Assembly (NCBI RefSeq): GCF_000711695.1
Contig: NW_013547021.1
Location: 186,001-250,000 of the forward strand
From: Tilletiaria anomala UBC 951
Taxonomy: Eukaryota > Basidiomycota > Exobasidiomycetes > Georgefischeriales > Tilletiariaceae
Direction: 5' to 3'
Length of the DNA: 64,000 nucleotides
Shown here piece after piece: positions 1-64,000 of the stretch. Every line of letters starts with the position of its first letter. Position 1 is the stretch's first letter. Made by a program: the position numbers and the translations under genes. The notes below the pieces were generated by a model. That model was given only the letters and a program-made list of their open reading frames with translations. It did no database searches and was not told where the DNA came from.

Positions 1-2036
1 GACGGGCGAACTGTCGCCGTATCAGGCGCATGCGAAGATGCTCAAGCTGCAGTCTCGAGTCTCGATCGGTCGAAGTGTTGTGTGTGCAAGCAGAAGAGGA
101 GAATCGCGTGATGAGTCGATGAGGTGTGCGAACGACAGAGCCACCGGACATTCGTTCTGATGCCGCCCGCGTACGATGAGGCGTAGGCCTATAGGCTATG
201 CACGCTGCGAGAGGCTATAGTGGTTTCGCGTGCACTGCTTTCCCTCTACCTCTGGGGCTGCCGGCTGGATCGGCCTGCGGTGAGGTGTCCAGGATAGCTG
301 TCGCAGGTCGCGCAATGCAACGTCCGCTCCATGAAAGCCGGGGGAAGCTGTCTGACTGACCTGTATGTAAAGCGAGCCCAGCTGCTAATCCATGACTGAC
401 AGGCCGGCGGACAGGCAGACTGATGGTGGTGATCATGATGGCGGTGGTTTGCAAGGGAACGAGAGAGTCCACAGTGTGCGGAGACGGGTGCGGGTGGGCG
501 GCGGTGGATGACAGCACACAGCCGTGCCACTGAGCCCACCCCATGTACACACATAAGCTCTTGTTCTTCGCTGGCGAACCGCCCACCGCGTTTTTGGACA
601 CAAGGTCCATATCAATCCAAGTCTGGACTCTATCAAACTAGTGATATACTGGCCCCCAGGCTGGCAGTACACTGATAGCCTTCGGCCTATCAGCGATCAG
701 CATTCATTCATTTATACGAGCGCTGGGCTCCAGCTCTGGCCCTGACAAGGCTTGGACGGTGGCTAGCCTCGTGCAGGCGTGTCGAGAACCCAGATCGTTC
801 GATGCCACAAACTCATCATCGTTCCAAGGGACCGGACAGACTCTAATATTGTTCGCACCGCAAGCTCACTCCCGCGGACAGAAACTACATTACAGTGCGC
901 ATCACATTGGATCGCTAGCCGTCACCATGCGGCTATCGAATACAGCGGTCTCTTGAAATCGACGATTTCTCAATGTTCGAGCAATACGAACGCTGGAAGC
1001 CACCAACTGTGTGGGTACTGCGGATGTGATCAATAATTGGATTCTGATAAGCACTCAGGCCCACGACAAGTAGAAGAAAGCCTTGCCCTGTACGGCTTCA
1101 GGCTTTGAGTGATGGCATGGCCCTCTTTAGGACAAATTCCCAATACCTGCTGCCCCTGTCTCTGCGGTTTGCAACATGTAGCTCAGGTGAGGTGTGCCCC
1201 ATTTGGTAAGTTTCGCTCGCAGGCAATGAGGTCATCATTCGCAGTAACACGCAATCCAAGGCCGCACTCGGATACGCCGATGTAAGCTAGGACCTAGAAT
1301 AACAGTGCCAACGACGATCTCGAGTTAACGACGAAGGACCGATTACTGATGTGCACTGATAAGTGATGAGCGCCATCAATAAGACTGAACTTGGAGTTCG
1401 AGCGCCGGAAATGATTGACGAGGTGCTGCACGATGGTTGACGAAGACCACCTGGGTGTAGAAGCAGCTCCGTCGTCGGCGGAAGGGCCATCTCCCGCAGA
1501 CCCCACCGCTGCCGTAGCCTGCAGAGCCGCAGTGTTGGTTCTTCATTAGTAGAGTGTCTATATCCCGCGAGGGCGACTTGGCCCGCAAGTGGCGGTTCGT
1601 CCAAGGCAAGGTCTATGCACGGCTGGATTTGAACGTGCTGATATCCTGGGAGAGAGACGATGTGAGATTGACGAGAGACGTATATTACACGCATGAGGCC
1701 GACGACGGCATGAACAACCCTACTTGGGTGGTTGCAATCCCTTTGCAGTTTGTGGTTTCCAGCGGCCTGGCCTCCGTAACCGTTGACTGGTCCCCAGCAT
1801 GGGCACGGCGGGCGTGTGAGGGAGGCGCTGACTGCTTCGACTGGTGGTCTGATGAGGCGGGCTTTACAAGAGTTCCGCCGTCCAGAAGCAAGGCCCTCGA
1901 CAATGAGCTTCGCGATGGTCCTGGCTAACATTTCAACACCTCACACAACTCATCTCTTGCTCGCTCACATCCGGGAGTCGGGACCAAGTGCAAGCTGCAA
2001 GAGTGAGCCTGCCAACAAGATCCAGCTTGCGCCAGC
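1..2036. other. Intergenic or unassigned stretch, no gene recognised
   Basis: No reading frame here combines length, a plausible start and recognisable protein character. The longest candidates, such as a 124-codon plus-strand frame at 1554-1928, lack family motifs and are overlapped by equally long antisense frames. The last 100 bases are presumably the promoter and leader of the complex I gene that follows. The 11-base word TCAGCGATCAG at 690-700 recurs in the gene-poor island near 16 kb. Confidence 0.5.
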
Positions 2037-3083
2037 ATGTTTGCTCCTAGATCGCTGCTGTCGGCCTCTAGAGCCTGTAAGTATCTGCGACTGTTTCGCC
2101 GGAGAGTGGCGACTTATCACATGTGCGCCGAGGTACTGACTCTGATCCGCCGTCCGCTTTCTGCTCGCCATCTCATCTCCTGATTCGCCGCCGGTCTTCA
2201 GCTGGCCTGAGCCTGCGCTTGCTGCATACCACTGCATCGGCTGCGCGCGTAATCAAACCTGGCCAGCTGCCCGCGTTGAGCAAGAGCACCGCACTCGTAC
2301 CAACCCGCGGGGACTCCTCCAGCTCTCCCGAAGCATCGACGTCCTCATCGTCATCGAGGGCCTTCACGTCCTCCGCCGTTGCCAGGCAGACGCCAGTCGA
2401 GTACGCTGCGCTCGCCAAGAGGGGCACAGAGCAAGCCAGTCTCGAGCAGCCAAAGAATGGCGTTGAATATGTTCTATCCACACTGGATAAGGTCGTCAAC
2501 TGGGCCCGTCAAGGCTCCATGTGGCCCATGACCTTCGGCCTGGCATGCTGCGCCGTCGAGATGATGCACTGCTCCACCCCGCGCTACGACCAAGATCGAT
2601 TCGGTATCATTTTCCGTGCCTCCCCCAGGCAGTCTGATGTTATGATCGTCGCCGGGACCTTGACCAACAAGATGGCGCCGGCTTTGAGAAAGGTTCGTGC
2701 TCATGCACATGTCGTCTCCTTCTTGGTTCCGAATTCCGCACTGACCCGTATCTGCGCCTTTGAACTGCAGGTGTATGACCAGATGCCAGAGCCCCGATGG
2801 GTCGTGAGCATGGGCAGTTGTGCAAACGGCGGTGGCTACTACCAGTAAGTGGATTAGACTTCGCTTGAACGCGACTCTTGCGTGTAATGAACCACTCGCC
2901 GCCCTTTCTTGCCTGCGAAACAGCTATTCCTACTCGGTCGTGCGTGGATGTGACCGCATCGTTCCCGTCGATCTGTACGTACCCGGATGCCCGCCAACAG
3001 CCGAGGCTCTGCTCTACGGTCTTATGCAGTTGCAGCGGAAGATGAAAAGGAAGCGCACCATGACACTGTGGTACAGGAGGTGA
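2037..3083 (+). CDS. NDUFS7: NADH:ubiquinone oxidoreductase 20 kDa Fe-S subunit (PSST/NDUFS7)
   Basis: Nuclear-encoded subunit of mitochondrial complex I. It carries cluster N2, the last iron-sulfur cluster before ubiquinone. Proposed exons are 2037-2076, 2202-2692, 2771-2844 and 2924-3083, giving about 254 residues. The start [13 protein letters not shown] opens a Ser/Arg-rich mitochondrial presequence, and the first intron (125 nt) splits it. The conserved core follows: [19 protein letters not shown] with the tandem cysteines, then [20 protein letters not shown], then MGSCANGGG and [14 protein letters not shown]. Together these supply the four N2 cysteine ligands. Introns 2 and 3 are needed to join [11 protein letters not shown] and [14 protein letters not shown], and both give correct phase with GT-AG ends. 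The gene converges on the transporter downstream. The family assignment is secure; only the length of the transit peptide is uncertain. Confidence 0.95.
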
Positions 3084-3396
3084 TGGAGACACATATGGAG
3101 ACGCACCGCATCTCACCGTGACAGATCAAGCTTTTGTACATACACACTCTGACACGTGTTGGCAGGCGCTGCACCCAGATTCCTTAACAATTGCAAATCT
3201 GTTGCGTGTGATGCTTTTCATGAGTCAGGTAAGGATTAGGCTACATTGTCGAGGCAGCATCTAGCGAAAAGTCTATGCGATCGTCCATATAATCCCCGGA
3301 AGAACTGGGCGCGCCATGCCACGCCCCTTTGTACTGCCTCGGGACTCTGCGCGCGAGCGCACAGGCGGGCTGCCAAGCTCTTTCCGCGTGAGTCTC
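3084..3396. other. Short convergent intergenic region
   Basis: This 313-base gap lies between the stops of two converging genes and should hold both 3' untranslated regions and polyadenylation sites. No separate coding or RNA gene is visible. Confidence 0.6.
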
Positions 3397-5520
3397 TCAG
3401 CACTGATGCGTGGCACCCCCGCGTCCGCTCGCCGCGTCTCGTAGCGCAGTGACAACCGATACGATGAGGACGACGACGCCGAATAGTGCAGTGACAGCTG
3501 CAAGCGGCTTGGTGGACTCCCACCAGCGGCGTGGCTGCGCTGCAGGCCGGTGTCGGATGTTCGCTCCTGGCCGCAGTGGCAGCTCGACTTCATCTACATC
3601 CTCTACAACGCTGGTATCGTCTGGATCGGCGCCTGCACCCCCTGCTGCTGCCCCTCCTTCCATGTCGTCTACTCTGCCAATACCCCGGTCCTCGTCGTCA
3701 TACGTGGAAGCCGGCTGATAGCCATCAGAGCGCCCCAGCCGGCCGTTGGGCGATGGCATCGCGGACCCGTTGCTTGAGGCACTTGTGAGGTGATTTGGTA
3801 TAGTGAAAGGCCTCTCTAAGCCATGTTTGTGTGCGTCGTTGCTGAGCTTGAGGTAACACAACGCTGGGAAAATATATGCTAGTACTGTAGCGCTGAGTCC
3901 GCCAGTGAGCTCCAGAACGATGCCGAGATCGCACGTCATGAGGCTGACGATCAGGCTCGAGACTACAAGCGCTGAAGTGAAAATCAGGTGACGTTGCTGG
4001 TCGAACTCTCCAGCGAAAAAGTAGGTTTCGAGCACCTCGCTACAGAGAGCATATATAAATGGCCGGCTTTCAGCGTCGTCAAGGGGTTCACCAACTTGTG
4101 CAACTCACCGGCACACCAGACATTCCAAAGGGAATGTTGTCAGCATGTTTGCACCAAAGCAAAACCTTGCAAAGTTGACCATCGTGTCCGAGGCAGGAAA
4201 GTTGTTCAAAATGTTTGCGAGCGTCTTGTCCTCGAATGACCAATACCCTGCGATCGACATGGACGTTGCTGCGACGCCAGCGATAAGCGTCGAGTAGTGT
4301 GTCACCTTGCCAAACTTGTCCATGGACGGTTCCTTCAGACTCCCGTAGATGAGCAAGGAGTTATGGTGGCAGACGAATGCAAAACTGATGACGGCGATAC
4401 TGCGAATGATTTTACTTGGAAAGACAATCGTGAAGCGCAAGCTAGGGTCACCTGTGAGCTCTGCAGGCATGGCTGGCCCGCGGATGATGACTGTGAGAAT
4501 GATGAGGACCATGCTGACGAGGGCAAAAGCGCTGGCTTTGCTCAGACTCTCGATGTTGCGATACAGAGACAGTGGGTAACTGATGCCGAGCGTGCAGGCG
4601 GTGATGACGAACTGTCGGTTGGCCAGGAAGGAGCCTTCCAGCGAGGGAAAGACACTTGCGATGACGTGCGGAATGGTGTCGCCAATGACAACACAGAAAG
4701 CGCACATGCCTCCAAAGGCAAATGCGAATTGGAAAATGGAAACGGCCGCTTTGCCATTGCCGCCAAAGCAGTGCTCCATAATTTCAATGTAGGTCTGCCG
4801 CCCGCTCAGCTTGGCGTTGAGAACGATCAGTCGAATCGTCCAGTCTGTCAAGAAAGATAGCCCAATAAGGAGCACGACTCCTGCGACGAATCCTGATTCT
4901 CGCATCGAGTATGGCAGACCGACTAGTCACGACGAGAGGACACACGTAATTGGCATGTCAGAGGCTAGGCACAAGGGTGCGATAGTAGGTCACTTACCTA
5001 TCCCGGCACCCAGAATCGAGTTTGCCATGTTTACCGTTCCATCGAATGTCCCTGCCCCTCTTTTGAGCCAATCTGGCAGGCCCTCGCCGTCCCAGCCAGG
5101 CACCGCCCTGCTAGCAACGCGTAGCCCTTCTCGGATCGGGGTACCCAGACCATCCATGCTCAATTGCAGACGATCTGGTATTCGGTCGATGAGCGGTATT
5201 GAGGTACTTATTTGCCTGCCCTCGCGATTGCCTCCTAGAACAGCCGAAGCCGCATCGAGGGGATGAAATGACAGCGGGTCTGCATCGTCCAGCTCGTCTG
5301 AGTCAAGGTCGAATTGTGCTTCACGTGAAGATGCCGTCGATTTAAGCCCTGTGCCGTATCGTGCCGCCCCGGCACTAACAGGAGGTGCTCCGCCGTCCGA
5401 TGGCCTCGCATCAGACACAGATTCGGACGTCGACGAACGACCTGCCCAAGCATCATGCGCTGCACCGGTCTCACCATCATCGTCATCGAGTGCGAACAAG
5501 ACCTGTGTCTCGAGCTTCAT
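3397..5520 (-). CDS. Amino acid/auxin permease family transporter (AVT/SLC38-like)
   Basis: Predicted multi-pass transporter of neutral amino acids, probably at the vacuolar membrane as for yeast Avt proteins. Exons on the minus strand are 5520-4998, 4922-4109 and 4039-3397, giving about 659 residues. The N-terminal 150 residues are acidic and Ser-rich (cytosolic tail). The first membrane segment carries the family signature FDGTVNMANSILGAGIVGLPY, which the first intron interrupts at the Ile/Val codon. About ten further hydrophobic segments follow. The motif PLECLVCREVLE, joined across intron 2, is typical of the eighth segment region. Near the C-terminus a long polar loop of about 100 residues, rich in Gly, Asp and Ala, precedes a last membrane helix (LAAVTALFGVVVLIVSVV). 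The in-frame upstream extension lacks an ATG, so the start is the ATG at 5520. Substrate and location are inferred from the family. Confidence 0.88.
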
Positions 5521-6115
5521 GGCGATTAGGTGTCGCAACCTGGGCGCACCCTGTTAAGACCGACGCGAGGTTTGCCGAATGCAGCGCTACTGGATGGCAG
5601 TGAAGTTGGAGCCAAGTCAGCAGCATGGAACAATGCCAACCTAGCTTGTCGCCAATGGACACGCAAGTCGTTCAGCCCATGACTTTCCATATGCTCTTAT
5701 CGTTTCAATGTCGGGTCTGTATGAGATTTTGCCAATGCCTTTGAGCCTTGAGCACGGTGTGGCGCGGCGACGCAACCCTACAACAGAAGGATGCAGTCAG
5801 ATCCTCTTCGTGTAAATCCATACTTGCCTCTCACACTGATCCGGATGTATCGGATCTGGTGCGGGTCGCCTCGGTTGGGATTGACCTGTTGGTGTTGTCA
5901 CATTTAACCATTATATATAGCGAAGCTACTCTTGAAGAAGAGTTGCACACGAGGTCCACGATCCAAAGTCCAGTTTCTAAAACGGCAATCGTCTAGGAAG
6001 GGACTCAAAAGCCAATCAACTGCCTGTTATTGTTTGCGGACTAAAAAGGCAGTGTTTTCTGCGGCGTGAATGCTTCCCTGAGTGGTCAGGGCGACAGCCT
6101 GCTCCACCGCCCGTC
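5521..6115. other. Divergent intergenic region (transporter / oxidoreductase)
   Basis: About 600 bases between the transporter start on the minus strand and the oxidoreductase start on the plus strand. It would serve as a two-way promoter. An AT-rich block with a TATA-like run (TTATATATAG near 5912) lies about 200 bases upstream of the oxidoreductase ATG. No coding gene is supported. Confidence 0.5.
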
Positions 6116-7646
6116 ATGTCTATTCCGTGAGTTTGTGTCCAGCAGAAGGTGACCTCACCTTTCGAGCACATATTGAAAGTTCTGCACTTCAGATCCACCC
6201 AAAAGGCCCTACAGCTCGAAAAGCCGGCAGGCGATCCAAAGAGGGGCCAACGCAATGTCGCGGCGGTCCGATATGTGCCAGTCCCCAAGCCGCAAACCGG
6301 AATGGTCCTCGTCAAGGTGAGCATGGCACCCCGGAGTCCCGCCTGGAATACATCACAGCCCTAACCACCATCAAGTCTCCTTCTCGTGTCTCTGTTTGAA
6401 GATCCTCGCCTCCGGGCTCAACCGCCGAGACGAGTAGGCCATGCTCGGTGCCTACCCGGGGCTATTGTACAAGAACAGCACCTTTGCCTGCAACGGTGCC
6501 GGCGTCATTGTGCAAGGCGGACTGCCAGATTCGGCCAAGGGGCACCCAGATGGAATTGTTATTCTGGTACCTACTCGCGGCTGGGAGTCTGATCCAGAGG
6601 GGCCTGAAGCCGAACTGCCCAACGCCAAGAACAAGCAGAACAAGCTCGGTGGCAGCGGATTTGGTTGACTCGGTAACACCAAGCCGACAAACGGGGTTGG
6701 GACATTCTGCGAATATGTCGCCATAGAGAGTGACCATCTCGTTGCCGCACCAAAGCACCTTGACGTCGTCCACAGCGCAGCTCTGCCATACGGTGGTATC
6801 ACTGCTTTCCGGTGAGCACATTCCATCGCAAGAGGCATGCTGCAGCGTCTGACTTTGATTGTCGCATCACTTTTGATCCCGTGTAGCGCGCTCTTCACGA
6901 AAGGCCAGCTCAAGGCAGGACAGATTCTACTCCTGACGGGCGTTGGTGGCGGCGTTGCGCAGCTAGCACTCCAGTTCGCGGTCGCGGCCGACGCGAATGT
7001 CTACGTTACCGGCGGCTCGCAAGCCAAGGTCGATCGTGCTGTCAAGAACCTCGGAGCAAAGCGCGGAGCGGTCTCCAAGGACAAGGATTGTCCCAAGCAA
7101 ATTTCCAAACAGTTACCATCCGGTAAACTGTATATTGATATCGTGGTCGACAGTGCCGGTGGGGCCATCTCGGGCCAAGCTATGCAGGCTGGGCTCAAAG
7201 TAGGCGGCAAGTTGGTCTGCTTTAGCATGACCGCTGACCCTAAGAACCCGTTCACCATGCGAGAAGTGCTCAAGAATGTCGATGTCCTCGGTGAGTGCTC
7301 ACAACATTCGAGAGAAGGAAGGGATCCTCCCTCTAATTGGACCTCAACAATAGGCTCGACAATGGGGTCCAAGGAAGAGTTCAGGGAATGCATCCGCTTC
7401 GTGGAAAAACACAAGCTTGTGCCGACAATTGACACTATTCTCGAGGGCTTGGAGAATGCACACAAAGGCTGTGAGTCTGTGGCGAAACATCTGTCCTCTT
7501 GACTTGTCCCGTGCACGTCATGAATACCTGCATTGCCGTACCCCACGATCATTGCAGTCCCGCTCTTGCAGGATGCAGACAAGCGCAGCGGCGGCAAAGT
7601 CATCATCAGGGTCGCTCCCGCCGACAAGCGCACATCCAAGCTGTAG
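6116..7646 (+). pseudogene. Zinc-type quinone oxidoreductase-like (MDR family) gene with two in-frame stops
   Basis: Medium-chain dehydrogenase/reductase of the NADPH:quinone reductase type. Six exons fit the family with correct phase throughout: 6116-6126, 6193-6316, 6402-6811, 6887-7290, 7354-7470 and 7558-7646 (385 codons). Visible landmarks are the start MSIPSTQKAL, LNRRDE at the first catalytic-domain loop, the nucleotide-binding LLLTGVGGGVAQLALQFA, and NVDVLGSTMGSKEEF near the end. Two stop codons interrupt exon 3: TAG at 6435-6437, where the family has Trp after RRDE, and TGA at 6666-6668 after GGSGFG. Clear homology continues in the same frame after both, and neither sits in a plausible intron. 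All ten splice boundaries remain canonical, so the lesion looks recent. Sequencing error, readthrough or RNA editing are alternatives to true loss. If inactive, quinone or enone reduction from this locus is lost. Confidence 0.85.
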
Positions 7647-8166
7647 ATTGCTAGACCTGTTCATTGCTCCATTTGTTTATCTTGACTGCCAGTCACTATG
7701 GTCCATGATGGTTGGTTGAACAGGTCGGGCACAGATTGTGAACTGTTGAATTGAATGGATGAGCCTCGGCGCGTCGGGCTCCCACACAAGCACAGATCAT
7801 CGACACACTACTGTGGGTATACGTCGCTCATATATACATATGTATAGGTGTATATTTAATTATATATCTCGAGCGGCTTGTACACTTTCGCGCTCTCCTA
7901 TTACATGTCCTATATATTTTTGAGTTGCGCATAGCAGCACATATGTCGGTGCGGCTTCTCTCCTCGGCAATCAGCATGAATGGGTGCAGAGCTTGATGTC
8001 CTGCGTGTGCTGATCGACCTTTGCCAAAGATTCGGTGAGGAAGTGGCCGCCGGCTGCCGTCTCCAAAGGCCATCGTCCTCCTTGACGCGTGTTCTCACTG
8101 ATCCCTCGTGGTCAGCGACGCAGCACCAACGCAATAGTCAAGAGTGAAGGCGCGCCCCTTGTCAAT
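7647..8166. other. Intergenic region with AT-rich block
   Basis: About 520 bases between two tandem plus-strand genes. A strongly AT-rich tract of alternating TA runs around 7829-7870 probably includes the 3' processing signals of the oxidoreductase transcript. The rest would be the promoter and leader of the coiled-coil gene. No coding gene is seen. Confidence 0.55.
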
Positions 8167-10148
8167 ATGTCGACAGAGGCATTTCCGACCATGTCTCCAA
8201 AGTTCGAGCACGACGCATCTCTAAAAGGAGAGAACACTGGGCTCGTCGCAGAAGGGACAGCAGGCGCGTCGCAAGTCGTTGCGGAAGCGACAGGTGAGAG
8301 TCATCTCTTTGACTGTGACTCATTGCAAGTTCTTCTCACACGCGAGGCTCATCACTTTGTGTAGATCCAATGGACAGGATCGCACAGCTTGAAGCGGTGC
8401 TGAAAGAGAAAGAGGCCATCATCGAGGCTCTATCGCTAGCATCTCCACCCAGGCTCTCAGGGGCTCTCGACGCGTCGGACCCGCTTGCTGAGGTGCAACC
8501 CGAGTCGGCCTATGGCTCCCGCGCCAAGCGAGAATCTCTGCCCTCGCCTACAGCGAAGACCGGAAGGTCATCGCTGAAGGCCAATGGCCTCCATGGAAAT
8601 GGCACAGGCGGCGCTTCTGAACCATCTGCACCACATGCAAACGGACGACGGCGCAGCTCAAGCTTGGATCCCCTCTCCTCTCCAAATCTACGACAACAGT
8701 CGCCAAAGAATATAGAGCAGTTCTCTTCGATATCGCTTGCCGGGGCCAGTCGTGACGTAGCAGCAGAGGGTACTCGCGAGCGGCGATCTTCGAACTCCTC
8801 CATGCGATCCACTCGCACGGGTGTATCTATTAAGGTCGACTCATCCTCAAGACGAAGCAGTCTCTCTTCAGCCACACTGAAGAACGGAAATATCGACGGC
8901 TCCCTCGCTCCGTCAGACTACGCGAGCGACAATGGTAGCGTGCTTGGGCTTCATCCCAATGGTGATGGAAGTCGGAAGAGCCCGGCCGCGGGCAACTGGG
9001 CCACAAAATTCCGGCGGGCACCCAGCCCTGCGCCGAGCAACGTTAGTGAAGCCGACTCTGTCTCTTCCTCACGAGGTGGCGGCGGAGGTTCCGCTTTTAC
9101 AAACGGGCTGGGTGCGTGGCGGAGAGCATCTCTACAAGCAGTTGGCCGACGGCGGAAGTCCGGCATCATCAACCTCGACCACAGTCTGGTGTCTCCCACT
9201 ACGCCCGGCAGTGCTACCTCCGAAAGCGGACCAGGAGGATTGGGGCCACTCCGAGAAGCTGGAGCGAGAAGCACGCAGCTGGCGGTGGAAGGGTTCTCCG
9301 CGCCGACGATCGCGTCGGAAAATAGACGTCTAGCAGTTCTCGCGCAGCAAGCCCAGGCCATCACGTCTGGCACCACAGCGGCGAATGTGCCGAATGGGAG
9401 CAACCCTGGCGCCGGCGGATCAGGCAAAGTGATTAGCGCTTTGACAGCGGAGCTGCAATCCACGAAGAACCTCCTCGACAATGCCAGGTCGGCGTTGCGA
9501 GCATCTCAGCGCTCCACATCAGCTGCGCAACGAGGCCTGGAGGACACAAAAGAGGCGCTCGGTAGGTCAAGACAAGAGAACGAGAACATGAGCCGAATGC
9601 TGGAGCGGAAAGATCGACAGCTCGCAGAGGCACTCGAGCGCGCACGAAAAGCTGAGAGTGAGTCCAAGGACCTCGGGCGGCAGTCGCGCGAGTGGGGCAC
9701 GCGCGTGCGCGAGGTTGAGTCCGAGCTCGGCGAAGTACGCCGCGAGAAGGCGAAGGACGAAGCTCAATATGAAGCGATCCGCTCCGCATGGGACTCTACA
9801 CGCGAAATGTGGAGGAAGGAGTTGCAAGAGTTGCGCGAGCAAGTGGCCAAGCGCGACGAGGAGCGACAGCAGCACGTTGACCAGATGAAAAGCAAGCTCG
9901 ACCAGATGGACGCGTTGTATCAGTTGCGAGTCAACGATACTTCTGATATCGAAGGCGCTGTTTCCCAGCTCAAGCTGGAGACGGACAAAGCCGCTGCCCT
10001 CGTACGCCAGCAGGTCGAACCGCTGGCGAAGCAGGCCGACTTTATCGAGCAGGAAGAGAGAAGGATGGGAGAGACTGTCGATATGGTTCATCGGGAGCTC
10101 AAGCGCATCCTGCGCCTCGCAAGGGCGGGTGACACAAGCGGAGGTTAA
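8167..10148 (+). CDS. Coiled-coil protein, She3-like
   Basis: Two exons, 8167-8293 and 8365-10148, encode about 636 residues; the 71-nt intron joins codon G|AT correctly. A short helix around residues 44-66 (MDRIAQLEAVLKEKEAIIEA) is followed by a long Ser/Gly/Arg-rich, probably disordered middle. A continuous coiled coil then runs from about residue 400 to 630, starting ALTAELQSTKNLLDNARSAL and rich in Glu, Arg and Lys heptads. The pattern of an AELQ..KN.L...RS.LR.SQRS start followed by NE...M.ERK..QL.E.LERARKAE resembles fungal proteins annotated as SWI5-dependent HO expression protein 3. In yeast She3 links mRNA cargo to a class V myosin. That role here is inference from coiled-coil similarity, which is weak evidence; any long fungal coiled-coil scaffold is possible. 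The ATG at 8167 is chosen because the in-frame upstream extension is short and unremarkable. Confidence 0.62.
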
Positions 10149-11556
10149 TTCCCCGACGTAAGGAAGGAGAGCTAGTCATACCCTTGCGGTCTTCTTATAT
10201 GTGGCAATTTTCAACGATCTCAACACTTGGCATACTGCACTTGCGCTACTACTCACTCACATTTGTACTATGTATATTCACACCTTCCCGCAATGCGTCA
10301 TCATTGGACGCCACGGTCCCTATGGGTCTGCCCTACCCGACAGTATAGATGCTTTGGGAGGGTCCGCTGTACGTCATGTTTGTCTAAGTGTCCATGCAAG
10401 TGACGCTCAGGCATATGAAATGCTTCCGTGGAAGGGGGAGGGGGTTGGTAAGGGGGTCAATATCTTGAATGCCACGGAGAAAGCAGCTTTCAAAGGATCG
10501 TGAACAATATGCGTATACGTTTGCCGCCTTTTCGTGATCACCTATGTTATGAACTACTCGCCCATATCCCAACAGTAGTTCGTGCACTGATCCGGCAACG
10601 TGTATCAGCAAATAGATCTCACCCAGCTAATGAACAGAGGGTATGAGGCCTGTCCTTCAGCAAGCTTGTAAGCATGAAAGTCTCTCTGCATCAAGTGGTC
10701 GCCAACTGCGGCGTACACCGACCAAAACCGTCATCCTCGCCGACTTTCTTATAGCACCTCCCTTGTCTCCCACACGCTTCGCGCACTACAAGACTTGGAC
10801 GATCAGTCCGAGAGGGACGAGCCTCATCATGAGTTCACAGCCGAGCCGAAGCTTGACAAGGACCACCCTGCTGCCAAGGCCTAGTACTCTGGTGACCCGG
10901 AAGAAAGGGTTGCACACGGCCACAGCCACGAAACAGCGGCAGTCACTGCCGATTGATGAGAGGACGTCAGTTCAGCATGGCCATCTTGCCTGTTCGCCCT
11001 GGCAACGAAAACGGAAAATCTTTCTATCTGCAGCATCATAGGCACGATAAGCGAACACGCCATATTCTGTTATCTACGCTGTCCCATATGATGCAGCCTC
11101 GCCATCAACGCGTCCAGGCGATCGACCATCCATGTATCGATCGGTGACATGAACCATCAATGCGGCTTTAAATGATCGATGCCGAGTGTTCTTGTTGTGC
11201 GTTGTCTGTGTGCTTCCCCACTTGTTTCTCTAAACTCGATGGCCTTTTGCTTGGAATCACACGCAAACGCCGCCCATGTCTCGAAAGGGTAATAAGGTCG
11301 ACCTAGGCGATTACCTAATGCAATAAGGGTTGCTATGACGCTGTCTTGAGCAGGGTTTGACGTTTACTCGACACTGATGGCGACCTCCTACACTTCGAGA
11401 CAGTGCGAACATCAGAATAAAGCGTCCTCAACATGGCACTCTGAATATCAGACTTCTGACCCACATCCATAGCTTGGATATAGGGCGGAGTTTTGGGTTT
11501 CTCCTGAATTTCCTGCGCGCGCCGCTTCTTTCCTGCGGCCTGCGTCGGTCATAGCC
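10149..11556. other. Gene-poor stretch, nothing recognised
   Basis: About 1.4 kb of sequence with only short frames in all phases. No protein family motif, tRNA or repeat array is visible. It forms the left part of the gene-poor island that runs to 21.1 kb. Confidence 0.5.
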
Positions 11557-13640
11557 ATGCGGAAGCGCTACACACTCATCGCCCTTTTTCTCTCCGGCCT
11601 GCGACTACAAGACCTCCCCATCCTCCATCAATTTGCGGAGCAAAAACCATCCTCAGCCAAGTTCGCGAGTCCAGTCACTCGTATGTAACCCGTGTATATG
11701 TATGATCATTGCATGATTGAAGTTGGCGGCCTGCCCGGCTTGAGAAAGGGAGGGCCCGGGGAGATTGCGGAGGCGAGGATGCGCATGCTCAATATTTGGA
11801 GAGCTGGAGTGCATCGCGTAAGGAAATTATAGAGAGTGGAGGTCTGGGAGGTTTCGGTCATACGGATTCAGTTGCGGAGTCGGTATGGAATGCCCATTTA
11901 CCGTGCCAGATATCTCAATACTTCAATCTTCGATCTGAAGGCAAGGTTGCAGGCCAAAATTTCCAATCTGTCCTTCCACTTTGGCCTTCCCGAACTAATC
12001 ATTCCAGCCATTATCAGAACCATCCGCGGGGGTGGCAACAGGGTTGAAGGAGTGTACATAAGAAAGGAGCTAAACACTGAAGAAGTAAACATCGAGCGCA
12101 ATATCTCCAAAGCGCTCTCTGATCTTGACGTCCCTGTTCGGATGTTTCATACCAAATCTCTGCTCATTCCGCAAGGTCTTCCTTCCCCCTCACCGAGCTT
12201 TCCGGTGTATTACACACACTTTCTAAAGTGCGTGGACGGGCCCAACATGTTCCAAAAGCCACTTCAGCACCAGAGAAACCAAGGCTTTCGCAAAGCTCTC
12301 TGGCCTGCAAGATCCTGCGGGCGTCTGGTACTTCAGCGGCAAGGATATGGAAAGCGATGCTTCAGCTGTCGAGATGGCGCCGCTTAGTTGAGTACGAGCA
12401 AGAATTCTGTACTCGGTCCCTTTTCTGGCGAAGCGGCTGCCAAGCTACCAACAGCTTTTGTTCGGGAAGGCGGCGAGACCGAAGTACTTGCACGTTTGAG
12501 CACTGCATCACCGGCGGAAAGGACTTGCCAGCCGTGCCCTACAAAACGACGCAACGGTATGCTAAGCGAAGATTATTCGACCAAGATGACTGCTTCTCTG
12601 GCGCATAGCCTCCTCTCACTGCGCCTCGTGGCGGCAAAGGCTACAGGCTTGGACGAGCAGCATGGCGCGAAGGGATCGCGGAAGCTACTGGATCATCTTC
12701 GAGCTCTGTAGAGATATTTGGTCTGGAAGAAGCGGGCGCAGAGCACGTTGTAACAAGAAAGTGTGAACAATCGTTTACTGAACGGCCTTTTCGACGGTGC
12801 TCATTGCACAATTTACAGACTGGGCTCTTCGATGCTCACCCTGGAAGGTATTGAAGGCTTCCTGAATCCAAAATCGGCGCAGGTCAAAGCATATGACTGG
12901 AAGGTGCCTCAGGCTCTGGAGGATCGAAATGACGGCCTTATTCGCTGAGCGACGGCCAAAGCGGGCGTTGCGCTCGGAGACGCCGATATGAAGGAGTTAA
13001 CTGCTGCTGGGTACGTTGTGCTTTTCCTGAATCACCGTGTTTACAATCGCATGGGCTGATCTTCGTTTCCACGCGCAGCTTCATCAGCAATCGCGGGCGA
13101 CAGAGTGTCGCAAGCTTCCTGACCAAAGATTTGTACTACGATTTGAGGCTCGGCACCGATTTTTCGAATTATGGCTGATCGACTAGGATCCTTACTCGAA
13201 TTGGGTGAATCCTTGAGCGATTCCCCACTGAGCGGAGCGTTGCCCATGCTGAACTTGGATACCTCTTCTCTCCGAGCTGCAGGACAATATGTCGCTGGCG
13301 CTGGCAATAACCCTCGAGCTGCCCGCCAGTTTAACCCGAACAGACAAGGAAAGGATTATGATAGACAGGATGAGCTCCAGTTCGCAAATGCAATTTTTTC
13401 AATCGGAACGCAAGGTGTCACATTCCGCCTGGTTTTGCATAGCGAAATACATCAGGGCCTGGCTGTCCGAGTTGAAGTACGTCTCAGATGCGTCTGCTCA
13501 TCATCCCTGGACACTGAATGACGCAGAGAAGACTAATGGCTACCCTGCGCATCCTATCGTCGAGGCGGCGGCAGCGGAGGACGTGGTGGCGGCACTAGCG
13601 GTGGGCAAGGATAGAACCATCATAGGCTCATTCTTCATAG
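11557..13640 (+). pseudogene. Cryptochrome-DASH (photolyase family) relic
   Basis: A decayed gene of the DASH cryptochromes, flavin photoreceptors that repair UV lesions in single-stranded DNA. Homologous blocks occur in the correct order but in all three frames. They are LRLQDLPILHQF (about 11600), IEVGGLPG (11716), VAESVWN (about 11870), IFDLKARL through RNISKALSDLDVP (11923-12137), YYTHFLKCVDGP (12209), FVREGGETEVLARL (12457), RRNGMLSEDYSTKM (12550), YWIIFEL (12687), IEGFLNPKSAQVKAYDWKVP (12850), SNRGRQSVASFLTKDLYYD (13085), GQYVAGAGNNPRAARQFNP (13283), and YIRAWLSELKYVSDASAHHPW (13448). A Gly-rich RGG tail at 13560-13610 is typical of fungal members. A normal-looking intron (GTACGT at 13011 to CAG at 13078) survives before the NRGRQ block. 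In-frame stops include TAA at 11686 and a Trp-to-TGA before ATAKAGV at 12946. I count roughly eight to ten breaks, so no functional product is expected. Confidence 0.88.
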
Positions 13641-16600
13641 CAACATTAGAACTGCGTCCTTGAGACCATTGGCTAGTAGGAAGGTCCAGGTGTAGACAAC
13701 GAAGAGAGGAAGCCGAATATGCAAGCATGAGTATAATCTTTTTGGTATATACTCTGTTTCAGTGCACAGCACAACATAAACTATAGCCTTCAGTATGTGT
13801 ACTGATTCGCAACATAGCAAGCGGCATTACTTAATAGAGTCATTTCGATACGGACCGCGTGTTTCACCGACAGCCTGCGAAGGTGCCGAGGCAGGCGATT
13901 GGGTCATTGGCAGCTGCATAGTATGCTCATGATGAAACGGCAGCTTTCTGACACCGATGAAGGGCAGGCTCCTGGAAGTAATAATCCCAGGCTTCTCAAG
14001 TGTGCAGTGTGCAATGCTTAGTATGCACATGTTCTATACGGACGTGACGTGCCGGGAAGTGCATAGCGAGGCTGCAAGGCGCAAAGGGCATATCGGGATC
14101 GTTCCTAGCGATATTGGGGTGCTACGTGTCGAAAGCTGCTTTTCCCTTCGAGGTTTAAACGCTCAGCGCTTCAACCTTTAGGGCTCCAGCGATCAGAATT
14201 CAACATGAGTTCGGCGCGTTCACTAAGACGTGCCGGACGAAACCTCAAATTCAACCCTGGCAAGCTGGGAAGATCGGATGTTCCACAAAGATGCCGATTC
14301 TTTGATCGATCGGCTCCAAGCGACTGGCTCCCACGCCCGTTCTTTGATCGTAGCGGTTCGCAATACTGGAGAAGACAGGTGGAGGGTGGGGCGTTCGCTT
14401 TCTGTTGTGAAAAGATCGGGGTATTGGGAAGGTTCTCAACCCACCTTTGCCACTTTTCGAGTGAATTTATAGGGGTTTTGCCTGGGCGGTGATTTTTTAA
14501 AGCTTGCAGGAGTTCAACCGTCAACTTTCTTTTTATAACTGAGAATCTGAAAACTCAGATGGAGGGCCACGTGGGCGGAACTCGGATCTGCACCGGGAGG
14601 GCCCGATCGATCCTTGCTGGATGGCGGAGACAGCACTGACACCTGCCCTAGCCTGCGAGCTGTCCAGCGTATGCGCTGTGCAGCCGGCGTGTGCCAGGAG
14701 CATATACATGATTGTATGTCAGCGTAGAGTCGTGTCAGGTCGTGTCCTCACAAGTCCTGTCATGGCCGGCCGTGTTCAACGCGTCGTCAGCACGTTAGCG
14801 GTCAGAACGCTCGGAAGCCGTCGCCTCGTAAGACCCTCAGCGCATGTCTGGACTCTGGAGCTGTTGGAGTTTGGACGCGTAATGATGCAACGCATCTCAT
14901 GCTGGGTTCACCCGCGCCGGGCGGCACGGTGACTTGCGCGGCTCATGAGTTTGTCCTCTACGTGAAACGCGTCATCAACGTTGTGTCAATTCACCCAGTC
15001 GCATCAGATATGCCTGAAAGCGCTGCAATCTGCGCAGTGCGTAGTGCACATCTGCAGCACAGTCATATGCAAGTAGCCAAATACAGTCTTCCAGTCTACG
15101 GAGAAGCAGGCGCTTTGGGTCCTCTGTGGCCGGTGCATACCCTGAGCTTTGCTTCGAGCCTGCCTTATTCGGCGTATGTATGTACACATAGCTCTGAATC
15201 TGCATTTTCAATGCTGAGCTCCGAAGCTCATGATGTTCCATTCTAGACGCTTACTTGCCATTGCTGCGGCGTCCTCATTTCTAGAAAGCCCTGAGCTTCT
15301 GAAAGCGTATATACACCAAAAGCAAGTCAGGGAAGGCGGACACCGGTACTCCGGCAGCAGGACATCAGGCTAGCGGAAGCAAGTCAGCAGTCCATGTCTT
15401 CTCGCCTGCACATTCTTCATTTCTTGATCCTCTCCTTTAAAGAGTTCATTCAGATCGGGTATAGAACTTGGTCCTTGGCGCATGGCCAAGGAGTGGCGGA
15501 AACTCCGGCGCATCTTTACTTCATGCCAGTGCCCAGCAGCCACTGCTAACTACTTCGCCTACTCGCCCGCCGTTACACGTGAGGAGAGCGACACTGTTGA
15601 CACTAGACTTGTCATACCTATAGCATACTCAAGAAGATCACGAATGAGCATGGCTCGACAGAACAATCACTTGGCTGGGGACTGGGGCCACTCAAAGTTC
15701 AAATTTTATTTAACCGATTTAGCATTGAGAGCGACGAGGCCTGCTTGCACGAAGTGCGACGTTCCGCGGCAGCATGGACTCGTCGGGAAGGGACCCCTTT
15801 CTGACGCTCGAGTCAAGGAAAGTCGACAATGAGGGATTCGAAACCCCAGGAGGGTGTGAGGCGATGAGGTCGCCGAGCATTTCAAGTGCAGATGAGACCG
15901 CCATACTCTTACAAAAGAATGTAACTCAATGTAAATACTAGCATCCGTCCTTCGTGTGCCCGCGAAGGAGAAAATGATGCTGAAGACGGAAGGGAACGGG
16001 ACCTGCGGCTCCTGAGATTTGTGGCCTGTGGCAGATGGAGCGCATTCACTCGTGAGACCAGCTACACGTAACAACGGGGCAAGCGCAGCTTGCTACTCGT
16101 TGCCAGGCTTTTCCCGCCTTATTTATCGCAGGAATTGCAAAAGTGCGCTGCTCCTCAACGTGCTTTGCCTTCAGCGTGTCAGTATCAGCGATCAGCCATG
16201 GCTGGGCATGGCCTCTAATACTTTACGGACAAGCTTCCGGATCTCACCGTATCACTGAGCATTAATCACTCATCACTCATAGCACCCATCACGTCCTCTA
16301 CTATAATAGAGGTCTGGGGTGCAATCAGCTATGTGCTCAGGCCGGGACGGGCCGGGAATACTGCCATTTGGGATCATGGAGACTAAGTCTCCCCGGGTCT
16401 CACTACAACCTGGGTGAGCCGTACTTCCAAGTTCCAGCGCTGCACAACCTTTTTCAGCCTGCTTTAGACTTTCGGAGCTTCAGAGCTTCAGCGGACAACA
16501 TCACACAATTGACAGTAAATAACCTCACAGCTTACGCCTCACGCCCATCACGCGACACGCCAGGACTGGCCACTTCCGGTCATGTCAGTACCGCATACTG

Positions 16601-19600
16601 ACTCCTGAGTCCTTCGGGTATCTTGCTCTTCCCCACCCCCTTCCCTTTTCATATCACCGAAAGGCGGTGGGAAGGCGTGTGTATTAAAGTGTATGTTTGA
16701 CATTTGCACATTTCAGTATCTACGATGGTCATAGGTCTGCATTTGAAATTTGAACGTTATGAGCCGGGAGAGTGCTTTTCCTTGTGCCTAGCTTAAGTAT
16801 ATACTGCTTCTCATTTCCCATTGGTGAGTATAGTGAGTGATTTTATCCTATCCTGTCTAACAAGAAGTGATGCCAAGAGCTCTCTCCCCAGCTTCTCGCT
16901 CATCAGGCATTAAGTATCAGCGATCAGTTCTTACATGGCCCCCGTTCGACGGTTCAACCTTCCGATTTCCCATGCTGGTTCAAAGTTTCAGCGTTCAGCG
17001 TTAAGACATTCAGCGGTTCTTCCCTAGGAAAGCATGATGGCGCTAAAAGTAAACAGCCCTATTAAACATTTGTACTATGTATGTGCATATGAACATACAT
17101 ACAAAATAGTCATGTTTGCACAAGACTACCGCAAGGGGCAACCAGATTAACGAGTCACTTGGGATGACCGGAAGTTTTTAGTGTTTGGAGTTCAGTGCGG
17201 CTTCCATTTAGAATAGCTCATAATGGAACCCCACTTATGGCATGTGCATGGATGCACATTGACAGCAATTGCAGATACCGGCAGGCACAGGCTTATAGGC
17301 AGGGCGGGGGAATACGAGTATGCAGCCGCAGTCTGCAATAATGCAGTGGCACATGCATAGGTACACATGAAAATATGGGGAGGATTTCCCGGCCGCATTC
17401 GAGATCTCTCTAGAATTGGTCAGGAACGGATAGATTCCACATATTCTGCACATTGTGCTCGCACTTGGCTGTTCAGAGCTTCTGCAAGCAACCGCGCACA
17501 GTGTTTGGCGGGCTGCCGTCTCATCTCAGCGCGCTTCGCCGGAGCATCACCACACCGTCACCGTTCAAGGATGCAAGTGTCACGTCATTATTATTCCCTG
17601 TTTGCCGTTCGGCTGTTCCGAGGGCAACGTTCACCATTTCCAGCACAGTCTATGTGTTCAATCACCTCAAGGGTTCATGCGTTTCATGCTCACGGTTCAC
17701 TTGCATCATGCTTACTGCAAAATGGCACAGTGGTTACACGCTTCCAGAGGCTATTAGGCCAACACAGGCTTTCTCATGCAGCTTCTCTCATCATGATATA
17801 TGTAGTGTTTATGCAGGTTTCTTTATTATAGTATCGGCGCTGAGAGCTCGAAGATGCTGCACGCCCAAACCACTGATGCGTGCGCACTGCAAGGAGAGCC
17901 TTTTGACGTTCAACTCCAGACTGCACAATTCCACTGCAGATGCTGGACCTGGTCAGACGAGAGAACAATGCTGGTAGCAGGTTGCATGCCTACTCGGCCC
18001 ACGCGCTGATAGATCACTGCGTTACGGCGCGAACCCATCGGCTGTGTATTGTGGAGCCTCGAAAGAGTGTCACGACGGATCATTGGTCCTCAACGATGTG
18101 CAAGACGGGAGTGTTTTGGAAAGCAATCCTATTTCCATCGCGGCATGGCGCACACTTCTCCTATCAAGAGTGCATTGTTCTGTTCCGACTTTCGTCACAT
18201 ATACAAATCACAATCCACATCACAGAAGCGGTGATTATGCGCTGATTATGAGCTTGACGGTTTGATGGGGCGATGAGGGGAGTAGGGATCGCCGATGGAC
18301 TGGCGATGAACGCGACGAATGGAAAACTCGAACGCGGTGGGAAAGTCCGAAATTTTGGCGCGCGCGGAGCGCGTCTCTCCTTTGAGGGGGAGCGACCACA
18401 TTAGCGTATGAGCACAGACGCCTCGAGTCTGAGGAGTGGCAGGTCGTCTTTGGATGGGTCAGGTCCTCCGATCTTGCAGAAAAGAAAGAGTTGAATCCAC
18501 AGCAGACATGCGCTACGTGGTGCGCACATTCTTCAGTGCTCTGCAACGCTGCACAAGTGTAGAGTAGTTCAGAGTGCAGGCCAGTGAAGGCATGCGCATT
18601 GCGTGCGCCCACGGCAACGGCTGAGCGCCGGAAACTCAAGGCCTGTGCCCTTTAATAAACATCATTCTCATTCTCTCAAATTCTCACTTTCTTGCTCTTC
18701 CTGGTGAGCGCCTGCAGCCCTGCCTGCCCTGAGCGCCTGAGCGCGCGAAGAGGAACTGCCCAGCTGGCCATCTTATGCTGCAGTCGCCTGTAGATCGGCC
18801 GCATTTTCATCTTGGAAAAGTATATAAAGAGCTCCTGCAGGCTTCTGCGGCCTGCGAGTCATAAGCGTCCAGCCTGTGAAGGGTAATCTAGCATTGTGGA
18901 TGGCACTTGCAATAGCCCGCAAAGTGCAATGTGCAATCAGCATTTACAATTGCATTCTGCGAGCCTGTGGGGAGGTATTTTCATACGGTGCAGGGAGTGT
19001 TTTGGGGCCCGACTTTCGCACAGACTGACACGCCTCCTCCCCTCGTCTCACGAGAGTCAGCTTGTTGAGCCAGTAGATTGTAATTTGTGCCTAAAGTGTG
19101 AAGCACAGCTCATTAAGAACAACCCGGACAAACGCGCTGATTGTATTGTTTGACACCTTAATTCCACGCGAAAGCGCCAGACTACATGTGAAGTGTGACA
19201 TTGACAATGTGTCTCACATGAAGGCATGTCGATCCACGCGTTTGGACATTCCTGGCCGCCTCGGGCATCGATCGAAACGCAGCGCTATGCTTGTGAAACG
19301 TGCGACTCGTAGTTGGAGCCGGCGCTGGTTCCTGCTCGCTCATCTTGACTCTTGTTTGCGTGCAAAGAACATATGGTTTCTTTCGGATTTCGCACTTTGC
19401 GCCCTCATGCGGCCTGTGCAGCCTTTCCCTCTGCATGTACATGATCCATATTTATCTTTAATACTTTCTTTTTAGCCGTTGGAGGTTGACAAAGCTTGAT
19501 CTACGAAGACACGGCGAAGGTGAGTGATTGGCAATACGAAACACAGTTTTATTCTTGCGAATATGCGATATTTGGCTTTTTGTGTGGGCTTTGTTGTGAA

Positions 19601-21151
19601 AAGCTCGTCGGGTAGAATTGCCCCCATGTAAGCGCGACGAGGAACACTCTCGGACGGTGTGTCCGCGGCTTGTCATTATTTTTACTGTTTAGGGAAACCC
19701 CCACTGTGTTGTGTGTGCTATGCCCCAGCCCACTGTGCTGTACTGCGCACGCGAGCAAGCCTTTGCTCCTGAGCGGGTGTTTGCTGCGGCGCTGTGCCTG
19801 TCACCTGCAGCCAAAGGCTGTAAGGAGTCTCCCACGCTCCACGCGATCGACATGCAAGACCCATCGTCGATACCCTCGTCCCGTCACACTTCAGGGCAGT
19901 ATGGCTACTCTGCGTGATTCGGCTATGTATGACCATGTTAGGCCGTGAGTGCCCATCGTTCAGGAGTTTTGGGCATCTCATGCGTAATATTGCTAGCAAT
20001 GCGCGTCTTGCTTTCGAGCAAATCGCCAAACTGTGTCTTATTAAGAGTGGAATCCGGGTCGATTAGCATTGGCTGTGAGCTTTTTTGGCGGGATGAAATG
20101 GATATGATATGTACATAGATATGCCCGTTTGGCGTTGTTGGCGAATGGCGAATCCCAAATGCGTTCTGTGTGCGAGACTGCAAGACGCCAAAGTCTCCTG
20201 GCAGTATCACACACTCGCAGGAGCAGTAGGGAGGTTTTGCCGCCTGTCAGGGGACTGGACGGGCATGGGCGCCTGGGCGTGGGCGCAAACGTAAACGAGA
20301 GAAGCTCGCCACCCAAGACTGCGGCTTGGATACGGGTTCTCACGTAAAACATGCAATACATGTGCAAACTGTAACAGAAGCTAAAATGAACAGTACGGCG
20401 CACGGCGCCTGCCTGCAGAGTCAGCGGCTATCTTCGCAATCGTGTCTCCTGCCCTCTCTCTGTCCCCTCGGGCCCATTTGCTCTCCGAGTTGGGCCTAAT
20501 CAAACCGGTCCCAAGCTCCGTCCGCCGTCGCTCCGGCACTCCGAAGGGCATACGCCGCTTCTCCCACATTCCAAACAACCCTCCCCACTGGCTTTGCGCT
20601 CTCTTTTGGGGTACCGCTGGATGATCATAAGCCATTCAACATCGTGAATTGTTTAGCCATCTCCCTCCCAGTCGCCGCCCCTCTAATGATTGCTGGACCC
20701 TAGCTAGACAAACGAATCGTCCACGATCTCGATTCTCAAGGATCCTCCTCCAACGATCGGATGTTCATTATCATTACTTTATACTCCAGCCTCATCCGCA
20801 TTTGGCGAAACCAGGTCTCTCCAAAGTGCACAAGGGCTTGCCTTGTCGAATCTCCCTTGGCACTCGCAATCTTTCAATTTCGACACAAGATCAAGCTGCC
20901 AACTGTCGCGAGTCGCAACGAGCTACGCGTAGAAGTCATCAAGCCAAGGCCAGCCAACCATCAATGATCTTTATAAACAGAGTAGTGGGTGTCTTATTTT
21001 TTAGACTTGTCCATGACTACCTGATGCACCTGACATCCGTTGCTGAATGTAGCTTGCGCTATCGTACAGACCTTGATCTATCGACTCTCGTTACTCCCAA
21101 GGCAGCTTGCTCCAAAGTAACCAACCCCAGCGCTATCATCATACGACGGAA
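13641..21151. other. Gene-poor island, 7.5 kb
   Basis: Only short, motif-free frames occur over 7.5 kb, in striking contrast to the dense packing elsewhere. The sequence looks lower in GC than the genes. I recognise no transposase, reverse transcriptase, rRNA, tRNA or tandem array. A 15-base word AGTATCAGCGATCAG occurs at 16181-16195 and again at 16913-16927. The last 500 bases are pyrimidine-rich and would include the leader of the kinase gene. Decayed genes too eroded to identify are possible, as the neighbouring cryptochrome relic shows. Confidence 0.45.
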
Positions 21152-24100
21152 ATGAGCTCGGAAGAATCAAGACCATTCATCACAGCACGCTCCGTACTCG
21201 CACGTTCCGTGTACTCGCGGCGGCCAAGTCTCCCACCCGCTCTCGAGAGTTCAGCTAGCAGCGTCAGCCTTTCTTCTCCCACACTACCACAAGGCTTACC
21301 GTTCTACAGCGGCGTTGGTTCTGCTTACTCTGCCACCGCAGCACTATCCTTTCCACGCAAACTTTCGCTTGACGAGGCTGCCACCATGACAGATTCCCAG
21401 GACCTACCCCAACAAGCCTCCGAGCCCGAACCGACGGACAAAGAGGACACGGCGTTGAATGCGCGACTGCACCAGCATCGCCAGCAACGCCAGCACTGCA
21501 TGCCCCTAGCAACATTCCCACACGCATCTATCGAGCTCTCCAGGAAGGATGCCCTCTCCAACGACGAGACTGCTCGCTTTAGCGCCATCAAACACATGTT
21601 GTTCTCTCGCAACGCCGCTATCGCCATTCAAGCCGAAGACAGCAGCATGGACTGGGACGTGTCGGATGTGCCGTCCATGCCTGGATCGGTCAGCATGATC
21701 AGCAGCGAATCGTCGGCCAGCATGATCAGCAGCAGCGCCGAGAGCGGTGTTAGCACAGTGAATACAACCTTGTCGAACGGGCAACTCACGAGTCAACTTC
21801 CCGGCTCACCGTCAGCTTTGTCGGTGCAGGCGGCAAAATCAAGCGCCGCGACTCAGCATTCCACGATGCAGATGCCGCCAAGCGTTCGGTCAGCCTCTTC
21901 GACGGGCTCGGGCGCTTCTTCGCAGACCGAAGACATGGACGAAGATATTCCACCGCCGCTTTCACCGTCTAACGGTTCCGTCAAGAGTGTCAGCCTGCGG
22001 ACTCCAGCACGAGAAAGCCGTGAGAGTCAGCAAGGCTCCATCTTTCAAGCCAATTACTCCATGGGTCCAGTCGGATCGCAGCCTATTACCCCTCATCTCG
22101 CACAACGTTCGCTCCCGACTTGCGACGGGAGCTCGCAGCTCGACGCCTCATCTGACATTGGCGGGCAGTCATTCAGCACATCACCTCGCGGCTCGGCTAC
22201 AATCAGTCAGAGCCTTGGATTGGTCCTGTCCGACTCGCCTCTCGGCACTTTTGCCACGGGTGCCGACAAGGGGAACGCGCTTCCGATGCAGAGACCCTCG
22301 GCTGCAGCCATCAAGCGAGCCAAGCGTTCTTCTGCGCTCTCGCCATTAAAAATTGCACCTGAGTCAGCATTCGGACGGCCGATCCAGCCGACGACGCCAA
22401 ACGGGTCCTTCATCCCGTACGCGCGCGACGGTGCTGCCACTGGCGAAGCGAGAAGCCCTTTCGAGCCACCAACTCCGTTCAGAACCACGAGTAGCATGAA
22501 CGGATTTCCTTTTGGCAGTGCCAGCTCCGTCGATGCTAGCGATCGCATGCCTTTGCCTGCGTCCACAAGCCTCCTCGCTCGCAGCGCCAAGCCATCGCGA
22601 AGCGGATCGCTGAGCCCTATCTCTGCGGACTTTGCAGCTGTCGTCTCGTTGTCGCAATCTGTGAGTTCTCTGCAGCCTTGACCTGCATCCAATATGGCTT
22701 CATTGCTGACACTTGGACGGTGGTACGCAGAAATTGCGAGACGGCTCACAGTCTCGCTCTCCATCACCTGCTACCAACAACGCTTCTCGCCGTGCCAGCT
22801 TGATGGAGACGCCGAGCGGTAGCTCGAAGCGCGCTGCAGAGATGCACCGGAGCTCTCTGAGCGGCCCAACTCGTCCCAAGCTCATCAAGTCGAAGAGTTC
22901 AATGGGCAAGCCGTACGTGCCATCGTCGCCTTACTCGCTCCCAAACTCTTTGCAGTCATCCTCTTCCGGTGTCTTTCGCACAGTGAACGCAGCAGGCCAG
23001 TCGGTCGCTGGAAGCCTGGCACAACCCTCCGGGATGCCGCTGTCTGGTCTCGTCAAGCCGCTCATCACGACGACTCCGCCGCAACCGAGCTTCGAACTGC
23101 CAAACGACCAGCTGTCCGGCCTTCCAGAGCCTCTGACCGATGCGCTTCTGTCCGCCAAAGCAGCTCCATCGGCCATGGCAAAGGTCCCTTCGGTCGCCTC
23201 GCGCATGCAGAACATCGGCAAGCCCGTCCAGCCGCAAGCAATACCGATGGACCGCTCACAGTCCCTGCCCGTCTACCAGACCGTGTCCGCTCGCCATCTT
23301 GCGTACCGCCATCTTCACCCGGTTTTCGAGGCGAACTACACTCTCGGCCACGAGCTTGGCAGCGGTGGCTTTGGATTCGTCGTCGCAGCTCGCAGGTCGC
23401 AGGATGGTCGGCCCGTTGCAGTAAAGTTCATCTGGAAGGAGAAGGTTCCTTCTCACGGATGGGTGCGCGACCCACAACTCGGCATCATTCCCATGGAAGT
23501 GTTTGCCCTCAAGGTCATTGACCATCCGAATGTGGTTAAGTTCATCGAGCTCTTTGACGATGATGACTTCTTCTACCTCGTAATGGAGATGCATGGCTCG
23601 CCGTGGAAAGCTCCCGAGGCGATTGATGACAAGAAAAAGACTGTGGCCTTGCCGCCGACATCAGAGTGTCTCAGCCCGCCACAGCGCCATGTTCCGATGG
23701 AGCGCCGCTCTTCTTGCGACCTCTTCGAATGCATCGAGCAGCACTCGCGGCTGTCGGAGGAGCAAGCGCGATGGGTGTTCGCGCAGGTCATCGAGGCCGT
23801 CTGGCATCTGGATTCCCTGGGAATTTGCCACCGTGATATCAAGGATGAGAACTGCGTCGTCGATTCTGACTTCAATGTCAAGCTTATTGACTTTGGCTCC
23901 GCCGTTGTTTCGGACCCACGCAAGCCACCACCATACTTCAACCGCTTCTTTGGCACGATGACTTTTGCCAGCTCGGAGATCCTCCAAGGCAAGCAGTACC
24001 GCGCGCCTCATGCCGAAGTGTGGAGCCTTGGCGTCCTGTTGAGCATTCTGCTCAGCGGGCAATGTCCATTCAGCGACCCTAGCGCCGCAATCAAGGGCCA

Positions 24101-24266
24101 GATCAGCAAACCCAAGGGCATGTGGACCAAAGAGAGTCTCGGGCTGATGCTGCGTTGCCTCGAGGTCGATCCGGATCGCCGTGCCACGATTCAAGAGCTG
24201 CGCCAGCACCCGTGGGTCAGCAAGGCCTGGGAGGTTCCGGGCCGCTCCCGGCCTGGCTCAGTCTAA
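21152..24266 (+). CDS. Serine/threonine protein kinase, PAS-kinase-like (CAMK group)
   Basis: Two exons, 21152-22660 and 22731-24266, encode about 1014 residues. The first 700 are Ser/Pro/Thr-rich and look disordered; no PAS domain is visible there. The catalytic domain spans about residues 705-1001: glycine loop LGSGGFGFVV, lysine motif VAVKFIWKEKV, catalytic HRDIKDEN, and metal-binding DFGSA. The segment WVRDPQLGIIPMEV after the lysine is characteristic of yeast Psk1/Psk2 and animal PASK, which control sugar partitioning and translation. An insertion rich in Pro and Lys interrupts the N-lobe after LVMEMHG. The activation segment ends FASSEI, where most kinases have a Pro in the APE motif. 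Upstream in-frame sequence lacks an ATG, so 21152 is the first start. The kinase call is certain; the PASK subfamily is likely. Confidence 0.85.
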
Positions 24267-25192
24267 ACCATGACGAGGCATGCGGGAAGTGCGTCGTTGG
24301 TTTTTCTTCGCTTCTCCTTGTCATATGGGCATTCGATTACCTTTCAGTCTTCGACTACGACATCACTCTGGATACCTCTACGTGGTATGGACCGTCCGCC
24401 ATGCCATGCTCCTTGCATTAGGTCATTTCATTTGCTCGAACAGAACATCATACATTATCGGACTCAGAAATCTGGCGCATTCAACATTCTACTGTATCTC
24501 TCGTCGCAGTCTGGCGAAAGACTGACAGCGCCATCACCTTTAGCGTTGAGGCTCGGCCTCTTCTACTCACGAGCCCCTGCATCTCAGGTTAATCAGCACC
24601 CTCAACACACCAAACCGTTGACGTTTTCACTTCGCATATTCCACCGCTGGTCACTGGCCATCCTCGAGCTCCGGCTTTTCCTCAATTTGCCGCTACCACT
24701 CACGCTTGGAGCCGTCAGCAGCGATGATTTCCTTTCTTCTTTTCATGCACGGCCACACGATCGTGTCAGCCGTGCAAGCAAGCAACACTCCATACTTTAC
24801 CCGAGCTACTACTCCAGCCATCATTGTCATTACTTTCACACACCCCCGCTCCCTCATGCACACCACCCGCAGCATTCAATGATCGGATCGAATCATGGAC
24901 ATTGTAAGCTTTCCCAAATCACGCTTCAATGGCTAGTTACTCTCTTGTGTTCATAGTGCATATAATACCACCGGTTCGGAAATGAAATCACGATTTGAAG
25001 TTCACGATTACTGTTCTGACATGCGACACGTGCTTACGAACAGGTGCCGCGTCGGCTCCTACTAATGAATCATCTAGAGTGATGCTTCGGGCCGCAGCGA
25101 ATCGGACGACGATGGTCAAGTCTTTAAATGAGAGTGTTGCTTAGAAATACAGTTGCGCATGCAGAACAAGACAGCAAAGATTCGAGGCAAGA
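24267..25192. other. Convergent intergenic region
   Basis: About 930 bases between the stops of the kinase and the RBG2 gene, which converge. A plus-strand frame at 24270-24956 has no start context or family motif, and its composition resembles untranslated sequence. It should hold both 3' untranslated regions. Confidence 0.5.
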
Positions 25193-27263
25193 TTACTTGG
25201 CTGCGGCGCACAGACGGGGCGGCAATGTTAGCAAATGTTAGCCATTGTTGCTCAATTGAGCCCATCAAGTGGCGAACGACCGCGCTCACTAAAGATGGTG
25301 ATGACATCGTCGTTCGCGACAATGTGGTTCAGCCCAACTTTTTGTTCCGCTGGAAATTTGCTTGATTTTCCGTATACCAGCGCACTGCGCCATCAGAACC
25401 AACGAAGTTGACTTTGGTCAGGAGAGCTGAAAGTGCAGGCTGGCGCCCACAGGTGCGACTCACTACTTGAACTTGTCGACAATGGCGCGATGTACAGCGT
25501 GGCACTTTTGCGTGAATGATGGTACGGTTCGGGTGTCAGGGGGATCTGGTGTAATTCCGGTGATTTGACAATTTCGCTAGGCTACTCACGACATGCTCGA
25601 CTGTGGCTCCTTTGCGGACGACAAGTGGATCTTCCAGATCGGGATGCTGTCCGCGCTTCTTGGTGTAGATGCGCACCAGATCGAGTTCCTCCCATATTCG
25701 GTCCACGAGGTGGTCAAGGTTGAGGCCTTTCTCGCAGCTGATCACGATGCTATGCGGCTCGTGCGCGAGTTTATTCATTTGCTCCATGCTGATCGAGTCG
25801 ACTGAAAGAGTGGGATGAAAGGCGGGTGAGGGAAGTGTGTTTTCGTCAGTGGACCGAAGTGAGAAAGGATTCGGTCGACAGGATACTCACTTTTGTTATA
25901 CACATAAATGCACGGTGTATATTTCCTGTTGCCGAGCACCATATCAATGAATTGGTCCACGGTGATGTCTTCTCGGATCAGAACATCGACATTCTTTAAG
26001 AGGTGATCGATGTAAATAAATTGTCCCATTAGCACACAGCCCCAACACTACTCACATGCATCTTGTAGCTCTGTAGGATGGTGCGAATCATCTTTTCGTC
26101 AATGTGCGTGAATGTAATGCCCGTGGCTTTTGTGATGACGATACCGCCAGTTGTCTTGCGCTTGATGGTTACTTGGAATTTTGAGAAAGAATAGGTCAAC
26201 TTCCGTCAGCGTTCTGTCCAATCAATATTCTCAAGAGGGACATCCTGGACGGAAAAGACAGGATATGGAATCGTGGCGAAGTGCAAAGAGGAAGGCAGAT
26301 CCCCTTGGCACAATGGTAGCACGCTATTGAGCACCTGGCTAGGAATCAGGGGATTGTTTTCCACCGCAGCACGCCGCCACTGCACCACATGCGTGCTTCT
26401 CCCGCTCAGAGTGCCCGTAAAGTAGAAGCGGCAGCAAGCCGCTCCAGAGCAGGGAGTGGCCAACTCACCATCTGGCTGCTTCTTGTTTAGCCGAATGCCC
26501 ACGTCCTCGAGTTCCTTCTCGAGTAGAGCCCGCTGCGCCGCTGGTTTCGTTGCGTCCAGCATAATCTATCGCGTGTAAGAAATTGGTCAATGAGTCAAGT
26601 TACCTCTGAGAATCCTAAAATCACTGCTGTCACTTCACACGGCCGTGGACGCTCACCATGATGAGATCGGCAGTCTTGGCCACACTGACGACCTGCTTGC
26701 CTCTACCTCGCCCCTGTGCTGCACCTTCGATGATACCAGGTAAGTCGAGCAGCTGTATCCGTGCGCCTTGGTATTCAATGACACCTGGGATGGCTGTCAG
26801 CGTGGTGTACTCGTACGCGGCCGTTGCGCTCGCTGTCTTTGTGATCTTAGTCAAGAGGGTCGACTTGCCGACGGAGGGAAACCCGATCAGCGCAACTCTT
26901 GCGTCACCGGATTTCATCACATCGAAGCCTTCTCCTGGTTTTGAGGATTTACTTGTCGGCTCCAGCAACTGCATACGCAGCTTGGCAAGTTTTCCCTTCA
27001 GCAGACCGAGATGGTACCTGCGGATTGGTAGAAGCCATAGTCCACAATCAGCTTTTCATTATATCAGCGTATAGAAACAACGTTTCATTTCCATTGCATC
27101 GAGCGTGTCACGTACTCGGTCGCTTTATTCTTCTGCGTCCTCATCATCTCATCTTCCTGAGAGAGAAAGGAGGAGAGCATATATTCCATTAGCACCTCAT
27201 ACGCGCACTCGTTGACGGTCGCCTAGCCCTCACGATCTCTTTGATCTTCTCGACGACACCCAT
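25193..27263 (-). CDS. RBG2: Developmentally regulated GTP-binding protein 2 homologue (Rbg2/DRG2)
   Basis: Ribosome-associated TRAFAC-class GTPase; yeast Rbg2 works with Gir2 to help translation. Ten exons on the minus strand give a continuous 367-residue protein: 27263-27234, 27156-27116, 27017-26657, 26565-26469, 26171-26056, 25993-25891, 25801-25590, 25504-25464, 25384-25290 and 25200-25193. Landmarks in order are [15 protein letters not shown]1 loop [10 protein letters not shown] near residue 70, [11 protein letters not shown] (G3), MLDATKP, the inserted S5D2L-like region [20 protein letters not shown] (G4), [13 protein letters not shown] (G5 region) and a C-terminal TGS domain ending [25 protein letters not shown] places it with DRG2 rather than DRG1. 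Nine introns are 62-98 nt except intron 4 (297 nt), which contains a tRNA-like segment. The last exon is only 8 nt. It shares a promoter region with CENP-T. Confidence 0.95.
26302..26359 (+). other. tRNA-like segment inside an RBG2 intron
   Basis: On the strand opposite the host gene, this segment carries an A-box-like TGGCACAATGGTAG resembling the D arm of tRNA-Trp. A perfect 7-bp pairing, ATCCCCT with AGGGGAT, could form an acceptor stem. A B-box-like GGCTAGGAATC lies near the 3' end. The whole is only about 58 bases and lacks room for a complete anticodon arm plus T arm, so it is not a functional tRNA. It may be a truncated tRNA relic or chance. Confidence 0.25.
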
Positions 27264-27779
27264 TTTGGCTGACGCGTTCGCTCTGTAAGTCTGGGGAAGC
27301 GGGTCTTTCGCTCCTCGCTCAATGGCCTGATTTATCGAATGGCGGGTTTGCTTTCCTAGTGAGGATGTTCTTCTTTGCCGGTACGCAGCTCAGCTATACG
27401 CGTGCGATGTCAATGCCATGGAGTACGATGAACGCATCTTAGGAAGTCGAAGCTCGAGCGTCCAGTACAAGAAACGATTGCAATTCTTTCTTTTTCTGCG
27501 CCCTGTGTGCATGCATTTTCGGCCGAGAGAAAAAAGTATGCACCACCGCTGCAGAGACACACATTTGAAGTGGGGGCGCGTCGCGCGCAGGAGAACAACA
27601 CGCACCGCTTGAAGCAATCGTCAAGGCTGGCTTGGTCCTTCAAAAGACCCGAACGCGTCGTGAAATGTTCATGGAGGCTTCTGTGACAAGCTCATTGAAA
27701 GGCACGAAGAGGTCAGGTTCAGAAGGAAGATCGCATCGCCATAAGAAGGGCTTGATAGACCAACAGCAACACCCGCACC
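27264..27779. promoter_or_regulatory. Divergent promoter region, RBG2 / CENP-T
   Basis: About 516 bases separate the two start codons. This must hold both promoters and 5' leaders. No further coding gene is seen, and I cannot assign specific factor sites. Confidence 0.5.
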
Positions 27780-30743
27780 ATGTCTGGCATGGGTCGCGGA
27801 CGGGGCGGTAGCCCGCGCAAGGCACGCGCCAGCACCGGCTCCGCGCCGACGAACGCGGACAGCAGCAGCAGCATCGCGCGATCACCGACACGGGGCACGT
27901 CCAAGCGCGGTCGCAAATCGACAACGAGCGTGCGCGAGAGAAATCCGCCGGACGCGACTTCAGCAACGCAGACAGCCATTAGGCCACCAGCGATCATGGG
28001 AAGAAGGAGCCTCTTGCCGCCGCCCCCGCCGACCAATCGCGAAGCTGACGACGTCATTGTTAGCGCAGGCCAGCTGCCAGCGGATGGTGCTGATGAGAGT
28101 ACTATCTCTGCTTCCGGTCCACGAACGGACTTAGATGCTGACCCCGCCTCCTTGGCCACTCCGGGGGCTTCAAGACACATGGGAGACGACACGAGCATCC
28201 TTTGGTCGCGTCCACGCCGCTCGCTTTCCCAGCCTCCACCCAACTCCGTTATCCGTCGGCAGCTACGCACAGCAGCAGGTGGCACGCCACTGCACCCGCC
28301 ATACCCTGCCGCATCTACACCTCGACGCCAGTTGCCAACGGCCGCAATGTCTGGCACGCTCGGAGGAGGAGCAACCGAGACCCCGCGAAGGGGCACGCCC
28401 AGCAGCGTCGGACGCGCCGGTGGCAGCGCGATCGCAAGCGAGGTGCGCCGGCGAAGGCAAGAACGCGCATACATGCTGGCTGAACGCTCGGGAGATGTCA
28501 GTACCAATGTTCTCATGCAGCTGACCAGAACGCCCCTGCCCGGTGCCAGTATCCCTATCGGAACAGGTGTGGGTACAGGCCGAGCTTCTTTCGGGCCCGC
28601 ATCGGTGAATCGATCAAAAAGAGCAGCAGGACGTAAAAGTCGCACAAAGGGAATTGCTGGTTGGGGCGCAGGATGCGTCGAATCACCTTTCGACTTGCTT
28701 TCCAAACTGGCAAGGGCACCTGGCTTCTACATCCCCGCATCTGAGCAGTCCATGCTCGCCGAACGCGCGCAACAGCACGCCATGCTTGCCCCTCCCCCCC
28801 AGGCGATGGGCAATTCGACCAATCTCAATGCATCAGCGGCAGCTGCCGCTGCGCGTCGTTCCGGGGCCAGCATCGCGTCTGAGTCGCGCTCGGTGCTGCA
28901 GCCGGGCGAGTCCGTACCTGGCGAGTTGACGCGCGACCAAAGCGACATGAGCCTCATCGATGAAGACGGCTCGTATACGCGTCGTACTGGTGCAATAGGC
29001 GGTGGAGACGAGGATGACGAGCAGGATGACACGGATGCCGGGCTCGCGAGGCGACAGCAACGTATTCGCGCTGGCGTGTTTTTGTTCGACCAGAACAGCA
29101 CGATGGTGCTCACACCCAACAAAGGACGAGCGAGCGAAGGGTTCTCTGCCGCAGGTGACATGAGCCGGCCGTCATTCTTGAGCGAGCTCTCCAACTTCAG
29201 CGGCGGCCGGAGCCGCGGCGACCGCACGGCGCTATTCAAGGCGACGAACGACCGGACAATGGATATGGACCTGACGAATGTCTACGACGCGGCAACGGCG
29301 AATGGTAACATCGACGACGAGCGGCTCATGAGCATGCTTGCGGACATCACGCGCGAGAGCCTCTTCGGACATGGCCGCGAAAGCATGGCCAGTCAGCGCC
29401 TCAGCGTGCTTGGACGTCTTGGCGACGAGGACGAAGATGCAGCTCTACAGGACAAGTCGCGAGAGCAGACGCAAGAGGACGATGAGGTATTCGGTGATGC
29501 CGGTATTGCGGTCGAGAGGAGGTAAGCTTCTACATAACTATTGTCTTCATCTGGGCTCGGCGCTGACGACATAGCCAATCCGCGCATCGCAGATCTCGAG
29601 CAATGTCGGAACCGTTCGTGGAAGAGGCTCAAGATATTAGCATGGTTGTGCCCATATTCGACGAGCTGGGACCTCTCGAAGATATGCCTTCTTTCGACGA
29701 TCGCTCGCAAGGTGGCTCTGCCGATGTGACCGGCGACGATGACGCGGATGCCGATGGGACGATGTTGGGAGCTGCAGATGAGGAAGACCTCACGACGCGT
29801 CCGCAAGAAGATGGGTACGAGACGATGACCGAGAGCGAGATGGAGAGCGACGAAGGTGCTGCGAGCGTCGGCAAGGTCAAAACCAAGAGCAGAGTCGTGC
29901 TCAAGCAACGTATCGTTCGCAAGAAGAAGATCAGGTGAGGGCTTCTACGGAAATGACTTTGGCTACGACAAGCAGCTAAACGAGAAGGTATTCGTTGTCG
30001 CTTCATCCCGTTTTCCAGAATCTCCCCTCACACCGGCGAAGAAGTCCCGTCGTTGCCCGCATCCTTGACAAAGGCATGGTTCACATCGTTCGTGATGCCA
30101 GCATCGAGCGGCAGCGGCACGAAGTCCGGCAAATACAAGATTGAAAAGACGGCGATGGACGCCGTGGAAGATGCGTGGGTTCTACAGCTCCCCCTCCTTC
30201 ACAGTGATGATAGAGCGCGAGCTGACCGTCATGTTTTTTGCCTAGATCGCATGCCTTCTTCGCCCAATTTGCGCAAGAGATCTCGGCGCAAGCGAAGGCC
30301 TCGGGCCGTTCTTCCACCATTAACGAGCAAGACGTTATTGCTGTGTTGAAAGAGTGAGCCTGGAATTTTGGAGTCTCGCATCATTAGCATGTCTGTCACT
30401 CATACCGTGCATTGCCATCCACACCAGCCACGGCCATGTCACTGCAAGCACCTCCCTCCCCTCCTTGATCCGCAAACACCTGCCTCGCGAGATTGCGGAT
30501 CTGATGACTATCACATCGTCCTCGTCGTCTGGCAGCGGCAGCAAGAAGCGCAAGCGATCGAAAGTCAAGGATGCAGAGACAAGCAACGCTTCAGATTACA
30601 TACGCAGCGACACGGACAAAGGCAAAAGCAAAGGACATGCCACGGTGAAAGGGAGGGCTGGTTCCAGCAAGGCGCTCGGGAAGAGCTTGAGCAAACAAAA
30701 ACCTGGCTCAAGCACCAAAGTGGGTAAGAAATTGCGCAAGTAA
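27780..30743 (+). CDS. Centromere protein T (CENP-T/Cnn1), inner kinetochore
   Basis: DNA-proximal linker of the kinetochore; in animals and fungi it recruits the Ndc80 complex through its N-terminal tail. Exons 27780-29521, 29593-29934 (29575 is an equally phased acceptor), 30019-30174, 30246-30353 and 30449-30743 encode about 880 residues. The N-terminal 580 residues are basic, Gly/Ser/Pro-rich and carry several TP motifs. Two similar short modules (LMQLTRTPLPG near residue 243 and LLSKLARAPGF near 305) stand out. An acidic stretch precedes the C-terminal histone fold, which starts ISPHTGEEVPSLPASLTKAW. The fold continues KIEKTAMDAVEDASHAFFAQ, IAVLK and the diagnostic tail LIRKHLPREIADL, which closely follows the animal CENP-T pattern VERHLPLEYRQLL. 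A Ser/Lys-rich extension ends the protein. The histone fold supports CENP-T over other histone-fold proteins. The last intron placement removes a few residues expected in the loop. Confidence 0.85.
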
Positions 30744-30799
30744 GGTATTTTTCCTTAGCACCCTTCAGTCTGGCTGTGTAATATTAGTCTGCTTGCAAA

Positions 30800-31795
30800 G
30801 AGATTCCATCCATGTGCGCCTTTGTTCGTCAACTATCTTGTTGACCAGAGTGCTGACGCTGCCGGTGCATTCCCCCTCAAAGACATCAGAGTGTGCCTTC
30901 TTCCGGTCAACAGCAATTCGGCACAAGACGTGAGTACCTGACGAACATACCATGCATGATAAAATCGTTTCGACCTGGGCCACTGCGAAGTTTCAAATTG
31001 CACTTTTCGCGTAGGTATGGCGTTTGACGCCGTGTAGCTAAGAATAAGCTCGTATGTTAGCAGTCTCACCCTTTCTCACGCTTGGCGAAGCAGGACGTGA
31101 CTGTCTCACTTTAGCATATAATCCAGCGCCTAGGTCTCGCTCACATCCTTGCCTCTGAATTGGCAGAACTGTTCTTGTCAGCGAATGAAGGCGTTTGTGT
31201 ACTCATCCCACAGTGATTTGCAGTCTTCGCGAATACTGCCACAGGGCGACTCTCGTAGGAAGATTGGTCGCCCTGGACGAATTTGCGAATGATCACTGAT
31301 GCTAGCGATAGTCCGTGGCTTGTGGAGCAGGGTGATGCGATCCGGAAGGTCTAGTTTTGCCTCCTTCGCAACATCCGTATGAACTGCACGGAGCAGAGCA
31401 AAAATTGACCAATGAGTTAGCACGGATATAGTTCTCCCTATTCCTTCTGGCAGAGCTCACTGAGGCCGATGCATCGAATGGTGTTAACCTCAGACTTGTT
31501 TAACGGCGTGAGCAGCTGCATTGGCTCACGGACACTAAGAACTTCAAGACTTAATTTGAAAGGCGCATGCTCACGCCTTTGACGTTTAATTGCTTTGAAC
31601 TTTGAGTTTCTTTTACATTCCATGGGAGATCACCGTCCGAAGCAATTTTGACTGGTGAATGAAGGGTGAGGGCTGTGATGTTCTTGTTTTCTTTGGTGCT
31701 CTTGCTTATGTCCACGCTCAGGTCCTTGAAAGCACCCATGGCTCTCCCAAGTAGGCCTTGCCATCCTCCTCAGAAACGAAGCGAATGAGCCTCAT
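30800..31795 (-). pseudogene. Fumarylacetoacetate hydrolase family (FAHD-type) relic
   Basis: The family hydrolyses or decarboxylates beta-keto acids such as acylpyruvates and oxaloacetate. On the minus strand the blocks appear in order but in different frames: MRLIRFVSEEDGKAYLGEP from the ATG at 31795, LLTPLNKSEVNTIRCIGL (about 31520-31467), AKEAKLDLPDRITLLHKPRT (about 31365-31305), KDVSET..ALDYML (about 31155-31110), SYTASNAIPTRKVQFETSQW (about 31040-30985) and CTGSVSTLVNKIVDE (about 30870-30820). Between FETSQW and the terminal VSTLVNKI only about 100 bases remain, where intact members have roughly 100 residues. Most of the C-terminal catalytic region, including the conserved LTGTP segment, is therefore deleted. 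With several frame changes and stops, this is a dead gene. It lies between the CENP-T and SelO 3' ends. Confidence 0.8.
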
Positions 31796-32412
31796 CCGCG
31801 CAGACATCACGAGTGCAGAAGCGGCAATAGAGGGTGCGGAGGTCATACTGCATGCAGTGGTCCGATAGGACAGGAACGTCACGAACTCGGCTCTCCGAAA
31901 GCAACGGAGCGGGCGACGATATCCGATGCGCGCTTTGAGAATCATTCGCCCAGCTCGGCGGGCCCGGTAGTGCATAAAGCTTTCAATACCGGTGGAAGGT
32001 CAGCACGGGAATGTGCAAATGCCACACCCCGATATGTCGAATGCTCGATTCCTTCCAGAACCGAGAGAAGGATTGCACCCCACTTGAATAATCAAGGTGG
32101 GGGACGTCAACATACTGAGATGGTGACGAAAGGAGGGCCTCGGCGTGGACATAGACGGAAACGACGGGATTCACTGCCTTTCTACGCGCACGGCTTTCGG
32201 CACCTCGCATTCTACTATTTTACAGCTTTTCATTCTCATTCCAACGGCAACATGGGGGTGATGACACGTGCACATTATGGCCAGAGGGTTGAGATGCAGG
32301 TGGAAAATGTGTACGCCAAATGGTGAGATGACGGCGAACAGACTAAGTAGTGCAGATTCTGTCTGGGGTAATGGACGGCCGGAGTTTGAGCGCCGGAAAA
32401 GCAGCGGATTGA
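31796..32412. other. Intergenic region between FAH relic and SelO 3' end
   Basis: About 620 bases with only short frames and no motif. It would contain the former promoter of the FAH-family gene and the 3' untranslated region of SelO. Confidence 0.45.
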
Positions 32413-35340
32413 TCAGGATGAACATGACGGCAAATTCCCGTTCAGTGGTGTGCCAATGTCGCAAAGGCGCTGGGGACGGAGGGGAGTAGAGGGTGACGAT
32501 TGGTGTACGAATGTCAGTGATTCTGTTTAGAAGAGGAGGCAGACCATGGAAATGAAGTAAGCGAAGAATTCACCTTTGCATCTTCTTGCGACATGCCCTC
32601 CAGGGCATGATCCTCGTTCCACGCCTTGAATGGGTCGCAACACATGGCGAGCACTTGACCTAGGAAGTCTGTGAATATTTGTGCACAGGTCAGGTGTGAA
32701 ACTGCTACGCAACGCCGAAAAATATCACAGCACTCTGGCTCACTCGTGTCATTGTCGCGCGCCAAGCGTTGCACGACTTCGTCCGTGACCCAATTGCGTA
32801 AGACGAAGCATGGATTCACCTATTCGACCAGGCGTGTGATCGATCTAAGATCAGTAATTCAGGCTTGTGCTGAAGCTGCAATCAGCTCACATTGCGCATG
32901 TTGGCTTGAATGACAGGAGCCTGACCTTCTTCCGCCCTCAACCTCTCCACGTATAGCTTGAGCCACTGAACCGCAGCATCCTCCTTCGCTTCTTGTTGCC
33001 ACGTGGGCAGGCGTTTGTGATCAAAGAGCTTTCCTTCTTTGACAAACTCTTTCCAGTCTTCCTCGCCGCTGCCATTTAAGAGAGCGATAGCCGGGAATGA
33101 GCACAGATTTCTGAGGGTACCGCTGAAATCGAGATCCTCCAGCAGATGAAGCAGCGGGTCGATCAGCTGGACCTTGTCCTCGTCGCCTGGCAAAGCCTTG
33201 CTAATCCCAAGGCGCTTCAGCCAACCGGCCTTCCACGCGCTCGTCAAAGTACCGGTATAGACCCCCTCCACTTCTTCGTACGTCCGGGCACCCTCTTGCG
33301 ACCACTTCACCAGCTGTGCCGACTCGGCGCGGAGAAGCTCGAACGGGAACGGGGCGCGCCCGTGTTCCTTCTCAAAACCAATGATGGGTGAGAGGGAGTG
33401 CGTCAGGTGGTTGAGCGCGTAGGCGCCCATAGAGGGCTGCTTCGTGTACGTGTAGCGCCCTTCGCTGTCCGAGTGATTGCAGATCTGATTCGGGTCAAAG
33501 ATGTCCATGAACGCAAAAGGGCCGTAGTCGATAGTGAGTCCGAGTAAGCTGATGTTGTCTGTGTTCATAACTGTAAGAGCAGGAGGCAAGTGAGTCCACA
33601 CGTTGGAACGGAAACGAGGAAGCAGATGCGAATGCACTCACCACCATGCATGAAGCCGTACACCTGCCATCTAGCGATCGTTTCGGCATTACGTCGGCCG
33701 ACCTCCTTGGCGAGACGCAGCGCCCATGGTTTTCTTTCCGTCTGCACACCCTCATCGATGTCTGCATCTCGCGCCTTCCCCACCCCTTCGAGCCCGAGAA
33801 TCTCCCTAGAGAAATACTCGCCGAGAATGCGGACGCTCTCCCAATCGCTCCGGCTAGCGTGGATCTGGAAGCTGCCGATGCGCAGCCAGCTCGGTGCGAG
33901 GCGCGTCGTGACAGCCGCGACGCTCGCCCGCTCTCGCAAGACCGTGACATCGTGGAGTGCAAGCACGGCGAGAGCGCGGGAAGTAGGGATGCGCAGACCT
34001 GCCATCGCTTCCGAGCAGAGGTATTCGCGAACGGAAGACGCGAGCGTCGCGAGTCCGTCACCGAACCGCGAGTACGGCGTGCGACCGCCGCCTTTCAGTT
34101 GAATCTCGGTGCGAGGCCTCATGGACAGTACGCCGCCACCATAGCCGTTTGCTACTCCGCCTCCACCGGCTGTTTGCGACGGAAAATCTATCTCTGAGAG
34201 CGTAATTGCACGACCGTCACCTAGCTGCCCTGCCCAACTGCCAAATTGATGACCAGCATAGCAGTTGGCCCAAGGACCATAGCCAGCAAAGGCCCCTTCC
34301 TCTGTAACTCGCTTCGAGAGTGTCTGAAGGCGGGCACGCAGCTTGTCCTCTTCAGACAGCTCCTTTTCTCCCCCCGCACTTGGCGCTCCTTCCTTCTGCT
34401 TCTCAGACGCGTCGCCACCGTGGATTGTTGTAACCGCACACCCAGCAGCTTCCTCTGTCTCTTGCGCGTTCTCTTTAGCTGTCTCGCGTCTGTACACCTC
34501 CACCGCCGCACCCGCGTTCTCGTCGATGTGCTCTTTTGACGGAAAACGCGCGCCGATCAAACGACCAGAGAGGACTTCGCTCAGCTGCACGCGTGCTTGC
34601 ACGGCTGCCGTGCAAGCACCAGGTGCTACTTGCTGTGCTGCGGGGCCCGAAGTGTATGTGTCGGGCCCAGAGTCTCTTCCCGAATTCGCAGCGATGAAGG
34701 ACAGTGTGTCGCCAATATCGAGTTGAGGGAGACAGTCCTGCAGTGACGCAGACGAGACACCGAGAAGTCTTGCAGAGGGAAAGGTAAGCTCGGCACGGGC
34801 TGGTGCAAGGTACCCTTGTAGTGTTGTTGACACTGACTTTGATTCGGCGGCGAGAGATGCAGGGTCGACCTCATACTTTCGCATGAATCTTTCTATGACT
34901 TGCATGCGCTTCTCCGCGGCGCGTGCTGACTTGCGCTTGTGGCGCTGCTCTTCAGACAACGAAGCATAGTTCTCTGCAGTGTCCTCCTCGTGCGAATCAG
35001 TAGCATCGGGGTTGGGGAAATCGTACGGGAAATTCAATACGAGAGGACTGACGTAGCTGAAATGTGCACCGCTCCCGACACGCCTGCTGCGTCTAACCTG
35101 CGTAGGCAGCGAGTCAGGTGTGGCCAGCAAGCTATCTGGACGGGGGGTGTAGGTGTCGGGAAGCAGATTGCAAGTCAAGCGAGATGCCGGCGGCACGAGC
35201 GGCAGGGAGAGGATGGGGACTTTTGCGGTGGACGATGGTGCTAAAGCTGCTGCCATCGTGCTTTGGCTCGGGGTGGACGGGCGGCGTGCTTGCCGTCCTA
35301 CCGCAGCGAGACGAGTTTGCGCGGAGCTCCTCGCGAACAT
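32413..35340 (-). CDS. FMP40: Protein adenylyltransferase SelO (Fmp40 homologue), mitochondrial
   Basis: SelO is a pseudokinase-fold enzyme that binds ATP inverted and AMPylates mitochondrial proteins, linked to redox stress. Minus-strand exons 35340-33642, 33570-32891, 32819-32574 and 32469-32413 give about 893 residues. The start MFARSSAQTRLAAVGRQ looks like a mitochondrial presequence; upstream sequence in frame has no ATG. The core shows NCYAGHQFGSWAGQLGDGRA, IQLKGGGRTPYSRFGDG, YGFMHGVMNTDN (joined across intron 1) and LTIDYGPFAFMD. A roughly 150-residue polar insertion before YAGHQ makes the protein longer than usual. The final 19-codon exon ends SCSS, the position where animal SelO has selenocysteine, so Cys replaces Sec here. 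Exon 3 may contain an extra in-frame 45-nt intron (GTTGCG to ACAG) whose removal would still keep the frame. Confidence 0.95.
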
Positions 35341-38300
35341 GCAGCAAGGCTCTGAGCAACTACAGCGTAAGCGGCGCCCTGACCTAGCTTTGCCGTATTC
35401 TCTGCAAAAGCGGACGATGATTCGATGCACTTGGTCCTACATCCCCTTGCCGGTGCGCATTGCAAAGACGGCTGACTGACCATGAGAGACCTTGAGAGAT
35501 GCGGTTGTGCTCGCCACCTTGGCATGCTGTGCTCCCCCCCCCAACCCTGGCACTTCAGCAGCAGTCACTTTTATTATTCCATTGATGTCATCATCTGATC
35601 GTCTTTCTCTTCCAAACTCCGCAAGCATTTGGGTTCAATCCGCCATAGCCAATGTGCCTCACTCTCGGCTAAAGGAGGAGAGTCACAGGACAAGCGCAAG
35701 GCAATGCACACACGCATGGCTGACGGCACATTGTTCGTACTATCCCATGTGCCTGCATCGGTGCAGGCATCTGTCTGGCCTCCTTCATGGACTCGTGCAA
35801 CAACTTCAAAGTCAATGCCGGGGTAAAGCAAGCATTTGGTACTAGGTAGGTGAGTGCACATCCACTGGCGACATCGACGAATCAACCTGATGTGTGCTGT
35901 GTACGATCGACGAGCTGGCTCCGAAGGCTTACGGATTGCGTTCGGTCAAAGAGGGATCGCAAGATTCAGGTTCACATTTCACACCCCGTGCAGGACCTCG
36001 CAGATTGGCCCAGCGTGGGTCAGAGCATCGAAGCTAAACGATCAACCTTTATCTCCACCACATCATTTCTTACGCTTCTTCACCGTTACCTCCCTAGGAT
36101 AGTCCTCCTCATGCTTGGATTGGTGCTGTATGTGGATAGTCTTGTCAAAGGTGTACATGCTGCACGGCCGGGCTGGCCGCTGACCGCTGATCAGCCCTTG
36201 TGCCACTGATGGATGACCGAAGGGTCCACTTTGCAGTACAGAGAGTCCTTCATGAATCAACCTTACTGCTCGAGTCCCTTTTAGGCCCCATCAGGATCCA
36301 CAGGACATGCAAGATCTGTTTCCACGCCCCCAGCGGCCAGATCCCCGACCATTGATATGCAACGGGTTTCTTCGTTACATCAGCAAATTCGTTCCATCTC
36401 AACTGTCAAACGCGGGCTAGGATCGCCTTCTGAGAAGCCAGGTTGGTCAGTTCCGTTCCGGTCGCTCCAAATCCGGCGGTTCTAGCGAAATGACATATAC
36501 GGCATCAACGAGAGTTGGCTCGAACGCTCATTGCTTTCGTTCTCCTCAAGTTGTCGCGTTTCGTAGCGTTTCGGCCAAATTGAAGCTGTCTTGGAACCAA
36601 ATCAAGTGTTTCCCAGAAGCATCCGTGGTATTACAGGATTGCACCGTGCTATTCGGTTGCTAGGGGTGTTGTATGCGCCGGCGCTGCCGGCATCCTTCAG
36701 CTCCACCTTCGAATGCTACAGGAAAAGCGCCCACTCGGGCTCCTGCAGAGGGAAGGAAAGGCTGATCACTTTTACCGGAGCCCACGGACCGCTTGGTGAA
36801 AAATCTGACGATGCTGCCTTATGGTCAATTATGGAGCCTTCGGCGATTAACCTGTAACTCGTCAGTATGCTCTCAATCTTCAGTACTTAAAAGTTGCCTT
36901 TAATCCTTGCGCCCCAAGCTTTCCTTGGAAGTACTTCTGGTACTTGCAGAGCGTCAAGTCCTAACGCTTATGCTACCAGATGCTCCTTCATTTCTGGCCA
37001 TCTCCTTAAGGCTCCCCACCGAAACGTACCTTTTCAACTGTTGAGCGGGCAGCGAGCCAAGCATGGCGGTGGCGACTGGTACAAAACGAAAGCCTTCCCG
37101 GTCGGCAGTGCGACCCTTTTGCAAGACTCAGCGCTGAGCAACGAATCCATGCGAATCGTCTTTGCTTCCAGTGGAGTCTGGGACCTCTTCATCGATGCGG
37201 CGCAGACCTTCTTCAATCTGCGGGCTTGGAAGCGCAAGGAGCAGTGTCGGATCGTCATAGCGCGGTTTCTGCAAGTGCACCACTAGTCTTTGTAACACGA
37301 AAGCTCGACTCGAGATGCTCATCCAACGCGCCTGCTCTACACTGTCCCTCAGCATCTATCCCTGGCTTGATATTCGACACGCAATACCCGCGTCTCTCGA
37401 CGAATTATCACTGCACGGTCGTCGCCAGCATCATGAATATTCCCCAAGGTGGCACTTTCCTTGGCATATACCTTTGCGTCATCCCGACGATCGCGAGTCT
37501 CACTAAATCAAGGCCACTGCCCTACGTCATAACCACTCTGTGCTTGGGCGTGATCGCCGGTCAAATCACGCTCACCGTGCTTGGGGAGTTGAAGATGTTG
37601 CAATGAGCCACGTCGATCCAAGCAACTGATGCCCGGAACCCGTTTTTGAAATGGTGACGTTTGCAGCCAACAAAAACGACTTTGTGTGGCTTCTGAACGG
37701 CTGGCCGCCGTGGCACTCTACGGTATGGGGTCTTAATATCATTATCCTCCCAGTTTGCTTGGTGCCACTAGTCAACAGAAGAGCCCATATGAATGGCTCA
37801 AACTATGCCCTCTGCAGGCAAACCCTATTCATCGGCATCAGTGCATTGATCGCCATCTACATATCGGCAATTTGCTGGGAATAGCTCACCGTGGACAATT
37901 CTGGTCGACTACCTCCGCTCTCGCTGCCACTCGACCTGGGTAGCCTGATTGCATACCGTATCACTGTCTTCGCCGAGCGGTTGCCTGTTGAGACCGCGCC
38001 ACCATCATTGAGCACCTCGGCTCAGCTCCACACGTCGCCTTCTGCTTCCCCCTGGCATTGCTGTCACAGCATGACGGAAGAGCTCATGCCGCTCGAGGCT
38101 CCCAGTCCGCCGCACTCGCCATCAGGCGTGTTTCAACCAGTCTCCCCCAATCTGGAAGCCACACGTATCTCCATGCAGAGCACTGTGCGTCGCAACCCCT
38201 TTACCAGAGTATTTGGAGCACACAACACGAAACTCGATTGCAGCTGTAACCGCTCCGACTGTGTCGGCAGGTTTCCAGGTCTGTGCGCCCGAAAGCGCAA

Positions 38301-39672
38301 TTGCGTTTTCGACGGACGCGCCAAGTGCTACTGCGACGTCTGTACGGGCCTGACCCACGCCATTACTCCTGCATGGAAACGCTCTCGACACATCAACGAA
38401 TGCTTCCAGTCCAAAGGCACCCGCTCATCCTCTCGGAGGCACGTCACTCAGCGCTAGCGTTCACAGACTCTCATCTGTCTCGGCCTGGCGGCAATTACAA
38501 AGTCTCCTGAGGCAGTGAATACCCGCCTCGTAAGAGCAGTAGCTCGTTTAGGCCGTTCGACCTGCGTAACAGTTTATGCTCACTGCCATCCAGTCGTACC
38601 GCGAGTCCAGTGTTCCAGATTTCGACTCCGAGGAATTGTCGCCGCAGGACAGCATGTCGCGGCTTGGCCTTGCGCACCTGCAAAACATCCCTCATGCGCA
38701 CTGTGCGGGCGCCTCGACACAAGATATCATTTTAAACGGAGGAGACAGGACGTCGCAAGATACGCGGTTCCGCGATAGCGCCGCCATAGTATCGAGAGCT
38801 TTCGTGTGCGAATATACTCTTTCATGCTCACTCCCCACCTCGGCCCTCGGCAGGGAGGAGGTAGCAACAGCAGGGGCATGCGCTCCAACGTAACCGCGGC
38901 GCGTTCATCTTCCGACATCTACGGGCGCCTGGTGAGACTGTCCGATGTCCGCTTTACCGCGGACAGAGAAACAGGACGTACAGTGCAGCGGCAGCGCTCT
39001 GTACCTTTGCTGATGGCCATCACGGTCAAGTCGCAGCGGCAGCAACTGCCGGCACGACCTCAGCTGTCCGAATGTACAGTGCGCAGGCTCTTCAACAAGC
39101 TCGTAGGCACATGTGTGACCCCAAAAGTAAAGGCAAAGTTGGATACGGACACAGCATCGGTGTAAAGCGCGAGGTCGGGGCGTGATATCGTGATCGACTT
39201 TCGTGAGAGGTGCACGGACGAAGCTGAGACGCCTGCTGCAATAATGCACAAGCAGAGGGCAAGGGCGTCGCATTAGCAGAGTTTCCGGGGCGTTTGACTG
39301 GATCTGAAGAATGGCTCCTTCGAATAGGAATGCGAGAAGGCGAACAAGGCGACGCCGCAACTGGAACCAAGTCTTCTATTGGGTTGCTATATAGGAAGTA
39401 ACGGTGTCAGTTCGCTGTTCGTATCCATCATGCTGCCTTCGTGTGCAGAATACCCTTTCATGTTGAAAATTCAAAACACCCTCTCTTTCTAGATGCTTTG
39501 CACATTACACGTGAGACAACGGTGGATAATAAACGGTATCTCGTCTCGCCTCGTCTTGTCATGCAATCAGACTTTCGAAGTTCTGTATGCTGCATGCTGC
39601 ATAAGGTTGTAAAGAGGGGACGCGAGCGCTTGTTGGAACAAGAGCATGGTAGCTCGATTGGGCCGCATCGCA
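35341..39672. other. Gene-poor stretch, 4.3 kb
   Basis: No confident gene lies in this interval. Short frames occur on both strands, some with cysteine-rich or hydrophobic character (see the separate entry at 37433-37884), but none shows a recognisable family. The left end should hold the SelO promoter and the right end the 3' region of the CBS-PB1 gene. The pattern suggests eroded genes, by analogy with the relics elsewhere in the window. Confidence 0.45.
37433..37884 (+). other. Two short hydrophobic reading frames, unidentified
   Basis: A 57-codon frame at 37433-37606 (starting MNIPQGGTFLGIYLCVIP) and a 77-codon frame at 37651-37884 (containing TVWGLNIIILPVCLVPLV) each encode one or two likely membrane helices. 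They lie 44 bases apart in different phases. They could be exons of a small membrane protein or remains of one. I recognise no family, and the level of support is low. Confidence 0.22.
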
Positions 39673-42168
39673 TCATCGCGAGGATGAAGAGCGAGTGAGG
39701 ACGACAGCCGCAACGACGGCGACGCCGAGGAAGCTGATGGCGGCGGGCATGGCCATGTCCCTCGGCAAAACGCCGAACAGGAGGTCTTCCCCTTCTTTCC
39801 GTCCTGCTGCGCTCTTCCTGCTGCCTGTGGCGGCGACGCCTATGGCTCTGGGCTTGTTTGGCGAGCCACCGTCGACGTCCGCCTGGTCCTCGCGCTCCTC
39901 TTCCTCCTCGACGCTCTGCAGCTGCGCATCGACGGCGTCGCGCTGCCTGCGCTTGCCATGCGCACTCGACGCAGCGGGGACGGTGGCGCTCGGTGCGGCG
40001 TAGTGCGCAAGCGCCTCCTCCCACGTCCGGCCGCCCTGTACAAGTAGAACCACGCGGTCGCGTCCCTGCTTGCGTGCGACGTTGACGGCATCCTGCACGT
40101 CGCCGTCAGCGGTGATGAGCACAACGTCGTTCTCGTCATCTTCGTACGCGAGTGTAAAGTCATCCGGGTCAGGCTGCGCGTACGCTGCTTTGCCATTCAC
40201 GCCGCTGCCGCTCTCGCCTTCTGCATCGGGCGGTGAAGGACGAGGGGGCGTGGCGAAAAAGTCGTCGGCGCCGAGCTTGATGCCGACGATCTCGCGGATG
40301 GTGTCGTAGGTGTCGTACCGCGCCTGGAAGCGGTGCGTCTTGCGGCCAGGCGTAGTGAACTTGAAGAGATATGTGCCGTCATCGACGGCACCGACACCAC
40401 CGGGTCCAGCGCTGCTGATGCCGAAGCCGAGCGCGGACGCAGCGTCCTCGTGCATGGCGGCGCCAACGGCGGAGGCGCTGTCGTTCGGGTGGAGGTCGCT
40501 GCTGATGTCCGCACCGCCGGCATGCCGGCCAGGCGTGGAGGGGATCTCGTTGAGGTACTCGGACGGGCGCTGGCTGCCGCTGAGCGCGCTCTCGGTGTCG
40601 TCCCCGCCACCGGCGCCGCCTGCTGCACTGCCGCTGCCGGTGCTGCCGGTCTGGCCGAACGAGTTCCAGAAACGGTTCCACATTGGCCCGCCGGCCCCGC
40701 CACTGCCGCCCTGCTCCGATTCCTCGGCCATGCTGTTGATCTGCTCCAGCGTCTTGTACGTTAGCTTGAGCACGTCGACGACGGCGACGAGGCGCGTGTC
40801 GGTGTCAACGACGGGCAGATTGAGGTAGCGTCCGTCTGCAAAGCAAAGCCAGGTGGGTGGTCAGCAGGCGTTGAACAGGGGTATTGGATTGCGCTGCGCT
40901 GAGTTATGCTACACTCACCATGCATCTTGCGGAGAGCTTCCTGGATGCTCATGGTGGGAGGTGCCGTGTCCGGATGAGGAGTCATCACGCGGACGACGCT
41001 GCAGGACTTTGGGTCGAGTCCAGCAGCGATTACTCTGAGCACGACGTCCTTGCTGGTGAAGATGCCGGCGATTTTTCCCTGCACGACGCCGCCGTTGGCA
41101 GAGGCGGGCGCGGAGGACTCCATGACGCACACTGCGGTGGTATGGTGGTCCTTCATCAACTTTGCGGCCTCGCGGACGGTGGTGCGCACGCTGACTGTGC
41201 ATGGCAGGGTCCTGCTGTCGAGGATGCTGCTGAGGTCGGGGATGGACATCTTGTCGCGCAGGGCCTCGATGTACTGCAGCATCGCCTGCTGTGGGCCGAC
41301 GGCGCCGGTGCCCCACTCACTCTGTACGCCCTCGAGGGCATTGTAAAGCTTCTGCGACGATCCATGCGCGCGCTCGAGCTTCTCGAGCGCCTCATAGAAG
41401 ACCTTGGCAATATCCAGCAGGCCGATGACGTCGCCGTCCTCGTTGCACACGGGAAGATGCCGGAAGCCGCGTGTGACCATCGTGTTCAACGCCTCGGTCG
41501 CGGACGTCGTGTCGCGCGTGACCATTGGCGAGCGCGTCATGATCTCGCTGACAGGCGTCGTGCGTGCGTCGAGGCCGCCAGCGACGACCTGCGTGGGCCG
41601 AGGCGGTGTACACATGCAGTCAGCGAATGGTGCCGCCCCCAAAGGGCGTCTGGGCGAGGTGCTGCGCGCTCACCCTGAAAGCAAGGTCCTTGGCGGTAAA
41701 GATACCCGCAAGATGCTCGTCCTCGTCAACGACAAGCACGCAGTCGGTGCGTTTGGCTGCACAGAGCTGACTGGCATCCGCGACACTGATCGTCTGCGGC
41801 ACGGTCAACGCTGGCAGAGGCCGGAGCGCCGAGACGGTCCCCGGCGTCGCGGCTGGCCCGCGCGAGGCGTGCTGCTGCTTGCGGCGCCGCGATGAGGCGG
41901 TCGGCGTCGAGGGCGCCTTGCCGCTCTTGCGCTGCAGCTCCAGCTCTACTTTTTTGCGGATGGCCTGGGGAAGGGAGAGAGGAGGAGAAGGGAAGTTGAG
42001 GGTCGCTGCACCTGTCGCTGTACCGAGGCGTACATGCACCTGTCAGCGGCATACACGTACCTCATCACGCTTGTTCTGCCTCTTGCGTGTGTCGGTGGCA
42101 TCGCTGTTCATGCTCAGGTTGGACTGGGCCGAGGTAGTGAGGGGCGAGCCCCGGTAGCCGGACGACAT
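39673..42168 (-). CDS. CBS-domain and PB1-domain protein with C-terminal membrane anchor
   Basis: Four minus-strand exons, 42168-42061, 41964-41674, 41588-40919 and 40835-39673, encode about 743 residues. After a short basic N-terminus come four CBS modules. The first spans TISVADASQLCAAKRTDCVL to AGIFTAKDLAFRV; the second covers VSEIMTRSPMVTRDTTSA to VIGLLDIAKV; the third includes REAAKLMKDHHTTAVCV and IAGIFTSKDVVLRV; and the fourth runs from PPTMSIQEALRKMHG to LVAVVDVLKLTY. A PB1 domain follows at about residues 511-625 (GTYLFKFTTPGRKTHRFQ, DDENDVVLITADGDVQDAV). The end holds one hydrophobic helix (about residues 722-739) and a short Ser/Arg tail. CBS pairs bind adenine nucleotides and PB1 mediates scaffolding. 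Fungal members such as Schizosaccharomyces pombe Mug70 share this layout, but the cellular role is not established. All splice phases agree. Confidence 0.92.
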
Positions 42169-42989
42169 GGGGAAGACGGGGGTGGTGGTGTGGGGGAGAG
42201 GGCTTTTCTAGAGCCACTCGATTGACGCCGCTCGTCCGCTGAGAAGCAGCTCGCTGCAATGAGCAATGTACGGAGCGTCGGCGTGAGAACCGGATGACTG
42301 GCTAGCTGGCTGTATGTGTCTGTATCGATGCTCCGTCTCCCCTGCTGTAGCGACCTTGTCTTGTGCTGAGCACAAATGTCGATGCCAACAAGTGCGTGCT
42401 ATAGTGATGCATCCCCCATTCCTATGGCCCTATTCTGTTGAAAGGACTTTTGGTGGCAGCAGCGCGCCGCTGATGAACATCTCGTTATGACGGACGGTGC
42501 GGCACTGCGCCTGTCCATGTCCGTTGTCTGCGAGTCTGCGTGGTGCCGTCTTCAGTGCGTGTGCTCACTCACTCAACCGTGTCCGCTCGCTCTCTTCTCT
42601 TCTCGCCCAGGCGTTATTCTTGCTACTTCCATTACGAGAGGTGAGAAGACGCGGCTCGAGAGATAATCACGTGACCTGTATTCGACGCGTCGTACACTGA
42701 CACCGCACAACACACGCTCGCGTCTCCTCACCTTTGCCTCTCTTTTGCCAAAGAACACCATCAACTGCGTATCGCACAAGTAGTACATGCATGCATGTAT
42801 GCACCTCGGCCTCGGCCTCCCCATCCCCTGCCCTGCACTGCGTAGTTCTGCCCTGCTCTGATCAGTGCATAACCTTGCACTCGCCTCGTCAAACAGCACC
42901 TCTGGCCAGTGCTGGCGACGCGAACCCAGTGATCGCACCACCTGTGGTCCGGGCCACGACCGCCACGTCAGCCTCCACTGCCAGCAGAG
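42169..42989. promoter_or_regulatory. Divergent promoter region, CBS-PB1 gene / NDC80
   Basis: About 820 bases between two divergent start codons. It contains pyrimidine-rich runs before the NDC80 start. No additional coding gene is supported and no specific factor sites are assigned. Confidence 0.5.
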
Positions 42990-45469
42990 ATGGCTGCACC
43001 AACACGCAGCGGGCGCGCAAGCATGCTGCCCACGCGCGTCCCACTGCAGAACAACTTTGGCGCCTCACAGCAATCACAAGGGGCAGTAGATGAGCACGGA
43101 GAATCAGGTGTGCACTCACAGGATCACAGGAGCTCTGCGAGAAGAGACGTTAGTATGGGCGTCAGCCAGCTGCATGGTCGCGAGAGCGTACGAAGACAGA
43201 GCGTGGCTGTTCCGAGCACACCTGCCACGTGAGTCCCATCATTTGCGCTTTCTTTGATTTTTAAGCACTTTCGAACTGATGACCGGTCACAGGGGACGGA
43301 GGTCCATCTCCAGCCGCACATCCCTCGCGCCAACCTCGCTCGCCGGCCGAGAGTCGCTCATGCTAAGCGGCAGCGGACTGGGTGGCGCACCCACGCAGCA
43401 GTCGCGCGAGACGCGTCCCGTGCGCAACAAGGCGTTTCAAGAGTCCATGTACTCTGTGCTGATTTCTGCGCTCGGCGAGAACAACATGGCTGGTGGGCAG
43501 CAGATCAAGAAGGCCGTGCGCGAGCCGACGCAGCTCGCGTTCGTTGACATGTTCCAGACCGTCTGGAAGCGGTACATCGACCCCGACCACAACTTTGAGA
43601 GCTCCAAGGACTCGGCTAGCGGCGGCATGAGCGCCGGACACGGGACCGTCATGAGCAAGGCGGTCGATGAGGTGTTGACGCTGCTTAAAGAGATCAACTA
43701 CCCCGGCATGGAGGACATGACGAAGAGCAGGCTCAGCGCTGCCGGAAGTACAGGCAACTGGCCCTTTTGTCTTGCCATGCTCGGATGGCTCGTTCAAATC
43801 GGCGTGAGTTTCATGCCGAGCTTGTTTGCTTTCGGTACTCACAGGAACTGAAAGCATTGTTATCTTACGCGACCCGTCAGGACAAGCTCAACGACGAGGC
43901 ATTCCCGATCGGCCCCAAAAACCGCGCAGCGGACCTGATGAATCCAGACCTCGAAATGGACCAGGATAACATGGACGTGGACAATATGCAGTTCTTCTAC
44001 CCCTTCCTCTACAAGACCTACGAAAAGTTCTGGAACAACCAGGACGAGTACCCGGAGGAGCGCGAGGAGCTGGAGCGCATCTTTGACGCGCGCGACCACC
44101 GCGTGTTGCAGGAGCTCGACAGCATGCGCGCGCGCGAGCGGGACGTCGCCGAGGAGCTTATGGGCTTGCAGCAGCGGCCTTCGCCTTTGCAGGCGGCCAA
44201 GCAGAGGGACACCCTGCTTGTGAGTGATATCAAAAAGTTCCAGGACTATAATGAGAACTATATCCGCCGCAAGACCGAGAAGGTCGACAAAGAGATCAAG
44301 CGCTTCTTGTCGACAAAGTCTGATTCCGGTGAGTTGCCAACGTGCATGCCCATGCCGTGCAATGTGACTACTACTTACGAGTTGTGGGTGGGGGACGTGC
44401 ATTCGCGCCTGCAGAGGCAAAAGTCGAGGCGCTCAAGAAGGAGCGAGATCATCTGCAGAAGGAAGTTGACGAGCAGCCGATGACGTCCGAAGAGTACGAC
44501 CGGCTGGAGAACCACTACCGAACGCTGCAGGAGCAGCTGAACCTCCTCGAGAACAAGAAGGCGCAGGTGGAAGCAGAGCGCGGCAACGTCGAGCTGGAAG
44601 CGTATCGGCACCAGAACGCGATGGAGGAGGAGTTCAAGATGTTCAACGCGCTCGGGCGGGATATTGACCTACTGCCGTTCAAGCTCCCCGCGACGTCGTC
44701 TGCAGCGACCAAGGACGGGCTGAGCGTTGCAGACGAGCTCGTCTTCGAGCGCGGCGAGCTGTACCCGGACGTGGATATCAAGACGTACCTGCGCCCGCTT
44801 GTCGCACGCATGCTGAAGGACGGCAGCGAGAAGCGGAAGGGCGTTGCGGAGCAGAAGCTGCAGCTTGGCCAAAAATACGATGTCCTCCTCGACGATGTGC
44901 AGCGCGCGCGCGAGACACTAAGCCAGCTGCACAAGCGGTACGAAATGACGCGCGCTGATATCGATAAGATCAACCAGGTGCGTGGCTGCGGCTCGGCATC
45001 AGCTTGACCGGACGGGTGGTCGCTGACGCGTTAGGTGTGACTATGACTCTTCCCCCGCCAGACCTCGAAAGAGGAAGGCGACTTCGCAGACTCGATGGAG
45101 CAGGATCACCAGCGCTTGATCCATGAAACAGAGGCAGCTGGCCACTCAGCGATCAGCGAGCAGACAGCGCGAGAGGCGCGATTGCGGGTCCAGTGAGTTG
45201 CAAAAGTGGCTTGCTCTTCCCCCGTGCGCCTGCCTTTGGGGGCACTCGGATGCATTGATCTGACCGTGCTACACTTTCGTGCCCTCTTCAACGTCGCCAT
45301 AACCAGACACGAGCAAGCGATCGCAGCGTATAACAAGCACGTAACAGCCATGAACGAGGAGGTGACGGATGCCATGCACCGCCTGCTCAACCTCAAAGAT
45401 AACGTCGCCAGCGCGCTCGAGAAGCTCAAAGGTGCCACCAAGGTCAATGGACACAGCGAGACGGCGTGA
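42990..45469 (+). CDS. NDC80: Kinetochore protein NDC80 (HEC1)
   Basis: Microtubule-binding subunit of the Ndc80 complex. Six exons, 42990-43228, 43293-43803, 43845-44328, 44415-44977, 45062-45192 and 45307-45469, encode about 696 residues. The basic, Ser/Gln-rich N-terminal tail of about 115 residues is the usual Aurora B target region. The calponin-homology domain begins VRNKAFQESMYSVLISAL near residue 122. It continues REPTQLAFVDMFQTVWKRYI and the signature SAAGSTGNWPFCLAMLGWLV, which parallels SAVGGSNWHKFLGMLHW of other Ndc80 proteins. A coiled coil fills the remainder, with the expected loop-like break around LLPFKLPATSS and a final helix starting HEQAIAAYNKHVTAMNEEVT. Intron 2 is only 41 nt. 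All junctions keep phase. The gene lies 12 kb from CENP-T, whose family binds this complex. Confidence 0.93.
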
Positions 45470-46373
45470 TCCCCTACTTCTTTCCTCCCCCTTGCCGTGT
45501 CTCGCCTCATTTCGGTGCTTTACTACCCGCGACGGGCGTGCGCCTCTTGCGCACACGCACGCACGCTTGCACGTTCCATCCATCCATCTATCTCGATCAC
45601 CTCATTCTTGCCGCCGCTCTCTACATTCTCGGATGCCTCACGCAGTCCGGCAACTGCGTGCGTTCGAAATGCTTCTAGTTTGTACTAGTTTGTACTTGTA
45701 TCTAGTAACGACGCCGTTCGCTATATGATTATGATATCTTTCATATGTGGATTAGCCACCACGGCGACCGATGCATAGTTGCAGCGTGGGTACCTGTAAG
45801 CCTGGCGTATCTTTTCACGCTGAATCTGGCCAAAGTTGTTGAAATTGGTGGGGTCGTGCAAGTTGGTGAAAAAGTTTCATCTCGCTAGTATACAAGTGTG
45901 GTGAGGGGGAACGGTATGACAGACTCATCCATCGCAACCCCTCGGCCCCAAGATGCAGACCAACCAAGACTTTTGGCGAGAGACGGGTATGGCAGAGCGC
46001 GAACCACACGCCCGCTCCCTTCTTTCTCATAGAATGCTGTCCCTTTTCTCGCGCGCTGGTGCTGTGGCACCGTGCGCGAGTCATGACATGTGTGTGCACG
46101 AATGCAGGCAAGCGGTCGAACTGGCGACCTCCTTCTGATAACCAGAGATGCACCGCCGCATTTTTAGAAAGTCGTGTAGTGGCAAATTGAAACAAGGAGA
46201 TGATGATGATGAGGGCATGCATGCTGGCATCATGAGACTGCTGACCGGCTGATGACAGAGGGAGGGAAGAATTATTGAGGGGCCAGGTGCCATGTCCAAG
46301 GTTGAAATGCGATGCGTGTGCGAATCGAAATGCGAGGAATGGGATGGCACCTTAACGTCCTTCCAGGCAACGC
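45470..46373. other. Convergent intergenic region, NDC80 / RPS27
   Basis: About 900 bases between converging stops. No supported gene is visible. Expected content is two 3' untranslated regions. Confidence 0.5.
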
Positions 46374-47124
46374 TTAGTTCTTCCTTCGGAAAGAGCAGCC
46401 TACAAAAGGAACGTTGCATGCGATCAGCAGCCGTAGAAGAATGTAGATACGGTGGAAAGGGCAACACCGCAATGCACTTACCCTCGGTCAACCGCGCCTT
46501 ACCACCGGTAGGTTGGCTCAAGACTTGAGCGCAGCTGCCGCAGAGAACGACAGTCTGAGCATGCGAGAAGACAGTGGTAATTGCAAAGCAACCGGGGCAC
46601 TTGACATCCATGAAGAACGAGTTGGGGTTCTGCACCAGCCGCTTGAGCTTGTGCTGACGAGCTTGCTGCTCAGCTGAGGGGTTGAGGAGATCGACTGCGA
46701 GCGTCTGTGGCGATAGGAAAGAAGAGTATGTGAGCATGACTATTCGTCTGTTACTCTGAAATGCATGCAGTCGAGCTGGCACGTGCGTGTTCCCCATATA
46801 TGCATCCACCTGTCTGCGCTGATCTGAGCCTCCCAGCTCCTGGCCTGGTTGGGTTGCCAGAAGGCTGCTTGGCAATCCAGCTTTCCAATGAAGTTTTCGT
46901 CCATCGTAGCCTCCAGCGTTCGATCTGCTTTCCCACTGCCCTATATTCACGCCAACACGCTCTCGTCATTGCCTTCAGCCTTTGCCCATCATTCATTGTC
47001 TCCTTCTTCGGTGTCCCCTCGCACGCCAAATAGCCGCCGTAGAGCCGATTCGTTACTGTTCTTCCCGCAGACCCAGCTCCGACGCCTCCGCCAAGCCTCC
47101 AGGATCGGAGGAGGAACTTACCAT
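46374..47124 (-). CDS. RPS27: 40S ribosomal protein eS27
   Basis: Zinc-binding small-subunit protein. Exons on the minus strand are 47124-47122 (only the ATG), 46704-46482 and 46399-46374, giving 83 residues, the normal length. After the start the protein reads [20 protein letters not shown]. The zinc finger follows as DVKCPGCF and [10 protein letters not shown], and the protein ends GCSFRRKN. The first intron is 417 nt and begins immediately after the start codon (ATG|GTAAGT), an arrangement common in fungal ribosomal protein genes. The gene diverges from eL19 over a shared upstream region, suggesting coordinated expression. Confidence 0.97.
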
Positions 47125-48074
47125 CTTGCTTGTGTTGTATGCAACCTGTTGACAGCGGGTGATGCCTGGGTGATGGGTAAGAATAGAATTGGTAAGATGG
47201 TTTCAAAAGAGGGAAAGATGTTGGTGTGCTGGTGTCTGCGCCTTACCAGCTGGCGTGGCCGATGGTCCGCTGTCTGCGTGGGTATAGTCTCTCTGCGCTC
47301 TCGCCTGACGAGACACACGCTGATCTTTGTCAGGCGTACACGCAACGGACGCCAGTTGCAACACTGCTCTGATGCCCTCTTTCTGCTGCTGGGCGGAACT
47401 GGTCACCAGCTTTGAATATGGCTCAGACTGCGGCAATTCTTCAGCCCGCGCCCGCATGACACTGTTGCAGTGCACTAATTGCATACGGGCTCGCATTGCG
47501 CGCGTTCACTGCGTTGACAGGTCTGGCTGGCACACCCACCCGCGCACCTGCAGCAGCTCGCCCCCGTCTGCTGGACGATGCTGCCAAACTCATCCTTCGT
47601 CCCTTTAACTCGTCTCATCATCCTATTCCAGACTGTACCGGCCGTCTTGTCGAGTCAGCAACAGTCAAGGTGAGCATCGTTGCCTACATTGCAGGCAAGC
47701 CTACAGCACGTTGATTTCGAGGGGAGGGTGAGCGCCTGGCGGCGAGGGAGGGGTCGAGTCACTGCAGGTGATGGAATACGCTGGCCAACAATGACTTGGA
47801 TTCGGACGCTCAGTCCAGGGCCTTTTGTGACTTGCATGGGCGCTCAAAGAGCTTGGGAGGAGTAGCTGTACATTGCAGAATGACTCTGATGCTGCTTTTG
47901 CGAGAGGAGAGCAGGCCATCTAGGCAGACTGTTACTTGTAGCAGTAATATGCCTGCGACTGGGTATGCAGCTTAGACAGGCTAGCTTCTCTCCGTGTTAC
48001 AAAAGGGAGCAATTGAGGAGCGCATTTGAATGGGAGGTCTGATGCATCGTGTCCATTTCAGGTAACATATCAAG
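47125..48074. promoter_or_regulatory. Shared upstream region of divergent ribosomal protein genes, with likely 5' leader intron of eL19
   Basis: The 950 bases between the eS27 and eL19 start codons must carry both promoters. On the eL19 side a donor (CAAG|GTGAGC at 47670) and an acceptor (TTTCAG ending at 48061) bracket a probable 392-nt intron in the 5' untranslated leader, just 13 bases before the eL19 ATG. The true promoter space may therefore be about 500 bases. No specific factor motif is assigned. Confidence 0.5.
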
Positions 48075-48733
48075 ATGGTTAATCTTCGCTCTCAAAAGAG
48101 GCTCGCTGCCTCCGTTCTCGGTGTCGGCAAGCGTAAGGTCTGGCTCGACCCAGCAGAGCAGACCGACATTGGCAATGCCAACTCGCGTGCCAACATTCGC
48201 AAGCTCATCAAGGATGGCCAAATCATCAAGAAGCCGGTCGTTGGTCACTCCCGATCGCGCACCCGTGACCTCCACGCTGCCAAGCGGCTTGGAAGGCACA
48301 CTGGTACCGGTAAGCGCAAGGGTACGAATGAGGCCCGTATGCCAACCAAGGTCCTCTGGATGCGACGTCAGCGTGTTCTTAGGCGGCTGCTTCGGAAGTA
48401 CAGAGAGTCGGGAAAGATCGACAAGCACCTGTGAGTACTCGCAGCGGCATCAGCTTTCGCGTGCCACAGCCAATCTCATCTAATATTTTATCTACTTTCA
48501 GGTACCACGAGCTTTACCTGAAGAGCAAGGGTAACGTCTTTAAGAACAAGCGTGTTCTCATGGAGCACATCCACAAGGCTAAGGCAGAGAAGACCCGTAG
48601 CAAGCACCTCGCAGACCAGATGGAGGCACGTCGTCTCCGCAACAAGGCTATGCGCGAGAGGAGGACGCTGCGTCTGGCCGAGAAGCGGGCGGCTGTCAAC
48701 GCTGTCGAGCTCGAGGCCGAGGAGAAGAAGTAA
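48075..48733 (+). CDS. RPL19: 60S ribosomal protein eL19
   Basis: Large-subunit ribosomal protein. Two exons, 48075-48430 and 48502-48733, encode 195 residues, the expected length. It opens [20 protein letters not shown] and contains [32 protein letters not shown] and the junction [14 protein letters not shown] across the 71-nt intron. The tail is a basic helix rich in Lys, Arg and Glu, ending [10 protein letters not shown]. Strong codon bias toward C- and G-ending codons fits a highly expressed gene. Confidence 0.98.
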
Positions 48734-49663
48734 ATGCACACTTGAATTGCGCATGCTTCACTCTTACGTCCAGCGACGTACGGGAAGGGTTTCCGTGTCA
48801 TCTCAAGCGGACACGCATTCATGGTGGCTGAGAGTTAGGGCTAGAGCACACAAGGACATGTGCATGGCTTCGCGGAGCACGGAAGGACGGCAATTTGCGC
48901 ATTGCACATGCCCGATCTTCTGCAGCTGCTTGTCATGCACTCACGCTTCGCACTTTCAACGCAAACTTTGGCATGCAACCCTCATCTGCCTCACACCCAC
49001 ATGCATCCAACCCTTCAAAACTCAGTCCCGGTCGAGCAGACCAGGACCTCTTCCCTTGTACTTTTTGGCTCCTTGCACTATATGGCATGCTACACATCAG
49101 GCAGCTCACGAGAGCTATTGCAAGGACTCGCACTATCAGTTTGAGGATGGAAGTCGGTCTGGCGATCGAGCAGCGGACCAAGCAGAGTAAACAATTAACA
49201 ATGATGGGCACAAGGTGTGCTGATAACAGGATTTTACTGCGCCGGGCATTTGTTCTTTGACGAGGGCGGCTGGATGTTCCACAAGGGCTCAGATGTCCTG
49301 CTTGCTTGTGCTTTGAGATGCTTAATATTACTGGCGGATGTCAAATGCAAGAGTGACAGGTAATCGTAGTTGAGAGACAGCCGCTGTGAATCTACTCGAC
49401 AGACGCCGAACACGCGAATGCGCGTGACTGCGCTGGCACCAACGCACACTTCGGTCGCTGCACAATCAACGCGCGCTGCGCTATGCGGCGCGACCGAGAA
49501 CAACGCTTCTCTTGTCTCGGAACTCTCCTGTCACCTCCCTGTATGTCCAGATACAAGGGCGAAGGCCTCAGCTTCTCACCTGGACATCGAAGAGTTCCTG
49601 TGAACCACAGTCGCGCCGTCTTTGCAGCAAATCTCACGAAGGCTGTAGCACGCGCAGGCGACC
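48734..49663. other. Tandem intergenic region, eL19 / dynein
   Basis: About 930 bases between the eL19 stop and the dynein start, both on the plus strand. No coding gene with family support is seen. It should contain the eL19 3' region and the dynein promoter. Confidence 0.5.
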
Positions 49664-52600
49664 ATGGCGGCGATGGACGGCGGACTCGCGCCCTCTGCGT
49701 CGCTAGCCTCTTTGAATGGGTTCTCAGGTCATGGCGACGCGTCTGGGTCGAGTGCCGATTTCGAGCTTGGCCTTCTGCGAGCATACCTAACCGCATTACT
49801 ACCGCCACTACTCAATGCCGACATTGTCGCGCTGAACAAGGGCATCTTCAGCGAGAAAGCGGGTTGGACGCAAGCCGCAGCGCAGTTTGCGCGAGATCCC
49901 TCGATACCCGTGGTCTACATCAATCAAATCAGGCAGAGCATTGTAGAACAGGACGAAAGGGAAGATGGTGAGCTGTGCCATGGGCCACGCGCCAATCGCT
50001 ACTTGGGTTGAGCTAAAATTAGAGCTCTTGCGACTCGGCGATCCCAGATCCGTACACATACAACATCACGTCAACTGTGTCCTACTCGCCTCAGCACGTT
50101 GCGAGCATCGCGCTCATCAAGCGCGTACCCACGCTCGAGGCGGACGTACCACTATCACAACAGCTGCATCTACTGTCGTTGTTCGGACCAGCTAGCTCTC
50201 TGGGCCTTCCGGGGACAGGGCAAGGGACGAAAGGCTCTGGAGCAGGCGCGGGGACCAATGGCCGGGCCGACACCTCCGCGCAAGGCGCGATGATCCTTCG
50301 AGAGACACCTTATGAGGCCCTACACAGTGTTGTGCATCATGTCATGGCCCCGTGGTTCGATGCATACGTCAGCAGCAAGAGCATCCCAACCGCTACAGGC
50401 GGAGACGGCTTGGCAGTCGCAGCAAAGGGGGGCAAGGAGAATGACGCGCGGCTAGGGATTCCGATGACCAAGAAAAAGTTCGCAGAACTCGAGCTGTCGC
50501 TTCTGCACCTTCAGCAGAATGTCGAGATTCCAGAAATCCAGCTTGGTGTTCACCCTGTTGTTAGGCAGACCGTGGAGAGATGCCAAGCAGAGGAGCGGAG
50601 GATCACTGTCGATGCGGTCGAACCACAGTCAATCCTTCAGGACAGCTTGTTCCTGAATCGGTTGCAGGCGGACGTCAATGCATGGGTCAAGGAGATTCAA
50701 ACAGTAACGAAGCTGGATCGCGACCCTGCCTCCGGCACGGCTTCACAAGAGATCAACTTCTGGCTGTCGATGGAAAAGGCGCAAGAGCAGATCGAAGGCC
50801 AGCTTCGGTCAGAGCCTGTCGTGCTGACCCTCGATATCTTGCGATATGCTAAGCGATTTCATGCGACCACATCATTCCTTGCCGACACGGGTCTCAAAGA
50901 CTGCTCAGAACGGACGCACGGCTTCAACTTGCTCATGCGCGATTTCCCCATCAATGATCTGCTCTCCGCTACAGACCTGGATCGATGTGCGGACTCGCTC
51001 TTATCTGTTTTCGCGCACCTGAACAAGAAACTGCGCATCAGCCCTTATCCTGTCAAGAAAGCACTCGCGCTTGTGGACGCCATCAGCAGGGATCTAAACG
51101 ACACCATGGTCAAGGTCTTGGGTCCCATGCGGATCATGTATCAAGAGTATGACCGCTTCTATGCGACTCTCGAAGCAACTTCGCGGGTGTTTGCAGCTTG
51201 GGATGATGGCGCAAAAGAGTTCGTCTCGACGGGTCGTGATGTCATCAAGAAGCGCGCAGAGAAGTTCTTACCGATCAAGGTAAACCCTGTGCACCTGAAG
51301 CTTAGAGAACGACTGAGCTATCTCGCCACCTTCCGAAAAACGCACGAGCAGCTACGCGCCATGGTATCTTCTGGCAAGGCCATGACGCTTGCATCGACCG
51401 CTATCAGCGCAGAAAAGCAGCAGCAAACGCTGGCAGGCATTGAGATGACGGAAGAGATCCGCGCGGCGTACGACTCGGTCAAAGTCATCGATGTTCTTGA
51501 CGTCAGTCAGGAAGGTACGGAGATCTGGGGCACGGCGGAGCTGGCATATAATGAGAGGGTCGCACGGGTTGAGAACAGCTTGATTGCACGCTTGCGAGAT
51601 CTGCTTGGGCAGGCGAAGACGGCACGGGACATGCTGCGCGTGCTCTCACAATTCAACACACTTTTCGTGCGCCCCAAAGTGCGCGGTGCTGTCCAAGAAT
51701 ACCAGCAGCAGCTCCTGCACAGCGTCAAGGCCGATATCCAAGGTCTGCATGACAAATTCAAGGCGCAATACCAGCATTCCGAGGCCAATCACATGAGCCA
51801 GCTGCGGGATCTACCTAGCATCGCAGGTGCGATCATCTGGACGCGCCAAATCGAACGCCAGCTCAACATATACATGCGCAGAGTCGAAGATGTGCTGGGA
51901 AGAGGGTGGGAGCAGTACGCCGAGGGCCAGAAGCTCAAGAACGAGAGTGATGGGTTCAGGCGGAAGCTCGACCCCACGCCGTTGCTGCAGTCTTGGCTCA
52001 AAGAGATTCAACGACGAGACCTGAACGTCACAGGACGCATGTTTGCTGTGCTATATACTCGGGCGACCGGCAAGTACCAGCTGGCGGTCAATTTTGATTC
52101 GCAAGTCATCACTCTCTTCAAGGAGGTCCGCAATTTGCTGTGGATCAACTTGCCAACACCTACCATTCCTTATGCCATTAACAACGTTGCTCGAGAGGCG
52201 AGGCGAATCTATCCGCACGCAGTCTCGCTCATGGAGACGGTCAGGACTTACAATCAGACGAATAGCCTCGTTTCTCCTCAGCCAAAGATTGTGCCGCTAC
52301 TCGCGGCTCTCCGGACCGAGGTCAACAGCTTGATCTCTAAAGGGATGTCCATCCGCTGGGAGACGCTAAAGACATTTGATCTCAACCGCACTGCCAATTA
52401 TCTGCCTGGCTCCGGCGCAACCGACAAAATGGATCACAAGACTGTCGCTTTCGTTCGCCAGCTTGCTAGCTCTGTCAGCCTCTACCAGGACAAGGCGAAC
52501 GATCTCATTGCAATGCAGAACGAGATGCAGGGACTCGTAGATGAGCTAGCTGCCTGCCCTTTCTCGTTCGACGAATTCTCGCAACGGCTGTCCAAGATGC

Positions 52601-55600
52601 AGCAGACAGTGGACCGACTCAACCTCGAAGGGTACCCAAACTTGGAGGAATGGGTCGCCGACTTAGATGCCGCTGTCGAGAATGCACTCATTGAGAGGCT
52701 GCGGACGATCATCGCGCTTTGGTGTAGCGAATTCGCCAAAGAACGCCGTAGTGGAGACAGCGGGCTTCTCAGAGATGTGACCAATACGGTCGGTAGACGA
52801 GGGAAAGAGCGGGTCATGGTGACAAAGGTACTTTCGACGTCTGCAGAAATGGCTAGTATGAGTCCTCACTGATCTGATTCGCCTGAACGCTGTCCAGGGA
52901 TCTGCCGCATCTCGCGATCAAGTCGATCTGGCAACCGTGACGCATGAAGTCCGTCTGCAAAACCATGTCATCTACCTGGAGCCGCCGTTGGAGCAAGCCC
53001 GATCAGATTGGTTCAGGCAGCTACATGCGGTTCTGTCCAAAGTATGCGCCCTTCAGCGTGTGCAAAGCGCGCGTTATGAGCTTGGTTTCCAGCTTTCGGA
53101 AGGGCGACACAAGGACGTCACCTTCACGTCGCTTCTGACCAAGCTTCCTCAGGGTACCCTCGAACGCCCTGTGGCACTCATCGAGTCAAAGATCGCCGAG
53201 CTCACACAATACGTCGGCAAATGGCTCCAGTTTCAGTCGCTCTGGGATTTGGAAGCAGAGCGTGTTTTCGACAGCCTCGGTGAATCTCTACCCAAATGGC
53301 AGCAGCTCCTGGCCGAGATTCGCAAAACGCGCGCTACTTTTGACAATTCTGAATCCCAGCGCTCTTTCGGCATTGCTGTGATCGACTATGAACAAGTTCA
53401 GAGCCGTGTCAACGCCAAGTACGATGCATGGCAGAAAGACATTCTCAACAAATTCGGCTCTAAACTCCGAAGTGCCATGAGCGAAATGTACGCGATCGTC
53501 TCTAAAGCGCGCACAGACTTGGAACAACATAGCATTGAAAGCAGCTCGACCGCAGCGACTGTGACCTTCATCACCTTTGTGCAAGACCTTAAGCGCAGTG
53601 TCAAGAAGTGGGCACCCCAGATGGAGATCTTTAGCACAGGTCAAAAGACGCTTGAGCGGCAACGGTACATGTTCCCTGCGGATTGGCTATATGTCGACCA
53701 GGTAGAGGGGGAATGGAGCGCATTCAACGAGATTCTGAAGCGCAAGAATGCCAGCATTCAGGAGCAGCTGGCCGGCCTTCAGCTGAAGATCACTGCGGAG
53801 GACAAAATCCTTGAAGAGAAGATAACCACGCTGGTTGCCGAGTGGGAACGACAAAAGCCGATCCAGGGCAACCTGAAAGCTGATGCCGCCATGTCGACCA
53901 TCTCATCTTTTGAGACACGGCTACAAAGGCTCAGTGACGAACGTGACTTGATCGCGCGAGCTAAGGAAGCATTAGACCTGGAGCACAAGGCCGATGACCG
54001 CCTGGAGCCCATCTCCGAGGAGCTGCGCGACTTGAAAGGCGTCTGGACCGCTTTGTCTGGTACGTGGAGCCAGATCTCTGAGCTTCGCGACATCCAGTGG
54101 CACAACGTGCAACCCAGAAAGATTCGGCAACAGCTGGATGCCTTGCTCAATCAGACAAAAGAGCTGCCAAGTCGCATGCGACAGTATGCCGCATTTGAGC
54201 ATGTGCAGGATGTGCTGAGGACTCTGCTCAAGTGTAACATTCTCGTTTCTGATCTCAAGTCAGAGGCGATGCGCGAAAGGCACTGGAGGTCGCTCTACAA
54301 GCAGCTCAAGGTTCAGGCTCACTACACGCCTTCGACAATGACGCTCGGCACAGTCTGGGACCTCGATCTCAAGAAGCATGAAAACACAGTAAAGGCGGTG
54401 CTTGCGACTGCGCAAGGCGAACTTGCCTTGGAAGAATATCTCAAGCAAGTCCGTGAAACATGGACCAACTTCACGCTGGAGTTGGTCAACTATCAAAACA
54501 AATGTCGTCTAATTAAGGGCTGGGACAATCTGTTCCAATTGGCTGGTGACAATTTGAATGCTCTTCGAGCAATGTCCATGTCCCCGCACTACAAGGTCTT
54601 CGAAGAAGAGGCGAGCCTATGGGAAGAGCGTTTGTCCAAGATCTCGGTCCTGTTCGATACCTGGATCGATGTGCAGCGACAGTGGGTCTATCTCGAAGGC
54701 ATCTTCAGCGGCAGCGCAGAGATTCGTCACATTCTCCCCGTCGAAAGTTCACGATTCCAGAACATCAATACGGAGTTCCTCGCCGTCATGAAGAAAGTCT
54801 ACAAATCGCCTTTCATCTTGGATGTGCTCAATATCCCAGGCGTTCAGAAAAGCCTTGATCGACTCGCGGACCTGCTCGGGAAGATTCAGAAGGCTCTTGG
54901 TGAATACTTGGAGCGAGAGCGGTCAAATTTCCCTCGATTCTACTTCGTCGGAGATGAGGACCTGCTCGAGATCATCGGCAACAGCAAAGATGTTCTGCGC
55001 GTGATGAAGCACCTGAAGAAAATGTTCGCAGGCATTGCAACCATCGAGGTCGACGAGGACATCACCGAACTTCGCGCCATGGCCAGCAGAGAGGGCGAGA
55101 CGGTGCGCTTCAAGTCACCAATCCTTCTCAAAGATTACACGAAAGTGAATGATTGGTTAGCAAAGATCGAGAGCGAGATGCGGGTCTCTCTGTCCTACAA
55201 GCTCTCGCAGGCATACGAGGATCTGCAGACTTTCTACAGCGCGGAAGAAGGACTATCGCCAGAGAAGTTCCTGGACTGGATCGATGTCTACCCGGCGCAA
55301 TTGGTGGTGCTCACTGTGCAAATCATATGGACAACTCTGGTTGAACAGACCTTGAAGGCCGGCCGAGCTTTGGAAGAACCTCTCAACATCGTCCTTCGCG
55401 GGCTCGACATGCTAGCGGATACAGTTCTGACTGACGTGCCGATGCTGAAAAGGCGCAAGTGCGAGCATTTGATCACCGAGCTTGTGCATCAACGCGACGT
55501 CATCAGACTGCTCATGGCTCAGCAAGTCCAAGATGAGAAGGACTTTGCGTGGCTCTACCAGATGCGCTTCTACATTGACTCGTCAATAACAGATCCACTG

Positions 55601-58600
55601 GACCGCTTGACAGTGCAAATGGCGCAATCCGTATTCCCGTACGGCTACGAATATTTGGGCGTCCCTGACCGCCTTGTTCAGACGCCGTTGACCGACAGGT
55701 GCTACCTCACCCTCACGCAAGCACTCAACTTCCAGCTCGGCGGTGCGCCCTTTGGACCCGCTGGAACCGGAAAGACAGAGTCGGTCAAGGCGTTGGGCGT
55801 CCAGCTGGGCATGTTTGTCCTTGTCTTCTGCTGTGACGAGACTTTCGACTTCCAGGCCATGGGTCGTATCTTCGTCGGTCTCTGTCGCGTAGGCGCGTGG
55901 GGCTGTTTTGACGAGTTCAACCGTCTTGAAGAGCGAATCTTGTCCGCCGTGTCGCAGCAGGTGCAGACAATTCAGCATGGCCTATCCGCTTCTGTTTCGA
56001 ACCCAAACACTGAAGTGGAACTTGTCGGAAAGAGTGTCAAGATCAACCCAAGGACGGGCATCTTCATCACGACGAACCCGACGTATGCTGGAAGGTCGCA
56101 ATTGCCAGACAATCTGAAGAAGCTCTTCCGCAACATGGCGATGACACATCCAGATAGGGAGCTGATCGCGCAAGTCATGCTCTTCTCGCAAGGCTTCCGC
56201 ACGGCAGAAGTCCTTGCAAGCAAGATTGTTCCGTTCTTCAATCTATGCTCAGAGCAACTCAGCCCTCAACCTCATTACGACTTTGGCCTTCGTGCCCTCA
56301 AGTCTGTTCTGGTCAGCGCTGGGCAGCTCAAACGCGAGAAGCTTCTCGCAGGCGCAAGCGACGCCGACCCGGCGCAGCTTGGCCAGTCCGAACAGGAGCT
56401 CTTGATTCAGAGCGTGTCGGAGACCATCGTTCCGAAGCTCGTAGCGGATGACGTTCCTCTGCTTACAAGCTTGCTTCAAGACGTATTCCCAAGCGTGCAG
56501 TATAAACCAGCCGCGCTGGAAAAGCTCAAGGAGCATATTGCCGCGGTCTGCGCCGAGCAAAATCTTGTGAATGACGGTCTGTGGCTGGACAAAGTCATTC
56601 AGCTTTACCAGATCCAAAAGATCTCTCACGGTCTTATGCTCGTCGGCCCGTCGGGAACTGGCAAGTCTTTGGCATGGCGCGTGCTGCTCTCCGCGCTGGA
56701 AAAGCTGGAAGGCGTCGAGGGAGTGTCGTACGTGATCGACCCCAAGGCAGTCTCCAAAGAGGCTCTATATGGAACGCTGGATCAGACCACGCGCGAGTGG
56801 ACCGACGGTCTCTTCACGCATGTCCTGCGCAAGATTATCGACAACGTTCGTGGTGAGAGCGCGAAGCGGCATTGGATCATCTTCGATGGAGACGTCGATC
56901 CGGAGTGGGTCGAGAACTTGAACAGGTGAGTGTATGCTTCTGAGCCGAAGCAGCAACAGTGCGTCAGCAGGCTGACATATCGCGGATCAGTGTTCTGGAT
57001 GACAACAAGCTTTTGACGCTGCCAAATGGAGAGCGACTGAATTTGCCACCAAACGTCCGTATCATCTTTGAAGTAGAACACCTCAAGTACGCTACTCTTG
57101 CCACGGTCTCTCGCTGCGGCATGATTTGGTTCAGCGACGATATCGTCACGCCGAGCATGCTGTATCACAACTATCTCAGCAACATGCGGTCGATGCTGCT
57201 TGGCAACGACGAGGATGACTCGCTCGGGATGGCCAAACCGAAGCGCGCGATCTTATCGGACGACTCGGAAGTGCCACCCGAATTGCAAAACCAGCGCGTC
57301 ATTGCAGATGCAATTGCTCCGTTCTTTGAGGAACAAGGCCTGGTCACCAAGTCTCTCGATTTCGCCCAATCGGTCTGGCACATCATGGACTTCACTGTGG
57401 CACGAGCCCTGAACACTCTGTTCAGCCTTTTGAACAAGACGGTTCGGAATGTTCAAGAGTACAACCAGGACCACGCGGATTTCCCTCTGACCAAGGAGCA
57501 GATCGAAAGTTATGCCGTCAAGAGGCTTCTCGTCGCTATCGTCTGGGCCTTCGCAGGAGACTCAAAGCTTGATATCCGTGCCGAAATGGGCGATTTCATT
57601 TCCTCTCAGGCTGGTATCGACTTGCCGCCGGTCGGACCTGGCGGCTCACTCATTGACTTTGAGGTGCAGATTGCTGGGTCCGAATGGTACCCCTGGCAAA
57701 CTAAGGTGCCAACAATCGAAATCGAGATGAGTGCGGTCCTTGCTTCCGACATTGTGATTCCGACCATGGACACCGTCCGACACGAAGAGGTCTTGTACTC
57801 ATGGCTATCAGAACACAAGCCGCTTATGCTGTGCGGACCGCCGGGCTCGGGCAAGACGATGACGCTGTTCAGCGCCCTTCGAAAGCTGACAGATATGGAG
57901 GTCGTCGGTCTCAACTTCTCCAGCGCGACCACGCCAGAGCTGATCCTCAAGACATTCGAGCAGTATTGCGAGTACCGCAAAACCCCCAACGGCGTGATTC
58001 TTTCCCCGCAACAGATTGGACGCTGGATTGTCGTCTTCTGCGACGAGATCAATCTCCCTTCAACGGACAAGTATGGCACACAACGTGTTATCTCATTCCT
58101 TCGACAGCTGGTGGAATGCGGCGGATTTTGGAGAACATCGGACAAGGCCTGGGTGCGATTGGAGCGCATTCAATTTGTTGGCGCGTGTAACCCGCCTACG
58201 GATCCAGGTCGTGTGCCTCTAAGCCACCGATTCCTGCGGCATGCGCCTCTGGTCATGGTTGACTATCCGGGTGAAATTTCGCTCAACCAAATCTATGCCA
58301 CCTTCAACCGAGCCATGCTCAAGGTTACGCCTAATCTGCGCGGCTTTGCTGAACCGCTCACAGCAGCCATGGTCGACTTCTATCTGGCCTCGCAAAATGA
58401 GTTCACACCAGATCGGCAAGCACATTACGTCTATAGTCCGCGTGAGCTTACGCGCTGGACAAGGGGCATCTACGCTGCCATTCAGCCCCTTGACACTCTC
58501 AATGTGGAGGGTCTTGTGCGTGTCTGGGCACACGAAGGCCTGCGCCTGTTCCAGGACCGCCTGGTCACTGAAGAGGAGCGCCAGTGGACCAATCAAAAGG

Positions 58601-59472
58601 TCGATGAGATCGCCATGAAACACTTCCCGACAATCGATCAGCTGGAGGCACTCTCACAACCGATTCTGTTCAGTCCTTGGATGTCAAAGCATGTGGTCTC
58701 TGTCTCACGCGACTCTCTCCGCAACTATGTTAGTGCTCGCCTCAAGCTCTTTGCTGAGGAAGAGCTCGACACATCGCTTGTCCTCTTCGACGGCGTCTTA
58801 GATCTTGCATGCAGCATCGACAGGATCTTGCGACAGCGACAAGGCCACGTTCTCATGCTCGGCCTCTCGGGTAGCGGACGTACCACGCTTTCGCGCTTTG
58901 TTGCTTGGATCAACGGTCTGAGCATCTTCCAGATCGCCACAAGCAACAAGTATGGCATGGCTGAATTCGACGAAGACTTGCGCGAGCTGCTCAGGAGGGT
59001 GGGCTGCAATGGAGAGAAGGTGTCATTCATCATTGACGAGTCGCAGGTCAAGGATCCCGCCCAACTGGAGAGGATGAACACACTTCTTGCCAACAATGAG
59101 GTCCCTGGTTTGTTCGAAGGTGACAATGCAGCTGCGTTGCTCACGGCTTGTAAAGAAGGCGCGCAGAGGGATGGCCTCATGCTCGACTCTCCCGAGGAAC
59201 TCCTCAAATGGTTCTCCAGCGAGATTTCGAAGAACTTGCATGTGGCGAGTGTTGTCATTTAGACGTAATCGAGGAATGACCGTTGCTGACCTTGCGTTTT
59301 GCTGCAGACCTTTACGATGAATCCACCTTCGGCCGGCATGGGCTCGCGTGCCGCAGCCTCACCAGCTTTGGTGAGCTTCCTCGCATGTCAGCTTGTTCGC
59401 AGACTAACCGCTGACACCTGTACTCCATTTCCGTCGCAGTTCAATCGTTGTACGCTCCTGTACTGTTGGTGA
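49664..59472 (+). CDS. dyn1: Cytoplasmic dynein heavy chain, N-terminal half of a split motor (Dyn1-type)
   Basis: Minus-end microtubule motor. Exons 49664-49967, 50048-52827, 52898-56925, 56991-59244, 59308-59370 and 59440-59472 encode about 3153 residues. The tail and linker occupy roughly the first 1900. P-loops follow: AAA1 [10 protein letters not shown] (near 1982), AAA2 [11 protein letters not shown] (near 2277), AAA3 [11 protein letters not shown] (near 2652) and AAA4 [11 protein letters not shown] (near 2994), with Walker B blocks [29 protein letters not shown] and SFIIDESQ. In AAA4 the P-loop Lys is Arg. The frame ends shortly after ASPALFNRC, at the end of AAA4. No stalk, microtubule-binding domain, AAA5, AAA6 or C-terminal domain follows; a gene on the other strand starts its 3' end 99 bases later. 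This matches the split dynein of Ustilago maydis, where a second gene (dyn2) supplies the rest. Intron 4 appears to use a GC donor (GTG|GCGAGT). Confidence 0.96.
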
Positions 59473-59571
59473 ACAATGCCACTTTGCTGTCGCTAATTCT
59501 ACAAGTTGATGCAATTCAAACGTCCGTGTGTCTGTACATCCCCCAGCAGCAGCTGTGCCGCTACCAAATCT

Positions 59572-61620
59572 TCATGGGGTGGGGGCATGCACGTGAGCAT
59601 CATGTTGCTGTGCTCGCTGCCGCAGCACTTCCGAGGGCAAGAGCAGCGTTTGCGTCCGCCGTGCGCCTCCGCCATCTTGAGCATCTGGGCCATCTGCAGC
59701 CAGACCGTGCATTTCGCATTCCTGTGCCAGGAAATGCTCCCGCATCATCTGGTTTTCCAATAAGGTTTGCTCGTACTCATAAGCCAAATCAAATTGCTTA
59801 GGCTGCACCTCGTATCCTTCCGACCCGCGCCGTACGCGGCTCCGCATGCCGTCCGCGAGACACTCGTCGCCGTGCGCTGAGAGCCCATCTCGCTCTGAGC
59901 TGGAATCAGAGTCACCAGTGGGTTCGCCAATGGGGAAGGCGCTTGTTGGATACGGCCGCGGTGCTCGGGAACCTTCCATCGATGGCCACAATGATTGCCT
60001 CTCATTCTCTTCGCCCAGGTCTGCATCTTCATCTTCGCCGTCCTCATCGGTGCTGGTGTCACTGCTCCGCCTTCCCTCGTCAGCATCGTAATCGTCTCTG
60101 TGGAGCCCAAAGTCCGGGTGCCATGGCGAGACGCTATAGTTGTAATGGTGGCTCTGGGATGGGCATTGTAACGCGCTGGATCGCGCCCCCTCGAGCTCAG
60201 GTTCGATCTGTTCAGCATCATGAGCCGTAGGCAGCTCGCCTCCGCCGACGTCGTGTACCCTTTGCCGCCGCTGATGCATTGATTCCGCGCGCTGTTTAGA
60301 CCCGGACGATGAAAGGCCGTGCCATCCGTTTTGCCCGCCAGTCACTGCTGCCTCGTATTCTCTTCGACCTGCCTTTTGACGCATATAGTCATGTTCAAGA
60401 GTCTTGAGTGGGTCCTTCGGCGGCCAGTCGTACTGCTTGTGCGGTTCGACCTGCGAACATGTCTCGTAGCTGAGCCCATCACCATCACACGCCTTGCGAC
60501 CAGGCATGAAGAACCAATGGACCGGTGTCGGACCAAGGACGACGGTGATATTCCGCCAGAATGGCGAGAGAGTGAATGGAAAATCGATCAAATCGCGTCC
60601 TCGCGCGAGGCGGCCGCGTCGTACCATCGTTTCGACCTTGTCCGTCTCGGCGCTTTCGACGGTGGTCATGTTGTTGCAGAGCAACCAGATGTGCCACATG
60701 GTAAAAACGCCGACAAGCAGCAAGGTGATGCCGCAAAATATATAATTCAGAATGCATAAGACCGTGACGGCCGTTGTTGGCGGTCTGAAGTACCCGCTAG
60801 TAGTCTGGCCCCAATAATCGAGGGCTATACAGGTGATCAGGACAAGGTGCGCCGAGCAGGTCACGCAAACGGAGTAAAGAAATCGCAGGAAATGCGGGTA
60901 ATTGTTGTGGCCAACGCAATTGGCGAGCCAGGGGCAGTGGTGGTCCATACGAAGGGTACAGCTCCGACAGGTCTTGCAATGATGGGCTCTCGGTGGTTTG
61001 TAGGCTTTGCAATGTCGACAGTAGCGAGGTTGGCTTGGGCGGATAGGTGGCCGTTGTTGCTGATGCTTGCGCACGAGCAGGGGTTTGTCGTCTTCTTCAA
61101 CTTGATCCTCGACCGCAAGCACTTGCTCTGACAGTGCCTGAGGAAGAGTTGGCGGACTCCAGCCCTTTGGCACCCGTCCAGGTGACGAAGTAACGCAAAG
61201 GAAGTAGTTAAAGTAGATGCAAGAGAGACCGATGTTGAAAGGGAGCAGAATCTTCCAGCACATGTCTCCCAGAGTGATCAGGATGCGATGCTTCGACTTC
61301 AAGTAGTAGTCAAGCAGTAGCAGCTGCACGGACAGGCCGAGGAAAGTGATTAGGGTGAGAGTTCCGCCGACCCTGGGGAGAGTCAGCCCAAGCAAGACTA
61401 TCACCGTCAGCGCAGTGGTGAAGAGCACAGCGCACGGCCGACGACAGGGGACTCACCAAATCTTCTCACTGAACTTCAGCGGTGCCCTCTGCTTCCTGAG
61501 TTCCTTGTCGTCAATACAACCCACTGGTGTACTTTGTTGCCCCTTCTGAGTTGCGGCCTGACTGTCGGACATGATGGCGTCGCAGTCCACGAGCACCGCA
61601 CCAGTCCCCGCCGATGACAT
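59572..61620 (-). CDS. PFA4: Palmitoyltransferase, DHHC type (Pfa4-like)
   Basis: Membrane enzyme that attaches palmitate to cysteines; yeast Pfa4 acts in the endoplasmic reticulum on chitin synthase Chs3. Exons 61620-61457 and 61372-59572 on the minus strand give about 654 residues. The first two hydrophobic segments (LTLITFLGLSVQLLLL and LLPFNIGLSCIYFNYFL) precede the Cys-rich domain starting YCRHCKAYKPPRAHHCKTC, with the catalytic MDHHCPWLANCVGHNN near residue 197. Two more membrane helices follow, then the TTVE-like motif (MTTVESAE). The C-terminal 350 residues are polar and acidic, far longer than in yeast. The junction KIW-VGGTL fits the family. The start is uncertain: ATGs at 61620 and 61572 are both plausible. 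The gene converges on dyn1 with a 99-base gap. Confidence 0.92.
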
Positions 61621-62045
61621 CTGATCGGCTACCGTGAATGCAAGGCCGAAAGTGAGCAGATCATGGTTATGCGGTAAAGAGCACACCTCGAGCTGATCTG
61701 CAGCCGTACTTTGTTGCGCTTGCCGCTTTTGGCCATGTAGACGATTGCCATTTTACCCTATGATCGGTGTGTTTGCCTTGAATGCATGGACCGTGTATGC
61801 TCCCATGAGCTCGAGAGAGGGCGTATAAGACATGAACACTTGAGGGCGGAACGCGGAGTTCCTTCGCTGTGATTCTCGAAGCTCGCAGGCAAAAAAAACC
61901 ATCGTGGCCGTCGTCATCGTCAGCACTCCCATCAGTACGGCAGGCATCACCCCACCTCCCTTACACTCATTGAGACTCGAAGTTGTTTGCTCCGTCCTCA
62001 AGCTCAGTATAGCTACGGAGCACCTGCGGAAAGTAGACGCTCAGT
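61621..62045. promoter_or_regulatory. Divergent promoter region, PFA4 / MDJ1
   Basis: About 425 bases separate the two divergent starts. Short frames on both strands show no recognisable family. It presumably serves both promoters. Confidence 0.45.
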
Positions 62046-64000
62046 ATGGTCGTCCTAACGAGTCGTGCGGCGACAGCAGCGGCTGCAGCTGCCGCAGCGG
62101 CTTCTAGTTCCGCAGTTGTATCTTCGGCGTCTGCTGCCTCTGTGACCCTTCGGGCAAGCAAGGTCTGTACATTGCCAAATGAGGACCGCGCCCCAAGTGG
62201 CTGGCATCCTCGCCAGTACCAGAGACGGCGAAGCTTCCATGTCGGCCGTATCGGTACAGCGCAGCCTTCGTCCTCTCGCCGACCTATGATCGAGCTCTGC
62301 TCGTCTTGCAGCAGCAAAGCCGCTGCCTCTAGCGTGCAAAGCAGGCCCTTCTCAAGCTCAGGCGTGGCATGTGCATCATCTAAAGACCTCTATTCGACCC
62401 TGGGTGTGAAGAAGGACGCAAGCACTAAAGACATCAAGGGTGCTTATTATCAATTAGCGAAAAAGTTCCACCCTGATACCAACAAAGAGCCGGGCGCAAA
62501 AGAACGCTTTGTGGAAATTCAGAATGCGTATGACGTGAGTGCAGAACCCAAGCACCGCGGCATCCCATATTCGATGGCTCATTCTTCTCTTCATTTTTAC
62601 TACAACAGGTGCTATCCGACGAAAAGAAGAAAGCAGCGTACGACCAGTACGGCTCGACTGATGGCACTTCCCCTGGGTTCAATCCATTTGGCGGTGGTGC
62701 CTCCCCATTTGGAAGTGCGGGTGGATTCGGCGGGTTCAGTCCAGGTGGAGCTGGCGGCTTTGGCGGCTTTTCGTCCGGGGATGCATCGACCATTTTCGAT
62801 TCGATCTTTGGCGCATTCGGGGGCGCTCGCACGGGCCCGAGTGGGCGAGGGACTGCTGGGTTCGGCGGTGCAGGATTCTCCGGAGGGGTAGAGCGCGGTG
62901 ATGATATTGAGACTACCATCAATATATCTTTTGAGGACGCATGCCGAGGAACTACGCGCAAAGTAACCATCACGCCTGTCGAGCGATGCGGTCCATGCGA
63001 AGGTCAAGGCCTCAAGAAGGGCGCACGGCGAAGTACCTGTGGCATATGCAACGGGACGGGCACACGGACCTTTGTCATCCAATCCGGGTTCCAGATGGCG
63101 AGCACGTGTCCTGCCTGTGGCGGGTCCGGTCACGTGGTGAACCCAGGCGACTCATGCACGGACTGCGACGGCGTAGGTCGCGTGCGGGGTCGGCGGACCG
63201 AGGAGATCCGTATCCCAGCCGGCGTCGACGATGGCACTAAGATCCGCGTCGACGGCCGTGGAGACGTACCGCTGACCGGCGCAGGTATACCAGGAAGTCT
63301 TTACATTCGCGTCAATGTCCAACCGAGCAAGATCTGGCGACGTCAAGGCAGCAACTTGTACTACTCGGCCTCGGTCCCATTCCACACCGCCGTGCTGGGT
63401 GGACGCGTGCGTGTGCCGACGCTCGACGGCGACGTTGAGGTCCGCGTTCCGCAGGGCACACAGGTCGGCGAAGAGATGCTACTCCGTGGGCGTGGCGTTC
63501 CGTTGCTCGGCCGCGCTAGGAACGCTGCGGGGAGTGCCAACGCGAAAGGAGATCTGCTCGTGCAGTTTGACGTCAAGATCCCGCGTAGCTTGACGCCTCG
63601 GCAGAGGGAGATCTTGCAGGAGTACGTGGCAGAGATAGAGGGCCGGTCCAACAGCAAGTCGCCAGCTGCGCCAAGGGCGGGGGTGACCGGAGGCTCGTCG
63701 CCACAATCGAGTGCTTCTGGTGGCAATAGCGGCAATGCAAACAAGAACACCTCAGCCTCACCGTCTCGTTCTTCACCAACGTCGTCGTCAACGTCCTCCA
63801 CCACTTCTGCTTCCTCGGGGGCGAAAGAAGAAGCAAAGGGTGCGTCTCCAGCTCAAACCTCCCCTCAGTCCAGTTCCAGTCAGCATGTAGAAGGAAGGGC
63901 GAGCGCGGAAGGAGCAAGCGTTAGAGATGGTGCTAGGGATAGCGGTGCGGCAGTTGGTGCAGGCGCCGGCACGGACAAGGCTAAAGGGTCGTCCCCTGGG
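62046..64000 (+). CDS. MDJ1: Mitochondrial Hsp40 co-chaperone Mdj1 (type I DnaJ), 3' end outside window
   Basis: Matrix J-protein that delivers unfolded proteins to mitochondrial Hsp70. Exon 1 is 62046-62534; exon 2 starts at 62609 and stays open to the window edge (627 residues seen). An Ala/Ser-rich N-terminus of about 110 residues with Arg clusters (QYQRRRSFHVGR) fits a matrix presequence. The J domain starts KDLYSTLGVKKDAS near residue 111 and contains KKFHPDTNKEPG with the HPD triad. A Gly/Phe-rich region follows. Four zinc-binding repeats follow: CGPCEGQG, CGICNGTG, CPACGGSG and CTDCDGVG. Substrate-binding domains then run through LYYSASVPFHTAVLGGRVRV and GDLLVQFDVKIPRSLTPRQ. After residue about 520 a Ser/Ala/Gly-rich tail of at least 100 residues extends past the usual end of the family. 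The intron splits YD-VLSDEKKKAAYDQYG within the J domain. Confidence 0.95.

Follow-up and report, generated by a model that had tools for sequence, protein, structure and literature searches.

The dynein heavy chain of Tilletiaria anomala is encoded by two genes that part within AAA4, where the Walker A lysine is replaced by arginine

The division of a cytoplasmic dynein heavy chain between two genes is already known, having been published for Ustilaginomycotina. Ustilago maydis Dyn1 and Dyn2 are two genes with a break within AAA4, Dyn1 covering roughly two thirds of the motor and Dyn2 the remaining third (PMC4540427, PMC7373426); Brunsch et al. give this split point within AAA4 as conserved in Ustilaginomycota, and work cited there has the two polypeptides forming a complex and both being essential (PMC4540427). 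The same source describes two other arrangements. In the Agaricomycete Schizophyllum commune the heavy chain is likewise formed from two basidiomycete genes, Dhc1 and Dhc2, but the break falls ahead of the motor, in the tail (residue 1180), and the AAA4 Walker A of S. commune retains its lysine (GVSGSGKT) (PMC4540427); T. anomala Dyn1 runs on to AAA4 and carries arginine there. Wallemia likewise has two genes and a break inside the motor (PMC4540427). In the Wallemia proteins of our comparison (P0318, P0043 and P0044) it lies within AAA1, between Walker B and sensor I, with the AAA4 Walker A lysine kept and without visible degradation of AAA1; AAA1 of T. anomala Dyn1 is intact. Unsplit dynein-1, such as human DYNC1H1 or the Dyn1 of yeast, has the same parts as T. 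anomala Dyn1 and Dyn2 combined; T. anomala differs in having two chains, an arginine in the AAA4 Walker A and about 21 fewer residues in the AAA4 small subdomain.

We analysed a window, that is, the whole stretch of 64,000 nucleotides from T. anomala UBC 951 to which the positions in Table 1 refer. The six-exon model of Dyn1 corresponds letter for letter to P0122, the public entry 'putative cytoplasmic dynein heavy chain 1 [Tilletiaria anomala UBC 951]'. The AAA4 part of the chain, taken alone, matched solved dyneins with E = 5.6e-82, so that chance is not an issue. The original prediction, made from the letters of the DNA, had the frame stopping after ASPALFNRC with a gene on the opposite strand 99 bases further on. 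Both features are present, the second being a convergent minus-strand ORF which we take, by its DHHC motif alone, to belong to the family of that name. The prediction had also placed the end of the chain after AAA4; here the stop was right and the placing was not, as the chain ends inside AAA4, with the Pfam AAA_8 domain covered from 2 to 187 of 259.

Table 1. Positions of the Dyn1 gene, its parts and its convergent neighbour in the window
Feature	Position	Strand	Description
Dyn1 gene	49664..59472	+	N-terminal two thirds of cytoplasmic dynein heavy chain; 3153 aa, 6 exons; gene model
Exon 1	49664..49967	+	start codon at 49664
Exon 2	50048..52827	+	tail
Exon 3	52898..56925	+	tail, linker, AAA1, first part of AAA2
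AAA1 Walker A GPAGTGKT	55754..55777	+	intact; residues 1981-1988; window positions converted by hand
AAA2 Walker A GPSGTGKS	56645..56668	+	intact; residues 2278-2285; converted by hand
Exon 4	56991..59244	+	remainder of AAA2, AAA3, most of AAA4 large subdomain
AAA3 Walker A GPPGSGKT	57835..57858	+	intact; residues 2653-2660
AAA4 large subdomain	58786..59472	+	last module, 2 introns within; Pfam AAA_8 2-187 of 259; start transferred by hand from yeast AAA4 large (2735-2916)
AAA4 Walker A	58861..58887	+	codon 58879-58881 is Arg; Lys in unsplit dyneins
Intron 4	59245..59307	+	GC-AG type, donor GCGAGT; backed by P0122 identity
Exon 5	59308..59370	+	AAA4 sensor I region, TFTMNPP to SPAL
Intron 5	59371..59439	+	GT-AG, 69 bases; gene model
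Exon 6	59440..59472	+	Arg finger codon 59446-59448; stop TGA 59470-59472
Convergent neighbour gene	59572..61428	-	618-aa ORF, DHHC motif; bounds Dyn1 on 3' side

The missing third of the motor was predicted to lie in a separate gene running from the stalk to the C-terminal domain, and such a gene was found at a single place on another contig of the same genome (C17:145626-150430, 1534 aa). This gene, Dyn2, has its own start codon, and its model is identical to the public T. anomala 'heavy chain 2'. It begins at the residues where Dyn1 stops, and the stalk, AAA5, AAA6 and C-terminal domain follow; the AAA4 small subdomain at its start was recognised by alignment and not by Pfam. A search of the genome placed AAA_6, AAA_8, the MT stalk and Dynein_heavy at one genomic place each, and no second heavy chain was found among the best candidates, which alone were scored. 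Dyn1 and Dyn2 together hold the tail, linker, six AAA modules, stalk and C-terminal domain, and domains of dynactin and of the light intermediate chain were also found in the genome.

Aligned to a 4092-residue yeast dynein chain, Dyn1 follows it up to yeast residue 2914 and continues for another 4 residues; the break is thus at about yeast 2914-2918. The published limits of yeast AAA4 are 2735-2916 for the large and 2917-3355 for the small subdomain, so Dyn1 ends about 2 residues from this boundary and the small subdomain opens Dyn2. The position is shared across the clade: Dyn1 ends 6-10 residues past FNR in 22 of the 23 split rows, T. anomala included, the only exception being P0241, whose annotated end differs. 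On the other side, 33 of the 36 Dyn2 rows checked have GDW among their first 25 residues; in P0023 and P0007 it stands at 41 and 74, and P0039, which starts later, lacks it. About 21 residues have been deleted from the AAA4 small subdomain relative to unsplit dynein. For P0119, a relative with a fused chain and no P-loop, the predicted structure had a mean pLDDT of 60 and a pTM of 0.29, with residues 113-161, among which the break region falls, below 50 and drawn as helix, short loop and helix with no strand; it was not used for the boundary and confirms no finer placing of the break. The predicted agreement with U. maydis also held, as judged through its relatives (Sporisorium, Kalmanozyma, Pseudozyma) and the published split within AAA4, since the proteins listed in our sample include no row named U. 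maydis and no Malassezia. Like the Ustilago type, T. anomala has two genes, a break within AAA4 and smut-like residues at the end of one chain and the start of the other; at the level of the genes we saw no difference in architecture from U. maydis. For this type of split we place the break at the boundary of the AAA4 large and small subdomains and record a change in the AAA4 Walker A.

This change is the replacement of lysine by arginine, seen in all 23 split Dyn1 rows, whereas all 193 unsplit rows with a readable P-loop have lysine. The threonine next to the arginine is also lost in four of the 23 (P0159, P0250, P0251 and P0260). The rest of the AAA4 site is kept: the Walker B IDESQ in 23/23 split rows, the sensor I asparagine in 22/22 (21 MNP, 1 FNP), the arginine finger in 22/22 and the sensor II arginine in all 36 rows covered; of the 23 split rows, only 13 fitted the pattern that we used for the AAA4 PS-I motif, which is conserved. 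The Walker A motifs of AAA1 and AAA3 are intact in 23/23 split rows each, so that T. anomala agrees with cytoplasmic dynein-1 at AAA1 and AAA3 but lacks the lysine at AAA4. These counts exclude rows with fewer than 90 identical positions. Another 27 rows belonged to neither group: in 13 the P-loop is broken, in 2 (P0153, P0189) the lysine is present but the small subdomain is incomplete, and in 12 there is no P-loop. By name, the 13 broken rows are twelve red yeasts and one member of the Tremellales; eleven have a clean six-residue gap, P0317 reads GVSGGGK followed by retained intron-like sequence, P0302 printed nothing, and all 13 are taken as gene-model errors. The split rows are one clade, so the lysine-to-arginine change counts as one event and by itself cannot be tied to the split. 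The change is undescribed in the portions of the literature that our search covered; Straube et al. 2001, which lay outside that search, may have it.

We next consider where change concentrated on the stem of this clade. Near-invariant sites had shifted at 17/148 positions of the AAA4 large subdomain in Dyn1, as against 1/132 in AAA1, 0/160 in AAA2 and 0/193 in AAA3; five fused control clades gave 0/152, 0/149, 2/147, 0/147 and 0/151 for AAA4 large. When rows were compared one by one, the AAA1 figures of some split rows (P0251, P0258) looked lowered by poor gene models. The corresponding values for Dyn2 were 6/38 in AAA4 small, 1/109 in the stalk and 0/133 in AAA5. Outside AAA4, shifted sites were also observed in the linker (7/208) and in the tail (6/236, with looser coverage). 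Trees were built from 15 of the 23 split rows and 34 fused rows for Dyn1, after the cutting rule had removed P0125, P0126 and P0137, and from 15 Dyn2 rows and 34 fused rows for Dyn2. The stem branch measured 0.278 in AAA4 large and 0.617 in AAA4 small, against 0.082 in AAA2+AAA3, 0.092 in the stalk and 0.042 in AAA5; at 0.228 in AAA6, the change was not wholly restricted to AAA4. Support for the split clade in the AAA2+AAA3 tree was only 0.542, and the separate AAA1 and AAA2 trees, in which the split rows were non-monophyletic, were set aside. On these alignments and trees the stem saw a sharp change in both halves of AAA4 and none of that kind in AAA2, AAA3, the stalk and AAA5. A speed-up of dynein across the whole clade was rejected, as these last four parts are conserved as in unsplit clades.

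We propose that the proteins of the two heavy chain genes assemble in trans into one ring jointed at AAA4, and that AAA4 is no longer a normal ATPase; we put the probability of this reading at roughly 85%. Dyn1 provides the tail, linker, AAA1-AAA3 and the AAA4 large subdomain, and Dyn2 the AAA4 small subdomain, stalk, AAA5, AAA6 and C-terminal domain. By analogy with the work cited for U. maydis, the two would form a single six-module ring. The joint would fall at the hinge that ordinarily lets the AAA4 small subdomain shift relative to the large one of the same module, and the rigid units AAA3 small/AAA4 large and AAA4 small/AAA5 large would each stay whole. AAA4 itself would bind nucleotide, hydrolyse it poorly and serve mainly as a structural joint, which fits a Walker A arginine beside a kept Walker B, sensor I, arginine finger and sensor II. 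With Walker B and the sensors kept, the site could still be hydrolysing ATP. Our more specific suggestion is a tentative one, with somewhat less than an even chance of being correct: that in Ustilaginomycotina AAA4 has gone from regulating the motor as an ATPase to linking two chains permanently, with an ATP that the arginine holds without normal turnover bridging the large subdomain of one chain and the small subdomain of the other. Such a joint may be likened to AAA2, whose ATP is structural in other dyneins.

The alternative that survives best, though we consider it unlikely, is that the AAA4 site is dead, binding no nucleotide, with its pocket kept by protein contacts only. The arginine in every split row and the loss of the adjoining threonine in four would agree with this, the latter arguing against tight ATP binding in those rows, and raised change in both halves of AAA4 is what loss of site function would be expected to bring. 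However, the conserved Walker B, sensors and arginine finger would be needless in a dead pocket. In yeast dynein, moreover, the AAA4 K/A mutant, which does not bind ATP, is immotile, while the E/Q mutant, which binds without hydrolysis, moves at 89 as against 110 nm/s (PMC7683685), and in RAD51 the corresponding lysine-to-arginine change is described as a block to hydrolysis and lysine-to-alanine as a block to binding (PMC6690234). It is also conceivable, but improbable, that the halves are partly independent, with one of them, Dyn1 or Dyn2, doing another job on its own; Brunsch et al. suggested that the Schizophyllum chains, which are split differently, moonlight, but loss of either gene is cited there as lethal in U. 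maydis (PMC4540427), and AAA2, AAA3, the stalk and AAA5 match unsplit dyneins in their degree of conservation, which is expected if the complete ring is under selection. Trans-splicing of the two pre-mRNAs into a full-length heavy chain is very improbable: the proteins do abut almost exactly at the break, but throughout the clade the first gene carries a stop and the second a start of its own, in almost constant positions and with end sequences that vary, and the deletion of 21 residues and the burst of change at the joint are what the meeting of two separate chains would lead one to expect. Straube (2001) is also said to have found separate mRNAs and polypeptides in U. maydis, which we counted against it. 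That the Dyn1 truncation is an artefact of assembly or annotation is next to impossible even for a draft of 202 contigs, since the Dyn1 stop (C1:245472, on a contig of 463,366 bases per the P0122 row) and Dyn2 (145.6-150.4 kb of the 227,569 bases of C17) both lie far from contig ends, the convergent ORF closes off the 3' side and other genera show the same break; an assembly break with lost 3' exons, a possibility raised with the original prediction, was rejected on these grounds. Against the other possibility raised there, transcripts spliced on to distant stalk exons, stands the partner's own start codon on a different contig.

The pattern of change suggests how a ring made of a single chain can come to consist of two: by parting at the hinge, with change massed in both half-modules that face each other there and little in their neighbours. 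A block to ATP binding at AAA4 abolished motion in yeast, whereas gliding of Dictyostelium dynein was reported to be down by only 60% (PMC7683685). If AAA4 is indeed a permanent joint bridged by ATP, the cytoplasmic dynein of these fungi would work with no AAA4 gate, on which yeast dynein depends, and so offer a natural experiment on the purpose of ATP turnover at AAA4. In the smut relatives either hydrolysis at AAA4 would be dispensable, with ATP having a structural part, or these motors would use another gate, and the role of AAA4 becomes testable through the split dyneins.

Our gene model on the window sequence gives Dyn1 3153 residues, running from the ATG at 49664 through five introns to a stop at 59470-59472, and is identical over its full length to public protein row P0122, 'putative cytoplasmic dynein heavy chain 1 [Tilletiaria anomala UBC 951]'. 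On the minus strand a 618-residue ORF has its end at 59572, leaving 99 bases between it and that stop; the original prediction had put both the stop and the opposite-strand gene at these positions. The window (G000:C1:186001-250000) comes from a genome of 18.4 Mb in 202 contigs, and the species is classified in Ustilaginomycotina, Exobasidiomycetes, Georgefischeriales. When the T. anomala genome was searched with Dynein_heavy (region D6), a single match was obtained, at C17:148553-148876. The stalk family MT was also confined to one place on contig C17, and AAA_6 (AAA1) and AAA_8 (AAA4) each to one place on contig C1. A separate second gene, which the prediction had called for, is therefore present on C17: Dyn2 is P0001, annotated for this strain as 'cytoplasmic dynein heavy chain 2', with stalk, AAA_9 (AAA5), Dynein_heavy, AAA_lid_11 and Dynein_C domains. 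The Dyn1 stop lies at C1:245472, on a contig listed for P0122 as 463,366 bases long, and Dyn2 145 kb into C17 (227,569 bases), so both are far from contig ends, and loss of 3' exons at a contig end is ruled out.

Introns at the 3' end of Dyn1, and the Dyn2 gene
Feature	Position	Strand	Details
Dyn1 intron 4	59245-59307 (window)	+	GC-AG, donor GCGAGT
Dyn1 intron 5	59371-59439 (window)	+	69 bases, frame open throughout
Dyn2 gene	C17:145626-150430		four exons, 1534 aa

The break had been predicted to follow AAA4, but it falls inside this module, Pfam AAA_8 being covered at 2-187 of 259 alone. The Dyn1 alignment to 9mfv_A (4092 residues, from its length taken as full yeast dynein in native numbering) ends at residue 2914, four residues short of the Dyn1 end. 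Since the published yeast limits are 2735-2916 for the AAA4 large subdomain and 2917-3355 for the small one (Gleave et al. 2014, PMC4047620), the alignment places the Dyn1 terminus at the large/small boundary, within about two residues. The Dyn2 N-terminus, MPIPISKAPGDWHP..., corresponds to the GDW that comes next in unsplit chains, and is followed by AAA4 small-subdomain sequence minus 21 residues; against human dynein, Dyn1 aligns to 3092 and Dyn2 from 3142. The last Dyn1 residues still hold the Arg finger (FNR), which in AAA4 serves the neighbouring AAA3 site, as is general for AAA+ proteins. Retention of intron 5 would add 23 residues beside this finger. It has been proposed that most of the ring's motion takes place within a module, between its small and large subdomains, and that the small subdomain of one module and the large subdomain of the following module form a relatively rigid pair (Gleave et al. 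2014, PMC4047620). The Dyn1/Dyn2 break sits at the moving hinge, and the rigid pairs stay whole.

This arrangement is shared across the clade. Thirteen of the 23 split Dyn1 rows are species-named, namely Tilletiaria, Tilletia, Testicularia, Violaceomyces, Kalmanozyma, two Sporisorium, two Pseudozyma, Jaminaea, Microstroma, Exobasidium and Ceraceosorus, and 22 of the 23 end 6-10 residues past FNR. The odd one out, P0241 (Violaceomyces), has an AAA4 P-loop as in the others but is annotated with another end, which probably reflects an error in the gene model. In another row, P0123, the final 55 residues are identical to those of T. anomala Dyn1. GDW lies at most 25 residues from the Dyn2 start in 33 of 36 N-termini, deeper in two, and is missing from one later-starting row. 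Brunsch et al. (2015, PMC4540427) describe a split inside AAA4 that is conserved across Ustilaginomycotina and differs from two further splits in basidiomycetes, so the two-gene architecture was already known, and both T. anomala proteins were in databases. Dyn1 and Dyn2 of Ceraceosorus bombacis (P0258 and P0011) are both listed with a longest contig of 834,941 bases; because the figure is the same, they may share one contig, unlike those of T. anomala.

At the AAA4 ATP site, the Walker A Lys is replaced by Arg in 23/23 split rows, and is Lys in all 193 unsplit rows whose P-loop could be read; 13 more unsplit rows, whose models are broken there, were excluded. Walker B IDESQ is retained in all split Dyn1 rows, as is Walker A of AAA1 (23/23), AAA3 (23/23) and AAA2 (22/23, one row excepted), and 13/23 matched our search pattern for the PS-I surface motif of AAA4. 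Among the Dyn2 rows, all 36 that cover the sensor II-like Arg retain it, and AAA5 keeps its Arg in 35/37, with Lys in the remaining two. The P-loop is six residues short in public models from red yeasts and one Tremellales (P0285, P0271, P0264, P0312, P0287, P0268, P0267, P0272, P0262, P0309 and P0315); P0317 keeps intron-like sequence there and the alignment of P0302 is also broken. A mis-called splice site is the probable cause of these red-yeast and Tremellales faults.

Shifted sites were defined by two thresholds: constancy of 98% or more among 178 unsplit chains, and a change in 90% or more of 22 split Dyn1 rows. Shifted sites numbered 0/11 in the tail, 7/208 in the linker, 1/132 in AAA1, 0/160 in AAA2, 0/193 in AAA3 and 17/148 in AAA4 large (tail 6/236 and AAA4 large 17/145 under a looser coverage rule). 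For Dyn2 (37 rows vs 152), AAA4 small had 6/38, the stalk 1/109, AAA5 0/133, the next segment 0/27, AAA6 1/87 and the C-terminal region 2/43. The same count for AAA4 large in five unsplit control clades gave 0/152, 0/149, 2/147, 0/147 and 0/151. The controls' top ring counts outside AAA4 large were in Mortierellomycota (AAA1 3/140, AAA2 5/170, AAA3 4/199); in the tail, Tremellomycetes reached 11/261. The seven linker sites fall at P0122 residues 1576-1640 and the AAA1 site at residue 2000. As the linker docks near AAA4/AAA5, these sites may have changed in a matching way.

Mean identity to 12 Pucciniomycotina rows was highest for AAA4 large (0.85-0.94) in each of six unsplit sets (the Agaricomycete set being 25 of 96 rows), and lowest for AAA4 large (0.63) in the split clade. 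AAA2 and AAA3 were much alike in split and unsplit sets; AAA1 was 0.73 vs 0.79-0.89, at least partly explained by poor models. T. anomala alone gave AAA1 0.81, AAA2 0.72, AAA3 0.76 and AAA4 large 0.68. AAA4 small stood at 0.485 in the split clade and 0.69-0.74 in three unsplit sets. In 49-row trees, the split-clade stem measured 0.278 for AAA4 large and 0.617 for AAA4 small, with 0.082 for AAA2+AAA3 (support 0.542), 0.092 for the stalk, 0.042 for AAA5 and 0.228 for AAA6; its share of total tree length was 8.1% and 9.5% for the AAA4 halves vs 1.0-2.4% in comparison regions. Because site shifts, identities and stem lengths all stand out there, change is concentrated in the two facing AAA4 half-modules, along the branch at which the split first becomes common to the clade. 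A single branch cannot give the order of the two events. We found no description of the Walker A change or of this module-specific burst in the literature searched; a 2001 U. maydis paper was outside its scope, and we therefore claim no priority.

A split module need not decay. In Wallemia (P0318, P0043, P0044) the break lies inside AAA1, past Walker B (CFDEFNR) and ahead of sensor I (TSNPGYAGR), which differs from the position between AAA1 and AAA2 stated in PMC4540427, yet its AAA1 shows no visible degradation (identity to Pucciniomycotina 0.77-0.80). The AAA4 small subdomain of P0043 (GDWAPASLATVASELT) is smut-like and less conserved (0.586), though AAA4 is unsplit there.

The smut AAA4 could be a dead pocket. 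This explanation stays live because four rows, P0159, P0251, P0260 (GRAT) and P0250 (GRGT), from Microstroma, Jaminaea and two others, have also lost the Thr that follows the Walker A Lys/Arg; this further step of change speaks against tight nucleotide binding there. Yeast dynein unable to bind ATP at AAA4 is reported to be immotile, while binding without hydrolysis gives 89 vs 110 nm/s; a gliding loss of 60% only is noted for Dictyostelium (Liu et al. 2020, PMC7683685). In RAD51, Walker A Lys-to-Arg is described as a hydrolysis block and Lys-to-Ala as a binding block (PMC6690234). By analogy with RAD51 Lys-to-Arg and the yeast mutants, ATP binding by the smut AAA4 is probably retained, with poor turnover. 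In U. maydis both proteins are reported to be essential and in one complex (cited in Brunsch et al., PMC4540427). Beyond the two genes, their joint and the shared change, which are observed, we infer that Dyn1 and Dyn2 would come together in trans as a single ring. Nucleotide bound at AAA4 may help tie Dyn1 to Dyn2, much as AAA2 ATP, according to Gleave et al. 2014 (PMC4047620), keeps the AAA2-AAA3 interface together.
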